Assembly: GCF_023638035.1 (NCBI RefSeq)
Contig: NZ_JAKRVX010000008.1
Location: 62,001-126,000 of the forward strand
DNA: 64,000 nucleotides
Reading direction: 5' to 3'
Source of the DNA: Natronocalculus amylovorans
Lineage (GTDB): Archaea; Halobacteriota; Halobacteria; Halobacteriales; Haloferacaceae
The translations under genes were made by a program, and so were the position numbers. The notes below the pieces were generated by a model. That model was not told the origin of the DNA. It saw nothing but the letters and a program-made list of their open reading frames with translations, and did no database searches. Below are positions 1-64,000 of the stretch, one piece after another (the first letter of the stretch is position 1; each line of letters begins with the position of its first letter).

Positions 1-1191
1 GAAGCCGAAACACAACGAGCAAATGCTGCCCAACTGAACCAATCGCTCAGAGAAGAGGCAGCAATCATGGGTACCGCATTAACTGCAGTTGCGGATCGTG
101 ATCTAAGCAAAAACCCACCGACTGATAGTAATATCACTGCGATGCAGGAGGTTAGCAGTGCATATTTCCGAATGACTCGCGACCTCTCCGCTGTTGTAAC
201 TGATCTCCGATCGTTTGCTCAGAATGTCGAACAGACAACAGAAACAACGTACTCACGTGCGGATGCGCTTCAACACACGCAACACGAACACGCAGAAGAT
301 GTCCGATCGCTTTCTAATCAGCTTCGAACGCAAGCTGAGAAACTCGAAACAGCAAGTGATGAGATGAACAACCTCTCAGCCGTGATTGAGGAGATCGCTT
401 CAAGTACCGAAGAAGTCTCTGTCGAGTCCACACGCGTTGCAGAGAACTCACAGGAAGCCAACAAACAGATTCAGACTGCAGTTACCGTTATGGATGACGT
501 TGAACGCCGTGTTTCGACCGTAACTGAACTCATTGAAACAATGAGCGATCGGATGGACTCGGTTGAGAGCGCAACATCACTCATTGATGAGATTGCAGAC
601 CGTACGAATATCCTCGCTCTTAATGCATCTATTGAGGCTGCACGCGCAGGTGGTAATGGGAACAACGCAGGAGATGGATTTACCGTTGTTGCTGACGAGG
701 TCAAAAATCTTGCAACTCAAACGCAACAGCACTCCGCAACAATCCAATCAGATATTGAGACCACTCTCTCGGATGTGTCTACCGTTCAGACGAATATCCA
801 AACGCTGAGCAGCTCTATCACTGATAGTCGAAATACGGTCGTTGACACCGGTTCAATCTTTGAGGATGTTAACCGATCGATGTCAAACCTTGAAGCATCA
901 ACAAATGAAGTCTCGCGCGCAATTGACGAAGGTGCTGCAACGACTGAGGAAGTAACACAAGCCATTATGTCGGTTGCGGAGGGTGCCCGAACACTTGCAA
1001 CAACTGGCGATCGCGTTGCTAATTCTTCCGAAGAGACTGCGATCGAAATTGGTAATATAAAGTCTGATCTGTCTGCCCTAGGTGAACAGACGACGACACT
1101 CCGGAAAGAACTGGATCAGTTTATTATTCGAGATTTAGCGGAGCTCAATCAGGTAAGCGATGACTCTAGTGCAACGATATCTCCCAAATAA
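1..1191 (+). CDS. Methyl-accepting transducer (Htr-type), C-terminal part
   Basis: The reading frame is open from the first base, so the gene begins outside the window; 396 residues remain. What is left is the cytoplasmic signalling half of a chemotaxis or phototaxis transducer: a short HAMP-like stretch, then long heptad-patterned helices around the conserved hairpin tip (ILALNASIEAARAG, encoded near 610-652) followed by GFTVVADEVKNLA. In this family the tip binds CheW and CheA and sets kinase activity. Sensor and membrane segments are upstream and not visible, so the stimulus cannot be named. The tail ends in a short acidic, Ser-rich stretch. Family assignment is secure. Confidence 0.93.
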   Translation, partial: EAETQRANAAQLNQSLREEAAIMGTALTAVADRDLSKNPPTDSNITAMQEVSSAYFRMTRDLSAVVTDLRSFAQNVEQTTETTYSRADALQHTQHEHAEDVRSLSNQLRTQAEKLETASDEMNNLSAVIEEIASSTEEVSVESTRVAENSQEANKQIQTAVTVMDDVERRVSTVTELIETMSDRMDSVESATSLIDEIADRTNILALNASIEAARAGGNGNNAGDGFTVVADEVKNLATQTQQHSATIQSDIETTLSDVSTVQTNIQTLSSSITDSRNTVVDTGSIFEDVNRSMSNLEASTNEVSRAIDEGAATTEEVTQAIMSVAEGARTLATTGDRVANSSEETAIEIGNIKSDLSALGEQTTTLRKELDQFIIRDLAELNQVSDDSSATISPK

Positions 1192-1790
1192 CAGAGTTTA
1201 AGAGATATTCACGGTATTTATTTGAAAAAAACGTACATACTACGGTGGTACTCAGTAGGTACTGCGATGATTCATAGACGTACTATACTATCTTCATATC
1301 CCTTCGCTGAGCTCGTTATCACCACGTTGGGTAGTATTCTCTTTCTTACTGCAATCTTCACCTCGCTTATTTATTCTGATCCTCTCATTCACTGGCTCTC
1401 ACAACTATTCGTTAGCATTGGTATCCCAACAATACTCATCATAATTGGGTTCAAGATTGAACACCTAGAGTTTACAGCCTCTGAGCAGATTGAAGTGCTC
1501 AAGTGGACCGTTAGTGGGGTGTGTGTCTCAGGTTTGTTATCCTCTTTTATTATTATTCACCAAACTGTTGAGGGGACTATTCTCTCAGAGCCAGGGTATA
1601 TTGTACTCGTCTGTGGATCTGTTGGAGCTGTTGCAGGTACTACCGCCGGAGTTACAGAGAATCAAGGAGAAAGCCCACGACTTGAGTCGTGGATGAATCC
1701 GACAACACACGACGCGAACCGTGAGCGATAGCCAGTTCGAGTCTCCCACGTTGATCCATACCTTTACAGACCAACATTTCGTACTACTGA

Positions 1791-3183
1791 TTGATGAAGC
1801 GAGCCAACCAGTTCGATGTTCACCCGCGCTCTACGAACGGGCGTGAGGTGTTCGTTCGTTGGTTGGATGCTTCTGCGAGTCTCTGGAACGAGACAAACTA
1901 CGCTCGCCGCCAAGCCTTCCTCGAAGACAACGAAACCGTCTGGGATGCTGATACCGGCAGTCTTGAAGGCAAATACAAAGCCGTCCTCAGCAGTTCGGTT
2001 GCCCAGCAAATCATCCGCAAGAACTCCGAAGCGTGGCGGTCGTTCTTTTCTAGCAATGAGAAATACTACGCTGGAATACTCGGTGAGAAACCATCGCCAC
2101 CGGGGTACTGGGGCAATGAAGAAGATGGACGAGTGCTTCGCACCTACGTTCGCAACGACCAGTACACCATCGAGTACGGGAATCGCTCCCGTCTCGAAAT
2201 CCCGATTGGTTCCGAACTCAAAGACGAACTCGGATTAAATCGGAATCAGCGTCTTCGCGTTGAACTATCGGGCGACCCGAAGTGGAGCGGCGAGCAGAAC
2301 CGACTTGAAATTGTGTACGACGAAACCGCTGACACGTTCAGGGCCTTTCAACCAGTCACTATAGACCGTTCTCGACTGGACTCACCACTGGCTTCAGAAG
2401 AAGCCGTCACCAGAAATCCTCGATTTCTGGTTGCCCATCAGACTCTGTCTGATGACCGCTCTGGACGTTGGCGCGAACAACCTCGTCGCCTGCACGACAA
2501 CGATCGGCTCTCAATTCCTGTACGAAGGACGTGACCTGTTCGAGCAGTTCCGTAAAACCACGGAACGAATCGCACACTACCAGTCGCTACTCGAAAACCA
2601 GCGAAAGACCAGCAAGCGCATCGACCGATTGTATCGAAAGCGCACGAATCGCCGCGACCACGCGCAAGACAGTCTTGTTCGTGACCTCGTGGAACGCTTG
2701 CACGACGAAGGTGTTTCGACGTTGTATGTCGGAGACATCAAGGGTGTTCTCTCAACGCATTGGTCGCCGGTTGTGAATGAGAAAACGCACAACTTCTGGG
2801 CTTTCAGACGATTCATCAACCGCCTCGAAGACGTATGTGAAGAGTATGGAACCACGGTTGAAGAAGAATCCGAGGCGTGGACAAGTCAGGAGTGCCCTGG
2901 GTGTGGCGAGCGAGAAGAAACAGTTCGTCATGAGGATTCGTTGACGTGTACGTGTGGGTTTGAGGGGCACGCCGACCTTGGAGCGTCAGAATCGTTCCTA
3001 AGACAGCAGAACAACAAAATAGGGCCGATGGCACGGCCCGTGTACCTCAAGTGGAACAATCACAACTGGCGGGAACACCATAGCCCGCCATCCATTGCGG
3101 TGGAAACAACGGCCAACAAGGAGTACACAAACCAGAGTACCACATCGAGTGGGAATGTCGCTCTTGGGGACTCAGACGACTGA
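1791..3183 (+). pseudogene. tnpB: tnpB (OrfB), frameshifted by a 52-nt insert
   Basis: The 5' part (1791 to about 2405) encodes the TnpB N-terminal half, with the recognisable run [20 protein letters not shown]. The 3' part (from 2458) continues one frame over with the RuvC-like half: [11 protein letters not shown] (motif I, Asp codon 2464-2466), YVGDIKGVL (motif II, GD at 2731-2736), the zinc-ribbon cysteines of CPGCG and CTCGF, and GHADLGAS (motif III, Asp codon 2974-2976). Removing 2406-2457 gives one continuous reading frame with ASEEAALDVG across the junction. TnpB proteins are RNA-guided nucleases encoded by these elements. As it stands no full-length protein is expected. Confidence 0.8.
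2406..2457. repeat. 52-nt double-hairpin insertion inside tnpB
   Basis: The insert holds two perfect stem-loops: CCAGAAATC/GATTTCTGG (2410-2418 and 2422-2430, loop CTC) and CATCAGAC/GTCTGATG (2436-2443 and 2447-2454, loop TCT). Its length is 1 modulo 3, which matches the frame change in tnpB, and the flanking codons join cleanly when it is removed. It has no coding potential. Two adjacent hairpins in about 50 nt resemble palindrome-associated elements moved by IS200/IS605 TnpA enzymes, but that origin is inference. A second TCAGAC-nnn-GTCTGA hairpin lies at 44191-44209. Confidence 0.65.
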
Positions 3184-3226
3184 GACTCCCACGAGAGGAA
3201 TCCCACGACTTCAGTCGTGGGTGGAT
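3040..3226 (+). ncRNA. Possible omega RNA / sense-overlapping transcript at the tnpB 3' end
   Basis: In this element class a guide RNA (omega RNA; sotRNA in Halobacterium) is made from the tnpB 3' end and right end. Here that region ends in the strong hairpin at 3202-3221 followed by GGATGTC, the expected 3' scaffold position. The guide would be the host sequence just beyond the right end (AAAAACGCTAAATC...). The RNA start is a guess and no promoter was identified. The assignment rests on element type and position only. Confidence 0.3.
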
Positions 3227-3737
3227 GTCAAAAACGCTAAATCACTTCAACATATCCGTTTTATTGATTCCCAAACTGCTGATGCGGATGATACAGCTGA
3301 CTCCTTTGTAGATCGGGGTGATATAGCACAATCTACACTGTCAACTGTTTTTTCTGACACTGATCGACAAGCGATTTTACGATATTTTGTTTATTCTGGC
3401 CGTCAAGCAGCACAAATTAGCGAACTGGTGGAGTATCTGATACCACATACCCAAGATGAGATACAGCCAACTGATACAGACTACATGTTTCTTCATGGAC
3501 AGTACACTGCAGCGCTATACAATGAGCATATCCCCAAACTCGAAGCGGTTGATATCATTACATACCATCATCCAACGGCCACAATAACGTACCAACTGGA
3601 CCGATTCGATGAATTGGAGGTCATCCGCATAATTCAATCACTAAGTACAGACTCGTTTTTCACCTCATTTTGATCTACTGACTTTATTTTAAGTGATAGA
3701 CAGTAGACCTTTGTATTCGTACTGTCTCATTTTTATA

Positions 3738-4100
3738 ATGAGTTCTATCCGTCCATCTGAATTGGACGATCGCCGAAACGCAGATGATGAACTGTTTATT
3801 CTCGATATCCGGCCATCGACTGATTTTCAACGTTCGTCTATCGAAGGTAGCTACAACATTCCAGTGTATAACGCACTACGAAAAGGCGATGAATCACCGC
3901 TTCGAGACGAACTTTCAGCAATTCCGCGCGATATAGAAATTATTGTTGTCTGTAAGATGGGCATTGTTGCAAAACGCGCCACCGAAGTGCTCACAACCGA
4001 AGGATACGATGCATCAACACTCAAAGGAGGGATGAGTGGCTGGTCAGGATACAATCGTGGCTCGATCGGCTACAAACTCCGATCGTTCTTTTGGAATTGA
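3738..4100 (+). CDS. Single-domain rhodanese-like protein
   Basis: A 120-residue protein comprising one rhodanese domain: LFILDIRPSTDFQRSSIEGS near the N-terminus, the active-site loop VVCKMGIVAKRA with Cys72, and the closing GGMSGW. Rhodaneses carry a persulfide on this cysteine and transfer sulfane sulfur. A start at 3693 is possible, but ATG at 3738 begins exactly where family members begin (MSSIRPSEL) and follows an AT-rich stretch. The six-residue loop fits a sulfur-transfer rhodanese rather than a Cdc25-type phosphatase. The gene is monocistronic and converges with the kinase gene on the other strand. Confidence 0.9.
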   Translation: MSSIRPSELDDRRNADDELFILDIRPSTDFQRSSIEGSYNIPVYNALRKGDESPLRDELSAIPRDIEIIVVCKMGIVAKRATEVLTTEGYDASTLKGGMSGWSGYNRGSIGYKLRSFFWN

Positions 4101-4124
4101 CAATCGCATCTGAGCGCCTCATTC

Positions 4125-6260
4125 TTACTCGGCGGGGTGAGGAGCAAATACGAATCGAGCACCACCAGCACTCCCAGTTGTTACGTCTACATTCCACTCA
4201 TGTGCGGTTGCGATTTCGTTGACGATCGCTAACCCAAACCCAGTGTTTTCTGGCTTTGTCGAAAAGCCAATCTCAAAGATATCATCGACGAGGTCACGTG
4301 GAATTCCAACACCTGTATCTTCGACGTAGAAGCTGTCTGTCTCCGGTATGTCGCCTACTGTTATTGTTACTGGCTGGGTATTGTGTTCGATTGCATTTCG
4401 GAACAGGTTCTCTAACAGCTGTTGTAACCGTCCAATATCCGCAGTAATAGTTCGGTCTGTTTCGATCTGTAAGTTCGCATCCCCAGTTACGACTGCATCC
4501 CATGCAGTTTGACAGACCTTTGGGATGGAAACGACCTGTGTCGCCCCAATCTCTGTCCCATCCTGTGCAAGTTGGAGTAAATCTTCAATGAGTGTATTCA
4601 TCCGTTCAACCGCAACCTGGATCTGGTCTATATGCTCACTCTCACAGTCATCGCTGAGCAATTCTATCCTTCCCATTGCAACGTTTAATGGCCCTCGAAG
4701 ATCGTGGGAAACGACGCTCGCAAACTGACCCAGTCGCTTATTTTGCTCTTTGAGCTTTCTGTGTTGCTCTTTTTGTTTGGTGATCTCCCGGACAGTAACC
4801 AACACCCCATTAACCGGGTCTTCGTTCAAATAGTTTTGTGCCTTACTTTCGAACCAACACCAGTTCCCAGAGGCGTCCTGAACTCGATACTCTGCTGTGA
4901 CGATTGTTTCGGTATCTTCGAACAGCTGTTGAAACCGTTCGATTACTGTCTCAATATCATCCGGGTGGATGTATTCTGTCGGGTGTTTTCCAGTAACATC
5001 AATTGGCCGAAAGGCTGCTGCGTCAGAAATTGGGCTTTGGTACTGGACATTCATTGACGCCTCGAGAACGAGCATGAAATCTGGGGTGTTCTCGACAAAG
5101 AATCTGAACTGTTCAAGCTCCCTTTCACGCTCTTTTCGATCGGTTATATCTGAGAAAATTGTAATAAATGCACCCTCTCGTGGTGAAAACACAGACACAT
5201 CATAATGTCTGTTCAGTGCCGTTGAGTACTCTTCAAATGAAACACTCGATCCCGTAAGGGCCACCTCTCCAAAAATCTCAATAAACGGATCATTTTCAAG
5301 TCCATCTATTGTCTCCGTCCCGCGACGCCCGATAATCTCCTCTGCAGCCACCTCCATAATCTCCTCAAACCGTTCATTGACTTGTAAATACGTGTAGTCG
5401 ATCGGTTCACCATTCTCATCCGTAACGATCTCTTTGAATGCAATTGCTTGCAGTGACTGTTCGAATAACCCTTCCAGAAGTTGCTGGTTCTCTTGCTGTC
5501 TGGTGACGTCGGTATAGACCCACAAATTTGCACAGCCATTTGGGAGTTCATACGGTACATAATCACGCTCGATCGTTCGACCATCAACGAGTGTGAATGT
5601 TTCACCCTCGACTGGTTCCGTCACTTGTAATCGTTCATCAATTGATCGAATAAACCGATCCGGATCTTTGAACTCGTTTTTAAGTTTATTTGCAATATCC
5701 GGACAGTATGCACCAATGAAGGTCTGTTTGGATTCAGTAACTTCAAATATCTCCAGTAGTTCCTGGTTCACCGCAAGAACCTCTCTCGACTGATCTTCGA
5801 CGAGTACACCTACCGGAAGGTTCTCAATAAGCGTTTCAAAAACCGCTTGTTGTTCTGTGATCTGTGATTCCGCACGGCACTGTGCTGTTGCGTGCTCAAT
5901 TCTATTGGCAAGGAGCTCATACTGTTCTGTCGCGGTTTGTTTCTGTAAATAGTCAGTTACACCCGCTGATATTGCTTCGCTTGCAACCTCTTCGCTCCCT
6001 TTTCCAGTAAATAAAATAAATGGGAGATCAGGATGATTCTGCCGAACCTGTTTCAAAAATTCGATTCCATTGAGCATCGGCATATCATAATCGGAGACGA
6101 TACAGTCGATGGCATTCTCCTCTATCGTCGAAATTGCATTTTTTGCTGATGTTTCCGTTGTCACTGTGATTCGATCGCTATGACGGTTGAGGAATATCGA
6201 TGCCATCTCAATAAATGTCGGATCGTCATCAACATGTAACACGTGAATATCCTGATCCAT
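4125..6260 (-). CDS. Hybrid sensor histidine kinase: receiver, three PAS domains, HisKA, HATPase
   Basis: 711 residues with no membrane segment. Residues 1-125 are a response-regulator receiver with phospho-acceptor Asp57 in VSDYDMP and the acidic pair DDD near position 11. Three PAS domains follow (about 140-265, 268-385 and 388-505; the last contains YIHPDD and a PAC-like W-W-ESK region). The transmitter has the H-box SHDLRGP with His519, the N-box LFRNAIEHN, and G-boxes DTGVGIP and GFGLAI. A receiver placed before PAS domains is a common haloarchaeal layout, implying input from another kinase plus cytoplasmic ligand or redox sensing. No partner regulator gene lies beside it. Signal unknown. 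Confidence 0.93.
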   Translation of the reverse strand: MDQDIHVLHVDDDPTFIEMASIFLNRHSDRITVTTETSAKNAISTIEENAIDCIVSDYDMPMLNGIEFLKQVRQNHPDLPFILFTGKGSEEVASEAISAGVTDYLQKQTATEQYELLANRIEHATAQCRAESQITEQQAVFETLIENLPVGVLVEDQSREVLAVNQELLEIFEVTESKQTFIGAYCPDIANKLKNEFKDPDRFIRSIDERLQVTEPVEGETFTLVDGRTIERDYVPYELPNGCANLWVYTDVTRQQENQQLLEGLFEQSLQAIAFKEIVTDENGEPIDYTYLQVNERFEEIMEVAAEEIIGRRGTETIDGLENDPFIEIFGEVALTGSSVSFEEYSTALNRHYDVSVFSPREGAFITIFSDITDRKERERELEQFRFFVENTPDFMLVLEASMNVQYQSPISDAAAFRPIDVTGKHPTEYIHPDDIETVIERFQQLFEDTETIVTAEYRVQDASGNWCWFESKAQNYLNEDPVNGVLVTVREITKQKEQHRKLKEQNKRLGQFASVVSHDLRGPLNVAMGRIELLSDDCESEHIDQIQVAVERMNTLIEDLLQLAQDGTEIGATQVVSIPKVCQTAWDAVVTGDANLQIETDRTITADIGRLQQLLENLFRNAIEHNTQPVTITVGDIPETDSFYVEDTGVGIPRDLVDDIFEIGFSTKPENTGFGLAIVNEIATAHEWNVDVTTGSAGGARFVFAPHPAE

Positions 6261-6307
6261 GATATGTGTCTCTTATAGACTGTCAGACAGCATGGTAAAT
6301 AATAGTG

Positions 6308-7408
6308 CTATGGTTTCGTTTTGATTGCTTCTTGTTGTATCGTCGGCTGTTCGATGACAAATGAGAGAAGCCGATCAGCATACGATGCAAATGGTGGGCA
6401 CATAACTCCAGCATCTTCGAGCACAGGTCGTGTTTTTGGGTTTGCGTATCGGGTCGGATGATCCAAATAATCAATCGTTGCAGGCTCTGCGGGGAGCTGC
6501 AACCGTTTGAGCACGCTCATCACCAATTTTGCTGTTCGTTTCGATGTCGGTGCCGGTATCACTCTGTGTCCAGTTTCGGTTGCGATTGTCGAAACAAACT
6601 CCGGGACGGAAAGTGGATGTGGGTCACAGAGCTGATATACATTACCACACGTATCTGCGCTCGAACGTAGCGCATCGATCGCATCAATGACGAAATCCTG
6701 TGGAACAACATTGAGCTCTGCAGCAGTACTTTTTGGGAGCTTTGTGATAACTGAACACCAACGTGGTTGACGTAGCAGTAACCGAATTAGATAGTATGGT
6801 CCATCATATTTCCCAGTTACGCCTGTTTTGCTATCCCCAACGACGATTGAAGGTCGATAGATCGTTGCCGGAAATCCGTCGTCCATTTTTTCTTGGACAC
6901 GTACTTCGGCTTCATACTTGCTCCACTCGTAGTAATTATTGAACTGCTGGCCCTCTTTCAGGTGTGATTCAGTAAAGACACCATCGTATCTACCGCTTAC
7001 GTAACACGTGCTTACGTAGTGGAACCGATCGACACCAAGTTGTGCTGCAACACTGAGAACGTGTTCCGTCCCACGAATATTGACCGCCCTTGCAATGTCT
7101 GGATCCACTGCCAAATCATATACTGCTGCAAGATGGTATAGCTCTGAGACGGCTGTTAGTTCGGGTAGCACATCCGAAAGTCCCAGCTCTGGGCGTGTGA
7201 TATCCCCCTCGTATAGTTGTATTGCATCTCGGTCGCTCGTAATCTCTTGAGCGCGTTTCTCTGCACGTCCTCGATAAGCTGGTTGGATAAGACAGGCAAT
7301 CGGTCCATCTCCGTGATCGATGAGGCGCTCAACAAGGGCTGACCCAAGAAATCCAGGAAACCCAGTCAGTAAGACCGTTGGTTGAGGAGACCTTGACTCT
7401 ATACTCAT
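6308..7408 (-). CDS. Extended SDR, thioester-reductase/fatty-acyl-reductase-like
   Basis: 366 residues. The N-terminal Rossmann motif TGFPGFLGS (15-23), the serine of YVSTCYVSG and the catalytic pair Tyr160/Lys164 (YEWSK) define an extended short-chain dehydrogenase. The pattern (GDIT, LYHLAAVYDLAV, RPSIVVGDSKTG) is closest to the NAD-binding_4 group (thioester reductase, fatty-acyl reductase) rather than sugar epimerases. Its ATG overlaps the stop of the preceding aldehyde dehydrogenase gene by 4 nt, so the two are translationally coupled and likely act on related long-chain acyl or aldehyde substrates. Substrate is inferred only. Confidence 0.8.
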   Translation of the reverse strand: MSIESRSPQPTVLLTGFPGFLGSALVERLIDHGDGPIACLIQPAYRGRAEKRAQEITSDRDAIQLYEGDITRPELGLSDVLPELTAVSELYHLAAVYDLAVDPDIARAVNIRGTEHVLSVAAQLGVDRFHYVSTCYVSGRYDGVFTESHLKEGQQFNNYYEWSKYEAEVRVQEKMDDGFPATIYRPSIVVGDSKTGVTGKYDGPYYLIRLLLRQPRWCSVITKLPKSTAAELNVVPQDFVIDAIDALRSSADTCGNVYQLCDPHPLSVPEFVSTIATETGHRVIPAPTSKRTAKLVMSVLKRLQLPAEPATIDYLDHPTRYANPKTRPVLEDAGVMCPPFASYADRLLSFVIEQPTIQQEAIKTKP

Positions 7409-9018
7409 CGAAGCCTCCTGTGGGACCCCATCTGTTTACTAAGGCTCTGTATGCGCCGCTGTATCCGTGTGAGTGCAATCAACCCGTGTATGTACCACGC
7501 GTTCGGGAGAAACGCTGGTGCCGTAATGGGACCCACCTGAGACGTTGCTACTGTCTTTGGTTCCATGAATCGATGGAGGCCTTCTGGTCCGTGTCGCCGT
7601 CCTAATCCGGAGTGTTTGACGCCACCCATTGGTGTGTCGACTGCAGCCCAGCCAGCAATATAGCCATCGTTGATGCACACTGTTCCACAGTCAAGCTGAC
7701 TGGCGACCGTCTGGGCACGGTCCTGGTTTTTACTCCATACGCTTGCGTTTAGTCCATACATCGAATCGTTTGCTTTGGTAATTGCTTCAGTGACACCAGA
7801 GACAGAATATACCGATACGACTGGACCGAATGTCTCCTCAGTCGCAACCTGCATCGTTTCAGTCACGTTTGTGAGCACGGTTGGTTCATAACAGAAGGGC
7901 CCAATATCCGTTCGTCTCCGTCCCCCTGTCAGAACCTCTGCACCATGTGTTACCGCATCTGAGACGTGTGATTCGACTCGATCGAGCTGTTTTTGATTAA
8001 TCAACGATCCCATCTCGGCGTCGAATGTTGTCTCCGTCCCAAGTGTAAGCCGCCTTGTTGCTCCAATAAACTCGCTTATGAACGAATCAAAGACCGACTC
8101 ATCAACATAGAGTCGCTCCGTAGACAGACACAGCTGGCCTGCATTTGTAAAACACGCTTGGACAGCACCGCGGGCCGCCGTCTCTATATCTGCATCATCA
8201 AGCACAATCAGTGGGTTCTTTCCACCCAACTCAAGTGAGCAGTCAATGAGGTTTTCACCTGCACGCGCTGCAACAACCCGGCCGGTTTCCGTGCTTCCTG
8301 TAAACGTAATGTAATCTACCGTATCGATTAATTTCGACCCGACGACGGCCCCCTCACCGGTTACGACTTGGAAAACGTCGTCTGGAAGCCCTGCCTCAGT
8401 GAGTAGCTCACACAGTGCAAGTGCGATAAACGGTGTCTTTTCATCCGGTTTGAGCACAATCGTATTTCCGCCAATGAGCGCCGCAACAGCATCCGTCACC
8501 GAGAGTGTCAGTGGGTAGTTCCACGGTGAAATCACCCCCACAACGCCAACTGGTTCATATACTACTTTTGCAGTCGTTGCTGGTGGCAGTGCCCCGCGAC
8601 GAACTGTTGGCGTGAGTTCATCCGTCACACTCTCTGCATAGTACGAGCACGTCTGAGGGACATCAAGTAGTTCCTCAACCGCATCGGTTCGCGATTTCCC
8701 GGTTTCTACCTGCACCAAATCCAGTAGCCATTTTTGTCGTTCAAGCACAAGATCAGCAAACCGGTTTATGATTGCACTCCGCTCCGATATTGAGGTCTGT
8801 TTCCACGATTTTTGGGCTCTTCGGCTTCGTTCAACAGCACGCCCAACTGATGCTTTCGAACAGTTTGGAACTGCGCCGATCGATTCATTTGTTGCTGGTG
8901 CAACTACGTCGATCGTTTCCGACTCAGGTGTGCGAACCAGAGCCGCAAGGTGCTGAAGGGAACGTGTATCAACTGTGGTTGTCGAAAGCACACGTGGCTC
9001 TGTGTCTGAGGAGGACAT
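7405..9018 (-). CDS. NAD(P)-dependent aldehyde dehydrogenase
   Basis: 537 residues, full ALDH fold. Catalytic residues are visible: Asn167 in PWNYP, Glu263 in LELGGKNP, and nucleophile Cys297 in NAGQLCLST. ETFGPVVSVY and GGVKHSGLGRR complete the family signature. It is nearest the succinate-semialdehyde/medium-chain aldehyde group. A C-terminal tail of about 50 residues after the last motif ends in an amphipathic Arg-rich stretch (LTRIQRRIQSL), which could dock the enzyme to the membrane, as in fatty aldehyde dehydrogenases. It is the first gene of a two-gene operon with the thioester-reductase-like SDR. Exact substrate not determinable. Confidence 0.9.
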   Translation of the reverse strand: MSSSDTEPRVLSTTTVDTRSLQHLAALVRTPESETIDVVAPATNESIGAVPNCSKASVGRAVERSRRAQKSWKQTSISERSAIINRFADLVLERQKWLLDLVQVETGKSRTDAVEELLDVPQTCSYYAESVTDELTPTVRRGALPPATTAKVVYEPVGVVGVISPWNYPLTLSVTDAVAALIGGNTIVLKPDEKTPFIALALCELLTEAGLPDDVFQVVTGEGAVVGSKLIDTVDYITFTGSTETGRVVAARAGENLIDCSLELGGKNPLIVLDDADIETAARGAVQACFTNAGQLCLSTERLYVDESVFDSFISEFIGATRRLTLGTETTFDAEMGSLINQKQLDRVESHVSDAVTHGAEVLTGGRRRTDIGPFCYEPTVLTNVTETMQVATEETFGPVVSVYSVSGVTEAITKANDSMYGLNASVWSKNQDRAQTVASQLDCGTVCINDGYIAGWAAVDTPMGGVKHSGLGRRHGPEGLHRFMEPKTVATSQVGPITAPAFLPNAWYIHGLIALTRIQRRIQSLSKQMGSHRRLR

Positions 9019-9116
9019 TTCGTATCTATCTGTATATTTTCCCGACTTACCGTATAGTTACACGATTTTCCGATGTGAGAACGGAACTACAGTTCACGCC
9101 GTGTTTGGGTCGTGGT

Positions 9117-9803
9117 TCACTCGATTGAGATTGCTGTAAGAAACACATCTTCTCGCGGCCGATCGATGTCATCAGTTTCGACCGAACCGATGTTGTTGAC
9201 GACGTCCATTCCGTCAGTCACACGGCCAAAGACGGCATGTCGATCGTCAAGATGTGGCTGTTCACCTAGTGTGATAAAGAACTGTGAGCCATTTGTATCC
9301 GGGCCTGAATTTGCCATACTGAGTACACCAGGGCCATCATGCCGGAGCGATTCGTGGAACTCATCTTCGAACCGATAGCCTGGCCCACCACGGCCAGTTC
9401 CAGTCGGATCACCTGTCTGTATCATAAATCCATCAATGACGCGGTGAAAGAGCACATCGGTGTAGAGTGGCTCCTCGGATATTTCTTCGCCAGTCTCGGG
9501 ATCGATCCACGCCTGTCTACCGGTTGCAAGGCCAACAAAATTGTTCACTGTGTTCGGCACCCGGTCGTGGTATAGTTCGATCGAGATGTCGCCCATCGTC
9601 GTCTCTATCACTGCATCGATTGAGTCAGTCTGTGTCCCTGTCGGGTTCGCTGCTGCTGTATCGTCTGAGTCTGGTACCTCCTCCGTTGGTGAACTGGCAG
9701 CTGATTCCGATTGTCCTCCAAGACAGCCAGAGGCAAACAGTATACCACCCGAAGCAAGTCCTACGAGAAGCGTCCGGCGATCTGTGGATTTTACGGAGGT
9801 CAC
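9117..9803 (-). CDS. Cyclophilin-type peptidyl-prolyl isomerase, predicted Tat lipoprotein
   Basis: The GTG start at 9803 gives 228 residues beginning with a twin-arginine signal (DRRTLLVG) and the lipobox FASGC, so the protein should be exported folded and lipid-anchored outside the cell. An upstream ATG at 9971 is open but would place 56 unrelated residues before the signal peptide. After a Ser/Thr/Asp-rich linker the cyclophilin domain has [25 protein letters not shown] and [10 protein letters not shown], the active-site blocks (Arg, Phe, Gln, His). Cyclophilins catalyse proline cis-trans isomerisation, here probably of Tat-exported or surface proteins. Divergent from the flavoprotein gene at 9904. 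Confidence 0.88.
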
Positions 9804-9903
9804 AATAGAAGCTATTTCACAGCGATAGAATATGACTGTATGGTCTTGCGGCGGCTGCACACAGCAAACGAGGTGTTTTATTTTGTACCTGAGATGAGTG
9901 TGT

Positions 9904-11331
9904 ATGTCAACTAGACCGTTTGTTATTGTTGGTGGAGATGCTGCCGGGTTAAGTGCTGCAAGCAAGTGCAAGCGCGAGGAACCAGATCGCGATGTGATCG
10001 TTTTTGAAAAAGGAAATTGGATCTCATACGCCCATTGCGGACTTCCGTATTTTATTGGGGGCGTTGTTGACTCGCTTTCGGACCTTCTCTCACTCTCGCC
10101 GACACAAGTCAGAGAGCGTGGAATCGATCTCCGCCGAAATCATGAAGTGATCGCGGTTAACCCAGCAGAACAAACGGTAACTGTTCGCTGCGAAAAGACG
10201 ACGTTCGAACAGCCATTTGGCGATCTTCTCATTGGAACCGGTGCTCGACCCGTTTCTGGACCGTTTGATCTTTCAACGCTTGATGGCGTGTTTACGGTGC
10301 ATGGGATCGATAGTGCCGCAGCGATCGATGCGTATCTATCTGATCCGGAGGCGTATGATGAATCTACGCTTGGAGAAGGGCCGGTTGATCGCGATCAAAT
10401 TACTCATAATCGACAGTTTTCGTCTCCACATACGGCAGCGATCGTTGGCGGTGGCTATGTTGGCGTTGAGATGGCTGAAGCGCTCATCGAACGTGGACTT
10501 GATGTACACCTGTTTCAGCGTTCGGGGCATATTCTCCCACCGTTTGGCGACTCGATCGCAGCTGTTGTTGAGCCGCATCTACGTTCAAAAGGTGTTCACG
10601 TCCACACAAACACACCTGTCACCAGGCTTGTTGGTGATGACGATGGCCGGGTTAGTGGCGTCCAGACTGCCTCGGAAACAATCGATGCGCAGCTTGTTAT
10701 TGTTGGCGTTGGGATCCGTCCGAATACCGATCTTCTCTCCGAGACCGAGATCTCGATTGGCGAAGGCAGTGCGATCCGGACCGACGAATACGGGCGTACG
10801 TCACTCCAGAATATCTACGCGGCTGGTGATGTTGCAACATCAACGCACACCGTTACTGGTGAGGAGACGTGGGTTCCGCTCGGCCTTACCGCAAATAGAG
10901 CAGGGCGAGCGATTGGAACAACCGTTGCCGGTACGGAAACGTCGGTTGGTGAGATTGCAGGGACTGCAGTGTTGAAAGCGTTTGATTTGGAGTGTGGTCG
11001 AACCGGAATTATTGACAAAGATGATGCGCGAAATCATGGATTCGACCCAATTTCGGCGACAATTACTGCGGGCTCTCGATCGGGCTACTACCCTGGAAAC
11101 TCCGAGACTACGGTTACATTGGTCTGTGATCAACAGACAGAGCGGCTTCTTGGTGGTGCGATTGTTGGCTCCGATCGCGCAGCCGTCCGCATCAATACGA
11201 TCGCAACCGCGTTACAAGCAGATCGTACCGTTTCCGACGTTGAGCAGCTTGATCTTGCGTATGCTCCACCGTTTAGCCCGGTGTGGGACCCAATTCTTGT
11301 CGCGGCAAAAGTTCTTAACGGCAAACTCTGA
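9904..11331 (+). CDS. FAD-dependent pyridine nucleotide-disulfide oxidoreductase, CoA-disulfide reductase-like
   Basis: 475 residues. N-terminal FAD motif [14 protein letters not shown], a single redox cysteine Cys45 in [10 protein letters not shown], a second Rossmann motif [14 protein letters not shown] for NAD(P)H, and the flavin-contacting YAAGDVA. One active cysteine in this position typifies CoA-disulfide reductases, NADH oxidases and peroxidases. Haloarchaea use gamma-glutamylcysteine as major thiol, so a CoA-disulfide role here is family inference. The ATG at 9904 is preferred to a GTG two codons upstream. It faces the cyclophilin gene with about 100 bp of shared promoter region. Confidence 0.88.
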
Positions 11332-11402
11332 CACACATCGGGTCGCTTTTGAAATATCTTGTTTGGATCCTGAGTATGCTCTCTAAAGAAACAGCGAGAG
11401 TT

Positions 11403-11424
11403 CCACGGGTCACCTGACCCGTGG
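11403..11424. repeat. Perfect 10-bp-arm palindrome after the flavoprotein gene
   Basis: CCACGGGTCA and TGACCCGTGG flank a 2-nt loop, 72 nt after the stop codon at 11331. It could act as a transcript-end hairpin, but haloarchaeal terminators are usually T-tracts and none follows directly. The CCACGGGT...ACCCGTGG pattern resembles IS200/IS605-type right-end hairpins, so it may be a solo IS end. Confidence 0.5.
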
Positions 11425-11510
11425 TCGTTTACACCATTACGGAGATATCTCTGTAATAGAGCTAACTGGACCCCCAAAATGCTCATAACTCGGCTTCCTA
11501 ACCAGTTTGA

Positions 11511-11517
11511 TTTAAAT
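11511..11517 (+). promoter_or_regulatory. TATA-like box for the SMC-related gene
   Basis: TTTAAAT lies 24-30 nt before the GTG at 11541. At this spacing transcription would begin at the start codon, giving a leaderless mRNA, the usual haloarchaeal arrangement. No Shine-Dalgarno site is present, which agrees with this. Confidence 0.5.
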
Positions 11518-11540
11518 ATTCAAAGTCTGTATATTTACAT

Positions 11541-13484
11541 GTGAGCTCAGTAGAGTCTAGCTCTCAGTTTCGAGTATCTGTCAACAATTTGGGTGGAATT
11601 GATTCAACTGTTGTTGAACTCGGAAGTGGGGTAAACGTTTTATCGGGCAGGAACGCAACCAATCGAACATCGTTTCTTCGGTCAATTATGGGTGCATTGG
11701 GCAGCGATCGTGTATCGCTAAAGGCAGATTCCGAGGAAGGATCCGTCGAACTCGCGCTCGATGGTGAAACCTACACACGGACGCTGGAACGCCGAAACGA
11801 CGTCGTCGTTCGCTCTGGTGAGCCATATCTTGATGATTCAACCGTTGCTGATCTATTCGCGTTCTTGCTTGAATCAAACGAAGCAAGACAAGCAGTTGCC
11901 CGCGGTGATGACCTTCGGGAACTCATCATGCGTCCGATCGACACAGAACAGATCCGGACAGAGATTGAACGGGTTCGATCGGATCGAAAACGCATTGATA
12001 ACGAGATCGAACGGATCAAATCGCTCAAATCCAAACTTCCAACACTTGAATCTCGACGAGGTGATCTTCGCGAACAGATTGCTGAAGTTGAGGCTGAACT
12101 CGAGACAAAACGAAACGCACTGGACGAATCTGAAAATAAGAACTCTGATGACTCAGACCAGTCGCAAAAGCGCGAACAAAAGCTCAGTGAGCTTCAATCA
12201 GCGCAATCACAGCTTGAGAATACCCGGTTCCAGATTGAAACTGAAACAGAGAGTATCGAGACACTACAAGCAGAGATCGAATCGCTCCATGAGGAGTTAG
12301 AATCGTTGCCGGACACAATCGATATTGACCCGGCTGCGATCGATGCAGAGTTGGACCAACTCCGCGAGAAACAGTCATCACTAAACGCAAACACGACACA
12401 ACTACAGAGCATCATCCAGTTCAACGAAGAGATGCTCAATGGAACGAACGCAGAGATTGCGGCCGCTCTCCGCGAGGATGAGTCTCAATCTGTCACTGAT
12501 CAGCTCCTCGCTGACACAGACAGTGTCATTTGTTGGACCTGTGGAAGCGAGGTTGAGACAACGCAGATCGAATCCACAATCGACTCGCTCCGTAATCTTC
12601 GCAAACAGAAACTATCTGAGCGATCGAAGATCAAATCGAAGATCAGTGACCTCAAAACGAAACGACAGGACGCACAAAAGAAATCACAGCGGAAGTCATC
12701 CGTCTCTCGGCAGATCGACCGCGCCGAACGTGAGATCGAAGAACGGAAAGAGCGGCTTCAATCGCTCAAAGACCGTCGCACGGAACTTGCAACCCAAGCG
12801 GAAACGCTCGAAGACGAAATCGAGACGCTCGCTGCTGCGGAGGAGAACGAAACGCTTGATCAGCACAAAGCGGTGACGAAACTTGAGCTTCAGCTTGATC
12901 GACTCACTGATAATCTAACCGCCCTCGAACGTGAGATTGAAGAGACTGAAACGGAGATTGATGGGCTCAGTCAACTCGAAGACGACCGAGAGGACGCAAC
13001 GGAACGACTTGCTGAGCTCCGAACCAAGATCGAATCGATCGAGAGACAGTCCGTTGACGCATTCAATACGCATATGGAATCCGTGCTGGATATCTTAGGG
13101 TACGAAAATATCGAACGGATCTGGATCGAACGGACTGAAAAAACGGTTCGAGAAGGCCGTCGCAAAGTTGATCGATCAGTATTTACGCTGCACATCGTTC
13201 GTCAGAATGAGAACGGTGCTGCCTATGAGGATACGATTGATCACCTAAGCGAAAGCGAGCGGGAGGTGACTGGGCTCGTCTTCGCCTTGGCTGGCTATCT
13301 TGTCCATGACGTCCATGAGACTGTGCCGATTATGATCCTCGACTCGCTTGAGGCGATTGACTCAAATCGGATTGCACAACTGATAGAGTATTTTGAGGCA
13401 TACGCTGATACAATCGTTGTTGCGCTCCTGCCTGAGGATGCGGAAGCGCTTGATTCGGGCTACAACTACGTCGAAGCAATATAG
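11541..13484 (+). CDS. Archaea-specific SMC-related protein (coiled-coil, zinc-hook)
   Basis: 647 residues: an N-terminal ATPase-like head segment, a long coiled coil broken at mid-length by ICWTCGSEV (Cys331, Cys334; Rad50-like zinc hook), a second coil, and a C-terminal head segment with IMILDSLEAID. The Walker A position reads SGRNATNRTS (35-44), with no canonical GK[ST], and Walker B has Asp-Ser after the hydrophobic run. The haloarchaeal family (Sph1-related) shows the same changes as far as I recall. Predicted roles are chromosome organisation, cell cycle or shape. The small gene rdfA, often beside such genes, is not present next to it. GTG start supported by the TATA box. Confidence 0.88.
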   Translation: MSSVESSSQFRVSVNNLGGIDSTVVELGSGVNVLSGRNATNRTSFLRSIMGALGSDRVSLKADSEEGSVELALDGETYTRTLERRNDVVVRSGEPYLDDSTVADLFAFLLESNEARQAVARGDDLRELIMRPIDTEQIRTEIERVRSDRKRIDNEIERIKSLKSKLPTLESRRGDLREQIAEVEAELETKRNALDESENKNSDDSDQSQKREQKLSELQSAQSQLENTRFQIETETESIETLQAEIESLHEELESLPDTIDIDPAAIDAELDQLREKQSSLNANTTQLQSIIQFNEEMLNGTNAEIAAALREDESQSVTDQLLADTDSVICWTCGSEVETTQIESTIDSLRNLRKQKLSERSKIKSKISDLKTKRQDAQKKSQRKSSVSRQIDRAEREIEERKERLQSLKDRRTELATQAETLEDEIETLAAAEENETLDQHKAVTKLELQLDRLTDNLTALEREIEETETEIDGLSQLEDDREDATERLAELRTKIESIERQSVDAFNTHMESVLDILGYENIERIWIERTEKTVREGRRKVDRSVFTLHIVRQNENGAAYEDTIDHLSESEREVTGLVFALAGYLVHDVHETVPIMILDSLEAIDSNRIAQLIEYFEAYADTIVVALLPEDAEALDSGYNYVEAI

Positions 13485-13645
13485 CGCTCACCAGTTTGAC
13501 TCTGACGCCGTTTTCACTACCTTAGCGAGAACGATGCGCTGCTCTCACTTATGTTGAATAGGTAGCTATTGTTAGATAGGTACCTATTATAAAATTGGTT
13601 ATGTGATCCCTTGTACACTGTTCTTTAGCTTTGTGAGACCAACGT

Positions 13646-14380
13646 TCAGAGTCGTTCCCTTTGAAGCCGATCGGTCAGTGCATCAAGATGGCCGTGGCCA
13701 ACGACTGCGACAATTGACTCTGCATCTTTCGAGAGCGACATCAGGCGTGCTGCCATATGCTCATCACGGGTTACGTCACGAACATGCGCTGCACGCGGTG
13801 GTTCAAGAGCGTTCATAACCGCTTGTGCACGTTGTATCTGTCGCATCTCGTCAGCCGCTTGTACAGTCGGATCATCGTCTGCTGTTGTTTCGTACGAAAT
13901 TTGATTCTCTATGGGCCCGCTGTCGGCTGTCTGGCTTGTTAACAGGCCATATGTTGCGTATCGAAGTGTCGTTTTTGACATCGAAAACAGGTTTCCGAGC
14001 ACATTCCGTGTTGTGCCTACTGAAGTCCGATCTTCGTGCAACTGTCTGAGCAACCGGTACACAAATCGACACGATGGCCCATCGATACCGACTACATTTG
14101 TCGTCTCTGCGGCTTGTATTGCCGAACTCATCTCGCCGCCATACGCTGGTGGTGTCTGGGTGTCATCTGCATACCTCCGGAAGAGTGAGAGTGCAAGCGG
14201 TGGTAATTCAACCGCGAGGAGATCGGGTTGATTCATCGTGAGGTACGATCGGACCCGATACTTGCTTGCAGGATGATCGTGAACGACACCGATCAGTGTG
14301 ATACGTCCGGTTTGCGTCTCTAGTTCTCGGATGTGATCGCCCGTTACTCGTGGATCTGTCGCTGTTGTTTTTTCAGTCAT
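13646..14380 (-). CDS. TraB-family protein
   Basis: 244 residues from ATG at 14380 (an upstream in-frame ATG at 14494 adds a low-complexity stretch and is not preferred). Conserved blocks are LIGVVHDHPAS near the N-terminus, LAVELPPLA, and near the C-terminus SIVAVVGHGHLDAL, the Gly-His pairs of the TraB/PrgY/GumN superfamily. These proteins are proposed metal-dependent proteases (Tiki-like fold), but the archaeal members have no established substrate. No membrane segment is obvious, unlike many longer archaeal TraB proteins. It converges with the SMC-related gene. Confidence 0.8.
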   Translation of the reverse strand: MTEKTTATDPRVTGDHIRELETQTGRITLIGVVHDHPASKYRVRSYLTMNQPDLLAVELPPLALSLFRRYADDTQTPPAYGGEMSSAIQAAETTNVVGIDGPSCRFVYRLLRQLHEDRTSVGTTRNVLGNLFSMSKTTLRYATYGLLTSQTADSGPIENQISYETTADDDPTVQAADEMRQIQRAQAVMNALEPPRAAHVRDVTRDEHMAARLMSLSKDAESIVAVVGHGHLDALTDRLQRERL

Positions 14381-14564
14381 TGTGCCCGGTCTGTTTCTTT
14401 TTATTTGAGCCCCAGTTGCCCGAGTGGAGTTATCTTCGCTAGTTGGAGATGTATAATAAGCTTTGTTTACCACCGGTCCATTCCGTATTTCCAATAGGTC
14501 CGTTGATCATCACGTTTCGTTCAGTCGTGCAAACACGTATGGGGCTTGAGACTATACTGAAAAT

Positions 14565-15059
14565 ATGGTTGCTGTAGGCGATCGTGCACCGGATTTCACC
14601 CTGCCACTTGCAGGCGGAGACGCATATAATGATCTTACTGAGTTTCAACTATCTGCAGCACTTGGGGACGGGCCGATCGTGCTCGCATTCTATCCTGCTG
14701 CGTTTACTAGCGGTTGTACCGAAGAGATGTGCGCGTTCCGAGACGCAATGGCGCAGTTCAATGAACTCAATGCTACAGTGTACGGTATTAGCGTTGATCT
14801 CCCGTTTGCACAGAATATCTGGATTCAATCAGAGTCGTTGAACTTTCCGATGCTCTCGGATTGGGACCACGAGGTGATCAATAAATACGATGTTGTTCAA
14901 GAAGACATGTATGGGATGATTGAAGTCGCACAGCGGAGCATCTTCATTCTTGATTCGGATGGAACGGTTGTGTACAAATGGGTTCGAGACAGCGGCAATC
15001 CGGAGTTTGAACCGTTCATATCGGAGCTTCGGGAGGAGGTTGCAACACTCACAAAGTAA
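14565..15059 (+). CDS. Peroxiredoxin (AhpC/BCP type)
   Basis: 164 residues. Peroxidatic Cys51 sits in PAAFTSGCTEEMC, with Cys56 five residues on as the likely resolving cysteine, the spacing of atypical 2-Cys BCP peroxiredoxins. The N-terminus GDRAPDFTLP and SIFILDSDGTVVYKW are family blocks. It reduces hydroperoxides with electrons from a thioredoxin-like donor in the cytoplasm. It is followed after 55 nt by an AsnC-type regulator gene on the same strand. Confidence 0.92.
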   Translation: MVAVGDRAPDFTLPLAGGDAYNDLTEFQLSAALGDGPIVLAFYPAAFTSGCTEEMCAFRDAMAQFNELNATVYGISVDLPFAQNIWIQSESLNFPMLSDWDHEVINKYDVVQEDMYGMIEVAQRSIFILDSDGTVVYKWVRDSGNPEFEPFISELREEVATLTK

Positions 15060-15114
15060 GGTTACCGAGCCACAACACTCTTCATGGCTCCCTTCGGTGG
15101 TAGGTGTGTTAGCT

Positions 15115-15639
15115 ATGCCGGAGAAACAGACGACACCTGAGTGGGACTTTTCTGAGCGGGATATCCATATCCTCCGAGAGCTTTCTCGGGATCCACAGCT
15201 CTCCTCTCGTGAACTTCGTGATATATTGGATGAGAAGTATGGAATCAGCGTCTCTCACGTAACAGTTAGTGAATCAATCAGACGAATGCGTGATCATGAC
15301 GTGTTTCGTGAGGCAATCGTCCCGAATGAAGAGTTTCTGTTCTTTTCGCTCTTTGAGTTCCAGTTTAATCCAGAGGGTTTCGAAGCGAACTGGCGTGCTG
15401 CGCTTGAATACATTATGAATGACAAACACACATTCATGTACTTTCTCTCGGATGGTGAGTACCAGTGGAAGACGATCATGATGTTCCGCGATCGACAACA
15501 AGAGTCAGAATGGATCCACGAATTCTATAAAGAGCATGGTAATCTTATCAACAATCTCCGAAATTCGGTCGTTACAAACGTACTGAAATTCGGGACTGAC
15601 CCGGAACTGTTTGATATTTTTAGTGGCGATGATACGTAA
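15115..15639 (+). CDS. AsnC/Lrp-type winged-helix regulator
   Basis: 174 residues. The N-terminal part, DFSERDIHILRELSRDPQLS...ELRDILDEKYGISVSHVTVSES, is a winged helix of AsnC type. The remainder is a haloarchaeal domain rich in aromatic residues (FFSLFEFQF, TFMYFLSDGEYQW) and not a clear RAM effector domain. ATG at 15115 removes a spurious extension that overlaps the peroxiredoxin. Position between a peroxiredoxin and a short-chain dehydrogenase suggests it may control either, but no operator is evident. Confidence 0.8.
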   Translation: MPEKQTTPEWDFSERDIHILRELSRDPQLSSRELRDILDEKYGISVSHVTVSESIRRMRDHDVFREAIVPNEEFLFFSLFEFQFNPEGFEANWRAALEYIMNDKHTFMYFLSDGEYQWKTIMMFRDRQQESEWIHEFYKEHGNLINNLRNSVVTNVLKFGTDPELFDIFSGDDT

Positions 15640-15806
15640 CTTCCACTAGCTGTGTTTGTCACCGTGTGCTACACTGTTCGATCAATTGATTATTATTCAA
15701 ACAAATCACAATTGGCTATTGACACATCAGACCCAAAAACTCAATACGAACGTACATAGAGAAGAGGTCGATGATCCAGCGTTACTGTACGCACGGGTGA
15801 GAACCA

Positions 15807-16601
15807 ATGAATGAGCCATCGAAACTGTTTGAATCCGCTGCTGTACTCCCTGACTTGTCGGACCGTGTTGCGATCGTCACCGGTGGTGGCAGAGGTATTG
15901 GCCGTGCAATTACACTTGGGCTTGCGGCGGCGGGAGCGACTGTCGTTCCCTCTGCCCGAACCGCGTCTGAAATCGAAACCGTCGCTGCAGAAGCCGCTGG
16001 GTTTGGTGCCCCCACCAAGGCAGTCACGGCAGATGTCACAAACAGTGATGACGTTGATTCTCTCGTTACAGAGACGATCGATACGTTTGGCCAAGTAGAT
16101 GTTATTGTTAACAACGCTGGGTTTAATCCAGCGTCTGCATTGGGCGACCCAACCGATCTCTCAGATGATGCGATAACTGCTGTCCTTGATGTCAACCTCC
16201 GCGGCGCATTTCGACTCGTTCGGGCAGGTGGTGATGCACTTTCGGAAACGAACGGCTGTGTAATCAATATTGCAAGCGTTGCTGGCCTTGTTGGGCTACC
16301 TCGTCAACACCCCTACGTTGCTTCGAAACACGGTCTTGTTGGACTGACAAAAAGTATGGCGATCGACTGGGCACCAGCTGTTCGGGTGAACGCGGTCGCA
16401 CCAGGCTATGTTGCAACGGAGCTCACGGAACCACTCCAAGAGAACGAACGGCTCAGGCAATCAATTCTCGATCGGACACCTCTCAATCGGTTCGCCGAGC
16501 CAATAGAGATTGCCGGGCCTGTTGTCTTTTTAGCAAGTGACGCAGCGAGCTTTATTACCGGTGAGACGATCGCAGCGGATGGTGGCTGGACCTGTCGATA
16601 G
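15807..16601 (+). CDS. Short-chain dehydrogenase/reductase (3-oxoacyl-reductase-like)
   Basis: 264 residues of classical SDR: cofactor motif TGGGRGIGRA, NNAGFNPAS, catalytic Ser in INIASVAG, Tyr/Lys in YVASKHG, and the closing GETIAADGGWTC. It resembles FabG-like and glucose-1-dehydrogenase-like members. Haloarchaea make isoprenoid lipids, so fatty-acid synthesis is unlikely and oxidation of a hydroxy compound is equally possible. Stop codon lies 5 nt from the convergent methyltransferase stop. Confidence 0.9.
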   Translation: MNEPSKLFESAAVLPDLSDRVAIVTGGGRGIGRAITLGLAAAGATVVPSARTASEIETVAAEAAGFGAPTKAVTADVTNSDDVDSLVTETIDTFGQVDVIVNNAGFNPASALGDPTDLSDDAITAVLDVNLRGAFRLVRAGGDALSETNGCVINIASVAGLVGLPRQHPYVASKHGLVGLTKSMAIDWAPAVRVNAVAPGYVATELTEPLQENERLRQSILDRTPLNRFAEPIEIAGPVVFLASDAASFITGETIAADGGWTCR

Positions 16602-16606
16602 TCCCG

Positions 16607-17167
16607 TTACGGCTTTGTTGCGACAATAAAAAACGTCTCTGGGCGGTTCGATTGCATCGTAATCTCGAACCCTGCATCCGTCAGCGCCTCAATAGCGTCC
16701 TGCATACTGAATCGCTCCGCTCGCGGTGGTCCTGCCTCCCCATCACCATCTTTTGCCCAGTCGATCGTCACGAGCCTCCCACCGGGTTTGAGCACGGTAA
16801 AAAGCGTTGCAAGCGCTGCAGGTGTTGCAAACTCGTGATAGGTCATTGTCGAGAAGGCAGCATCCAGTGTGTCCGGTTCGAATGGGAGATCTGAAATATC
16901 TGATGTGACGAATTCAACGTTCTCTGGCGCACCCTTTTCTTTGTAGTACGTATGCATTTCTGGCTGAATATCAACCGCATACACCGTCTTTACAAATGGT
17001 GATATATCGTCGGTAAAGAATCCAGTCCCGCTTCCAAGATCGGCAACAGTAGCTGTTGGTTTTGGATCGATCGCTGCAATCAATTCCTCGCGCGAGGTGT
17101 ATCGATACCGCCTTTCAGCATTCTCTAATCGGTCTGCGTTCGCAGCATCGAACGTATGAAATCCCAT
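16607..17167 (-). CDS. Class I SAM-dependent methyltransferase
   Basis: 186 residues from ATG at 17167 (MGFHTFDAANADRL), the typical start of this family; an upstream ATG at 17200 adds 11 residues. The SAM-binding motif VADLGSGTGFF, the acidic end of strand 2 (YAVDIQ), SDISDLPF and LKPGGRLVTIDW are all present. The substrate is not predictable; relatives include UbiE-like and arsenite methyltransferase-like enzymes, but the cysteines of an arsenite enzyme are absent. Single gene between a convergent SDR gene and uspA. Confidence 0.87.
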   Translation of the reverse strand: MGFHTFDAANADRLENAERRYRYTSREELIAAIDPKPTATVADLGSGTGFFTDDISPFVKTVYAVDIQPEMHTYYKEKGAPENVEFVTSDISDLPFEPDTLDAAFSTMTYHEFATPAALATLFTVLKPGGRLVTIDWAKDGDGEAGPPRAERFSMQDAIEALTDAGFEITMQSNRPETFFIVATKP

Positions 17168-17230
17168 ATGAAATGTGACTTCCCAACGGTCTAAAATCAA
17201 CCGATATTGTACGAATCACAAAATATTATG

Positions 17231-17656
17231 CTATCGTACAACCGTGGTTGGGACCGTTGCTCTTCGGACAACCGTTTCTGCGACACTTCCCAATAGCACT
17301 CGCGCTGCTCCATCGCGTCCTTTGCTTCCCATTACGATGTGATCGACATCGTTCTCATCAGCGAAGGTGACGATTTTGTTTGCAGGACGCCCAACATCGA
17401 TGATCGTTTCAATTTTAATTTTTGGATCTATGTCGATGTTCTCTGTGAGCGTTTTAAACAACCCTTCTGCTCGCTCTTTTTGTGCTTCGTACATTGCCTC
17501 CGTGTACATACCCGGGTCAGCGTTGTGGCTATACAACGAAGACGGTGTGATCACATGCAGCAGGACAACTGTATCCGGTGAGATCGTCTCGCAGGCGTAT
17601 TCAAATGCTTGGTGTGACTCTTTTGAGCCGTCGATCGGAACAAGAACTTTTGTCAT
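17231..17656 (-). CDS. Universal stress protein, UspA family, ATP-binding type
   Basis: 141 residues. Start MTKVLVPIDGS at 17656 matches the family; an ATG nine codons upstream adds nothing similar. The ATP-binding signature G-x2-G-x9-GS is complete in GSKGRDGAARVLLGS, followed by VAETVVRRATVPTTVV. It is probably a cytoplasmic homodimer. A second UspA gene lies at 39856-40287. Confidence 0.92.
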   Translation of the reverse strand: MTKVLVPIDGSKESHQAFEYACETISPDTVVLLHVITPSSLYSHNADPGMYTEAMYEAQKERAEGLFKTLTENIDIDPKIKIETIIDVGRPANKIVTFADENDVDHIVMGSKGRDGAARVLLGSVAETVVRRATVPTTVVR

Positions 17657-17795
17657 ACCTATGTATTTTTTCGTGCAGTACATAATGATTCACCACTCGC
17701 TTCAAAAATAAGAACGACAGAAAGAATGATATATTCCTTTTGATGACTGTGTAACAGATGCTGTTTGTGCAATCTCTCTAGCATTTGGCTCTGTT

Positions 17796-18374
17796 ATGTT
17801 CCTCCTCATTTTCACTGCGCTAACGCTGTTCATTATAACACACACAGATGCGTTCATTTTGTTGGTTGCATTTTGCACCGACGCTGAGTACAGCACGCGT
17901 GAGGTATTCGTCGGTCATGCGATCGGTTTTAGTGGCACGATCGTCGCGGTGATTCTTGGATCCGTATTTGCAAGCGAGATTATCCAACAGCGTGCATTTC
18001 TGTTTGGGATTGTTCCACTGGTACTTGGAATCTGGGGTATACTCAACCGTGGTGAGTCAACACCGTTGCCGAGTGGGACGCATCATACGACACATCTCGG
18101 ACGCATTTGGGTCGTTACCGTCGCAAGCCTTGGCCTTGCAGGGGAGAATTTAGCGATCTTGATCCCATTTTTCCTCGGCTTCACACCGTTTGAGCTTGCG
18201 CTCATTATTTTGTTGTACGTGTTCTGCGGTGGGATGTTGTTTGTCCTCGCGCTCTTTACAGCTCGAAAAACAACCTCGATTGGTCTGCCACCGTGGCTCG
18301 AAGAGTGGGTTGTCCCGTTTACACTGATCGCTGTTGGTGTGTACGTCCTCTCAACAGGATATGTTACGGCTTAG
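17796..18374 (+). CDS. CadD-like membrane transporter
   Basis: 192 residues with about six hydrophobic helices. The first is LTLFIITHTDAFILLVAF, which matches the TNIDD region of cadmium-resistance (CadD) transporters with His-Thr-Asp in place of Asn-Ile-Asp-Asp. Later segments (SLGLAGENLAILIPFF and WVVPFTLIAVGVYVLS) fit the same family. Family assignment is by pattern; the altered motif makes cadmium itself uncertain, and another divalent cation or small solute is possible. The 3' end overlaps the convergent dacZ stop by 3 nt. Confidence 0.7.
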   Translation: MFLLIFTALTLFIITHTDAFILLVAFCTDAEYSTREVFVGHAIGFSGTIVAVILGSVFASEIIQQRAFLFGIVPLVLGIWGILNRGESTPLPSGTHHTTHLGRIWVVTVASLGLAGENLAILIPFFLGFTPFELALIILLYVFCGGMLFVLALFTARKTTSIGLPPWLEEWVVPFTLIAVGVYVLSTGYVTA

Positions 18375-18928
18375 TCAGCGCGCCACTCGGTTGCAATCTG
18401 CTGTCTCGATCGACTCTCCATCTCTCCATCTCGAAAGACTGAGACTCGGCCTGATTCTTCACTGAGCGTGATGGTTGCGATGACCTCTGGTCTGACTGAT
18501 GTTTCGATCGCACTCATGTGTCTCGCACCCATCCACGGTTTGTAGTTAACAGTCTTGATTCGAGAGCCGTTCTCGCTAGGTACCGTTCCTAAATCCCGGA
18601 AACGGACCATCGTTGGCTCAATTTGGCCATCTACAGCAATGACGACACCGCCATCACATTCTAAGCAAACCGTCTCACAGGCATCATAGAACGCATCTTC
18701 ATGATATACGGACATGCACTGACTGATCGGCCACTGATTTTTGCCCATAATATCTGCATACTCACCATACTGTCGATCTGCAATAACCGCGATATAGACT
18801 CCCGGACCTTTTATTCGAGGGCTGTTCCATTCCGAAAATGAGAGGCTGATAGACTCTAAACAGTATCTGACACGATCGACAATCTCAACAACATTCTCGT
18901 GATCCCCGTATGAAATCTGTAAAGCCAT
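18371..18928 (-). CDS. dacZ: Diadenylate cyclase (DacZ type)
   Basis: 185 residues from ATG at 18928. It contains a DisA-N-like domain with the blocks CDGGVVIAVDG (DGA position), VRFRDLGT and GARHMSA (RHR position), then TLSEESGRVSVFRDG. The altered Arg-His-Met is what I recall as normal in haloarchaeal DacZ. The enzyme condenses two ATP to c-di-AMP, which in Haloferax volcanii is essential and linked to osmotic balance. No fused sensory domain is present. It ends tail-to-tail with the CadD-like gene. Confidence 0.82.
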   Translation of the reverse strand: MALQISYGDHENVVEIVDRVRYCLESISLSFSEWNSPRIKGPGVYIAVIADRQYGEYADIMGKNQWPISQCMSVYHEDAFYDACETVCLECDGGVVIAVDGQIEPTMVRFRDLGTVPSENGSRIKTVNYKPWMGARHMSAIETSVRPEVIATITLSEESGRVSVFRDGEMESRSRQQIATEWRAD

Positions 18929-19629
18929 ATCTAACACTGGCAGGCATGAAGCAAGTAGCTACTCTTCTATTAAATTATCCTACTGGGACGGTATGCCCAC
19001 CGTCCAAATTTGTGACTGTGCCTCCTGTTCGTTAGTCTCTAGTGTTCGTATGACTCCGCCTGCGGTAATGTTAATCCTAATATTATCGAGATGAGGTGCG
19101 AAAACCCACGACTAAAATCGGGGATGGATGTCACCAATTGCGCTGATCTACAAATAAGCAAGGCGGTTCACAAGTTCGGGTGCTGTTTTTGCCTCAGTTG
19201 TAGTAGCGAGCCATCTCTCGTTTCATCGTCTGCATACGATCGATCCGTAATCGCCTTTTCCATCGCATGTATTTTTCAAACCCACAGTGACCTATATTGA
19301 GTCCCAGAAGGCCATGTTTTTTTATATATTCCTTGGTAACAATTCGTTCGGCATCGCATGAGCAGGATGCCAACTCTCTCATTCAATTTTGTAGCTATGA
19401 GACAATAATGTGCCCACATTAAGCCGCAGTCGATCGCATGTTAGCGCTCATCTGTGAACCGCTACAAGAGCGCAGTTTACAAATACGACAATAAATATAT
19501 GATATTATCTTTAATTAACTTTATTTCAAATACGAGTTTATGAATTTGCAAATATTGTACGTTTTGATGAAAAGATTACTGAACAACACTAAAATAGCAT
19601 ACGATTATACACCTATCTTACCCATAACA
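18929..19629. other. 700-bp gene-free stretch before the first peptide importer
   Basis: No convincing gene. Visible are a hairpin GGACGGT/ACCGTCC (18986-18992 and 18999-19005) about 60 nt upstream of dacZ, a degraded IS1341-type right end (19105-19132), and an AT-rich run from about 19480 to 19630. A 62-codon open frame on the minus strand (19194-19382) is Arg- and Lys-rich, unlike neighbouring acidic proteins, and is not accepted as a gene. Confidence 0.6.
19105..19132 (+). repeat. Degraded IS1341-type right end
   Basis: CCCACGACTAAAATCGGGG followed by ATGGATGTC matches the intact right end at 3202-3228 (CCCACGACTTCAGTCGTGGG then TGGATGTC) with several changes that weaken the hairpin. No tnpB coding sequence survives beside it, so this is a solo remnant. 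Confidence 0.6.
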
Positions 19630-19636
19630 TTTAAAA
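19630..19636 (+). promoter_or_regulatory. TATA-like box of the first peptide importer operon
   Basis: TTTAAAA is centred 28 nt before the ATG at 19661, which predicts a leaderless transcript for the binding protein. No Shine-Dalgarno site precedes that ATG. Confidence 0.55.
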
Positions 19637-19660
19637 ACCAGCACCGTATCTGGTCATAAT

Positions 19661-21322
19661 ATGTCTCGTGAGAACAAGACGCAACGATTCAACCGACGTG
19701 GATTTATCGGCGCGACCAGTGCTGCTGTTGCACTGGGGTTGGCCGGTTGTGTCGGTAACGGTGGCGAAGAGGATGATTCACCGCTTGGTGAAGGCAATGG
19801 TGGTAACGGAAACGGTAATGGTGGAGACACCCCCGACGGTGAGTTCCTTCACGTAACCCAAGAAGTGAGTCCACTCGAGTGGGATCCAATCGTCATCAAC
19901 GATGTTTATTCGAACCAAATTGCGAATATGATGTATGATGGGCTCTATCAGTACGATGCTGGATTAGATCTGGAGCCGAAGATTGCAGCAAGTGAGCCTG
20001 AGGTCGAAAACGATGGCACACGCTATATCTTCCCACTTCGTGAGGAAGCGATGTTCCAAAACGGCGATCCTGTTACCGCAGAGGACGTCGAACATACGTT
20101 CCTTGCACCTGTTGAAGAGTCCACACAGAACAGTGCAGAAGTGGATATGATTTCTGATACCGAAATCATTGATGAACACACACTGCAGGTTGATCTCGAC
20201 TTCCCATTCGGTCCATTCGCAACATCAACTATCGTCCGGAATGTTGTCCCGAAAGATGTCCGACTTGATGACCCAGAAGCATTTAACAGTGACTCTCCTG
20301 TTGGATCTGGCCCATTCCAGTTTGTTGACTGGACAGAGGGAGAGTTTGTCGAGTTAGAACGGTGGGATGACTACTGGGATGATAATGACGAACTAGCAAA
20401 CATTGCGGAAATTAGGTATGAGCCTGTTGAAGAGGACACAACCCGTGTAACACGTCTTGAAACACAGGAAACCGACGTTATCATGGGGATTCCTGCACAG
20501 CTGTATGAGAGTGTTGAAGGGATTAGCCATGCACGGATTGAAGAGATCCAGAGTATCTCTTACTTCTACGTTGCTTTCAATACGAACGAAGGGCCAACCG
20601 CAACACGTGAGGTTCGTGAGGCGGTCGAACATTCGATCGATATGAGCGGCTTCATTCAGCAACAAGTTGAACCCGCAGGGAGCCACGTAGTCTCGCCAGT
20701 CCCAACAGAGCTTGCAGAAGAGTGGGACTTCCCGCTCGATCGGTGGGCAGATATGGAACTTGAACAGGATCTTGATCGTGCACAAGAACTTCTCGATGAG
20801 CATGCGCCAGATGACTGGCAACCAACGATTATTGTCCCACCGGATGACCTCCGAGAGCGGCTTGGCGAGGTTATTGCGAGTTCGCTGAACGACCTCGGCT
20901 ACGATGCCGGTGTCCAGCGACTTGACTGGGGTCAGTTTACTGAAACATACCAGACGGGTGACTCGGATGAATTCCAAATGTATGCACTTGGCTGGTCTGG
21001 AGGCGGTGATCCTGATGACTTTATCTACAATCTGTTCCACGAAAGCGTTGCAGGAGAAGGTGGAACGCAAGGTCACTTCTACGATAATCCATCGTTCCAC
21101 GATAATATCACTGCTGCTCGTCAGTCAGCAGACTTCGATGAGCGTCGGGACCTCTACATCGAGGTTGTCGATGAGATCCTCGAAGAGAAGATTCACATGC
21201 CCGCATACGGCCTTATGAGCTCTATGGGAGTCAACGATCGTGTTGGTGATCTTCCGGCTCACCCTGTCTCTTCGGAGAACCCACGTGTTATTTCATCGTA
21301 CAATAACACGACCGTCGAGTAA
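19661..21322 (+). CDS. Peptide/solute ABC transporter binding protein (family 5), Tat lipoprotein
   Basis: 553 residues. N-terminal twin-arginine motif RRGFIG, hydrophobic stretch, lipobox LAGC and a Gly/Asn-rich linker show folded export and lipid anchoring. The SBP family 5 domain follows (FPLREEAMFQNGDPVTAEDV, VGSGPFQF, LGWSGGGDPDDFIYNLFH). Such proteins capture di- or oligopeptides, nickel or sugars; the companion DppB/C/D/F-type genes indicate peptides, though the ligand is inferred. First gene of a five-gene operon; 113 nt separate it from the permease, enough for transcript processing. A paralogue is at 57753. Confidence 0.92.
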   Translation: MSRENKTQRFNRRGFIGATSAAVALGLAGCVGNGGEEDDSPLGEGNGGNGNGNGGDTPDGEFLHVTQEVSPLEWDPIVINDVYSNQIANMMYDGLYQYDAGLDLEPKIAASEPEVENDGTRYIFPLREEAMFQNGDPVTAEDVEHTFLAPVEESTQNSAEVDMISDTEIIDEHTLQVDLDFPFGPFATSTIVRNVVPKDVRLDDPEAFNSDSPVGSGPFQFVDWTEGEFVELERWDDYWDDNDELANIAEIRYEPVEEDTTRVTRLETQETDVIMGIPAQLYESVEGISHARIEEIQSISYFYVAFNTNEGPTATREVREAVEHSIDMSGFIQQQVEPAGSHVVSPVPTELAEEWDFPLDRWADMELEQDLDRAQELLDEHAPDDWQPTIIVPPDDLRERLGEVIASSLNDLGYDAGVQRLDWGQFTETYQTGDSDEFQMYALGWSGGGDPDDFIYNLFHESVAGEGGTQGHFYDNPSFHDNITAARQSADFDERRDLYIEVVDEILEEKIHMPAYGLMSSMGVNDRVGDLPAHPVSSENPRVISSYNNTTVE

Positions 21323-21435
21323 TCATAACCGTAACTCTCTAAAACACCCGTTTCTTTGATTTCAGTATCGGTATCACACATAATCACACACATACATGCG
21401 AAGATAACTAACATGCAACATTACGAGGACGAATA

Positions 21436-22485
21436 ATGGGAATATTACGGTACACAGTTTACCGACTTATTCAAGCGGTGCCCGTTCTGTTTGGGCTCTC
21501 AGTGATTACATTTTTGCTTGCGAATTCGATGCCCGGCGATCCTGTCAGCATTATGCTTGCAGAGACGGAGAGCGATCCAGAACTGGTCGCAGCGCTTGAA
21601 GCACAGTATGGGCTTGACCGCCCGCTCCATGAGCGATATGTGAACTACATGATTGGACTCGCTCAAGGGGACTTGGGGTATAGCCTCTATTACAACGAAC
21701 CGGTACTGACGAAGGTTGCAGAGCGACTCCCAGTGACAATTATGCTGGTTGCTTCATCGTTCGTGTTTGCGATCGCCACCGCAATTCCACTCGGTGTCAT
21801 CGCAGCAAAAAACCGAAATCAGCCAAGCGACCACGCCTCCCGAATTGTCGCGTTGATTGGTGTCAGCACACCATCGTTCTGGATTGGCCTTATGCTGATA
21901 ATCATCTTTGCGTATCAGTTGGGGCTATTACCTTCATCCGGCATGGTCTATCCATGGCATTCACCCGATGACTATCGATTTATTGATTCATATCTCGGCA
22001 TTGGGTCAACACAGGTTGGTGGGATCACGCTCCCGTGGCTTGAGGGATTATACTATGAAACCGCCCGCCACTTGATCTTACCAACACTCGCACTTGGGAC
22101 GTTACACATGGCAACAATCATGCGGATTGAGCGATCGTCAATGATTGAGTCGCTCCACGCCGACTACGTGCAGCTTGCACGAGCATACGGTGTCTCAGAG
22201 CGGAAGATCATGCGCAAGCACGCATTCAGGGTGTCACAGCTACCGATCGTTACAATCATTGGTCTTAACCTTACGACTGCACTCGGCGGTGCGGTGTTAA
22301 TCGAAGAGGTGTTTGCAATCAATGGGATGGGCCGGCTGATCATTACTGCGATACAGAATCTTGATTACCAGCTCGTTTTGGGTACAACGCTGTTCTTTGG
22401 TGTTGTATTCATCATTGGTGTAATCATCACTGATATCTCATACGCGTATATTGATCCACGGGTCAGCTACGAGGAGGATAGCTAA
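21436..22485 (+). CDS. Peptide ABC transporter permease, DppB type
   Basis: 349 residues, with an N-terminal membrane helix (LIQAVPVLFGLSVITFLL) followed by MPGDPVSIML, the mark of DppB/OppB permeases, then five more helices. The cytoplasmic coupling (EAA) loop is ARAYGVSERKIMRKHAFR. It pairs with the DppC-type permease to form the membrane channel. It follows the binding protein gene and is 1 nt from the next start. Confidence 0.93.
   Translation: MGILRYTVYRLIQAVPVLFGLSVITFLLANSMPGDPVSIMLAETESDPELVAALEAQYGLDRPLHERYVNYMIGLAQGDLGYSLYYNEPVLTKVAERLPVTIMLVASSFVFAIATAIPLGVIAAKNRNQPSDHASRIVALIGVSTPSFWIGLMLIIIFAYQLGLLPSSGMVYPWHSPDDYRFIDSYLGIGSTQVGGITLPWLEGLYYETARHLILPTLALGTLHMATIMRIERSSMIESLHADYVQLARAYGVSERKIMRKHAFRVSQLPIVTIIGLNLTTALGGAVLIEEVFAINGMGRLIITAIQNLDYQLVLGTTLFFGVVFIIGVIITDISYAYIDPRVSYEEDS
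22471..22477 (+). promoter_or_regulatory. Shine-Dalgarno site for the DppC-type gene
   Basis: GAGGAGG lies 9 nt before ATG 22487, inside the end of the preceding gene. It complements the CCUCC of the archaeal 16S 3' end and decides this start over in-frame codons upstream. Confidence 0.6.
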
Positions 22486-22486
22486 T

Positions 22487-23491
22487 ATGGCACACGCAGA
22501 TCCAGATACACAAGCAGATGTTGAACAAGAGCCGGTAGATGACGAGTTCGAAGCAAAAGTTGGACTCTCATATACACTTGCCAAAGTGAAACAGGATACT
22601 ACTGCCCGGCTTGGCATGTATATTGTTGGCGCTGTCATTTTCCTCGCAGCGTTTGTAACGATTGATTCAAATATCTCAACGCTCACATTTGGCCGCATTG
22701 ACAATTTCGTTTTTGCAGAGAACGTTCTCGGAAACCACCCAGAACGACACCCACCAGCAGCAGAGGCAGAAACAACACTGCCACCATTCTTCGCTGATGG
22801 CGGTGTCTTGTCACATCCACTCGGAACAGACATTTACGGACGTGACTATTTCACACGGCTCATTTACGGCTCACAGGTATCCGTGACGGTCGGTATTGTC
22901 GCAACTGGGATTGGCCTCATCGGTGGGACGATCGTCGGTGCAGTCTCCGGCTACTATGGTGGCTGGATTGACGATGTCTTCATGCGGACGGTTGAGATTT
23001 TGTACTCGATCCCAGCACTCGTCCTTGTGATTGTCTTTACCGTGTTTGTCAGCGGTGGCAGACCGGATATTCAGTATGCGGTGATCGGTGTCGGTATCGC
23101 ATTCATTCCGGTCTTTGCCCGTTTGATCCGATCGCGTGTTCTGTCTGTCCGTGAGATGGACTATATTGAGGCCGCACGGGCTTCAGGAGTCAGGGACCGA
23201 AATATTATTCTTCGACACGTGATTCCGAACAGTTTCGCACCAGTGCTGGTGCTTGCAACATTACAGATCGGTGTAACAATCCTGATCGTTGCTGGCCTTT
23301 CGTTCCTCGGATATGGTGCACAGCCACCAACCGCAGACTGGGGGCAGATGCTCTCAAGCGCGCGTGGGTTCATGTTACCAAGTCCGTGGCTGAGTATTTG
23401 GCCAGGGTTGGCAATCCTCGTTACCATTATGGGATTCAACCTGCTTGGAGACGGACTTCAGGATGCACTCGATCCACGGATTAAAGACTAA
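22487..23491 (+). CDS. Peptide ABC transporter permease, DppC type
   Basis: 334 residues. An acidic N-terminal tail of about 40 residues precedes the first helix, as usual for haloarchaeal DppC. HPLGTDIYGRDYFTRLIYGSQVS is the DppC hallmark just after the extracytoplasmic segment, followed by five helices and the coupling loop ARASGVRDRNIILRHVIPNS. The start is set by the Shine-Dalgarno site at 22471. Ends 1 nt before the next start. Confidence 0.93.
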   Translation: MAHADPDTQADVEQEPVDDEFEAKVGLSYTLAKVKQDTTARLGMYIVGAVIFLAAFVTIDSNISTLTFGRIDNFVFAENVLGNHPERHPPAAEAETTLPPFFADGGVLSHPLGTDIYGRDYFTRLIYGSQVSVTVGIVATGIGLIGGTIVGAVSGYYGGWIDDVFMRTVEILYSIPALVLVIVFTVFVSGGRPDIQYAVIGVGIAFIPVFARLIRSRVLSVREMDYIEAARASGVRDRNIILRHVIPNSFAPVLVLATLQIGVTILIVAGLSFLGYGAQPPTADWGQMLSSARGFMLPSPWLSIWPGLAILVTIMGFNLLGDGLQDALDPRIKD

Positions 23492-23492
23492 T

Positions 23493-24593
23493 ATGACTGA
23501 TGAACCAATTCTAACCGTTGAAAATCTCAAGACCCAGTTCTTCACTGAACAGGGAGTTGTACGGGCAGTTGATGGGATTTCATTCGATGTATACCCCGGT
23601 GAGATTGTCGGGCTTGTCGGTGAATCCGGTGCTGGGAAATCCGTTGCTACATCAAGTGTGATGCGGCTTGTCGATAACCCGGGTGAGATTGTCGGTGGCG
23701 AGATTACATATAAAAATAAAACGCTTGTCGGCTTCGAACGTGCTGGTGATGAGCTTGTGCCACGCGATGAGATGCTCACTAACGAAGAGATGCGAACACA
23801 AGTCCGTGGCAACGAAATCGCCATCATTTTTCAAGACCCGATGGAGAGTTTGAATCCGGTCTATACGATCGGACACCAACTGAAGGAGTTTATTCTACTT
23901 AACCGAGAGCTTGACAAAAAGGCTGCTCGCGAGGAAGCGATTACGATGCTTCGAGAGGTTGGGATACCTGAACCTGAGGAGCGCTTCGATGATTATCCAC
24001 ACGAGTTCTCCGGTGGCATGCGTCAGCGCGTACTTATTGCAATGGCGCTTGCTTGCCAACCGGAGCTTATCATTGCGGATGAGCCAACAACAGCGCTTGA
24101 TGTGACTGTTGAAGGCCAAATATTGGAACTCGTCAAAGAGCTTCAAGAGGAGTATGGTACCAGTTTCTTATGGGTGACACATGACATGGGTGTGGTTGCA
24201 GAAATCTGCGATCGTGTCAACGTCATGTATCTTGGAGAGATTGTTGAACAAGCAACTGTAGATGAGCTATTCTACGAGACACAGCATCCATACACAAACG
24301 CGCTATTGAACTCGATCCCACGACCCGACCAGACAATCGAGGAGTTAGTGCCAATCAAGGGGGTAATGCCCGAAGCGATCAACCCACCATCTGGGTGTCG
24401 CTTCCATACCCGCTGCCCTGATGCACGCGAGGTTTGTACCGAAATTGAGCCAACATACAGTGAAATTACCACATATGATGGTTGGCCGCATAACGCATCG
24501 TGCCTCAAGCACGAGGACGTTGGCTACGATGTTAGTGAACCGATCGAGAATGAAGCCAGAAAAGGCACAGAAGGAACGGAGGTAGTCCAATGA
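23493..24593 (+). CDS. Peptide ABC transporter ATPase, DppD type
   Basis: 366 residues. Walker [10 protein letters not shown]-loop with [12 protein letters not shown], signature FSGGMRQRV, Walker [13 protein letters not shown], switch His in WVTHDMG. The C-terminal oligopeptide region [19 protein letters not shown] ends in a Cys (ASCLKH); in studied Dpp transporters such cysteines can hold an iron-sulfur cluster. The stop overlaps the DppF ATG by 4 nt, so the two ATPases are coupled for a heterodimer. Confidence 0.94.
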
Positions 24594-25957
24594 GCGACGC
24601 AACGACAGTTGGCAACGATACTGGTGATATAGAAGCGGGAGAAACCCTCATGGAGATTGACCATGTCTCGAAATACTTCTCTTCGGGGAGTGGATTCCTC
24701 TCCGGATTCTTTGGATCGCCTGATGTCAAAGCTGTTGACGATGTTTCCTTTGAGATCAAAAAAGGCGAAACGATCGCGGTTGTTGGCGAGTCCGGCTGTG
24801 GGAAGAGTACGCTTGCACGAACTGTTCTGCAGCTACTTCGTCCAACAGCTGGCAGTGTTCGATACAAGGGACAGGACCTCACTGAGCTCTCTGATAAAGA
24901 GATACGGCCGCTCCGGCAGAACATGCAGATGATCTTCCAAGATCCACAGTCGTCGCTCAATCCTCGGATGAAGATCGGGCAGATCGTCGAGGAGCCGATG
25001 AAGGCACATGGACTCTACGACAGTGAGGGTCGCACAGAGCGTGCGAAGGTGCTTTTGAACAAGGTTGGACTTGACCCATCGCACTACAATCGCTACCCAC
25101 ACGAATTCTCCGGTGGGCAACGACAGCGTGTAAACCTTGCCCGAGCATTGAGTACAGATCCTGACCTCATTATGTGTGATGAGCCTGTAAGCGCACTTGA
25201 TGTGTCGATCCAAGCGCAGGTACTCAATACGATGCAGGAGCTCCAAGACGAGTTTGGCGTCACATACCTGTTTATTAGTCACGACCTTTCTGTCGTTCGC
25301 TATATTGCCGATCGGGTTGCAGTGATGTATCTTGGACAGATCGCAGAACTCGCAAATAAAGAGGAGCTCTTTGAGAACCCAAAACATCCATACACTGAGG
25401 CGTTGTTGGACGCAATTCCGGTTCCAGACCCCCGCGCAACAAATGCCCGAGGAACGCTGGAAGGGGACGTTCCAAGCCCGATTAATCCGCCATCCGGCTG
25501 CCGCTTCAGGACTCGGTGCCCGAAGGTTATCCAGCCTGGAGCACTTGGAAAAGAACCAACAGACCTCCCAGACGAGGTTCAAGCGGCTCGGTTGCAGTCA
25601 TATGAATTAGAGCCTGCCGTGTGGCAAGATACGCTAGCGTTCACTCGTGCGGTCAATCGTCGATCGTTTGTACTTGACGAGGGTGAGTCGGATCAAACTG
25701 AGATCTCACTTCCACCAGAGGAAGTACGAACGCGGCTTGAGAGTTTGTTCTTTAAAAATGGATGGCCTGAAGGGGAGGTTGAACGAACAATTAATGCTGC
25801 GATCGACTCGCTCTCGAATGGTGAGTGGGAAGACGCAGCGACGTTGCTCTCGAACACGTTCGAGGAGAATAGTATTTGTGCGATCGAACAGCCAACGTAC
25901 ACTGTTGCTCCAGAACGTGGTGATATACACGTTGTAAACTGTCATCTGCATCGATAA
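24590..25957 (+). CDS. Peptide ABC transporter ATPase, DppF type, with an inserted C-terminal segment
   Basis: 455 residues. Walker [21 protein letters not shown], signature FSGGQRQRV, Walker [13 protein letters not shown]. The usual C-terminal oligopeptide motif starts at [13 protein letters not shown], but its closing part ([10 protein letters not shown]...HVVNCHLHR) comes about 120 residues later. Between them lies an acidic, helix-prone segment containing [14 protein letters not shown]. This makes the protein longer than bacterial DppF (about 330). I believe other haloarchaeal DppF proteins share it; its role is unknown. Last gene of the operon. Confidence 0.92.
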
Positions 25958-25968
25958 CGACGCTTCAG

Positions 25969-26511
25969 CTACGATCGAACTTCAATCTCTTTTGACGCCG
26001 TTTTGACAACAGGAGTGGTGACAAATGCGGTCACCGTGTGGATTCCACGGGAGAGCGGCTCCCAATGAGTTCGGTCGTCTACACGCTTAATCCGTCCGTC
26101 CCAGCTAATCGCGTGCTTCTTTGTTTCCCCGGCTCGAAGTTCAATCACGTTCTGTGACTTTGGTTGATAGTATATCTCCTCGCTTGCGTCGACCAACCCA
26201 TCTACTTTCCATCCCCAAACGCGTGTCTGTGTGGTTAGAATACGAATTGGTACGGGGAGTCGGTTTCGGATCAAAATAGTAATTTTAATCGGCTCATCCA
26301 CTGCGTAGTGGTTCTTGTCAGTTTGTATTGAGACGGTTACCGATTTTCGAGCAAGCCACTGTGGAATGATCTGTGAGACTCCACGGGTAAAAACGTTCGT
26401 TGGTTCATCAAATCCGAACGGATCTGCCTCGCGATCCGATCGTGGCCCACTTCCTTGCACATCAAGGCCAAACGGTAGGACATAAAAAGAGCGTTCTGCT
26501 TTTGTGCTCAC
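25969..26511 (-). CDS. Haloarchaeal conserved protein with a beta-rich, BsuPI-like domain
   Basis: 180 residues, not certainly recognised. After about 50 residues the pattern is an immunoglobulin-like beta sandwich: VSIQTDKNHYAVDEPIKITI, RNRLPVPIRIL, KKHAISWDGRI, SRGIHTVTAFV. Order and spacing are reminiscent of the BsuPI (intracellular proteinase inhibitor) fold, but that is pattern matching only. No signal peptide or membrane segment, so cytoplasmic. It ends 12 nt from the end of the peptide-importer operon, on the opposite strand; no functional link is implied. Confidence 0.6.
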   Translation of the reverse strand: MSTKAERSFYVLPFGLDVQGSGPRSDREADPFGFDEPTNVFTRGVSQIIPQWLARKSVTVSIQTDKNHYAVDEPIKITILIRNRLPVPIRILTTQTRVWGWKVDGLVDASEEIYYQPKSQNVIELRAGETKKHAISWDGRIKRVDDRTHWEPLSRGIHTVTAFVTTPVVKTASKEIEVRS

Positions 26512-26648
26512 TGAATCAAGGAGCGGGTTCCGCCGTTCACGGTGGGGCGGATGTCAAAACTGAATACAAGGTCGGAACTACTATGTGCAGTCAACGGCGG
26601 ATATATACTGAATGCAGGGTCTAGTGACGGATGTAGTCGGGGGTATGT

Positions 26649-27203
26649 ATGACTAGTTCTCAGTCCGAATCGCTACAACTAGATCGAAATGCTGGGAGGA
26701 TTGTCGTTGTTTGTGGTCCACCGGGAGTCGGAAAGACAACGGTTGCAGAGCGTGCTACCGCGCAACTGTCTGGAGAGCTGCTCCGAACAGATGTGATTCG
26801 TAAAGAGTTGTATCCGGAGCCAACATATAACGCCGAAGAGTCAAAAGAGACGTATCAGACGTTGTTCGATCGGGCAACGACGATCGCAGACAGTGGCCGC
26901 ACTGCTGTCGTTGATGGGACGTTTCGGACTGTCAAGATTCGAGAGCGGATCAAACAGCGTGCAGATGCTATTGCTGCGGAATTCTCACTCATCACTGTCA
27001 CCTGTGATGAAGGAATCGTCAAAGAGCGGATTGAGTCACGAGATGATATTAGCGACGCTGATTTCGATATTCATCTCATGATCAAAGACGAATTTGAACC
27101 GATCGAAATGGAGCACGAGGTTGTAGACAACTCACGCGATCTCAGATCGCTTCAACAGCAAGTTGATGAGGCACTTGGTGTTGCGTCACTGACGCCACGG
27201 TAG
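26649..27203 (+). CDS. P-loop kinase-like protein (COG0645 type)
   Basis: 184 residues. N-terminal P-loop GPPGVGKTTVAERA, then LLRTDVIRKEL and AVVDGTFR, the layout of small-molecule kinases such as gluconate, chloramphenicol or zeta-toxin-like kinases. The C-terminal half is acidic with a conserved-looking SRDDISDADFDIH region where the lid would be. The phosphoryl acceptor is unknown. It converges with the RND gene and the two reading frames overlap by 18 nt. Confidence 0.8.
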   Translation: MTSSQSESLQLDRNAGRIVVVCGPPGVGKTTVAERATAQLSGELLRTDVIRKELYPEPTYNAEESKETYQTLFDRATTIADSGRTAVVDGTFRTVKIRERIKQRADAIAAEFSLITVTCDEGIVKERIESRDDISDADFDIHLMIKDEFEPIEMEHEVVDNSRDLRSLQQQVDEALGVASLTPR

Positions 27204-29717
27204 CGACTTTTCAACGCCGCTCGGAAGTTCGTACTGCTGATCGAACCGGTGCCAGACAACGATCGTTGCTGGCAGGATAAGAATCGATGCAAGGTATGCG
27301 TAGAGGACACCAAGTGCAAGCAGCAGTCCGAAGTCTTGAATGAGTGGAATAAACGCCAAAAACAGCGTTCCAAGCCCAGTCACTGTAGTGAACATACTTC
27401 CAGTTAGTGCGCCACCAGTTCCACGTGCGGTGATCATGAGGGCTGCATCCACATCGCCTCGATTCTCAAACTCATCAACAAATCGGTGCATAAAGTGCAC
27501 TGTGTAATCAACACCGAGGCCGATCGAGACGGCGAGGATTGGCGCATTGATCGGTGTCAGTGCAATATCGAGTACCCGCATCGTTCCAGCAAGCGCACCA
27601 ACAGTGACAACAATTGGGACCAGATTGATCGCACCGTACACTGCACGCCCCTCAAGCCACCGATATGAAAGTATCAAGAAGACACCTGTTAGAATAAATG
27701 CGACAAAGAGGCTTCGAATAGCCGAGTCAGTAATCTGGTCAATCACCACCTGATTGACAACCAGATCCCCAGTTGCAACCGCATCAAGACGCATTGCATC
27801 TGCAATCCCTTGTGCATCTGCAGTGATTGCTGCTTGCTCAGCGTCAACGTCAACATCGTAGATAATTCTGGCAGCGCTTCGATCGCTCGTCACATAGGAT
27901 GCAGCGTCGCCGCTTCGTGGGGAGTCAAACAGCTCTTGATAGATGAGGTCTATATTCTTGTCTGGAACGCCGTCACCGGTGCTATCGGATGCTCGCACGA
28001 ACTGATCGAATTCAGGGTCCTCCGCGGCTCGTGAATCGATCACATCAAGAATACTATCTGATTCAGCCCGCCGATCGGTTGCTTCAATAGATGGTGGTGG
28101 ATTCTGTATTGCTCGATCGATCTCACGTAACGCAATATCCGATCTGACCTGTGGGTCATCAATAAACACGGTTACCGATCCAACAAATGCAACCCCAAAG
28201 TCGTTCTCGAGCCGATCGAGCACTTGCATAAATGTATAGTCACTCGGTGCAAGCGGCCCAGGAAGCGATTGGTACTGATCAATACGCTCTTGATCCGGGA
28301 AAAATGCCTCTTCAGAGAACTCTGTATCAACACCCGCTCCCAAGAACCCGCCTGCTGCACCGATCAGTAATGCGAATGAAAGCACAACAACTGGGGCAAC
28401 ACGTGCGAGCCAGACGCCGACCGGCAGCACACGGCCAAGGATGGAGTCCTCGTTGCCAAGCGGTGCAACACCGAACGTTGGGATTCTGCGACCCTCTCTG
28501 AAATTGTCCAATCCAACCTTTCCTGCGGGGAGGAACACTCCGAAAATGAGGAATGTGAAAACCATTCCCGCAGCAGCGACGATACCGAACTCTCTGGTTG
28601 AGTCGAGTGAGCTTGTGAGGTTTGCAATGAAACTAAATACGGTTGTGATTGTCACAATCAGGAAGGCAGCGGTTAGCTGCGTTGACGTAAGTCGCATTGC
28701 TTCTGTGATCGCTGCACCTTCGGCCCGCTCTTCACGATAGCGATTGATTATATGAATCCCAAAATCAATCCCAACAGCGAGTAGCAGTGGAAATACGGTG
28801 ACCATTGAATCCGAGAATGGAATATTTGCATATCCCATGAACCCAAACGTCCAGACGAGCGTCATCACTAACGCGGTCACCCCGAGTAGTAGATCAAGCG
28901 GATCGCGATACGCCACGATCAAAAAGAACATGATGAGCAAGATTGCGGCCGGGAAGACCACAATTGCAGTATCCGTCAACAGCTGTAGAATCTCATCTTC
29001 TAGGATCGCATCCGCAAAGACAACGACATTGTCTCCCGCAGTAAAGCCATCAATCGCGTCAACGATGTCAACCGTCTCAAACTGTAACGACGCAGCATCG
29101 CCTGTGTCTGCGCTTGCAGGGACGTCATAATTAACAAACACCTGCATTACTGACGCGCTGGCTGCTGGCGCGCTGAAATCTTGACTCACTGGGCCAAGCG
29201 CGCCAGACTCGTCTGCATCTTGGATTGCACGCTCAATCTGCCGATCGGATGCACGCTCGATCGATTGATACTGTTGCTCTGCAGTATCTGCAGTTGGATC
29301 GAGCTGTAACGCAATATTTGACGCCGGGCTTCCGGTTGAACTCACTCGAAGTCTGTCTCGCGTCTCTAGTTGGTCCTGTGCATCAAGTATTCGGAGTAAT
29401 ACGGGTTTCGAGAGGACGTTCCGATCGTCGCTAATGAACAGTGTCGCACTTGAGCCTCCGCTTGCCCGTTGATTTTGCGAGAACCGCTCCTCCATCTCCT
29501 CAAGCGCATCTGCTTCCTCCAAGTCGGCCGTAAACTGATCTGCCCCTGCCTGCTGTTCGCCGGTCCCGCCGATTCCAACTACAAAGAAGACTGTCAGTAG
29601 AAGAAAGACCCCAACAACACGCCATGGGACTGTGGTGATGTATCTGTTGATGATCGGTGTGACTGGGTCACTCCGTTTTGTCTCGGACGTGTCATCCGTG
29701 GGCCCAGAGGCTGTCAT
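27186..29717 (-). CDS. RND-superfamily exporter (MMPL/HpnN-like)
   Basis: 843 residues with about 12 membrane helices in two repeats of one helix, a large external loop and five helices. VFPLLLAVGIDFGIHIINRYREER in the first half and SIGLGVDYTVHFMHRFVDE in the second are the twin proton-relay signatures (GxDxxxH) of this family. Archaeal members are thought to move lipids or hydrophobic compounds; substrate unknown. The ATG abuts the stop of the COG1361-type gene, so the pair is one operon and the surface protein may act as its external partner. A divergent TetR gene points to induction by a ligand. Confidence 0.9.
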   Translation of the reverse strand: MTASGPTDDTSETKRSDPVTPIINRYITTVPWRVVGVFLLLTVFFVVGIGGTGEQQAGADQFTADLEEADALEEMEERFSQNQRASGGSSATLFISDDRNVLSKPVLLRILDAQDQLETRDRLRVSSTGSPASNIALQLDPTADTAEQQYQSIERASDRQIERAIQDADESGALGPVSQDFSAPAASASVMQVFVNYDVPASADTGDAASLQFETVDIVDAIDGFTAGDNVVVFADAILEDEILQLLTDTAIVVFPAAILLIMFFLIVAYRDPLDLLLGVTALVMTLVWTFGFMGYANIPFSDSMVTVFPLLLAVGIDFGIHIINRYREERAEGAAITEAMRLTSTQLTAAFLIVTITTVFSFIANLTSSLDSTREFGIVAAAGMVFTFLIFGVFLPAGKVGLDNFREGRRIPTFGVAPLGNEDSILGRVLPVGVWLARVAPVVVLSFALLIGAAGGFLGAGVDTEFSEEAFFPDQERIDQYQSLPGPLAPSDYTFMQVLDRLENDFGVAFVGSVTVFIDDPQVRSDIALREIDRAIQNPPPSIEATDRRAESDSILDVIDSRAAEDPEFDQFVRASDSTGDGVPDKNIDLIYQELFDSPRSGDAASYVTSDRSAARIIYDVDVDAEQAAITADAQGIADAMRLDAVATGDLVVNQVVIDQITDSAIRSLFVAFILTGVFLILSYRWLEGRAVYGAINLVPIVVTVGALAGTMRVLDIALTPINAPILAVSIGLGVDYTVHFMHRFVDEFENRGDVDAALMITARGTGGALTGSMFTTVTGLGTLFLAFIPLIQDFGLLLALGVLYAYLASILILPATIVVWHRFDQQYELPSGVEKSLPWRQ

Positions 29718-31667
29718 CTACTGCTCTTTAACCCGCTCTTTATATACGAAGTATCCTGCACCACTGGCGATCGCCACCACACCGATGATGGCAAGTATTG
29801 AGAAGAGCCTCGAGAGCCCACCATCATCTGCTGGCGCAGTCACCAGTACTGGATACTGATATGTGTCTGAGAGAACGGTATTTCCTCGCTCTGTCTCATA
29901 CTGAAAGTCCAACTCCACTGGGTAGGTCTTCTCCATTACACCACTGGATGCAGAAAGCGAGAATACAATTTCAGCTGATTCTCCTGGATCAAGCCCCGAC
30001 ACAAATGCTTCGTCACTGCCTGAAGAGAATGGGCTGTCAGTGAACAGTTTTGCATTGATGTTGGATAGGCGTTCAGGGCGTTCGTTCGTGATCTCAAGGA
30101 CAAGTTCAGTTGAGCCGCCTGCAGCGACCGACACATTTGAGTCTGTTATCGAGAACTCGCGTTGCTGGTCAGTAATTTCAACACGCTCGGTGATTGGGCC
30201 GACTGTTGCGGGTTCTTGCACACCGCTCCCGTACTCAATTGTGAACCGAACCTGACGTGGACCTGCATCCGCTTGGCCGCTAATATCCGTTGGGAAACGG
30301 AACCCACTCGCTTCGTCTTCCTCCAGCTCTGGCAGTGCGAACCGTTGCTCATCGATCGAAATCGAGTCACTCACCGGCTCAATAATTAATACCGCATCGT
30401 CAACGCTTCGGGGCCCATCATTCCGAATGTCTCCGGTGATGACGCCGCTGTAGCCGACAGCAAGCGTGTCATCGAAATTCTCGATCGAAAACGAGAGCTT
30501 GTCGCCAACATCAACCCGCTCGGAGAGGGGATCGCTTGTCACGGTTGCTGGACCATCATTTGCGTACTCAACAGTGAATCGGACTTGTCGAGGGCCACCT
30601 TCCGACTCGCCAGAAATATCTGCATCATACGAGAACTCGGCAGTGTCTCCTGATTCAAGTTCGGGGAGTGCAATACGTGGCTCTGATACGATCATGGACT
30701 CACCAGCAGGCTCGAGAACCAACACACCGTCGGTTACGTCAGTTGGGCCGGTGTTTTCGATCGTTCCTTCGATCGAGCCATCCTCTCCAACAGCAAGATC
30801 TGCATCAAGGTCTGTAATCTCAAACGTTGATTTTGCAGCCGTTGGGAATGGATGTGTTATACTAGGCGCTTCCTGTGTCACGCCATCTTCATCTTCATAT
30901 GCAATGATTGCTTCAAGTGGGATTGCGCCCTCTTCAGCAGCCTCTGCAATCGATGTTGCAACGCGAACAGTACCAGTGTCTCCATCATCTACATCTCCCA
31001 AATAGACTTCTGCAGTGCCCTCACCAAACGTGAGGCCACTCCCACCGGTGAGCGTTGCTCGCGCATCTATTGCCGGCTCATTTCCGATATTCTCAAACTC
31101 GATCGTGCTTGTGCCACTCATCCCCGGCTGAAGGTCCGAGTCAATGTCTGTAATCTCAAACCGTGCATCGTCACTGACTGAGAGCGTAACGTCCACTTGT
31201 CGGAGTCTTGATCGATCGTTCACAGAATCGGAGTTTGGTGAGATCGACTGTGTATGGGTGTATCGGACATTAAGCGTAACATCGTACTCGCCTGCTTCAA
31301 GATCTCGTGGGACTCCAAGACGGAGGTCGGTACTTACTGTCTGTCCGTTTGAAATTGTGCCGACTGATGTCCGCCCGGAACGAACATCAAATGGCCCACT
31401 GTCACGGACTTCTACGTTGACTCCACGTGCGGCTGTCACAACGTCTGTTTGTGTTCCCGTTTCTACCTCACCATCATTCTGTAACTGGACCGTGATTGTC
31501 TCCTCATTGCCGGGTGTCACCTCATTCTCCGGCACAAACGCGGTAATGTTTGGCTCACCCCGTGTGAAACTCTGTCCGGCGACGATCGCTGCGCTTACTG
31601 AGAGTAACAAGAGCAGCACGATCGCAATACCGATTGCCGATCGGCTTCGGGGCTTCATCGACGACAA
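29718..31667 (-). CDS. COG1361-type surface protein with tandem Ig-like repeats and C-terminal anchor
   Basis: 649 residues: N-terminal signal or anchor helix (AIVLLLLLSVSAAIVAG), several NEW3/CARDB-like beta domains, and a C-terminal helix (IIGVVAIASGAGYFVY) with a positively charged tail, giving an outside-facing, membrane-tethered protein. Two consecutive units of about 115 residues are clearly duplicated: each runs from an acidic start (DADLAVGEDGSIEG; DDTLAVGYSGVITG) through LVLEP or LIIEP to GGPRQVRFTVEY or AGPRQVRFTIEY. First gene of the operon with the RND exporter. Its role as adaptor or cell-surface scaffold is inference. Confidence 0.85.
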   Translation of the reverse strand: MSSMKPRSRSAIGIAIVLLLLLSVSAAIVAGQSFTRGEPNITAFVPENEVTPGNEETITVQLQNDGEVETGTQTDVVTAARGVNVEVRDSGPFDVRSGRTSVGTISNGQTVSTDLRLGVPRDLEAGEYDVTLNVRYTHTQSISPNSDSVNDRSRLRQVDVTLSVSDDARFEITDIDSDLQPGMSGTSTIEFENIGNEPAIDARATLTGGSGLTFGEGTAEVYLGDVDDGDTGTVRVATSIAEAAEEGAIPLEAIIAYEDEDGVTQEAPSITHPFPTAAKSTFEITDLDADLAVGEDGSIEGTIENTGPTDVTDGVLVLEPAGESMIVSEPRIALPELESGDTAEFSYDADISGESEGGPRQVRFTVEYANDGPATVTSDPLSERVDVGDKLSFSIENFDDTLAVGYSGVITGDIRNDGPRSVDDAVLIIEPVSDSISIDEQRFALPELEEDEASGFRFPTDISGQADAGPRQVRFTIEYGSGVQEPATVGPITERVEITDQQREFSITDSNVSVAAGGSTELVLEITNERPERLSNINAKLFTDSPFSSGSDEAFVSGLDPGESAEIVFSLSASSGVMEKTYPVELDFQYETERGNTVLSDTYQYPVLVTAPADDGGLSRLFSILAIIGVVAIASGAGYFVYKERVKEQ

Positions 31668-31816
31668 ACACCCCCAATACCGCTAGCAGGAGCGCACGAT
31701 CCCATCAGTCAAGCACCTCACAGCGAACAAAAAAACAGACTGCGTTTCTGTGGGTGGTTGTGATACGCGAAATATTCATCTATGATACTACACTAACTGT
31801 GACCACATAGCTGTAC

Positions 31817-31834
31817 TGATTGAACGTTCAATCA
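31817..31834. promoter_or_regulatory. Perfect 18-bp palindrome, predicted TetR operator
   Basis: TGATTGAACGTTCAATCA is a perfect inverted repeat 36 nt upstream of the tetR ATG (31871) and about 150 nt upstream of the divergent COG1361-RND operon. Its size and no-spacer symmetry suit a TetR dimer. TGAAC/GTTCA half-sites are common for this family. Binding is inferred. Confidence 0.7.
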
Positions 31835-31870
31835 ACAACGTTAACATACCTACACTGGGTTCACTACACA

Positions 31871-32467
31871 ATGACTATTTCAGCGGACGAGTCGGCTGGG
31901 ACTCGTGAGCAGATTCTTGTTGCTGCATATCATGCCCTTGAGAAACATGGGTATGCTGACCTCACGATCGGCCGAATCGGCGAAGAGTTCGACAAAAGTA
32001 CATCGCTTATATACCACCATTTTGACGGGAAAGATGATCTACTGCTTGCGTGCTTGGAGTTTATGTTAGACCAGTTCGCAGGCACCACGGCACACAGTGA
32101 CCATACGGATCCCAAATCGGATCTTGAGTCGTTTATTGAGCAGGTATTATCTATTGAGGGTGATGCCCAGCAGTATCAGCTCATGGGCTCACTGGTTGAA
32201 CTCCGACTCCAATCGACCCATAACAATGGCTATCGGGCGCACTTCGATCGTAGTGACCTTGTCATCCAGAATGCGTTGGCGGAAACAGTTACTGCAGGCA
32301 TTGAAAACGGTGTCTTCAAACAGTGCGATCCAGATGCCGTTGCAGCGACAATCCACACGCTTCTTATTGGTTCGTCTGTGCGACTCGTAACAACCGGTGG
32401 TGATGGCTGGAAAACATCGGTCCGAGATGAGATGTTCGCATATCTGGCCGATCGCGTTTACGCATGA
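31871..32467 (+). CDS. TetR/AcrR-family regulator
   Basis: 198 residues. The N-terminal helix-turn-helix is ILVAAYHALEKHGYADLTIGRIGEEFDKSTSLIYHHFDGKDDLL, very typical of TetR. The C-terminal ligand domain includes MLDQFAGTTAHSDHTDP and an all-helical remainder. ATG at 31871 is chosen because it begins at the family's usual N-terminus and leaves the palindrome outside the gene; a longer frame from 31820 would overlap it. Likely a repressor of itself and of the divergent COG1361-RND exporter operon. Confidence 0.9.
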   Translation: MTISADESAGTREQILVAAYHALEKHGYADLTIGRIGEEFDKSTSLIYHHFDGKDDLLLACLEFMLDQFAGTTAHSDHTDPKSDLESFIEQVLSIEGDAQQYQLMGSLVELRLQSTHNNGYRAHFDRSDLVIQNALAETVTAGIENGVFKQCDPDAVAATIHTLLIGSSVRLVTTGGDGWKTSVRDEMFAYLADRVYA

Positions 32468-32520
32468 TTGTCTTGCAATGTCAACAGCGACAAATATCTA
32501 CCACTCTTATTATTCGATAG

Positions 32521-33051
32521 ATGAGTCTTCGATCTGATCTTGCATCCGTCCTGCTGGCTGATACTGCGGCAGTTCGATCGAAACTAGACGCAATCTCACA
32601 AACGTATGGTTTCGCACTTTCTGATGAAACAGCGAGTCAGTCGCCGGAGCCATATTTTGATGCGCTCGATTTTACGCTTTCATCTCGCGACAAAGAACTG
32701 ATCGCTCGTGTACAACAGCTGGATAACGCGCCGCTTGGGATCACGCTCACCGGGCCCGCATATCAGGATACACCAATTCTGTACTCAAACAAGACATTTC
32801 GATCATGGGTACAGTATGAGCTTGCGGAACTCTGTGGAAACAACCCGCGACTACTGCAGGGCCCAAAGACGAGTGACGAGCCTCGGGCAGACTTTCGAGA
32901 GGCGCTTTCGATTTGGGAACCGGTGACAGTAGAGATCCACAACTACCGAAACGATGGCACAGTATTCACGAATCGGGTCTCACTCACACCGATTCCTGAT
33001 GAGAGCGGGACGATCGCCAATTGGGTCGCAATACAAGCGCCGATCGACTAG
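32521..33051 (+). CDS. LOV-like PAS protein lacking the flavin-adduct cysteine
   Basis: 176 residues: about 60 N-terminal residues, then one PAS domain. The segment CGNNPRLLQGPKTSD matches the GRNCRFLQG core of blue-light LOV domains, but Pro109 stands where the photo-adduct cysteine should be. Surrounding residues (FREALSIWEPVTVEIHNYRNDGTVFTNRVSLTPI) keep the LOV/PAS pattern. It has no output domain, so it may act by binding a partner. It follows tetR by 53 nt on the same strand but is not clearly co-transcribed. Confidence 0.8.
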   Translation: MSLRSDLASVLLADTAAVRSKLDAISQTYGFALSDETASQSPEPYFDALDFTLSSRDKELIARVQQLDNAPLGITLTGPAYQDTPILYSNKTFRSWVQYELAELCGNNPRLLQGPKTSDEPRADFREALSIWEPVTVEIHNYRNDGTVFTNRVSLTPIPDESGTIANWVAIQAPID

Positions 33052-33078
33052 TTTCGAAAACCAGTGGGTTTTGGTTAG

Positions 33079-34395
33079 TTACTGATAGGCGTCAAACTCC
33101 TCGCCGAAGAGCACGAAATAGGCAACGCCGATCATTCCGATGATAGACGCAATTATGAACGATATCTCCGGGTTGACGAACTCCCACAAAAATCCACCTA
33201 ACACGCCGCTCGGGATTACGATCGCACCGCGAACGAAGTAGTACGAGCCAGTCACTCGACCGCCTGCACCTTTTTCAGCCGGTCCAACAATCAGTGCCTT
33301 GTGAGCCGGTAACCCCGCAAAACGCAGCCCTGAGAACGCGAACAGTGCAATCAGTATCCACGGGTTTTCTGGCGCAAAAATCAGTATAACCGGGAAGATA
33401 GCATACACTAAAAATCCAAGCCCGACGATCGGCTTGAGGCCAACACGCTCTGCGATTTTAGCAGCAGGAGCCATCGTGAGAAGTGCAACAAACATCTCAA
33501 CGCTCAGGAGAATACCGAAGAACGCGGCTGGCGACAGACTGACCGTGCCAAACACAGGAAGCGTCACCGTCAGTCCGATCCCCATCAGTTGGGTGATCAC
33601 AAGGATGAAAAACGCGTATACCATCCCATTAGCGAATCGCACGAATGTGTCCGCCACCAACAATGGGCGCAACGGATCTGGAAGCGCTTTTAGGTCCGTG
33701 AGAATCTGACCGAATCCTTGAAACTCCTTGCCAACGGTGTCTTTCTCGGATTCGTACAGCAGATGTTGTACAATTGTGCCGAGAATCGCGAAGACGATTG
33801 CAATCATGAGCACCCACAGGAAGCCGGGCATGAGTTGGTCGGCGACGAGTGCAGCGACAATCAACGGCGCAATCAGGAATGCAGTTCGACGGAACGTTTC
33901 CGTACTCGCGAACCCACGAGCCAGCCGGCTCGGTTCGGTTGCCTGCTTGACGATCGCGTAGTGACCGCCGATCCCAAATGACTTCCAGCACTGAGCCAAC
34001 AACAGACCGACAAACACCCAAACCCACGGTTCAAGGACGAACGCGCCAAGGTCGATCGCCGGAATGTAGGCCGCAGCAAACCAGATCGCAAATCCGAATG
34101 TTGACAGAAAGCCAAAGACAGTCAAGGCATATCGTGATCCGACGCGATCGGAGACAACCCCACCGTAATATGGAAAGACCGCTCCGATCACGTTCCCGAG
34201 CGTGGCGAACAGACCGACAATGAATCCAGTTGCGCCGAGGAAGAACAGATACTCGGGGAGGAACCGGTTGGTCATCTGAAAGCCCAAGCTGAACGCAAAC
34301 ATCGCCAACGAGAGAACAAGAACGTCTCGCTGAAGCGAAAAGAACTGCCGGAATGCATCCATTGGTCCAGCAACTTCGACCTGTTGTTCGCTCAT
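33079..34395 (-). CDS. Major facilitator superfamily transporter
   Basis: 438 residues with about 12 hydrophobic helices. The loop between helices 2 and 3 reads GGVVSDRVGSRYALT, the MFS signature, and the second half has AAKIAERVGLKPI in the equivalent place. Substrate is not predictable; drug or sugar efflux are both possible. No regulator is attached, and a 700-bp gene-poor stretch lies upstream. Base composition is slightly more GC-rich than its neighbours. Confidence 0.9.
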   Translation of the reverse strand: MSEQQVEVAGPMDAFRQFFSLQRDVLVLSLAMFAFSLGFQMTNRFLPEYLFFLGATGFIVGLFATLGNVIGAVFPYYGGVVSDRVGSRYALTVFGFLSTFGFAIWFAAAYIPAIDLGAFVLEPWVWVFVGLLLAQCWKSFGIGGHYAIVKQATEPSRLARGFASTETFRRTAFLIAPLIVAALVADQLMPGFLWVLMIAIVFAILGTIVQHLLYESEKDTVGKEFQGFGQILTDLKALPDPLRPLLVADTFVRFANGMVYAFFILVITQLMGIGLTVTLPVFGTVSLSPAAFFGILLSVEMFVALLTMAPAAKIAERVGLKPIVGLGFLVYAIFPVILIFAPENPWILIALFAFSGLRFAGLPAHKALIVGPAEKGAGGRVTGSYYFVRGAIVIPSGVLGGFLWEFVNPEISFIIASIIGMIGVAYFVLFGEEFDAYQ

Positions 34396-35209
34396 AATCT
34401 ATCTCACTCAGTTACGAATATAAATACCATCGAAGCCAGCCACTTGAGTCGAAACGTTGGCACTATTCAGTAATCTTCAGGGGAGAAACGAACTCGGGTC
34501 TTTTTCGTACAGTTCCCACATCGTGATCTGTGCGTCTCAGATCGCTGCACTACGCGAATGCGTTTCACTGGCGAGATCGTCCCACGTGAGGATTCCAGGA
34601 AAAATAAGTGGGATCGTGTAGGATCTGACTGAATCCCAGTTCGGTGTCTCGCCAGTGAACGCTTCAGCAACGAGTTCGGTCGTTCCCTCGGTGTATCGTG
34701 GCCGCGGTTAGCGATCACGATGTAGGTGCTGTCGACTCGCTCACTACCGCAGGATTGCTTTCATTGTGACCACACCCACTATAATATTTCCAAGTGAGTG
34801 CGGCTGTAGCCTCTTGACGCTATAGTTTGCTTTTTTGCTTACGGAGCGTTCACATTCTTTGTACTGAATTAGAATACCTGTTTAGTTTTATAATTATTAT
34901 TGGTTTTGTACACTATCGCGTGGTTACGTACATATGAGGTATCTACGGCACCTACCTACAAATTCCGTAAGCAAAACTATCTATTGTCACTACCATAGAA
35001 ATTTGTTGGCTGTTACCCAGATAATCACCAGATCACAACGGCTAACAGAGCGTCGGGCGAGAGCCCAACGGGTGAAAGTGATCTGTACAAGTCCTCGCTA
35101 AGCAAGATACTTGCATTGGGGGAATGTATGTGGAGTACAACATTGCGTGTGTCGACAATCGAGAGGATTAGTGGGGCCCTCAATGTGTGTAATAACAACT
35201 TATTTAATT
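34396..35209. other. Gene-poor stretch with possible decayed coding and a structured segment
   Basis: The minus strand of about 34460-34760 keeps protein-like runs in two frames (YIVIANRGHDT, and TGETPNWDSVRSYTIPLIFP) that do not join, suggesting a decayed gene of unknown family. From 34860 the sequence is AT-rich. A motif at 34925-34946 recurs at 38789-38810. At 35051-35100 there is a compact structured-looking segment with a GGGC-GAGA-GCCC tetraloop hairpin (35055-35066). No tRNA was found. Confidence 0.5.
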
Positions 35210-38200
35210 ATGCTGGATGACATAGATACCCAACAAGTGGCACGTACGAGACCAAACTCAGGTATTTTAGATAGACTCGCTACAAAACTAACAGCAGATC
35301 TGCCTTTGCCTGTTGTTATTGCTTCGGCACGCACAGAAAAGGTTGTAGCAGTCAATACTGCGGCGACAATTTTATTTGATAAAGATCAATCATCACTTGT
35401 CGGGAGTCATCAAACTGAACTTCACCCTCCTGAGTTAGAAGAACAACATAGGGAACTATTCAGAACTGCAGTGGATGGAAATGAAGATATAGTTTATTCT
35501 TATGAAAATGAAGGGGTAGTTGTTCAACAGCGTGATGGGACAAAAGTCCCGGTTGATGTACGTACATATACGGTTGAGTATGACAACGAGACCTATGTTG
35601 TTGGTCTGTTTGAGGACGCTCGTGATCGACTTGCTCGTGTTAAGCAACTTACTGAACAGTCGACTGCAATCGAGTCATCACCTGCTGGTATTGCCATTTT
35701 AGGGCCGGATGGTACCTACAACTACATGAACCAAGCTCACGCAGAACTGTTTGGATATGAGACACCTAAGAAGTTGATTGATGGCAATTGGCAGCAGTTT
35801 TACAGCGATCAAAGAGTCGCAGAGATTGAGACCGAAGTTCTCCCAGTACTCGAAGAGAGTGGTAACTGGGATGGCGAGCTAACCGGCCAGAGACGGGATG
35901 GGTCCGAGGTAGTACAACGCGTGTCACTAGCGACGCTACCGAACGGCGGACTCACGTGTGTGGCGATAGATCTGACCAATCGCGAACAGACACAACAACG
36001 ACTTGCTGAGGTCCGTGAACTCGGTGAAGGGATAATGCTTGCAAAAAATGTTGATCAAGCACTCACACTGACCATCAATGCACTAACCGATATCGTTGAC
36101 CGACCGCTTTCGGGGTATTGGCAGCACGACAAGGATACGGATGAGTTACTCCCTGTTGAGCTCTCAGCTGGTATGAAAGAACTTATTGAGACCACACTTA
36201 CGTTTGAATCTCCCCAATCACCTGTCGGACAATCGTTTGTTGCAGGTGAGCCGGCGTGTCACCCAGACTTCCCAGTGACAGCGTCGGACCTCAATCGCGA
36301 TACGTGTCTTTCATCAGCATACATTGTGCCGGTTGGTAAGTACGGTGTGCTGATTGTTGGGTCCAGTGAACCTGAAAATTTCCTAAAAGAGGACAAAGAA
36401 CTCATTAGAATCATTTCTCGCCATCTCCAGGTGGCATTACTACTCATTGATGAGCGAGAACAGTTGCGTTCAGCACGTGAACGCGCTGAAGCTCATGAAG
36501 CCCAACTAGAGCGCGTCATTGATACTGTTCCACAGTTGATTTTTGCGAAGAATACTGACGGTGAATTCATACTTGCGAATGAGGCAGTCGCCGACGCGTA
36601 CGGAACAACAACCGAAGCGTTAGTTGGCTCCACCGATCTGGACTTCTCTGCTACAGAGGACGAAGTGGATGTATTTACTGAAGATGATCGATTGGTGATT
36701 GAAACCGGTGAATCGATACATCGAAAACGCGAAACACTTACTGACTCGGACGGTACTGAACGAATACTTGAAACGTGGAAGATTCCGTTTAATTCGGTTA
36801 ATAATGGTACAGACGCGGTTCTTGGTGTTGCAAACGATATTACCGAGCTTGTCGGTGTCCGCGAGGAGTTACGTAGACAAAAGCAGTTGCGCAAGCTCAC
36901 ATCTCTTAGTAATGAGTTACTGCAAACGTCGACTCTCAACGAAGCGTTTTCTGTGTGTGTCGACGCCGTTGAGGATGCTGTAGAAGATGTTGATTTGATT
37001 ACTATCTATCAATATGATGATGGCACACTTCACAAACAGACGTCGAAACATGCAGATGGGTTCTTTCCACCAAGAATTGAGCCTGGTGAAAGTGCCATCT
37101 GGCAAGTCGTTGGTGCGGATCGCAGCCAATGGATCCACCAAGATGGGTTTGGACCGCTTGGCAATCCTGAGAATAGTACAGATTATGGCCAATTGTTAGC
37201 CGTGTCTATCGGGAGAGAAGCAGTCCTAGCTGTCTGTACGAAAGAATGTACAGATGAAAATAAAGACTTCATCACGGCAATAGCTAACCAGACCCAGACG
37301 GCAATAACGCGGATACAACAAGCACAGTCAATACAGAACCTATCTGGAAATGTCACAGAGGTTTCACAGCGGGCAGATCGTTACCAACAGGTCTGGGAAG
37401 TGTTTATACATGTGGCACGATCGATAATAAAAGCTAGAACGCGTGATGGTGTGGAGGCTGCTATCTTATCGTTTGGAAACAAACTCACCGACTATACTCA
37501 CGTTGGAAGGTATAATCCGATTGAAGATCGGTTAGATATAACCAGCGTCTCCTCTGAAGGAGGTCCCGCAAAACTGTATAGCCGTGACAAACGCTTTCCG
37601 GCAGTCACTGCTGCTGCAGAAGTAACGACCGAACTTGTCGATGGGACCGATACCCAAGAACATTCTGAATGGCTTCGTCAGCTACTGTATTTCGGCTACA
37701 GATCGTCGCTCGCCGTACCTCTTGCCAACAATGACACAGTGTATGGCGTCTGTGAATTCGTGAGTACTAGCGTTGAAGATATTGACCAACCACTAATCCA
37801 GACTGCTGAGACACTTGGGCTACTTGCTGGGTCTAAGATTGCCTCAATGGAAGCCTCTGATAGTTCCAACAGGGAGATTCGTTTTACCGTTGAGTGCTAT
37901 GGTTGTTCGCCGTTGTTCCCCGGTCTCCCTAGCGAGAGTACGTTCATCTTTGATGTATTCACACTATCTAAAGAGCAAATCGCCTTTTTACGCGGAGAAG
38001 TCACCGGCCTGTCGTCCGAATCTGTAAGAACGTATCTTTCTCAGGTCCCCAATATAGAAATCGAGTCAATAGAGCAGTTGGACACTGGTATCTGTGAAGT
38101 CAGCCTTCGAATAATCGGTTCTAAAGAATCAGAGCTTAGGCGTTTGTTTGATTCGGTTGCTGGCCAGCAGGTAAATATGGCCAAAATACGGTGTCAACCG

Positions 38201-38530
38201 GATGTGGACGTGTTTGATTTGCGAACAGTCAATAACAAATCGGTCGCCGAGACACGAAGCCAACTTGAGTCGCTGTATGATTCGTGTTCGCTTCGAAGGA
38301 AAGAGTCTGTGAGACAAGACAAAATACGGACGGATGCTGACACGTCTAATTTGACTCAAAGACAGAAAGAAATCCTTGAGATTGCTGTCCAACAGGGATA
38401 CTACGCTAGCCCACGTGATACGAGTGGTGCAGAACTCGCTGAACAACTTGATATCTCTTCATCGACATTACATCAGCATCTTAGGGCCATTGAACACAAA
38501 GTCATGCATTCGTTTTTCCAGAGGTCGTAA
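35210..38530 (+). CDS. Bat-type multi-PAS/GAF regulator with HTH-10
   Basis: 1,106 residues from ATG 35210; an ATG at 35183 is also possible. Approximate order: PAS (15-130), PAS (145-255), GAF (265-415), PAS (425-545), GAF (555-690), GAF (705-860), a Bat-like middle domain (870-1010) and a C-terminal HTH-10 (RQKEILEIAVQQGYYASPRD... LAEQLDISSSTLHQHLRAIE). No kinase module, so it senses and binds DNA in one chain, as Bat does for bacteriorhodopsin. Which redox, light or ligand signals it reads is unknown. More AT-rich than neighbours. The next gene encodes a DUF7504-like protein, a partner class seen near HTH-10 genes. Confidence 0.9.
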   Translation: MLDDIDTQQVARTRPNSGILDRLATKLTADLPLPVVIASARTEKVVAVNTAATILFDKDQSSLVGSHQTELHPPELEEQHRELFRTAVDGNEDIVYSYENEGVVVQQRDGTKVPVDVRTYTVEYDNETYVVGLFEDARDRLARVKQLTEQSTAIESSPAGIAILGPDGTYNYMNQAHAELFGYETPKKLIDGNWQQFYSDQRVAEIETEVLPVLEESGNWDGELTGQRRDGSEVVQRVSLATLPNGGLTCVAIDLTNREQTQQRLAEVRELGEGIMLAKNVDQALTLTINALTDIVDRPLSGYWQHDKDTDELLPVELSAGMKELIETTLTFESPQSPVGQSFVAGEPACHPDFPVTASDLNRDTCLSSAYIVPVGKYGVLIVGSSEPENFLKEDKELIRIISRHLQVALLLIDEREQLRSARERAEAHEAQLERVIDTVPQLIFAKNTDGEFILANEAVADAYGTTTEALVGSTDLDFSATEDEVDVFTEDDRLVIETGESIHRKRETLTDSDGTERILETWKIPFNSVNNGTDAVLGVANDITELVGVREELRRQKQLRKLTSLSNELLQTSTLNEAFSVCVDAVEDAVEDVDLITIYQYDDGTLHKQTSKHADGFFPPRIEPGESAIWQVVGADRSQWIHQDGFGPLGNPENSTDYGQLLAVSIGREAVLAVCTKECTDENKDFITAIANQTQTAITRIQQAQSIQNLSGNVTEVSQRADRYQQVWEVFIHVARSIIKARTRDGVEAAILSFGNKLTDYTHVGRYNPIEDRLDITSVSSEGGPAKLYSRDKRFPAVTAAAEVTTELVDGTDTQEHSEWLRQLLYFGYRSSLAVPLANNDTVYGVCEFVSTSVEDIDQPLIQTAETLGLLAGSKIASMEASDSSNREIRFTVECYGCSPLFPGLPSESTFIFDVFTLSKEQIAFLRGEVTGLSSESVRTYLSQVPNIEIESIEQLDTGICEVSLRIIGSKESELRRLFDSVAGQQVNMAKIRCQPDVDVFDLRTVNNKSVAETRSQLESLYDSCSLRRKESVRQDKIRTDADTSNLTQRQKEILEIAVQQGYYASPRDTSGAELAEQLDISSSTLHQHLRAIEHKVMHSFFQRS

Positions 38531-38543
38531 GAGAGTGTAGGTA

Positions 38544-38700
38544 TTGACGTCCTCCCGCTGCTAAAGATGTCGCAAGAAATCTTTGATTTATGCCGTGCGA
38601 ACGAGGCCACCGGTCTCGTTAACACGGGAATCCATGAAGTGGGTGTTCAGGTTGCGTGTTTCCTTGGTTCTCAAGGTAAATGGTAAGGCATCCTACTCTA
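38544..38700 (-). mobile_element. Degraded IS1341-type right-end remnant
   Basis: TTGACGTCCTCCCGC at 38544-38558 matches the reversed right end common to haloarchaeal TnpB elements (TTGACATCCTCCCGC). The minus strand beyond it resembles a worn TnpB C-terminus (HFMDSRVNETGGLVRTA). There is no long open frame. The remaining 240 bp up to 38941 are AT-rich and hold the repeated 22-bp motif (38789-38810) and a TATA-like TTTAAA (38901-38906). Confidence 0.45.
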
Positions 38701-38941
38701 ATTCCAAATCTATTGTCACTTCATCGCTTTCAGAGGTCATTATTTAACAAAGCAGTTCACATCAAAGTCCAAAATATATCGTATACGGTACGTACATATC
38801 AGGTATGTAGCTAATTATACCAATATCTCTGAAAGAGTCTATAGTATACTCAAAATCATTTGTTTGATTAATGTTGTACAATCAAATATGCTTGCACAGA
38901 TTTAAACACAATAATCAAAACCGTTCGACAGATGGTGAGAG

Positions 38942-39805
38942 ATGAGTACCACCGGCCGGATTACGTACGATTATCTACAATATGCCAATTCAGTAGGCCC
39001 AGATACTAATGTTGAGCTGTACGATCAGTTTATAAATAGTTTAATTGAGGCTGAAACTTATGTCGGCGAGGCGTTTTCGGTGTTTGTTGAATTGGATCCA
39101 ATACAACTTCTCCCCGAATTTATGACGGATATTGGGGTCAATTCTACTGATATTATTGCAATAATTGCACCAAGTACCCAACTCTTTGATGACCTGTTTT
39201 TTGCTTGGTATCAAGAAATGACGGATTATGGAGCCATCATCTCCACAAAATATCCATATCGAGATATACGCAATCGTCTCGAATCAGTAGACCCCGTCAC
39301 CATTGATTGCACACCGAACTCGAGCGAGGCAACTACTCGAGAGGAGTCAGGAGATGGTGTTATCGACGTTACCTGCGGTGATTTGACGAACATGGGGGTC
39401 GCTGTTGAGCGAGCACTTGAACGAGTGGACGATGACGAGACTGAAAGCATACTTGGCCTCAGTACTGTCCCTCAGTTATTAGCTCATCACTCTCGAAACA
39501 ACATTGAGCAGTTTTTACATGAGGTTACTGGGAGATGTCGAAACCGCGAGGTTGGTGGACTTATTCACACCGTAGACTGTGAAGACTTAACGACTAATCA
39601 GAATGTTGGCGTTGAACATGTCGACTACTCTGTCGAACTTCGAGTTCAAAATCAAATCGTTTTGGGCCGCGTCTTCGGAAAGCGGGATATAAAGACGCAG
39701 TGGAAAAAGATTGGTTTAGTAAGTGACTCTGCTCGCGCAGAGCGGGCCCCTAGTCAACATCTGGCTCAGCGAGCAACGTTAGCCAATGGTCTGGTGGACC
39801 TGTGA
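38942..39805 (+). CDS. Haloarchaeal DUF7504-like protein (RecA/KaiC-like fold)
   Basis: 287 residues. Segments such as DVTCGDLTNMGVAVERALE, LGLSTVPQLLAHHSRNNIEQFLHEVTGRCRNREVGGLIHTVD and the closing VRGKR-like FGKRDIKTQWKKI fit the haloarchaeal DUF7504 group, related to RAD55/KaiC ATPases. No canonical Walker A is visible, so ATP hydrolysis is doubtful. GGTGAG at 38934 precedes the ATG. Its position after a Bat-type regulator suggests a signalling partner; the function is unknown. Confidence 0.65.
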   Translation: MSTTGRITYDYLQYANSVGPDTNVELYDQFINSLIEAETYVGEAFSVFVELDPIQLLPEFMTDIGVNSTDIIAIIAPSTQLFDDLFFAWYQEMTDYGAIISTKYPYRDIRNRLESVDPVTIDCTPNSSEATTREESGDGVIDVTCGDLTNMGVAVERALERVDDDETESILGLSTVPQLLAHHSRNNIEQFLHEVTGRCRNREVGGLIHTVDCEDLTTNQNVGVEHVDYSVELRVQNQIVLGRVFGKRDIKTQWKKIGLVSDSARAERAPSQHLAQRATLANGLVDL

Positions 39806-39855
39806 GCAAAATTAGTCCTCTTCTCAAGACCAGTCTGATCCAATCAGTGTAGATC

Positions 39856-40287
39856 TTATTTAATGATTGTAACCGGAGTCGTGGCTCTGTCTACGACGCT
39901 TTTTGCAACGCTCCCAACGGCTGCGTGCTGTTGTTCTGACAGCCCACGGTGGCCAACGTATATTGCATCTACACCACTTTCCGTGGCATACTCTGTAATT
40001 GCGGCTGCAGGCCGGCCGGTAAGCAGTTCCGTCTCAACTGTGAGGTCCGTATCATATGTTGTTGCAACTGTCGCTGCGAGATCTGCTGCCGCAGCGAGCA
40101 GTTCTGTCCCCGTTTCGATCGCTTTCGCTCCACCCGGAAGCACGATCTCTCCTTCAACCAACTCTGCTTGCGGTGTGAGTACGTGCACAATCTCTACGGA
40201 AGCATTCAACAACGCCGCCTGTTTCGCGGCATACTGAACGGCACTATCTGCTTCTTCGGATCCATCAGTTGCGACAAGGAAGCTCAT
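39856..40287 (-). CDS. Universal stress protein, UspA family
   Basis: 143 residues from ATG 40287 (MSFLVATDGSEEADSAVQYA). The ATP-binding signature is GHRGLSEQQHAAVGSVAKSV, then VDRATTPVTIIK at the C-terminus. Compared with the UspA at 17231 it has an Ala-rich middle helix. It is upstream-independent and ends about 50 nt past the convergent DUF7504-like gene. Confidence 0.92.
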   Translation of the reverse strand: MSFLVATDGSEEADSAVQYAAKQAALLNASVEIVHVLTPQAELVEGEIVLPGGAKAIETGTELLAAAADLAATVATTYDTDLTVETELLTGRPAAAITEYATESGVDAIYVGHRGLSEQQHAAVGSVAKSVVDRATTPVTIIK

Positions 40288-40352
40288 AGATGCACCTACA
40301 CCCACACAATTAAAATATACAATCGGACATTTCCACTGTCTGAGAACGGTAG

Positions 40353-40664
40353 TTATCCGTCGCAGCAGACGGTGTAGCGAACATCACTCAACAGAACGAT
40401 CGAAAGCTGTTCTGTGAGTTCATCCACGGTCTCAAACAGCCCAAACTTGCCGATCGTTTCCCCGTCGATGACACGCGAAAGTGACCAACGGACGGTGTTT
40501 TGTGGGCCTTCTTTTTTGTGGATGATGAGCGTCTCATCCTTGATTATAATGACCATCTCGCCCTCATGCTCTTCAATTTCCCACGGTAACTCCGTCTCGA
40601 TCGTGTTTTTAACCGTTGCTTCGATATGAGACAGAAGGTCGGCTGATGAGACCGCTGATTCCAT
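40353..40664 (-). CDS. Small conserved haloarchaeal protein
   Basis: 103 residues from ATG 40664. Acidic, with helix-strand pattern (EATVKNTIETELPWEIEE, GEMVIIIKDETLIIHKKEG, TVDELTEQLSIVLL) and a CCDG C-terminus. I do not recognise the family. It sits between uspA and a Bat-type regulator, on the uspA strand with a 65-nt gap, so a loose operon with uspA is possible. Confidence 0.6.
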   Translation of the reverse strand: MESAVSSADLLSHIEATVKNTIETELPWEIEEHEGEMVIIIKDETLIIHKKEGPQNTVRWSLSRVIDGETIGKFGLFETVDELTEQLSIVLLSDVRYTVCCDG

Positions 40665-40770
40665 ACCGATGATACGGACGCAGAGCAAAAATCTCTAGCG
40701 GAGAGACTGTGATCACCAATGACTGTGTGCTGCCGGTGGAAATATACCCCTGAAATTAGTAGCCTTCGTA

Positions 40771-43146
40771 ATGGCTCCCTCGGATCCCGCTGATTCTGCC
40801 CTCAATCAGCTAGTTTGCAATCATATCTTCAATGACTCTTCGCTCAGATGGATCCTTCATGCCGACGGCACTGTAGATGCTACAAATGAGCGAGCAGCCG
40901 CTGCCGTTACGACTGACAGCCATGACACCGTATTTTGGGAGGGTGAGTGGTGGGCCGGCGGCGATCGACAGCAGCTCCAATCTGCAGTCCAAACCGCAGC
41001 CACCGGAATGGAGGCTACCTATGAAACAAGTGCATGGGTCGCTGACTCTCAGCGATCGACCGTTGAGCTAACAATTGAACCGCTATCCGACTCGAAACTG
41101 TTAGCAACTGCGATCGATATCAGCGAACGAGCACAGCTCGCAGAAGAGTTGCAACGGTCTGAGGAGCTCCACCGTGTTACACTTAACAATATGACAGATA
41201 CGGTGTTGGTCACAAACGATGCAGGGGAGTTCACCTACATCTGTCCAAATGTCCACTTCATATTTGGCTACACAGTTGAGGAAATTGCAGCGATTGAAAC
41301 TGTCGATCAGCTACTCGGCGAAGAGCTATTTGATCCAGATACGCTCGATCAGGAGGGTGTATTAACGAATATTGAGACGACATCCGTCGATAAAGAAGGC
41401 AATGAACATACGCTGTTGGTCAATATAAAACGAGTCGACATACAGGATGGAACGACGCTCTATAGTTGTCGTGATATTACAACACGAAAACAACGCGAGG
41501 TTGCCGTCTCGGTGCTCCACGATACTGCCCAGCAGCTGATGTATGCTGAAACTGCTGCTGAGATCGCCACAAAAAGTGTTGATGGCGCTAATGAGACGCC
41601 AGGATTTAGCGGCGTTGCCGTCTATCAATACGATGATGCAATAAACACGCTTGTTCCGATCGCAGTCACTGAGCCACACATGACATTTGCGTCTGTGACT
41701 GCAGTCCCAGTTGGCGATAATATACTCAGTCATGCATTCCTTGACTCATCGCTTCGAGTTGATTCGCTCTTCCACTCTGGGCACGACCAGATCTGTGTCC
41801 CGATCGGCGATCACGGTGTCATTGTATTTGACCCATCGGATCAGAACCCAGGTGAGGTGACAATTGAAATTGCAGAGCTGTTTGCAGCAACGGTTGAAGC
41901 AGCATTTGACCGCGTCTCTCGTGATGCACGTGTCAGAGAGCGTGATCAGTGGCTGCAAACAAAAAATACGCAGCTCCAGCGGGTGAATGAGATCAACCGA
42001 CTAATACGAACCGTCGATCAGGATATCATTGCTGCAGAAACCCGACAAGAAATTGAACAAGCAGTGTGTGAACGGCTTGTTTCTGAGTGGTTTGCATTTG
42101 CATGGATCGGAGAGACGGCGGATAATTCACAACCAATCACCCCTCGAGTCTGGGCAGGTGGTGACAGCGGACTACTGGACGCGATAGAAAGAGAGTATGA
42201 CGCTGATGAGCCTGCACTGTCAGCGTATCGATCCGGAGACACGGTCTGGGTCTCGAATATTGCAGAAGACCCAAAAAAGGCAGCATGGAGAAAACATGCA
42301 TTGCGATATGGGTATCAGTCGGTTGTCAGTGTCCCACTTTCCTTCGAAGGCGTTATTTACGGCGTTCTAACCGTCTTTTCTGCGTCTCCAGATACTGTTG
42401 AATCAGAAATACGGGCTGTCCTTACAGAGTTGGGCGAGACGGTTGGTGCTGCGATCAGCGCGGTTGCTCGTAAAGAAGCGCTCTATGATGATCGAGTGAC
42501 TGTTCGGACATACCAATCAGGGACGCCAACCGGTGTGTTTGGGCGGCTTGCAACTGCAACAGAAGCAACGGTATCGCTTACTGGTATCTCTCATCAGCAA
42601 GCAGAAACGGACATTTATGTCGAACTCGATGGTTGTTCAGCCGATACAGCACTCTCAGAAGCGATCTCATTAACTGACATCGTCGATGGTAGCATTGTTT
42701 CTGAGACGAGTACTGGAGGCGTATTACAGTTGCAGACGACATCTACCGTTCTTCCTGTCGTGTTGGCGAGCCATGGCGTTCGGGTCCGAGAGTTCGTTAC
42801 AACCCCTGACTCAACGCACATTACGGTCGCAATCGTCCCACCAACATCAGTCCAAGCAGTGAATACGATCATCAAAAACCAAATCCCGAATGTACAGCTA
42901 CAGTCCCAAACTGAACAGCTCACCTCTATTAGCGACCCACAAGAAACGTTTAAAAGCGAACTGACGACAAAACAGTACGAGGCAATCCAAACAGCGTACC
43001 ATGCAGGTTATTTTACGATCCCTCGTGAGGCTACCGGACAAGAGGTCGCAACGGTGTTAGGTATCTCTCCACAGGCGTTCCATCAGCACATCCGCGCGGC
43101 TCATAAAAAGCTCTATCAACTCATGCTTGAAGCGACTGCAATTTAG
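40771..43146 (+). CDS. Bat-type PAS/GAF regulator with HTH-10
   Basis: 791 residues. Two PAS domains (about 25-120 and 125-240), two GAF domains (about 250-395 and 400-570), a Bat-like middle domain (about 575-725) and a C-terminal HTH-10 (TKQYEAIQTAYHAGYFTIPREATGQEVATVLGISPQAFHQHIRAAH). The second GAF keeps AWIGE...YGYQSVVSVPL as in Bat. No transmitter kinase. AAATATA at 40740-40746 is correctly spaced for a leaderless mRNA. It lies 1 kb from the other HTH-10 gene cluster. Target genes unknown; no rhodopsin gene is present here. Confidence 0.9.
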   Translation: MAPSDPADSALNQLVCNHIFNDSSLRWILHADGTVDATNERAAAAVTTDSHDTVFWEGEWWAGGDRQQLQSAVQTAATGMEATYETSAWVADSQRSTVELTIEPLSDSKLLATAIDISERAQLAEELQRSEELHRVTLNNMTDTVLVTNDAGEFTYICPNVHFIFGYTVEEIAAIETVDQLLGEELFDPDTLDQEGVLTNIETTSVDKEGNEHTLLVNIKRVDIQDGTTLYSCRDITTRKQREVAVSVLHDTAQQLMYAETAAEIATKSVDGANETPGFSGVAVYQYDDAINTLVPIAVTEPHMTFASVTAVPVGDNILSHAFLDSSLRVDSLFHSGHDQICVPIGDHGVIVFDPSDQNPGEVTIEIAELFAATVEAAFDRVSRDARVRERDQWLQTKNTQLQRVNEINRLIRTVDQDIIAAETRQEIEQAVCERLVSEWFAFAWIGETADNSQPITPRVWAGGDSGLLDAIEREYDADEPALSAYRSGDTVWVSNIAEDPKKAAWRKHALRYGYQSVVSVPLSFEGVIYGVLTVFSASPDTVESEIRAVLTELGETVGAAISAVARKEALYDDRVTVRTYQSGTPTGVFGRLATATEATVSLTGISHQQAETDIYVELDGCSADTALSEAISLTDIVDGSIVSETSTGGVLQLQTTSTVLPVVLASHGVRVREFVTTPDSTHITVAIVPPTSVQAVNTIIKNQIPNVQLQSQTEQLTSISDPQETFKSELTTKQYEAIQTAYHAGYFTIPREATGQEVATVLGISPQAFHQHIRAAHKKLYQLMLEATAI

Positions 43147-43567
43147 CACTCTATCAACAGGCACAAAATTGCCCTTCAGGGCGGCAAAAATGTTTGCCAT
43201 CAAACATTTCGGAGACACGCAACTTGGCACCCACTCTCTCGTCAGTGATGCAACCATTGAAGATGTTTTCTCGAGTATATGACATCACGATATAAGTTGA
43301 TAATTTTAATCCCAAGAATATACCGCAAGTGGTTGATCTGATCGTGGGTGTAGAAAATCTGCTCGTAGCCGATCGGCTGTATCCCCTTCGACCGATCGTA
43401 AGTGAAAACAATATCGTGACAATTGCGGATTGCTTGGAGGCCACTTGTACGTACTGCGCAGTGGTGTCGTGTCTGTAGACTCCTTTATTCTTGGTATTAC
43501 CCTACGATTGATCCGTCACAGGCACACCTGCGATCGAGTACGGCTTCATAGAGATTCAAGGCGGAAA

Positions 43568-43585
43568 CCACGACTGAAGCCGTGG
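43568..43585 (-). repeat. Solo IS1341-type right-end hairpin
   Basis: CCACGACT/AGCCGTGG forms an 8-bp stem with one mismatch and, read on the minus strand, gives GGAACCCACGGCTTCAG, close to the intact right end at 3202-3221. No tnpB adjoins it. Confidence 0.5.
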
Positions 43586-44227
43586 GTTCCTGACGTTGAA
43601 TCTACGTGAGTATTGCTCTCGGATGTAGTACCGATCGATCGCCAAAGTGTTGAACACACTCAATACCGCTACACCGACGTCTAAGGAGGGTGAAGTGTCC
43701 AGATACCGTTTTCATGGGAATCCCATTTTGGTTGGAGATCGCATTCGTTGATAGAGAATAAATAGAAATTTGAAAGGCAGTCTAAACAGAGGAATTCTCA
43801 AACGCATGGTGTTGTTTTGCGATCGATCGCGTCTATTAGCAATCGGTTCTTTGAGTGAAATAGCCGTATTACGGTCTCTCTCCACGATCAAATTGATTTC
43901 TTTTATGCTAGCGATGCTTCTCTTTTCAGTTTATTCTCTGGATGGTTCTGTGTCAATCCACTCGCTTCATGCGGTATCTGTCGAGTCTACACCCATTCGT
44001 GCGACCGATGGATAAGTGACTGTTTGCTACACCCGCGATCCGATCAACTACTTGCGGTATATATCCTTTTTGAGAAGAGAATCTGTTGTTCGCGGCGAAA
44101 TAAATTCAGAGGAGCGTTTGGTTATAGCTCGTTTTGATAATTTACTCATGGAATCTGTAAAGTGCGTTTGTCGAGGGAACCTTGACAGGCTGTCAGACGC
44201 AGTCTGACAACGTTGTGGAAACACGAA

Positions 44228-44250
44228 GCCTCGGGGCTTGACCGCGAGGC
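44228..44250 (-). repeat. IS-type end hairpin cutting the PIN-domain fragment
   Basis: On the minus strand GCCTCGCGGTCAAGCCCCGAGGC folds into a hairpin with one mismatch, followed by TTCGTGTTTCC, a common haloarchaeal IS200/IS605-type terminus. It begins exactly where the PIN-like coding sequence stops matching its family (after QQNISV). Confidence 0.5.
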
Positions 44251-44254
44251 ACTT

Positions 44255-44386
44255 CACAGAGATATTTTGTTGACGGACAAGTCGCTCCAATGCTTGATAT
44301 TTGTTGTCAGACGGGCCACCCATTGCGAATAGAACACTACTATCAATAATTGCAATGCTGTCTGAAGGTATCCTGTTGGATGTCAT
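44255..44386 (-). pseudogene. N-terminal fragment of a PIN-domain protein
   Basis: The first 44 codons (SIAIIDSSVLFAMGGPSDNKY, then QALERLVRQQNISV) match the start of a haloarchaeal PIN-domain nuclease, with the first catalytic Asp in IIDSSVL. The frame then runs into an IS-type hairpin and unrelated sequence, so about two thirds of the protein is lost. PIN proteins in this context are often toxin-like ribonucleases; this one cannot be active. Confidence 0.6.
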
Positions 44387-44454
44387 TGAAGAATTTCAGA
44401 CAGATAAGGATCATACGTTGCTGCATCATCGATCACGTCTTCAAGTGTCGAAAA

Positions 44455-44690
44455 GATGATCGACTCGCACCATCGAAGCGTGAGTTAGATGCTGAGGCAG
44501 TTGCATACATTGTTGGTCGCTATTTTGGATTGGATACAAGCGGCTCTGCGTTCTATTTGGCAGCCTGGCAGGGTGAGGGTCCAGGGGCGATCGCCGATCG
44601 GCCGGATTTCTCCGAGGACTTCTGTTGAGTCTTCGATTGACCGTTTGCTCGGTGAGCCCAATGCTCTCGATGGAAGCTGTGACTGTTCGT
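44455..44690 (+). pseudogene. C-terminal fragment of an ArdC-like antirestriction protein, frameshifted
   Basis: The run ELDAEAVAYIVGRYFGLD then TSGSAFYLAAWQGEGPGAI is the C-terminal block of a haloarchaeal ArdC/zincin-like protein. After about 44605 the match continues one frame over (GRISPRTSVESSIDRLLG), so the fragment is frameshifted as well as lacking its N-terminus. Such proteins travel on plasmids and integrated elements, which fits a decayed island. Confidence 0.55.
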
Positions 44691-44783
44691 TGCCCTCAAC
44701 TCGTCCAACGTTCCCTCGTCCAGAAAGCTCATCGTCGGGAACGTGGATCGTAGTTCCTCGATATCAGCGTAGTGGTCGGTCAT
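44673..44783 (-). pseudogene. Possible N-terminal fragment of a small haloarchaeal gene
   Basis: ATG at 44783 opens MTDHYADIEELRSTFPTMSF then LDEGTLDELRATN, an acidic helical start that looks genuine. The frame then runs antisense through the ArdC-like fragment, so the true 3' part is missing. Family not recognised. Confidence 0.3.
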
Positions 44784-44842
44784 CTCTTGTGGATGGCTTT
44801 CTTTGTGGTGGTATTTGAACTCATACTCCCTTTATTACGGGG

Positions 44843-45292
44843 TCACTTGGACGACCACAGTGTTTCTACACGTTGTTCTATTGCCGTGAGAACGGTAGAG
44901 TATACCTCGAGTGGATGGAGCGACGGGAGTTCGAGGTCAGTAATTGTGGTTGCAGTCGGTGGCTTGTGGAAGTGCAACCGGGTGTTGTGCGTGTTCGGGT
45001 GCCGGTCCCAGCGACACTCCCAGCGCTCCCCGTCCTCGTGGTCTTCGACGTAGTGGACTGAGAAATCACCAGTCGTGAACCAGCGGATGTCGAGACGGGC
45101 CACGTTCACTGATTCCGGGTATCGTCCAGCGTCGAGCAGTCCACGAAGCAGTCGAGGTTCGTATGAATCCGGGTCGAACATAGTCTCGGTGATAAGTGAA
45201 TCCGATGAAAGGTGCCGCTCCAGCAGGCGCAGCGTCTGTCGATCTGGTGGACCTGTCGAGTGTGAGGCTCGACTCTCCGGTGGCTGGCTCAT
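44843..45292 (-). CDS. Small conserved haloarchaeal partner of a winged-helix protein
   Basis: 149 residues. The core RLDIRWFTTGDFSVHYVED, then WECRWDRHPNTHNTRLHFHKPP and a C-terminal helix EQRVETLW form a pattern I recall from haloarchaeal genes that travel directly behind a DUF7342-type winged-helix gene, as here (the two abut). The His- and Arg-rich block suggests a nucleic-acid or metal-binding active site, but no function is established. More GC-rich than its surroundings, which suggests transfer. Toxin of a toxin-antitoxin-like pair is one possibility. Confidence 0.65.
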   Translation of the reverse strand: MSQPPESRASHSTGPPDRQTLRLLERHLSSDSLITETMFDPDSYEPRLLRGLLDAGRYPESVNVARLDIRWFTTGDFSVHYVEDHEDGERWECRWDRHPNTHNTRLHFHKPPTATTITDLELPSLHPLEVYSTVLTAIEQRVETLWSSK

Positions 45293-45820
45293 TTACGCTG
45301 GAATTAGATGCCCGTCGTTCTGGGAGAGCTGGCGAGCAAGTTCGTACAGTCTTATATCGCGAATTACGCCCTGCCACTCACTGACTGCGGTCATCCGCTC
45401 GTGAATAGTCTCGTGACTATCGTGATCAAATACGTTGACGGTCGTTGGGTCGGTCGTTTCGAATCGCGCTTCATATTCCGCCTGCTGGGATTCAAGCGCC
45501 TCTACGCGATCGATTATTTCCTCGATAGAGAGTGCGGTTGTGATTCGACTGGCGTCTTGCCATTCGAGATATCCCTCGTTTCGTTCGTATGTCGCCGGTC
45601 GGCTGTCTCGATCGGCCTGAGCGATGCCCATCTCGGCCAAGCGGTCGAGATGCTTTTTCGCGGCATTCGGAGAGCAGTCCGCAAGCTCAGCGATCTCGGT
45701 GTACGCTGTCGGAGCGGAGACTCCGAGGACGACGTCGTAGACACGACCAAACGTGTCTGTTCCCGTCTGCCACCGCCGCTGCGTATTGTCGGACATGGGG
45801 GCCGGATCGAACTTGGTCAT
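45293..45820 (-). CDS. Winged-helix protein (DUF7342-like)
   Basis: 175 residues from ATG 45820; an ATG at 45796 is also possible. A winged helix spans about 25-100: GVSAPTAYTEIAELADCSPNAAKKHLDRLAEMGIAQ, then SRPATYERNEGYLEW. A coiled segment follows (IIDRVEALESQQAEYEARF), probably for dimerisation. It directly precedes its partner gene with no gap. Likely DNA-binding and self-regulating. Higher GC than the neighbouring helicase operon, with which it is divergent. Confidence 0.75.
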   Translation of the reverse strand: MTKFDPAPMSDNTQRRWQTGTDTFGRVYDVVLGVSAPTAYTEIAELADCSPNAAKKHLDRLAEMGIAQADRDSRPATYERNEGYLEWQDASRITTALSIEEIIDRVEALESQQAEYEARFETTDPTTVNVFDHDSHETIHERMTAVSEWQGVIRDIRLYELARQLSQNDGHLIPA

Positions 45821-45832
45821 ACCTATCTGTAG

Positions 45833-48613
45833 GTGGCTTCTCTCAATATATCTTTGGATTATTCAAATATATGTAAGAAAGTGCTGTGTTGGGTTACATA
45901 TGCTCTTGAAACACTCACGCAAGCCACGCTACCGATCGATCGAAAGGCAGAGCTGATTATCTCCGATTCAGCTAGGGCCACTGATTGGCCCACCACGACC
46001 TATTTATCAAATAAACTGACACATACGTATGTGCCAATCTCCCGAGCAAAACCGATCGGCAGTCTCTATGAGGATGTCGCAGACTACGATCTCGTGGTCG
46101 TCTCTGACCCTCCGATCGCAGACGCCCTGAACAACCGTCTCAGACGACCACATATTGGATCTTTTGCAGTCACACCACGTCGGCTTGCAACCGGTCGAAA
46201 AGAGCCAGCAGAGGACCGAACCGCGTTTTTGTCTATTCTTGAAGAGACTGATCTCTCATGGAAAGAGTTAGCCCGGATTATTGGAGACATCATCCAGTGC
46301 TGGGAAGAAACAGCAGCCCCCGATCGAATTCTCTCGTATGAGCGATACGACACCCCTGCCGTCCGATCGGTGCTTACCAAACTCAAATCATTGGATACGA
46401 CGTCAAGATTGCTGACGGAGTATCAGATACCGAACACGCAACGAGTTGCAGTGGTCGGTGAAAACCAACTGACGCCGTTGGAGCAGTCCATCCTCCCGGA
46501 AGAATACGATACGATCGATCTATTCACTGATGATGCGTTTCCGCATCCACCGTTTAGGATATTTAACTCACGAACTGCGATTGTTGATGCATTACTTGAT
46601 ACGATTAGCGAAGAAAATGCAGAAGACATTGCGATCGTTCTCGATGGATCAAGTCAGTATTCATCGTTAATTGAGTCAGCACTCGAAACAGCAAATATTC
46701 CATTCTACGGTGGTCCAGGGTTCAACGACGAGCCGGACCATCGATTGTACATTCAACTGCTTCGGACCGCAACGGCCGGATCAAACACTCGTGTTGCATC
46801 GGTCCAACCATTGTTAGAGCAGCTCGATTGCAACGTCGATCCCAAACATGCCGACAAGCGATTGGACTCGGTTGATTCTGGGTGGTTCGATCGGTTCAGT
46901 GCAACGATCGACAACGAAACATTTGGCTCTGCTCTCACTGCATTTGAGACACGACGATCAGTAACGCTCGAACAGTTCCGAGACGAATTGACAAAGCTTG
47001 GGATTATCGACCAACCAGTAACCACGAATCGAGTAGACCAACTCGAATTTTATTTGGATAGTTACGAAGTCCCAATCGATCGAGAGAATGAGGGTGTGTT
47101 GCTTGCAGATGCAACGTCTGCTGCCTACGTTGATCGCCTCGTTGTCTTTGCGATCGGGTTAGATGATGGTTGGATGCGAGCAGTACCAAATCGTCCATGG
47201 ACCGACGAAGATGCAGTGTATCAACGGAACATTGGACAGTTTCAACACTTGCTGCAAAGCGGTGTCGAACAGTACTATCTCGTTGAAGACGCACAAGGTG
47301 GCCAACCAGTAACTCCGTGTTTGTACTTTGAAGATCTTCTTGAGACACCATATGAACGCTTCAGTGATCTTCGATCGATCCAACACACCCGTACGCATCG
47401 GGCTCGAGGAGATGGGTTTTCGCACACACCACTTGATGACCCGATTGATCCTACCCACGTCAATTCGATGAGCCAGTCTGCACTCAACAACTACGTACAC
47501 TCTCCACGTGACTACTTTTTTGACCGACTTCTCTCATCACCGGATAAGATCTACTTTACAGAAGGACAACTGTTTCACGACTTTGCAGAGTTCTACGTCA
47601 ATCATCCCGAATTGATTGCATCAACATCAGTCGGCGAGTTACTGGAGTTCATGCTAGATCAGACCGATCCATTTCTTCGGACGATCGATCGGGAGACACA
47701 GCGAACTCGGTTCAATGCAGGGGTAACGACACTCATGGAGTTCCTCGATGAGCATCAACCGACACATTCGATCGCAATTGCAGAAGAGAGTGGATTTGGT
47801 GAGAATGTGTTTGAAACATACTTCGACAAAGAGTGTGATAGCCCAGTTACAGAGCGATATTTCACCGATGACACGCTGAGTATCCATGGGCTCATTGATT
47901 ACGTGTACAAACCAACGCACTTGATCGACTACAAGACTGGTGCGCAAAAAAGCCGCTCAAAGGTTGTCAAACACTCTGCGATCGATCCACCAACAACAAA
48001 GCCGAATTTCCAAGCGCTGCTGTATCTCACGTATCAACGACGTCAACAGCCTGATGAAGTGCTTTCGTTCACGTTCGTGCATTTCATGGAGGCGATCGAT
48101 GACGTTGTCAATCCGAACGAGACACCAAATCTAGAAGATATCCAAACAACTGTTCGGTACTATCCAGAATTATTCGCCTCATTTGCTGAGAGCCAAACTG
48201 CTTACGAAGAGCTTTGTAATGGATACAAAGACTGTAGCGGGACGTTTACTGCACTTGGCTACCTATCGTATCAGTCACTTATGACTACGCATCCATTTCC
48301 AGACCAACCGATCGATGAGCTCCGCGACTCTGCGTATGCTGACAACTTCACAGAAGCGATCGAAAAATCAGTTAGTGGGATTGATGCGGATGTGGAAAAA
48401 GGCTGTGACCAAGCACTCAGAGCGCTTGATAAGATTCGAAAGCGCAACTATTTTAGAGAAGATCTTGATGCCTTCGAGTCATTTCTCGAAGGCCAGCGAT
48501 CGGAGCTCAACGATCGACACCAAACACACGAACGCTTCCCAGTGACCGGCCTTGCTGGAGAGACCACCGATCGGTATCTGAACCACCGTGATTTACTTCT
48601 TGGACATGACTAA
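45833..48613 (+). CDS. AddB-like PD-(D/E)XK nuclease subunit
   Basis: 926 residues from a GTG; the true start may be later, since the segment recognisable from homologues begins near SNKLTHTYVPISRAKPIGSL. The N-terminal two thirds is a helicase-like scaffold with no usable Walker A. The C-terminal part has a RecB-family nuclease motif: SIHGLIDYVYKPTHLIDYKTGA (about 684-705; catalytic Asp, Asp and Lys). With the overlapping helicase gene this resembles the AddA/AddB double-strand-break processing pair. It overlaps the next ATG by 8 nt. Division of labour inferred. Confidence 0.8.
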   Translation: MASLNISLDYSNICKKVLCWVTYALETLTQATLPIDRKAELIISDSARATDWPTTTYLSNKLTHTYVPISRAKPIGSLYEDVADYDLVVVSDPPIADALNNRLRRPHIGSFAVTPRRLATGRKEPAEDRTAFLSILEETDLSWKELARIIGDIIQCWEETAAPDRILSYERYDTPAVRSVLTKLKSLDTTSRLLTEYQIPNTQRVAVVGENQLTPLEQSILPEEYDTIDLFTDDAFPHPPFRIFNSRTAIVDALLDTISEENAEDIAIVLDGSSQYSSLIESALETANIPFYGGPGFNDEPDHRLYIQLLRTATAGSNTRVASVQPLLEQLDCNVDPKHADKRLDSVDSGWFDRFSATIDNETFGSALTAFETRRSVTLEQFRDELTKLGIIDQPVTTNRVDQLEFYLDSYEVPIDRENEGVLLADATSAAYVDRLVVFAIGLDDGWMRAVPNRPWTDEDAVYQRNIGQFQHLLQSGVEQYYLVEDAQGGQPVTPCLYFEDLLETPYERFSDLRSIQHTRTHRARGDGFSHTPLDDPIDPTHVNSMSQSALNNYVHSPRDYFFDRLLSSPDKIYFTEGQLFHDFAEFYVNHPELIASTSVGELLEFMLDQTDPFLRTIDRETQRTRFNAGVTTLMEFLDEHQPTHSIAIAEESGFGENVFETYFDKECDSPVTERYFTDDTLSIHGLIDYVYKPTHLIDYKTGAQKSRSKVVKHSAIDPPTTKPNFQALLYLTYQRRQQPDEVLSFTFVHFMEAIDDVVNPNETPNLEDIQTTVRYYPELFASFAESQTAYEELCNGYKDCSGTFTALGYLSYQSLMTTHPFPDQPIDELRDSAYADNFTEAIEKSVSGIDADVEKGCDQALRALDKIRKRNYFREDLDAFESFLEGQRSELNDRHQTHERFPVTGLAGETTDRYLNHRDLLLGHD

Positions 48614-51425
48614 TCCAAACCCATCCCAACAACGATTGATCGATAGTACAGACGGCCTCTACCTCGTCGACGCAGGTGCAGGCACTGGTAAGACGTTCAG
48701 TGTAACGCGGCGCTACTCTGCGATTGTGGATCAACCTTCAGTTGAGCCTGAAGACGTTGTCTTGATTACCTTTACTCGCAACGCTGCCCGAGAAATGAAA
48801 GATCGGATTGTTAGTCACAGTAGCTACACCACAAGAGAACTAGCCGACGCACCGATCCAAACCTTCCATAGCCTCTGTAGTAATATTCTCGATCGATACG
48901 GCTCAAACGCACCACAGTACCTCGGAATTGACGATACGCTCAGTCGGTCGTCAGATGTAATCGAGGAAAGTGCAATTGAGTCTTCGCTCTTTGCAGAGTT
49001 CATATCCACATTCACTGATAGCTGTCCAGAACATCACCCAATTCTCCGAGTTGTAACAAACCCCGGAGAGCTCCGATCGGTTTTGAATAATCTTGCTGCA
49101 CGTGGTATCTTCCCGACGAAGGACGGGTGGTACCGAGATGGCCGATCGAAGCTGCTGGGCGATTTGGATGGGCTTCTTGACGCCGTCGAGGCGGTCAATC
49201 AACCGCGAAATGGTGGTCGCAAGCAATCGGAGCTCAAGAAAAAGCTATACCGTTACGGGAAGGACTCAACCTTCCTTCCAGATGCTCTTTCAAAGCCCAC
49301 TGTCAGAGGCAATGAAAAAGCAGTTCCAGTCGACCCAATTAAAACAGCGTTCAATAGTGATCGATCTGATCTTATCGCGTTTATACACGATCTGTATTTT
49401 TCATATTTAGAGTTTGCACTCGCTCGGAATTATCTGACGTTCAGTATGTTGCAACTCTACACGTTTGTCTTACTCTGTGAGGACCCAGACACTCGGAGTG
49501 AGCTTGCATTTGAGTACACGATGATCGATGAGTTTCAAGACACCAGTGAGATCCAGTTCAAGCTTGCTCTATTGCTCGCTGGAACGGAGAATATCTGCGT
49601 TGTTGGCGACTGGAAACAGAGTATCTACTCCTTCCAATACGCAACTGTCGAAAACATCACACAGTTCGGAGATCGACTCACACAATTCACAAACGAGCTT
49701 AACAGTAACCATACCCGAATTACATATCCAACTACACCTGTTGAGACCATCGAATTAGAACAGAACTACCGATCGACACAGGAGATTCTTGATTTTGCAG
49801 AACATGCACTCACGACTCCAAGCAAAAAATCGGAATCGATCGACGCAGAATCGATCCGTGAGAGGATTGTTCATCTCTTTTCAAATAGCACATACGACGA
49901 AACACAGATAGAGGCACTTCAGAGTCAAGACGAGACGCTTGCAGTGCTCTCGAAGATCGACGAGATTGTTGGGAATCCAGCGTATGCGATCGAACAAGAT
50001 GGTGATCTCATTGAACCCTCCTACGGAGATATTGCCGTGCTCACCCGAACACATGACTTTGGACGAGAGCTTCTCTCGGTTGCTGAGGAGTATCATCTCC
50101 CAGTTGCATACGAAGGTGGTGTTGAGTTATTCCGATCGGATGCTGCCAAACGGTTGCTTGCATGGCTTCGGATTCTTGAATCAGATGCTGATCGAGGATG
50201 GTCGCTTGTACTGGAGGATGCTGGCTATGGGATGAGTGAGATCAAACACATCCTCAAAAAAGAGGCCTACCCTACAGAGATGATCGAGTTCCGGGACGCG
50301 TTAGCATCACTTACTGTCGTTAGTAGCGTGGCTAGGCGTGTCTTTGATCGCTATGGACACGATGGACCGATAGCAGATGCATTGGTTGGACAAATTCAGT
50401 CTGCACATGACCAAACGACAATGACAATCGGTGATCTTTCACAGTACATCAAAACCAATATTGAAAATGGTAACACGTACGATATTTCGACCCCCGCGGG
50501 GACTGACTCAGTAACGGTCCAGACTATCCACGCGGCAAAAGGGCTGGAGTACCCGATCGTGATTGTCGCAAATATGAATCAACGGAAGTTCCCTCCATCT
50601 GGGGGTGGGCCGACTGCTATTTCGTACGATTCGCTCATTGGAATACGACAACGGTACCTCTACGACGACGTACACAGCCAGCCACATCAGTATGATAATT
50701 GGCGATATGATCTCCTGAATAAGTGCCTCCCGGATCAGGCTGATGAAGAACGACGACTGCTCTATGTTGCGATCACACGGGCGCAACAGCATGTCCTGTT
50801 CACTGCACAGGAGCCAAATCAATTTCTCACAGACCTTCCGGTACCGATCGACGAATACGAGCCATCAGAGCCAACGGAAGAAACGCAACAGACTGAGCAG
50901 TCAACACTCTCGGTGCCAATTCCAGATGTTGAAGAGCCAGTCGGATACTCTCCACACTCACTCATGGCAGAGGAGGTGTATGAGTCCGTGACTGAAGGCC
51001 GTGGAATGGATTTCGGTACGCAGGTTCACGAATTTGCTGAAGACTATGTTGCAGGTATCACAACTGAGCCAACAAACGATGACGAACGGGCAGTAGTTTC
51101 ATTGATTGATTCACTAACTGGTGAGATCCATATGGAAGAAGACGTCTATCTGCCACTCACCGCTGATGGAGCCGACGTGATGGTCCGTGGGATCGTTGAT
51201 CTCTTTTGTGTTCATGACGACCGAGTTGAAATTATTGATTTCAAAACCGACCTCTCTCGGTATGCCGAGTCGGAGTATCAAAAACAGCTCAGTGTGTACT
51301 ATCACGTCATCCGGTCAGTGTATCCCGATCGACAGGTGTCTGTCGAGATATTGTATACTGCCACCGGTGAGCGACAACCGATTGAACCACTATCAAAAAA
51401 TGATCTCGAGGAACTAATAAAGTAG
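48606..51425 (+). CDS. AddA-like UvrD-superfamily helicase with RecB-type nuclease domain
   Basis: 939 residues. Superfamily 1 motifs in order: I GAGTGKTF (24-31), Ia LITFTRNAAREM, II IDEFQDTS (about 307-314), III VVGDWKQSIYSFQ, IV/V VQTIHAAKGLEYPIVIVAN, VI RRLLYVAITRAQQHV. The C-terminal nuclease has VMVRGIVDLF and VEIIDFKTD. Thus one chain holds both helicase and nuclease, as AddA does. It is coupled to the AddB-like gene by an 8-nt overlap. Predicted role: resection of double-strand breaks for RadA-dependent repair, alongside or instead of Mre11-Rad50/HerA-NurA. Not assayable from sequence. Confidence 0.85.
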   Translation: MTNPNPSQQRLIDSTDGLYLVDAGAGTGKTFSVTRRYSAIVDQPSVEPEDVVLITFTRNAAREMKDRIVSHSSYTTRELADAPIQTFHSLCSNILDRYGSNAPQYLGIDDTLSRSSDVIEESAIESSLFAEFISTFTDSCPEHHPILRVVTNPGELRSVLNNLAARGIFPTKDGWYRDGRSKLLGDLDGLLDAVEAVNQPRNGGRKQSELKKKLYRYGKDSTFLPDALSKPTVRGNEKAVPVDPIKTAFNSDRSDLIAFIHDLYFSYLEFALARNYLTFSMLQLYTFVLLCEDPDTRSELAFEYTMIDEFQDTSEIQFKLALLLAGTENICVVGDWKQSIYSFQYATVENITQFGDRLTQFTNELNSNHTRITYPTTPVETIELEQNYRSTQEILDFAEHALTTPSKKSESIDAESIRERIVHLFSNSTYDETQIEALQSQDETLAVLSKIDEIVGNPAYAIEQDGDLIEPSYGDIAVLTRTHDFGRELLSVAEEYHLPVAYEGGVELFRSDAAKRLLAWLRILESDADRGWSLVLEDAGYGMSEIKHILKKEAYPTEMIEFRDALASLTVVSSVARRVFDRYGHDGPIADALVGQIQSAHDQTTMTIGDLSQYIKTNIENGNTYDISTPAGTDSVTVQTIHAAKGLEYPIVIVANMNQRKFPPSGGGPTAISYDSLIGIRQRYLYDDVHSQPHQYDNWRYDLLNKCLPDQADEERRLLYVAITRAQQHVLFTAQEPNQFLTDLPVPIDEYEPSEPTEETQQTEQSTLSVPIPDVEEPVGYSPHSLMAEEVYESVTEGRGMDFGTQVHEFAEDYVAGITTEPTNDDERAVVSLIDSLTGEIHMEEDVYLPLTADGADVMVRGIVDLFCVHDDRVEIIDFKTDLSRYAESEYQKQLSVYYHVIRSVYPDRQVSVEILYTATGERQPIEPLSKNDLEELIK

Positions 51426-51481
51426 ATCCCGAGGTACTCTCATACTGTTTGAAGTGATCTGACAATCCGTTATTTTATTTT

Positions 51482-51790
51482 TTCAAGGAGAGAATCCTCA
51501 CGTCGATACAGATGCATTTCTCGAGGTTCTCAGACGGTTGGGGTGGTTCACGGTCCATTTAGACGCCGAAGGTAGCAAACCACTCGCCCGTCGGTTCCTT
51601 CTTGACCGTAACCTGCTTGAGCTTCGCGTCGTCGGGGATGGCGCGGTGGAGCCGAATCGGTATGTCCGCAATTTTCGAGAGTGACAGTACAGTCTGACCG
51701 CCCTTCTTGTGAGCCTGTGCCGCGCTGCATCCGCGCCTTGCTCGCGCCTCCAGTTCGGTCGGCACTCGCTGAGGAAGAGGGCTTAGCGCC
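51482..51790 (-). pseudogene. tnpB: tnpB fragment, truncated at both ends with an in-frame stop
   Basis: The minus strand encodes the TnpB middle region LSLSKIADIPIRLHRAIPDD then KQVTVKKEPTGEWFATFGV, followed by TAA where relatives have Glu, then MDREPPQPSENLEKCICIDV, the approach to RuvC motif I. Both the N- and C-terminal portions are missing. An inactive relic of a second TnpB subtype, distinct from the copy at 1791. Confidence 0.75.
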
Positions 51791-52277
51791 TCAACCCAAC
51801 TAAAAATATAAAATTTGATACTTACTTAGTGTTCGATATAAAGGAAATAATATATTATATATTTCTGGATATTAAATTGCTTGTTCAAATAATAGACTAT
51901 CTACTGATAGTTCACTACTAAGAATATTGTATGTATTTCGAATAGTGCTATCGCGCTTGAGTACGACAGTGTTTATATTTTAAGTAAGTTAAATGCATAT
52001 TCTTCGGCTATCATAGTAAATATAAAGTAGTTTATCTACAATATCATCTCTCCTCAGATACTTGTTGATGCTTTGCCACGATCGCTAGTAAACATAATAA
52101 ATATATCATATTTGGGTTAATTATACCTTGAGGACATATTTATTAATGAATAATAACAGACAAATATCAATATTATTATTTGTAGGGACTACGCTATCCG
52201 AAATATGGCCGTCGCAGTTACTATTACAAAGTTATGCCTGTAATGGTTTTGTGGATGCACAAACGATGGAACGTGTA
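51791..52277. other. AT-rich gap with no gene
   Basis: Nearly 490 bp dominated by A and T, much more than the flanking genes, with many stops in all frames. No RNA gene, origin-like repeat set or promoter with a matching gene is visible. It separates the tnpB relic from the IclR-led catabolic region, so it may be a scar of insertion or the edge of an acquired block. Confidence 0.6.
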
Positions 52278-52292
52278 TTCCACAATGTGGAA
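52278..52292. promoter_or_regulatory. TTCCAC-N3-GTGGAA palindrome at the 3' end of iclR
   Basis: TTCCAC-AAT-GTGGAA begins 5 nt beyond the iclR stop codon. It is the same palindrome as the one in the iclR promoter region (53115-53131), with identical 6-nt core arms and 3-nt spacer. A second regulator-binding site is the simplest reading. Confidence 0.5.
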
Positions 52293-52296
52293 CATG

Positions 52297-53052
52297 CTAC
52301 AAAAGGCGATAGTTGAGTTCCAGCTCGTTACTTACACTCAACAGAAGACTTGTGATTTCTTCATTGATTTTATCTATTGTAAGCCGGTTAGTCGGTCCAG
52401 CAACACTCACAGCTCCGAATGCATCTCCATCTTCGTCACAAATAGGAACTGAAATAGCGTTCAGTCCAGTTACGTTTTCTTGATTGTTAATTGCGTATCC
52501 CTGCTTACCGACCTGTTCGAGTTCAGTTAGTAAGTCTGGGGGTGACGTAATCGTATACTCCGTTTTTGGTTGTAGTCCTGTTTGCTCACAGTATTTGATG
52601 ATTCGACCCTCATCCCAAGTCGACATAATCGCTTTGCCTCCCGCTGTAGAGTGAAGCGGCCCGGAGGTTTTTGCATAGTTGCCAACACGAACCCCATGAT
52701 CGCCGACTGCACGAAATAAATAAATTGCACGATCGTATTCTTCAATAATAAACTGGACTAACTCTCCCGTTTCATTGGCTAACTCATTGATTTTACTGTT
52801 GACAAGTGGATAGAATGGATCGCGTGTTTGTATGGTATTTGCATACTGTAAGAATACAGAAGAGATCCGATAGTGGTCGTTTTGGCAAATGACATATTGA
52901 TTCTCGATGAGTGCGGACAAATATCTGTGTACAGTGCTCTTTGGAATTTCCAAATCGGTAGCAATTGTCGTGAGGCGGACTGGTTCATTATCCCTGATGT
53001 ATTCTAACATGTGGAACATTTGGGACACCGATTTGAAGGGCTTTTTATTCAT
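52297..53052 (-). CDS. IclR-family transcriptional regulator
   Basis: 251 residues from ATG 53052. The N-terminal winged helix (FHMLEYIRDNEPVRLTTIA, then IPKSTVHRYLSALIENQYV) precedes the IclR effector domain (LHSTAGGKAIMSTW, NQENVTGLNAISVPICDEDG, FGAVSVAGP). This family includes repressors and activators of catabolic operons that respond to small organic ligands. It lies directly downstream of a medium-chain dehydrogenase gene and beside the peptidase/racemase/importer cluster, its likely target. Palindromes on both sides suggest autoregulation. Confidence 0.92.
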   Translation of the reverse strand: MNKKPFKSVSQMFHMLEYIRDNEPVRLTTIATDLEIPKSTVHRYLSALIENQYVICQNDHYRISSVFLQYANTIQTRDPFYPLVNSKINELANETGELVQFIIEEYDRAIYLFRAVGDHGVRVGNYAKTSGPLHSTAGGKAIMSTWDEGRIIKYCEQTGLQPKTEYTITSPPDLLTELEQVGKQGYAINNQENVTGLNAISVPICDEDGDAFGAVSVAGPTNRLTIDKINEEITSLLLSVSNELELNYRLL

Positions 53053-53114
53053 TGATACAGTATTACACACCGTCTACTATTGTTGTTTTGATTTGAGAAT
53101 TGATAACACACCCT

Positions 53115-53131
53115 GTTCCACATCGTGGAAC
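53115..53131. promoter_or_regulatory. GTTCCAC-N3-GTGGAAC palindrome upstream of iclR
   Basis: GTTCCAC-ATC-GTGGAAC is a 7-bp-arm inverted repeat 63-79 nt upstream of the iclR start, between it and the dehydrogenase stop codon. Position and symmetry fit an IclR-dimer site controlling iclR itself. Confidence 0.6.
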
Positions 53132-53141
53132 TAGATGTTTG

Positions 53142-54191
53142 TTATCCATCACTAATCTCAATAACTATTTTACCAAAGACCTCACCGTTCTCAATCCGCT
53201 TATGAGCTTCAGATAGCGACTCAAGAGGAAGTACCTGATCGATTACGGGCGTGGTCTTCCCCTGTGCGATGTGTGTGGTAACCTGTTGGAAATCCCTTCT
53301 GTTCCCCATTGGTGCACCAATAATTTGACGATGTTGTTGGTACACGGAACGGACGTCAATTGTTGCGTCAGCACCTGATGTTGCACCGCAGATTACCAAT
53401 CGACCCCCACCAGCTAGCGAATCAATACTTTGTTGCCACGTTTTTTGACCAATGTGATCAACCACTAAATCAACACCACGTCCATCGGTTTCATTCCGTA
53501 TTTTTGTGTCAAACAAATAAAGGGGATCGTGTATAACAGTCGAAGCCCAGTCTTTGAGCCGATCGATTTTATTAGCTGATGATGTCATAGCGTATGTCTC
53601 TGCACCAATTGAATTTGCAATCTGGAGTGCAGCATTGCCAACCCCACCGCTTGCACCAAGAATAAGCGCTTTTTCCGATGGTTGTAGCTTTCCTGCGGTA
53701 ACGATCATTCGCCAAGCAGTCGTAAATGCGATCGGATAGGCTGCAGCGGTAATTGGATCAATTTCAGGTGGGCGCTCTTCGAGACTCCACTCGGGGACAA
53801 CAACATATTCAGCCAGTCCTCCTGAGATGTGTTCACCGATGATCTGATAGGAGTTACACAGCGTGTGTTCACCCGAAAGACAGTACTCGCAGTTATGACA
53901 GACGAGACATGGATAAACCACAACCGGCTTCTTCACCCATGATTTATCAACCGACTCTCCAACTGCATCAACAACTCCGGTAATGTCACAACCGGATCGT
54001 TTCGGAAACTGTCCATCATCTTCGGGGTGTCCAATACGTGCGAATACATCGAGACGATTGAGTCCACACGCTTCAACACGGATACGGACCCACCCAGGCT
54101 TTGGTTCAGGCTTCGGGACATCAACAATGTCTATGACATCATCTGCATCGCCGTAGCCAGTGATTTCACCGGCAAGCATTACTACTGACAT
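53142..54191 (-). CDS. Zinc-containing medium-chain alcohol dehydrogenase/quinone-reductase-like protein
   Basis: 349 residues. Structural zinc ligands are clear in CLVCHNCEYCLSGEHTLC (four Cys). The Rossmann motif is LILGASGGVGNAALQIA, and the domain entry is GCDITGVVDAVGESV. The GHE glutamate-histidine of classical zinc alcohol dehydrogenases is not evident, so it fits the zinc-structural/NADPH-quinone-reductase-like MDR branch. ATG 54191 chosen; 54179 also possible. Divergent from the M28 peptidase gene and upstream of iclR on the same strand. Substrate unknown. Confidence 0.85.
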   Translation of the reverse strand: MSVVMLAGEITGYGDADDVIDIVDVPKPEPKPGWVRIRVEACGLNRLDVFARIGHPEDDGQFPKRSGCDITGVVDAVGESVDKSWVKKPVVVYPCLVCHNCEYCLSGEHTLCNSYQIIGEHISGGLAEYVVVPEWSLEERPPEIDPITAAAYPIAFTTAWRMIVTAGKLQPSEKALILGASGGVGNAALQIANSIGAETYAMTSSANKIDRLKDWASTVIHDPLYLFDTKIRNETDGRGVDLVVDHIGQKTWQQSIDSLAGGGRLVICGATSGADATIDVRSVYQQHRQIIGAPMGNRRDFQQVTTHIAQGKTTPVIDQVLPLESLSEAHKRIENGEVFGKIVIEISDG

Positions 54192-54277
54192 AGAGCACAT
54201 ATGATAAAAACCAACGGTTAGGGTGACATCCTGATCAGAGCAAAGGCTTTATCGGTGCACCTTGATGGAACCAGTAC

Positions 54278-56056
54278 ATGAGTGAACAAACACCACGGAG
54301 TATAGAGCCAGATATCACTAGCTCGTTGCTTTCGAGCGTCTCTATAACTGAGCCGTGGGCACTGTTAGAGCGTTTTAGTGAACTTGCGCGTGTATCTGGC
54401 AGCGATGAGGAAGTCGAAGCAGCAGAATACATTGTTGAACGATTAACTGATCTTGACATCCCGTTTACGCGATATGATCCTGAGCTGTATATCAGCCAAC
54501 CACTTCGGGGTGCAATACGGACGGTTGATCGGCCGTTTGAACCCGGACCTGTGAAGACGATCTCGTTTTCGGCATCAGGAACTGTATCAGGAGAAGTCGT
54601 ATATGTTGGTGAGGCCGGTGCAGATCTCCTCTCGGATGAAGATAGTACACCTGGTGAACCATTCAGTCATGTCGAGGATCTCACCGGCAAGATTGCACTC
54701 ACCTCAGCGGGGTTTCTCTCGATTGAAGCGACACGAGCGCTTGAACGCAAGGGTGCAGCAGCCGTCATTACGATCCATCCACACAAGCGAGAACCACATG
54801 ATGGTATCGCAACGCCGATTTGGGGTGGTGCACCAACATTGGATCAGGTGGATGAACTGCCATCAGTTCCAATCATTACTGTAAACAATCCGGACGGTGA
54901 GGTACTCATTGGGTGGGCAACCGAGGATAGACCATTCACTGTCGAAGTTGAAACCGAACTCAACACAGGCTGGATGAAGTGTCCGCTTGTGGTGGCAGAG
55001 ATCGAAGGTGGGGAAACAGACACTGACGAGTTTGTGTTGTTGCATGGGCATTATGACTCGTGGTATGTTGGTATCACCGACAACGCAACTGGGGATGCGG
55101 GACTCTTAGAATGTGCTCGCATATTTTCGAACCATGCCGATCGTCTGAAACGAAATCTTCGGGTTGCGTGGTGGCCAGGCCATTCAACGGGTCGGTATGC
55201 CGGTTCCACGTGGTATGCGGATACATTTGCACTTGAGTTAGCTGAACACTGTGTTGCACAGGTAAATATGGACTCACCGGGCGCAAAAGGGGCCACAGAA
55301 TACACAGATATGTCCTGTTGGACGCCAGATGCACACAACGTAATCGCGGCATCAATCGAAGAAGTTACAGAGGCACCCTACACCGAACGATTCCCCTTCC
55401 GGGCGGGAGACTACTCGTTCGACAATCTTGGACTCACTGGCATGTTTATGCTTTCATCAAACATCCCAGCTGACGAACGCGAAGCGAAAGGATACCATAC
55501 CGTCGGCGGTTGCGGTGGCAACTCCGATGCATGGCATGTGTCAACCGATTCGTTGGACAAAGCGGGAAAGGACGAACTTGTAAGAGACATTCGGGTGTAT
55601 GCACTCAGTATTCTTCGTGTCTTGAACGCAGATATACTTCCGTTTGACCAACAGCGATATCTTGGTCGAATAAAAGAGACCGTTGAAACGTACAATGAGA
55701 TAGCTGGAGACCAGTTCGACTTTTCACCAACAATCGATGCAATTGAGTCAGTTGAACCGAAGCTGGCAACGTTCACAGAACAGGTAGAACGTGGAGAGAT
55801 ACCGACTGACAATGCAAATAACGTGTTACTCCAGTTGGCTCGGATCTATAACCGGATCTATCTGGTTCGTGATGGGCAGTTTGAGCAAGACCCAGCGATC
55901 GGTCGAGATCCGATCCCAGCATTTGCACCAGTCGAAAATTACGAGATCGCTTCCGATGATGAAGCAAAGTTCCTCACGATCCAACTAACACGAGCACAGA
56001 ACGGAATCTGTGGACAGCTACGAACAGCAGAAAAACTCCTCACCGAGGCAAATTAA
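54278..56056 (+). CDS. M28-family aminopeptidase-like protein, variant active site
   Basis: 592 residues without a signal peptide, so cytoplasmic. A PA-like insert (about 90-200) precedes the peptidase core: HGHYDSW (256-262), DNATGDAGLLE with Asp268, WWPGHSTGRYAGS (His302, Ser303), NMDSPG with Asp332 and DAWHV. The usual Glu-Glu that supplies the base and bridging ligand is His-Ser here, and the paralogue at 59464 has the same change, so a subfamily trait rather than damage. A C-terminal helical domain of about 130 residues follows. First gene of a tight three-gene operon with a racemase and a hydrolase. Confidence 0.85.
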   Translation: MSEQTPRSIEPDITSSLLSSVSITEPWALLERFSELARVSGSDEEVEAAEYIVERLTDLDIPFTRYDPELYISQPLRGAIRTVDRPFEPGPVKTISFSASGTVSGEVVYVGEAGADLLSDEDSTPGEPFSHVEDLTGKIALTSAGFLSIEATRALERKGAAAVITIHPHKREPHDGIATPIWGGAPTLDQVDELPSVPIITVNNPDGEVLIGWATEDRPFTVEVETELNTGWMKCPLVVAEIEGGETDTDEFVLLHGHYDSWYVGITDNATGDAGLLECARIFSNHADRLKRNLRVAWWPGHSTGRYAGSTWYADTFALELAEHCVAQVNMDSPGAKGATEYTDMSCWTPDAHNVIAASIEEVTEAPYTERFPFRAGDYSFDNLGLTGMFMLSSNIPADEREAKGYHTVGGCGGNSDAWHVSTDSLDKAGKDELVRDIRVYALSILRVLNADILPFDQQRYLGRIKETVETYNEIAGDQFDFSPTIDAIESVEPKLATFTEQVERGEIPTDNANNVLLQLARIYNRIYLVRDGQFEQDPAIGRDPIPAFAPVENYEIASDDEAKFLTIQLTRAQNGICGQLRTAEKLLTEAN

Positions 56057-56776
56057 ATGACCGATATTGCATATCTAATTCCAGGCGTTGGCTTGGATGA
56101 AGACGAAAAAAACAGACGAGAACAGATTGCAAACGAAATGACGACCGGTAACGTAACCGTGGTCGATGTGGATGAAGGCCCACTAACCATCGAATCTGGA
56201 GTTGAAGAAGCATGGTGTGTCTACGGCGCAATGAAAAAGGCAGTGGAAATAGAATCCTCATTCGATGGCCTTGTGATCGGCTGTTTTGGAGATCCCGGAC
56301 TCAGGCCACTCCGAGAGCTCTTAGATATCCCAGTCATTGGACCAGCACAAACCACATTCTATACTGCTGCACAGGTTTCCGATCGGTTCGGGTGGCTCAC
56401 AATCCTTGATTCGACACTACCGATGAGCCATGAACAAGCTGTCGAATATGGGTTAGATGACCGATGCGTTAGTATTCGATCGGTTGATGCACCTGTTCTC
56501 TCAATAGACCATGAATCTAACGAGCTGGTCAATCGAATGATTGCTGTTGGACAGCAGGCGATCGAAGAGGATGGCGCAGAAGCGCTCTTTCCTGGTTGTA
56601 TGAGCCTATCATTCGCGCAGCGACATGAAGAAATTCAGGAGGCACTTGGGGTTCCGTTCTTAGATCCTGCTCGATTAGCACTTGAACAAGCAACGGTCTG
56701 GGCTCGACATGGAATCGTTGCAAGCCGGAAAACGTATCCAGAACCATCGTATGACAAGCTAGGAGCGTTGTTATAA
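56057..56776 (+). CDS. Asp/Glu/hydantoin racemase family protein
   Basis: 239 residues. Two cysteines in matching positions, Cys76 in IGCFGDPG and Cys181 in FPGCMSLSF, are the acid/base pair of cofactor-independent racemases (aspartate, glutamate, hydantoin; HyuE type). ATPFYTAAQVSDRFGWLTIL-like spacing between them fits hydantoin racemase better than glutamate racemase. Its ATG starts right after the M28 stop and its stop overlaps the next ATG. In this context it may invert a D- or carbamoyl-amino acid released by the peptidases. Substrate inferred. Confidence 0.85.
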   Translation: MTDIAYLIPGVGLDEDEKNRREQIANEMTTGNVTVVDVDEGPLTIESGVEEAWCVYGAMKKAVEIESSFDGLVIGCFGDPGLRPLRELLDIPVIGPAQTTFYTAAQVSDRFGWLTILDSTLPMSHEQAVEYGLDDRCVSIRSVDAPVLSIDHESNELVNRMIAVGQQAIEEDGAEALFPGCMSLSFAQRHEEIQEALGVPFLDPARLALEQATVWARHGIVASRKTYPEPSYDKLGALL

Positions 56777-57666
56777 TGTCGCCATATATGTCGGTGAATG
56801 ATTCTGAGCTCTACTATGAGGTACATGGTGATGAACACGAGAAGACAATTATTGTTCTTCATGGTGGGCCAGGAGTGAGCGATTACGAGAAAGGTCTCAC
56901 AGCCTATGGGCCTCTGACTGATGAGTATCGACTCGTTGTGTATGACCATCGTGGCTGTGGTAATTCGAGTCTTACGCCACCGTATTCGAATGAGCAGTTT
57001 GCTGATGATGTCGAGGGGCTTCGAACCGAACTTGGAATCGATGAGTTTGTGCTGATCGGCGGGTCATATGGTGGCTTCATTACCCAAGAGTATGCGATCA
57101 AATATCCTGATGCGCTTTCAGGATTTATTCTTCGAGATACTGCTGCACACGGTGGACACAGAGATCGGGCGAGAGAGATCGCAGAATCGAGGTTTGACGA
57201 GGTGAAAGATGCAAATCTCGACACACCGCGGTTAACAAAAGATGCCTTCGATCGGGTCATGGAGGGTAATGTCGGCTCAGACGAGGAGCTCAAGGAAACA
57301 TTCCACGCAATGCTACCGTTATATGCGCCATCGATCAGTGAGTTTGACGCTGCTTCGGCTCGTGAAGGAATTGAAAAGCGGCAGTTTCACCACGAGACAC
57401 ACAACTACACGTTCACACATGAACACCCGACGATGGATTATCGCGACCAGCTCTCAGCCGTTAGCTGTCCAGCGCTCGTCACTGTGGGTCGGCACGATTG
57501 GATTACTCCCGTTGAGTACAGCGAAGAGATTGCTGAGTTGCTTCCAAATGCTGAGCTTGTGATCTTTGAAAATAGTGGACACTCCCCAAATCTTGATGAA
57601 CAAGACAAATATCTTGAAACTGTTCGATCGTTCTTATCCGATATTGGTTTCGTTGCCGATACATAA
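56776..57666 (+). CDS. Alpha/beta hydrolase, proline iminopeptidase-like (S33)
   Basis: 296 residues. Oxyanion-hole loop HGGPGVSDY (29-37), YDHRGCGNSS, nucleophile Ser97 in GGSYGG, acid in TVGRHDWITP and catalytic His in NSGHSPNLDE. These match S33 aminopeptidases that release N-terminal proline or act on small amides. The lid region (about 120-210) is rich in charged helices. Overlaps the racemase stop by 1 nt, third gene of the operon. Cytoplasmic. Amidase or esterase activity cannot be excluded. Confidence 0.88.
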   Translation: MSPYMSVNDSELYYEVHGDEHEKTIIVLHGGPGVSDYEKGLTAYGPLTDEYRLVVYDHRGCGNSSLTPPYSNEQFADDVEGLRTELGIDEFVLIGGSYGGFITQEYAIKYPDALSGFILRDTAAHGGHRDRAREIAESRFDEVKDANLDTPRLTKDAFDRVMEGNVGSDEELKETFHAMLPLYAPSISEFDAASAREGIEKRQFHHETHNYTFTHEHPTMDYRDQLSAVSCPALVTVGRHDWITPVEYSEEIAELLPNAELVIFENSGHSPNLDEQDKYLETVRSFLSDIGFVADT

Positions 57667-57725
57667 CCTCTCGACGATCTATTCTTTATATTTTCACGTA
57701 GGAAAGCGAATGTAACCAACACATA

Positions 57726-57731
57726 TTTATA
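57726..57731 (+). promoter_or_regulatory. TATA-like box of the second binding-protein gene
   Basis: TTTATA is centred about 25 nt before ATG 57753, which predicts a leaderless transcript. It gives the binding protein its own promoter, separate from the upstream hydrolase operon. Confidence 0.5.
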
Positions 57732-57752
57732 CCGGAAGATGCAGTTTTAACT

Positions 57753-59408
57753 ATGGTTGAGAACCACAAGCATAGCCGTAGTCGTCGTTGGTTTCTGGGA
57801 GCCGCCGGCGGAGCAGGAATTGCAACGTTAGCAGGATGTACCGGTGGAAACGGTAATGGCGGCAATGGAAATGGCGGCAATGGAGGCAGTGGAAATGGAG
57901 ACATCGATAGAGAAAATCGCCTCGTTTTTGCGCAGAATGCCGCTCCAGACGAACTTGATCCGATAAACAACCGTGGTGGGAATTATTCGATCGTCATCAA
58001 AAACTGGGTGTATGATGCACTCTACACGTACGATGAAGGGACTGATCTTGTGCCACTGTTGGCAACTAGTATGCCGGAAGTAAACCAGGATGGGACCGAA
58101 TTTACGATCGAAATCGATAGCAACGCTCGGTGGCACGACGGCGAGCCAGTTACGGCAGCAGATATTGCATACACGTTTACCCAACCCGTTGAAGAATCAA
58201 CTGACTACGGGCCAGACTTTGCGCTTATCACGAGCATGGAGGAGATTGACGAGCAGACGATCCAGCTGAATCTCGACGAGCCATATCCTCCGATTATGAA
58301 CACGATTGCACATCCGATCGCACCAGAACACGTCCGAGAGGAAGATCGAGAAGAGTTTGGACGAAGTGTTGTCGTGGGCAGCGGTCCATTTGAGTTTGTT
58401 GAATGGAGTGCGGGTAATTACACCCGATTACGTCGCCACGATGATTACTGGGGAGATTCAGTTCCAAACATCGAAGAGCTGGAGTTTGTTCCGATCGAGG
58501 AGGATACAACTCGAATCACTGAATTCCAAAATGACGAAGTCAATGTTGCGGACAACATCTCTCCAGATCTGTGGAGCACTGTCGAGAACATGGACGATGC
58601 AAGCATCGTGACTGGGCCCGAACTCAACTACCAGTTTGCTGCTTTCAATATGAACGAAGGCGAAGTTGCAAAACAGCAAGTAAGGGAAGCGATTGTCTAC
58701 GCCACAGACCTTGACTCTGCAATCTCGAATTTTGTTGAGCCTGTTGGCTCGCGAATGTACAGCATTCTCCCAGAGCCGTTGGCAGAAGATTGGGATATGC
58801 CACTTGACACATGGAGAGACATGTGGCCCGAGCAGGATATCGATCGTGCACGCGAGCTGTTTGAAGAAGCTGGTGTCCCGGATGACTGGGAGTGCAATAT
58901 CCTCGTCTCATCGACATCAATGCGTGAGAACGTCGCGATTTCAATTGCGAATGGTATCAATGAAGCAGGCTACACAGGAAATGTACAGCGCCTTGACTTC
59001 GGTACACTGTTGGATACATTCGCATCAGGTGATGCAGATCAGGTCAACATCTATCTCCTTGGATGGACTCGTGATCCAGACCCTGACCGGTTTATCTATG
59101 AATTGGTCCACCCAGAGGGTGCATTCCAAGGAACCTACTACGACAATGATGAGTTCGCACAACTGCTCGATGATGCACGGGTAAACCCGAACTACGAGGA
59201 ACGCCGTGACATGTATGAGGAAGCGGTGACGATGATGATCGAAGACCGCGTTCACATTCCGCTGTACAACCTCAGTACCAACATGGCTGTCAAAGACTAT
59301 GTTACCGGATTGGAGCCACATCCTGTTGCAACAGAGAACCCACAGGTATTCTCCGATCGACGCAGCACAAACTCTGATGTTTCCGGAACAAACGTTAGCA
59401 TCGACTAG
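57753..59408 (+). CDS. Peptide/solute ABC transporter binding protein (family 5), Tat lipoprotein, second copy
   Basis: 551 residues. Tat motif RRWFLG, lipobox LAGC and a Gly/Asn linker, then the SBP family 5 domain (WHDGEPVTAADIAYTFTQP, VVGSGPFEFVEW, LLGWTRDPDPDRFIYELVH). It closely parallels the protein at 19661, including length and C-terminal NPQVFS region, so they are paralogues with different ligands. Here it lies inside a peptidase cluster; its permease genes resume at 62986 on the same strand beyond an inverted peptidase pair. Confidence 0.92.
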   Translation: MVENHKHSRSRRWFLGAAGGAGIATLAGCTGGNGNGGNGNGGNGGSGNGDIDRENRLVFAQNAAPDELDPINNRGGNYSIVIKNWVYDALYTYDEGTDLVPLLATSMPEVNQDGTEFTIEIDSNARWHDGEPVTAADIAYTFTQPVEESTDYGPDFALITSMEEIDEQTIQLNLDEPYPPIMNTIAHPIAPEHVREEDREEFGRSVVVGSGPFEFVEWSAGNYTRLRRHDDYWGDSVPNIEELEFVPIEEDTTRITEFQNDEVNVADNISPDLWSTVENMDDASIVTGPELNYQFAAFNMNEGEVAKQQVREAIVYATDLDSAISNFVEPVGSRMYSILPEPLAEDWDMPLDTWRDMWPEQDIDRARELFEEAGVPDDWECNILVSSTSMRENVAISIANGINEAGYTGNVQRLDFGTLLDTFASGDADQVNIYLLGWTRDPDPDRFIYELVHPEGAFQGTYYDNDEFAQLLDDARVNPNYEERRDMYEEAVTMMIEDRVHIPLYNLSTNMAVKDYVTGLEPHPVATENPQVFSDRRSTNSDVSGTNVSID

Positions 59409-59463
59409 TCATTCGATTTCTGTTTTGCTCAAAATAACAGAGTATATGTAGTCAGCTCTGGGT

Positions 59464-61233
59464 TTAGTTGGCCGGGAGCTGTGCAAGCACCGATCGAAGC
59501 TCGTAGGTGAGTGCGTTGTACGACCGTCGAGCGCCCCATGCAAGGAAGCGTTTGCTATCCGTATCATTCGGCGGGTGCGCAATAGCGGCCAGTGCTGGGA
59601 GCGGTGGTCTCCCAACAGCAGGATCTTGTTCGAATGTCTTGTCCGTCACATAATTAATTCGTGTGAGTGTTCGGGCCAGCGGTTGGAGATTCCTAAAAGA
59701 ATGGTTCTCCTGTTCGTATATTTCGTTGACTTTCGCTGCGAGTTCGCTGTATGTCTCTTCGAGCCTACTGAACTCTTTCTCAAGCCCTAATTCGGATGAT
59801 CCTTTTTTGAGTGTCTCAAGCGTTTGTTGGTGTTCAGCTATTGTGAGCCGGTAGTCCAGTGGACAGTGTGTCGCAGATGCAAGCCGATATGTTGCGATCG
59901 TGTATACATCAGCGTCTCGCTTGAGGGTCGCAGGATCTGCCTTTTCGAGCGTGTCTGTTGAGAGATGCCAGGCATCTGCATGACCACCACTCCCCCCGAC
60001 GAGGTGGTAGCCACGTTCTTCTCTCACTGAATGTTCGATCGATGACTGCAATGAGAGCCCAGCAATACCGATATTATTGAACGAGTAGTCACCCGCACGG
60101 GATGGACGCCGAGTCTCTGTTTGCTTCCCGGTCACATCCGTAATTGTCCCGATCGCGACAGGCGCAGCAGCAGTCATCCATTTCACTCGGCTCGTGAACT
60201 CAACCGCATCCTTGACCCCTGGGCTATCGACGTTTACATGAGCGAGACAGTTCTCGTTGAGGCTGTTGGCAAATGTATCTGCATACCACGTTGACCCAGC
60301 ATATCTGCCTGTTGAATGACCGGGCCACCAACAAACCCGGACAGTCCGAGTCAGTTGGTCAGCATGCGCTGACAGGGCAATAGCAGCCTCTAACAAGGCG
60401 GCATCACCGGTTGCATTATCTGTGACCCCAACATGCCAGGAGTCATAATGCCCATGTAGTAACACAAACTCATCTGTGGCTGTCTGTGTCGGCGTGATTT
60501 CCGCCTCAATGAGTGGGCAGCGAACCCAGCGCGTATCCACAGTTGTGCTCACTGTGAGCGACAGAGAAGGATTGTTTTCAATCAGTGCATCGAGTTTATC
60601 CCCATCGTCACCAGAAATATTTGCAACGATAATCTCTGGAATCTCGTTTTTCTCTTCAAACGTCGGTGCACCCCCCCACACGGGCGATATGATCCCTTCA
60701 TGTGGCTCTCGATCGTGCGGATGGATTGCAATAAATGCTGCAGCACCCCGTGCTGCTAACGCTCTGATCTCTGCGATTGGAATGAGCGATTCTGCGACAA
60801 CAACTTTGTCTTCGACAGCAACATCATCAATGTTGAGTGAGTGGTCCAACAGCGACTCGACCGAATCACCCTCTTCGTCAGCGCGTAGTCGGATGACCTC
60901 ACCGCTCACAGAGTCGTTGTCCGAGAAGGCCACTGTTTTTGCGCTTTTAAAACACTCTGTGCGGTCCGTAGCGGTAACCGTTGCAGAGACTGGTGTACTC
61001 AGGTACAGTTCGGGTTCGTGAACCGTGTGTGAAACAGCATGATCGCTGAGCACCGTTGTGAGATGCTCTGCTGCCTTCCGCTCCCCACCGGTCCCGGAGA
61101 TCCGTGTCAACGAGGAGAATTTTTCGACAGAGTCCCACATTCGGTCCTGATCAATTGACTCAACGACAGACTGTTCTGTGGAGTCCAGAGATGGGGTCTG
61201 GCAGTCATAGAGTGGCTGCTCGTAGCTGCTCAT
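59464..61233 (-). CDS. M28-family aminopeptidase-like protein, second copy
   Basis: 589 residues, colinear with the protein at 54278. Shared blocks are HGHYDSWHVG, DNATGDAALLEA, WWPGHSTGRYAGSTWYADTF, NVDSPG and DAWHLSTD, again with His-Ser where M28 has Glu-Glu. The C-terminal helical domain is retained. Its ATG overlaps the stop of the carboxypeptidase gene by 4 nt, so the two are translated together. No signal peptide. The pair of paralogues probably splits substrate range. Confidence 0.85.
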   Translation of the reverse strand: MSSYEQPLYDCQTPSLDSTEQSVVESIDQDRMWDSVEKFSSLTRISGTGGERKAAEHLTTVLSDHAVSHTVHEPELYLSTPVSATVTATDRTECFKSAKTVAFSDNDSVSGEVIRLRADEEGDSVESLLDHSLNIDDVAVEDKVVVAESLIPIAEIRALAARGAAAFIAIHPHDREPHEGIISPVWGGAPTFEEKNEIPEIIVANISGDDGDKLDALIENNPSLSLTVSTTVDTRWVRCPLIEAEITPTQTATDEFVLLHGHYDSWHVGVTDNATGDAALLEAAIALSAHADQLTRTVRVCWWPGHSTGRYAGSTWYADTFANSLNENCLAHVNVDSPGVKDAVEFTSRVKWMTAAAPVAIGTITDVTGKQTETRRPSRAGDYSFNNIGIAGLSLQSSIEHSVREERGYHLVGGSGGHADAWHLSTDTLEKADPATLKRDADVYTIATYRLASATHCPLDYRLTIAEHQQTLETLKKGSSELGLEKEFSRLEETYSELAAKVNEIYEQENHSFRNLQPLARTLTRINYVTDKTFEQDPAVGRPPLPALAAIAHPPNDTDSKRFLAWGARRSYNALTYELRSVLAQLPAN

Positions 61234-62744
61234 AGGTCGTAAATATCACTGTATTTTTCCTTCATGTCCGAAATGAAGTATGTCGCAGTAAACGGCTCTC
61301 CGGTTGCGACTTCAATGAGTTCGTCAGTCGTATATCGTTGTCCGTGCTGATGAACCGCATCCGTAAGCCAAGCGTGAATCTCATCGAACGACTCGTTTTC
61401 GATTAGCATTTCAATATCTCCAAGCTCTGATTCGAGCGCTGCCTGTAGTTGCGCAGCAAACACGCTCCCAACACTGTAGTTTTGGAATGTGCCGATTCGT
61501 CCGAGCGACCAGTGGATGTCCTGCAAGCAGCCGACCGTATCAGACGGTGGTGTAATCCCGAGCAACTCCTCCATCAACTCATTCCATCGGCTTGGGACAT
61601 CCGCTACAGCAAGGTCACCATTTATCAGATCGCGCTCAATCTCGAAGCGAAGGAGAATATGCATGTGGTATGTCAGCTCGTCTGACTCAACACGTATATA
61701 ATTTTCATCGTATACTTGATTGGCTGCCGCGTACAGCTCACGGGCTGATGTACCCTCCAAATCTGGGAAATGTTTGACCAGTAGCGGTTGGATAAGCTCC
61801 CAGAACGCCTCAGTTCGACCAACCTGATTCTCCCAAAATCTCGATTGTGATTCATGGATTCCATGGCTTCGAGGTTCACCAAGTGGCGTTCCATACGCAT
61901 CATCGGGGAGTCCCTGTGTATAATCAGTGTGCCCAAATTCATGCAGTGTACTTGTGAGTCCATCGACCGGTATTGCTTCATCGAATCGGGTAGTCATTCG
62001 GACATCAAACTGATTTCCAAATGAGAATGGGTGTGTTGAGGTGTCAAGCTTGGTTCGTTTCCAGTCAACACCAACAAGATCAAGCACCTCTTCGGACAGC
62101 GCAAACTGTGCATCACTCTTATACGTCCCCTCGAACACACCTGCTGCAGGATCAACATCGGACTCACGGATGGCATCAATCAACGGTACCAACTCATCGC
62201 GAAGTTCGTGAAGCATTGACTCAACGGTTTCAACAGAAAGATACGGCTCATACTCTGCAAAAATCACGTCAAACGGCTCTGCATCCGGATCGATCTCCGC
62301 TGCTTGCTGTTGGCGAATTTCGACAATATGTTCCAACATTGGCGCAAATGACTCGAAATCATCATTCTCACGAGCTGTTTGCCAGACCGGTGTTGAATCA
62401 CTGATTGCCTGTGACAGCTCTCGTTGGAGCGATCCCGGTACTTGTGTTTCACGCGCATACTGTCGATCGATCTCACGAACAACGGCCTGTTCTTCGTCAG
62501 TAAGCGATGCATCGGCTAATTGCGCGAGCAATCCACCCAGTTCGTCGCTCGTCAGTAGATCGTGTTTGAGCGACGAGATTGTCGATCGCTGCCCTGATCG
62601 TGCAGGCGTTCCATCTGCGGGCATCATCACCTGTTGATCCCAAAATAGTACGTTGTCGATTTGTTCAAGATGAACAATATCCTCGTAGTGAGTCAGAAGC
62701 TGGTCATAGGTCTCGGCTGCTTCGCTCGTATTGCTTGCTGCCAT
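61230..62744 (-). CDS. M32-family metallocarboxypeptidase
   Basis: 504 residues from ATG 62744 (MAASNTSEAAETY). The zinc motif TLHEFGHTDY contains HExxH, and the downstream GIHESQSRFWENQVGR supplies the third ligand (Glu in HES). DNVLFWDQQVMMPADGTPARSGQ near the N-terminus is a family hallmark. M32 enzymes (Thermus Taq carboxypeptidase, Pyrococcus) remove C-terminal residues of broad type except proline. It is followed by the M28 gene in a coupled operon, which together would trim peptides from both ends. Confidence 0.93.
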   Translation of the reverse strand: MAASNTSEAAETYDQLLTHYEDIVHLEQIDNVLFWDQQVMMPADGTPARSGQRSTISSLKHDLLTSDELGGLLAQLADASLTDEEQAVVREIDRQYARETQVPGSLQRELSQAISDSTPVWQTARENDDFESFAPMLEHIVEIRQQQAAEIDPDAEPFDVIFAEYEPYLSVETVESMLHELRDELVPLIDAIRESDVDPAAGVFEGTYKSDAQFALSEEVLDLVGVDWKRTKLDTSTHPFSFGNQFDVRMTTRFDEAIPVDGLTSTLHEFGHTDYTQGLPDDAYGTPLGEPRSHGIHESQSRFWENQVGRTEAFWELIQPLLVKHFPDLEGTSARELYAAANQVYDENYIRVESDELTYHMHILLRFEIERDLINGDLAVADVPSRWNELMEELLGITPPSDTVGCLQDIHWSLGRIGTFQNYSVGSVFAAQLQAALESELGDIEMLIENESFDEIHAWLTDAVHQHGQRYTTDELIEVATGEPFTATYFISDMKEKYSDIYDL

Positions 62745-62985
62745 AGAATACCTTTCCCGGGAGGGTACATAATGGTTGTTGACACGTACCAAGCGCGCCG
62801 CACTTGGCTACGTTACTCGAAAATTATTTATTTATCCACAACACTCATACATGAGTAGTGATACCATCAAACATAATCAACCAAAATTATTGTATTTGCT
62901 CTTCATTATCTGTGGAACTCTGTGACCACAACTCAGCAGGCAATGTCTGGGGTGGTGAGGCCATGCCGATCGGTGGTGCGGTCTC

Positions 62986-63984
62986 GTGAGTCTCCTTCGG
63001 TATGTGGGGTTTCGGCTGGTACAGTCGATACCAGTCCTGTTCATCATTATCCTTGTGACATTTCTCCTCACAAACAGAATCCCCGGAGACCCGGTTTCAA
63101 TCTTTTTGAGTCCTGGTGCCCCGCCTGAACTAGTTGCGGAGGTACAGGCACGGTATGGGCTCGATCGACCACTGTACGAGCGATTCTTCAATTATCTCCT
63201 TGGTGTTGTACAGGGTGATTTAGGCTACAGTATTCATTATGGGATGCCAGTAACCGAAAAGATCCTTGAGCGGCTGCCAGTTACCGTATTTTTGACTGTC
63301 TGTGCGTTTGCGTTTGCAATCTCAATCTCTGTTCCACTTGGAGTTATCTCCGCAAAGCGACGTAACAAGCCGACAGACCACATCTCGCGGATTGTGTCGT
63401 TGATTGGCGTTTCAACGCCGTCATTCTGGATCGGGCTGCTGCTAATTATTTTCTTCTCATTCTACCTTGGATTGTTCCCCGCAACCGGATTGGTACTGCC
63501 ATGGGCTGACCCGGCAAGTATCCGTGGTGCTGAAACACGAATCGATGTGCTTCTCATGTCGGTTCATCATGCAATACTGCCAACAATTGCACTGGGAACG
63601 CTACAGATGGCACAGATAACTCGTATTGAACGCTCCTCGATGGTGGAGTCGCTTCGAGAAGATTACGTCTTGTTGGCAAGAGCATATGGGTTCCCTGAGC
63701 GGACCATTCTTCGCAAACATGCATTCCGGGTAGCACAACTACCAGTACTTACAATTATCGGGCTTGGTCTCAGCACCGCACTTGGTGGCGCAGTCCTGAT
63801 TGAGACTGTGTTCGAAATTAACGGTATGGGTCGGCTGATTATTCAGGCGATCAACAACCAAGATTACGAACTGGTCATGGGGACCACGATCGTATTTGGT
63901 ATCACATACATTGTCGGTGTAATTATTACAGATGTTTTGTATGCATATGTTGATCCGCGAGTCCAGTACGGAGGTGATTCCTAA
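62986..63984 (+). CDS. Peptide ABC transporter permease, DppB type, second copy
   Basis: 332 residues from a GTG. It repeats the DppB layout: first helix VQSIPVLFIIILVTFLL, then RIPGDPVSIFL, and the coupling loop ARAYGFPERTILRKHAFR. It parallels the gene at 21436 closely. It is the permease partner of the binding protein at 57753, separated from it by the minus-strand peptidase pair. Its stop overlaps the start of the next permease by 1 nt. Confidence 0.92.
   Translation: MSLLRYVGFRLVQSIPVLFIIILVTFLLTNRIPGDPVSIFLSPGAPPELVAEVQARYGLDRPLYERFFNYLLGVVQGDLGYSIHYGMPVTEKILERLPVTVFLTVCAFAFAISISVPLGVISAKRRNKPTDHISRIVSLIGVSTPSFWIGLLLIIFFSFYLGLFPATGLVLPWADPASIRGAETRIDVLLMSVHHAILPTIALGTLQMAQITRIERSSMVESLREDYVLLARAYGFPERTILRKHAFRVAQLPVLTIIGLGLSTALGGAVLIETVFEINGMGRLIIQAINNQDYELVMGTTIVFGITYIVGVIITDVLYAYVDPRVQYGGDS
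63970..63978 (+). promoter_or_regulatory. Strong Shine-Dalgarno site for the next permease
   Basis: GGAGGTGAT lies 5 nt before ATG 63984 and matches the archaeal anti-Shine-Dalgarno over its whole length, supporting that start. Confidence 0.65.
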
Positions 63985-64000
63985 TGGGAAGTCGTACCGT
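63984..64000 (+). CDS. Start of a DppC-type permease gene (cut by window end)
   Basis: Only ATG and five codons (MGSRTV) are inside the window. It begins 1 nt into the preceding stop with a strong Shine-Dalgarno site. Order in the complete importer at 21436-23491 predicts a DppC-type permease; this cannot be checked here. Confidence 0.5.

What the first reader, a model, noticed from the sequence alone, without database searches (positions are those of the whole stretch)
45833..51425. AddA/AddB-like helicase-nuclease operon in an archaeon
The first gene has a RecB-type nuclease core (IDYKTG) without a working Walker A. The overlapping second gene has all UvrD motifs plus its own nuclease (IDFKTD). 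This dual-nuclease arrangement mirrors bacterial AddAB, which is not the standard archaeal break-resection machinery. Which DNA signal, if any, regulates it is unknown; the abundant CGATCG hexamer would be a candidate Chi-like word to test.
Basis: partly seen in the sequence, partly recalled or inferred. Interest (0 to 1): 0.55.

Follow-up and report, generated by a model that had tools for sequence, protein, structure and literature searches.

The report
Mobile archaeal AddAB-like helicase-nuclease pair
Two neighbouring genes of this salt-loving archaeon encode a DNA-unwinding and DNA-cutting enzyme pair built like the bacterial break-processing machine AddAB; the pair moves between salt-loving archaea as a unit and often sits beside virus-defence genes, so it may protect against foreign DNA rather than do routine repair.

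Summary
The pair is real. Gene A (48606-51425) is a complete UvrD-type helicase with a second RecB-type nuclease. Single-chain AlphaFold models have AddB and AddA as first Foldseek hits. Membership of AddAB proper is not fully met: no P-loop in B (0 of 47), no four-cysteine Fe-S set, no sequence-level match to AddB. A tree with bacterial AddAB and a heterodimer model were not made. The pair is a self-contained cassette: A follows B in 48 of 50 and 71 of 72 loci. It occurs in 94 of 243 genomes of the order and on plasmids. A and B identities correlate (r 0.93) but only weakly follow RpoB (about 0.2). Methyltransferase or SF2-helicase genes lie within 7 kb in 16 of 40 loci against 3 of 40 controls, though not at the window's own copy. 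The genome also has Rad50-like and NurA genes and a second, cysteine-bearing AddAB-like operon. Best reading: a mobile AddAB-type DNA-end-degrading enzyme, more likely for defence than core repair. CGATCG is palindromic, a poor Chi candidate. New variant of a known kind.

The parts
46001..46007 (+). TATA-like promoter box (TATTTAT) for a leaderless B-A transcript
   Evidence: Window sequence; T-rich box about -30 to -26 before the start codon across 48 loci; in the window it lies at -30 to -24. Promoter function is inferred.
46031..48613 (+). gene B, AddB-like subunit, 860 aa, GTG start
   Evidence: Relatives begin at this residue; Pfam PDDEXK_1; AlphaFold model with AddB as first Foldseek hit.
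46031..47425 (+). B residues 1-465: UvrD-like fold without P-loop
   Evidence: VIA-align to UvrD and AddB over this range; Walker A pattern in 0 of 47 members. Domain border approximate.
47462..48610 (+). B residues 478-860: RecB/Cas4-type nuclease domain
   Evidence: Pfam PDDEXK_1; structural match to Cas4-family ACE1 and RecE; H516, D623, D633, K635, Q661, Y665 invariant in 47 of 47. Domain border approximate.
47897..47935 (+). B nuclease core, D623 to K635 (contains LIDYK)
48606..51425 (+). gene A, AddA-like subunit, 939 aa (945 aa if GTG 48588 is used); overlaps the end of B by 8 bases
   Evidence: Pfam UvrD-helicase, UvrD_C, PDDEXK_1; AddA first Foldseek hit.
48669..48695 (+). A Walker A (DAGAGTGKT)
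   Evidence: Walker A pattern in 47 of 47 members.
51027..51299 (+). A nuclease residues H808 to Y898, including IDFKTD
   Evidence: Invariant in 47 of 47, K880 in 46 of 47.

Best explanation
An AddAB-type, ATP-driven helicase-nuclease heterodimer. A is the only motor: it loads at a DNA end and unwinds 3'-5'. B is a motor-dead, UvrD-folded clamp. The two nuclease domains cut the two separated strands. The gene pair is a self-contained mobile cassette of haloarchaea, carried on plasmids and islands, in this genome beside Rad50-like and NurA genes. Its most likely role is to destroy foreign linear or broken DNA, for example ends made by neighbouring restriction, BREX or DISARM-type systems. Shown: domains, motifs, invariant catalytic residues, predicted subunit folds, co-inheritance as a pair, largely species-independent relationships, enrichment near defence-type genes. 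Inferred: assembly as a heterodimer, polarity, strand assignment, defence role. Confidence is about 0.85 for the biochemical class and about 0.5 for a defence role; the figure given is for the whole.
For: Folds: B to AddB (697 residues aligned over nearly the full length), A to AddA. Catalytic residues invariant. A directly behind B on the same strand in 48 of 50 unnamed-genome loci and 71 of 72 further named loci (gaps -23 to 347 bases). No other gene cluster shared by more than 8 of 50 loci. Patchy: 94 of 243 genomes, 48 of 78 genera. A-B identity correlation 0.93 (0 of 2000 permutations reach it) against 0.21 and 0.23 with RpoB in 29 genomes. 34 PLSDB plasmid records match, 33 over at least 80% of B. 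Methyltransferase or SF2-helicase motifs within 7 kb in 16 of 40 loci against 3 of 40 control regions, p 0.0012; 16 of 54 further named loci against the same controls, p 0.009. PADLOC hits of the nearest genes include DrmD, DrmA and BrxHII. In-place decay: remnants with internal deletions.
Against: No experiment, no complex model. The window's own copy has no recognised defence gene near it: 0 of 8 called genes within 7 kb carry the methyltransferase or SF2-helicase motifs; the DUF7342 protein gives only weak PADLOC matches (best E 7e-4). 24 of 40 test loci have no such gene within 7 kb. The motif classes are crude and the control set is small; the replicate used the same controls and shows a lower rate (19 hits in 756 kb, against 22 in 515 kb in the first set and 7 in 560 kb in the controls). 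The RpoB correlations, though weak, are not nil (13 and 4 of 2000 permutations reach them), so some vertical descent is present. No copy was found in phage records or IMG/VR. A's helicase part is closer in sequence to PcrA/UvrD than to AddA.
Confidence: 0.6

Rival explanations
1. A recombinational-repair resection enzyme, a haloarchaeal counterpart of bacterial AddAB, acting at chromosomal breaks and perhaps attenuated by an unknown Chi-like word.
For: Full-length fold match to AddAB subunits; dual nucleases kept intact; weak but non-zero RpoB correlation; bacterial AddAB does this (established knowledge).
Against: Present in only 94 of 243 genomes of the order; weak relation to species distances; Rad50-like and NurA genes already present in this genome; no Chi known; CGATCG is palindromic.
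Confidence: 0.25
2. A plasmid- or megaplasmid-maintenance enzyme that processes replication or recombination intermediates of haloarchaeal replicons.
For: 34 PLSDB plasmid records match; ParA, orc1/cdc6 or a site-specific integrase within 10 kb in 5 of 8 annotated plasmid regions.
Against: Also on large contigs: 18 of 40 test contigs exceed 1.5 Mb. No constant plasmid gene beside it.
Confidence: 0.12
3. Two nuclease-bearing proteins that only share an operon: A belongs to the UvrD-Cas4-like fusion family and B is an independent nuclease.
For: UvrD-Cas4-like fusions exist in bacteria and mesophilic archaea, in defence contexts (PMC5704561, passages); B has no sequence match to AddB.
Against: Strict A-B linkage and full-length AddB fold match of B. 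Co-transfer alone could, however, produce the A-B identity correlation.
Confidence: 0.08

Closest known systems
Bacterial AddAB (RexAB), Bacillus type
   Same: Two genes in the order B-A; A with SF1A motor plus RecB-type nuclease; B with motor-dead UvrD fold plus RecB-type nuclease; first PDB fold hit for both subunits.
   Different: Subunits shorter (860 and 939 aa against AddB chains of 1132-1156 and an AddA of 1232 residues). No P-loop and no four-cysteine set in B. No sequence-level match of B to AddB; A scores far below the AddA cut-off.
AdnAB of mycobacteria
   Same: Heterodimer with two nucleases (recalled); AdnA is fourth among the fold hits of B.
   Different: B keeps no Walker A; AdnA is not B's best hit.
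RecBCD
   Same: RecC-like fold of B and RecB-like fold of A among the hits.
   Different: Two subunits; B's nuclease residues are intact, whereas RecC's nuclease-like domain is inactive (recalled).
UvrD-Cas4-like fusions (PMC5704561)
   Same: UvrD helicase fused to a pfam12705 nuclease; present in mesophilic archaea; links to defence genes (passages).
   Different: The passages I saw name no AddB-like partner; A here lacks the CxxC..C pattern (0 of 47). Whether A falls in that clade was not tested.
Gabija GajB
   Same: UvrD-type helicase; many PADLOC GajB models match A.
   Different: A is longer, carries its own nuclease, and its partner is B rather than an OLD nuclease (GajA recalled).
Second AddAB-like operon of the same genome (L035 5860-12426)
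   Same: Walker-less first protein, a nuclease, and a UvrD-nuclease fusion with Walker A.
   Different: Three genes; C-x2-C..C cysteines in the nuclease and in the fusion protein; first gene in 79 of 243 genomes.

Membership tests
AddAB | addB directly upstream of addA in one operon | tested here: met
   8-base overlap in the window; A directly behind B in 48 of 50 and 71 of 72 loci.
AddAB | AddA: complete SF1A motifs plus C-terminal RecB-type nuclease | tested here: met
   Pfam; all 15 tested residues invariant in 47 of 47 except K880 in 46 of 47 (motif names recalled); AddA first Foldseek hit.
AddAB | AddA equivalog score | tested here: not met
   TIGR02785 162.6 bits against a cut-off of 707.65; the PcrA model scores higher (213.9) but is also below its cut-off.
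AddAB | AddB: motor-dead UvrD fold fused to a RecB-type nuclease with intact residues | tested here: met
   (predicted model, pTM 0.50).
AddAB | AddB four-cysteine Fe-S cluster in the nuclease domain (recalled) | tested here: not met
   C-x2-C..C pattern in 0 of 47; first cysteine of the CPR motif in 16 of 47, serine in 30 including the window (S491), alanine in 1.
AddAB | P-loop kept in AddB of Bacillus (recalled) | tested here: not met
   Walker A pattern in 0 of 47.
AddAB | sequence-level homology of B to AddB | tested here: inconclusive
   Profile A1 finds no PDB chain at E up to 1; NCBIfam finds no family for B. Homology rests on fold.
AddAB | clade membership in a tree with bacterial AddAB | not tested
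AddAB | heterodimer with ATP-dependent end resection, attenuated at Chi | not testable with these tools
   Needs biochemistry; only single chains could be folded.
Known anti-phage system (PADLOC) | match to the protein set of a described system | tested here: not met
   5 window proteins scanned: B gives only a weak Cas4d match (E 0.02), A gives UvrD-type matches (RTasHel, GajB), the DUF7342 protein weak HTH-type matches, the other two nothing.
UvrD-Cas4-like fusion | A within the monophyletic UvrD clade of PMC5704561 | not tested

The most novel reading that the evidence does not exclude
A stand-alone, laterally mobile, two-gene AddAB-type system that works as innate anti-virus or anti-plasmid immunity in haloarchaea: an AddAB freed of Chi control and of the Fe-S cluster and turned into a dedicated destroyer of foreign DNA ends.
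Probability: 0.4. Interest if true: 0.68.

Novelty: new variant of a known kind. Interest (0 to 1): 0.5.

Why it matters
Archaea are usually described as resecting breaks with Mre11-Rad50 and HerA-NurA. A widespread AddAB-type pair in haloarchaea would show that this machine type also exists outside bacteria, in an accessory and mobile form. It gives a concrete, deletable candidate for a new defence module, and a test of whether an AddAB-fold enzyme works without a P-loop in B and without the Fe-S cluster, and whether it needs any Chi-like signal.

Tried and rejected
CGATCG as Chi-like word: it is its own reverse complement, so it has no orientation; forward and reverse counts are equal by construction (11,565 each). 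In the window 187 are seen against 15.0 expected from base composition and 143.9 from its own pentamers; GATC itself is in excess too (574 against 249.8). It matches the HIP1 core of cyanobacteria. The HIP review PMC4390886 (passages) floats a Chi-like role for methylated HIP1 sites as a possibility but states that no evidence links HIP1 to homologous recombination. A genome-wide strand-bias test of octamers was not done.

Fe-S cluster: a first reading of the consensus looked at the wrong serine (position 483) and suggested no cysteine at the CPR position. A closer count showed it, at position 491, in 16 of 47 members, without the other three cysteines, so it is reported as a vestige.

Exclusion or coupling with the second AddAB-like operon: overlap 27 of 243 genomes against 30.6 expected, p 0.33 (lists copied); no link seen.

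Insertion site: the IclR-ADH genes behind the window's pair also stand behind the pair in L046, and without it in a same-genus genome (L279). By blastn, similarity between these two begins about 430 bases after the pair and none is found before it. Of the 12 other regions fetched around ADH relatives, on the expected side, none shows A or B; one contig (L271) ends too early to tell, and two regions overlap.

Viral carriage: no match in phage records; 42 pattern stretches but no relative in IMG/VR. Metagenomes were not searched. Rfam (gathering threshold) and tRNA scans of the window were empty. PDB sequence search with the B reading frame was empty. Mre11 and HerA were not searched for in the own genome.

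Rows dropped: L082 and L083 (divergent or cut) from both alignments; L081 (B split) from the B alignment and L067 (A interrupted) from the A alignment; G195 from the RpoB comparison (RpoB match in two pieces), leaving 29 of 30; the window's own and nine other loci of the 50 from the neighbourhood test (mostly short contigs, divergent or second copies); 3 of those 40 loci and their controls from the PADLOC/Pfam neighbour scan (size limit), with proteins above 700 aa cut to 700; 17 of 71 named loci with short flanks from the replicate. Gene calls in these tests came from a simple ORF rule favouring acidic proteins, not from an annotation program. Tables list only the first 25 families, so a family missing there is not shown to be absent.

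Literature: searches listed, by title and start of abstract, no paper on this pair in haloarchaea. I saw passages only of PMC5704561, PMC6343036, PMC6063281, PMC7776575, PMC4158269, PMC10117719, PMC9051519, PMC12839542, PMC4390886 and PMC12948488; the rest were seen as listings. The library holds open-licence papers only.
Full report
What is there. Two + strand genes overlap. B begins at GTG 46031, not at 45833: relatives align from that residue; by a nearest-start rule 45 of 48 loci have GTG there and 3 have ATG; and a T-rich box about -30 to -26 is shared (T at -29 in 92% and at -28 in 98%). This suggests a leaderless transcript with its own promoter; the window's box is TATTTAT at 46001-46007. 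A most likely begins at ATG 48606 and ends at 51425.

Anatomy. B has one Pfam match, PDDEXK_1 (E 2.4e-11); A has UvrD-helicase, UvrD_C and PDDEXK_1, beside related or weaker matches. In alignments of 47 members each, B has no Walker A in any member, while its nuclease residues H516, D623, D633, K635, Q661 and Y665 are invariant. A has Walker A in all 47; one or two tested residues from each of the regions I take for helicase motifs II to VI (motif names recalled) are invariant, and so are its nuclease residues H808, D865, D878, Q894 and Y898 (K880 in 46 of 47).

Fold. The B model has mean pLDDT 81.9 but pTM only 0.50, so its domain arrangement is uncertain. Its first six Foldseek hits are five AddB chains and one AdnA chain, AddB being first at E 1.4e-13; RecC and UvrD chains follow. 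VIA-align gives Z 16.7 to AddB 4ceh_B with 697 residues aligned (4-860) at 19.1 A rmsd. UvrD 2is4_A ties with it at Z 16.8 but covers only the helicase part (318 residues), and Cas4-family ACE1 matches the nuclease part (Z 13.9). The A model (pLDDT 86.2, pTM 0.73) has AddA as first Foldseek hit, E 3e-36. By VIA-align UvrD scores higher (Z 38.5, 453 residues) than AddA (Z 32.4, 822 residues), AddA being matched over nearly the whole length at larger rmsd. The halves therefore look like AddB and AddA. By sequence alone the case is weaker: a B profile finds no PDB chain, and A is nearer to PcrA/UvrD than to AddA.

Differences from AddAB. B and A are shorter than the AddB and AddA chains. B lacks the P-loop that Bacillus AddB keeps (recalled). 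No member has the C-x2-C..C part of the Fe-S motif. The first cysteine, in a CPR motif, survives in 16 of 47 members and is serine in 30, including the window (S491). I read this as a vestige of an Fe-S ancestor.

Distribution. In the order, 94 of 243 genomes and 48 of 78 genera have B at E up to 1e-3; five of the 94 (G033, G062, G096, G134, G156) show fragments only, and several genomes, such as G158, G199, G135, G075 and G119, have two full copies. In a phylum sample, 45 of 344 genomes match; seven of the 45 have only weak matches of 21 to 27 bits, and five of these seven matches lie directly behind a match to the second operon's first gene, so they are that operon's nuclease. Two genomes outside the order (G244, G269) have full-length B with A adjacent. 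34 PLSDB plasmids match, 33 over at least 80% of B, all with haloarchaeal names. In the genome collection 119 stretches encode relatives, of which the best 80 were kept; all 80 titles are halophilic archaea. A stands directly behind B on the same strand in 48 of 50 loci (exceptions L082 and L083, divergent or at a contig end) and in 71 of 72 further named loci (exception L188, contig end); gaps run from -23 to 347 bases.

Mobility. Over 29 genomes, A and B pairwise identities correlate at r 0.93 (0 of 2000 permutations reach it; 0.93 also after removing RpoB), but only at 0.21 (B) and 0.23 (A) with RpoB (Spearman -0.01 and 0.06). These weak values are still reached by only 13 and 4 of 2000 permutations, so some vertical signal remains. 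Of the 28 others, the genome nearest to the host by RpoB (96.9%) has B only 49% identical. Co-transfer explains the A-B correlation, so it is not proof of contact. Copies decay in place: in L195 the start of B (residues 1-47) lies about 80 bases before the end of A (825-945), and in L194 only parts remain. In L067 A is interrupted by about 1.9 kb holding two ORFs whose sizes suggest an IS200/IS605 element.

Neighbourhood. No other gene cluster is shared by more than 8 of 50 loci. I compared 40 of the 50 loci (the window's own not among them) with 40 random regions of the same contigs. A methyltransferase motif or an SF2-helicase motif pair occurs within 7 kb in 16 of 40 against 3 of 40 (p 0.0012; 22 motif hits in 21 genes in 515 kb against 7 in 560 kb, p 0.0026). 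A further 54 named loci give 16, with a lower density of 19 hits in 756 kb (p 0.009 for loci against the same controls). For the two nearest genes on each side in 37 loci (148 proteins), PADLOC models match in 271 families against 75 for 148 control proteins, led by DrmD (6 proteins against at most 2) and followed by BrxHII (5 against 1) and DrmA (5); many of these are overlapping SNF2 models, so the family counts exaggerate. Pfam shows SNF2 (6 against 2), ResIII, Eco57I and MmeI near the top for neighbours, and ABC, PAS and kinase domains for controls; the total of Pfam families is not higher for neighbours (137 against 168). In 8 annotated plasmid regions, BrxA stands near the pair in one and a DNA cytosine methyltransferase with a helicase in another. 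Against the idea: 24 of 40 loci show nothing of the kind, and the window's own copy has none in 8 called genes within 7 kb. Its neighbours are a DUF7342 HTH protein, an unknown partner and a PAS/BAT regulator upstream, and IclR, a dehydrogenase-like gene (named by my reading) and M28 peptidase, racemase, hydrolase and solute-binding genes downstream.

What else the cell has. A protein with a marginal Rad50-hook match (24.9 bits against a cut-off of 24.3) and a NurA lie about 1.5 kb apart on C20, and a second NurA on C12; Mre11 and HerA were not searched. A second AddAB-like operon of three genes lies about 62 kb before this one. Its first gene occurs in 79 of 243 genomes, and its nuclease and its UvrD fusion carry C-x2-C..C cysteines. 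So this pair is an extra, probably not the core resection machine.

Mechanism. From the anatomy and from AddAB and RecBCD biochemistry (established knowledge): A binds a DNA end and drives 3'-5' translocation, B holds the other strand, and the two nucleases cut the two strands. With no known Chi and without the Fe-S brace the enzyme may be mainly destructive. Bacterial AddAB and RecBCD are themselves reported to degrade invader DNA and to feed Cas1-Cas2 (passages of PMC9051519, and PMC12948488). Transfer, patchiness, decay and neighbours favour a defence role over core repair; I put defence near 0.5, repair near 0.25, plasmid upkeep near 0.12.

Chi candidate. CGATCG is very abundant: its observed/expected ratio is 13.4 in the own-genome stretch L035, the highest of 50 stretches compared, with a median of 3.0. 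But it is a palindrome, and I view it as a HIP1-like, possibly methylation-linked word; the HIP review leaves a Chi-like role open without evidence (passages).

Known or new. The parts are SF1 helicase and PD-(D/E)XK folds. In the eight plasmid regions I opened, A is annotated as ATP-dependent DNA helicase in 8 of 8 and B as PD-(D/E)XK nuclease family protein in 7 of 8 (none listed). The nearest printed family I saw is the UvrD-Cas4-like fusions of PMC5704561 (passages). My seven searches listed no paper on this pair. I rate it a new variant of a known kind.

Noticed in passing
L035 5860-12426 (own genome C19:39859-46425, about 16 kb before the window): Second AddAB-like system of three overlapping genes: Walker-less helicase-like protein (731 aa), separate cysteine-bearing Cas4-like nuclease (293 aa) and a UvrD-nuclease fusion (1166 aa). 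79 of 243 genomes of the order match the first gene.
   Followed up: partly
whole genome; window 1-64000: CGATCG occurs 11,565 times in 3.26 Mb (reversed word 197) and 187 times in the window; HIP1-like over-representation, strongest of 50 stretches compared.
   Followed up: partly
window 44843-45820: DUF7342 winged-HTH protein and an unknown 149-aa partner, divergent from the B-A pair; the same two clusters recur side by side in L045. Possibly a regulator or toxin-antitoxin-like pair.
   Followed up: no
L195 about 9960-10550; L194 8530-10360: Decayed cassettes; in L195 the start of B lies next to the end of A.
   Followed up: partly
L067: Gene A interrupted between residues 823 and 827 by about 1.9 kb holding two ORFs (419 and 138 aa), probably an IS200/IS605-type element.
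   Followed up: no
own genome C20 and C12 (L269, L270): Two NurA-family genes, one beside a Rad50-like protein. The control search also rings in Haloferax volcanii, although PMC7776575 says NurA is not present there (passage).
   Followed up: no
L082, L083: B-like proteins only about 24% identical to the window's; a possible further subfamily.
   Followed up: no
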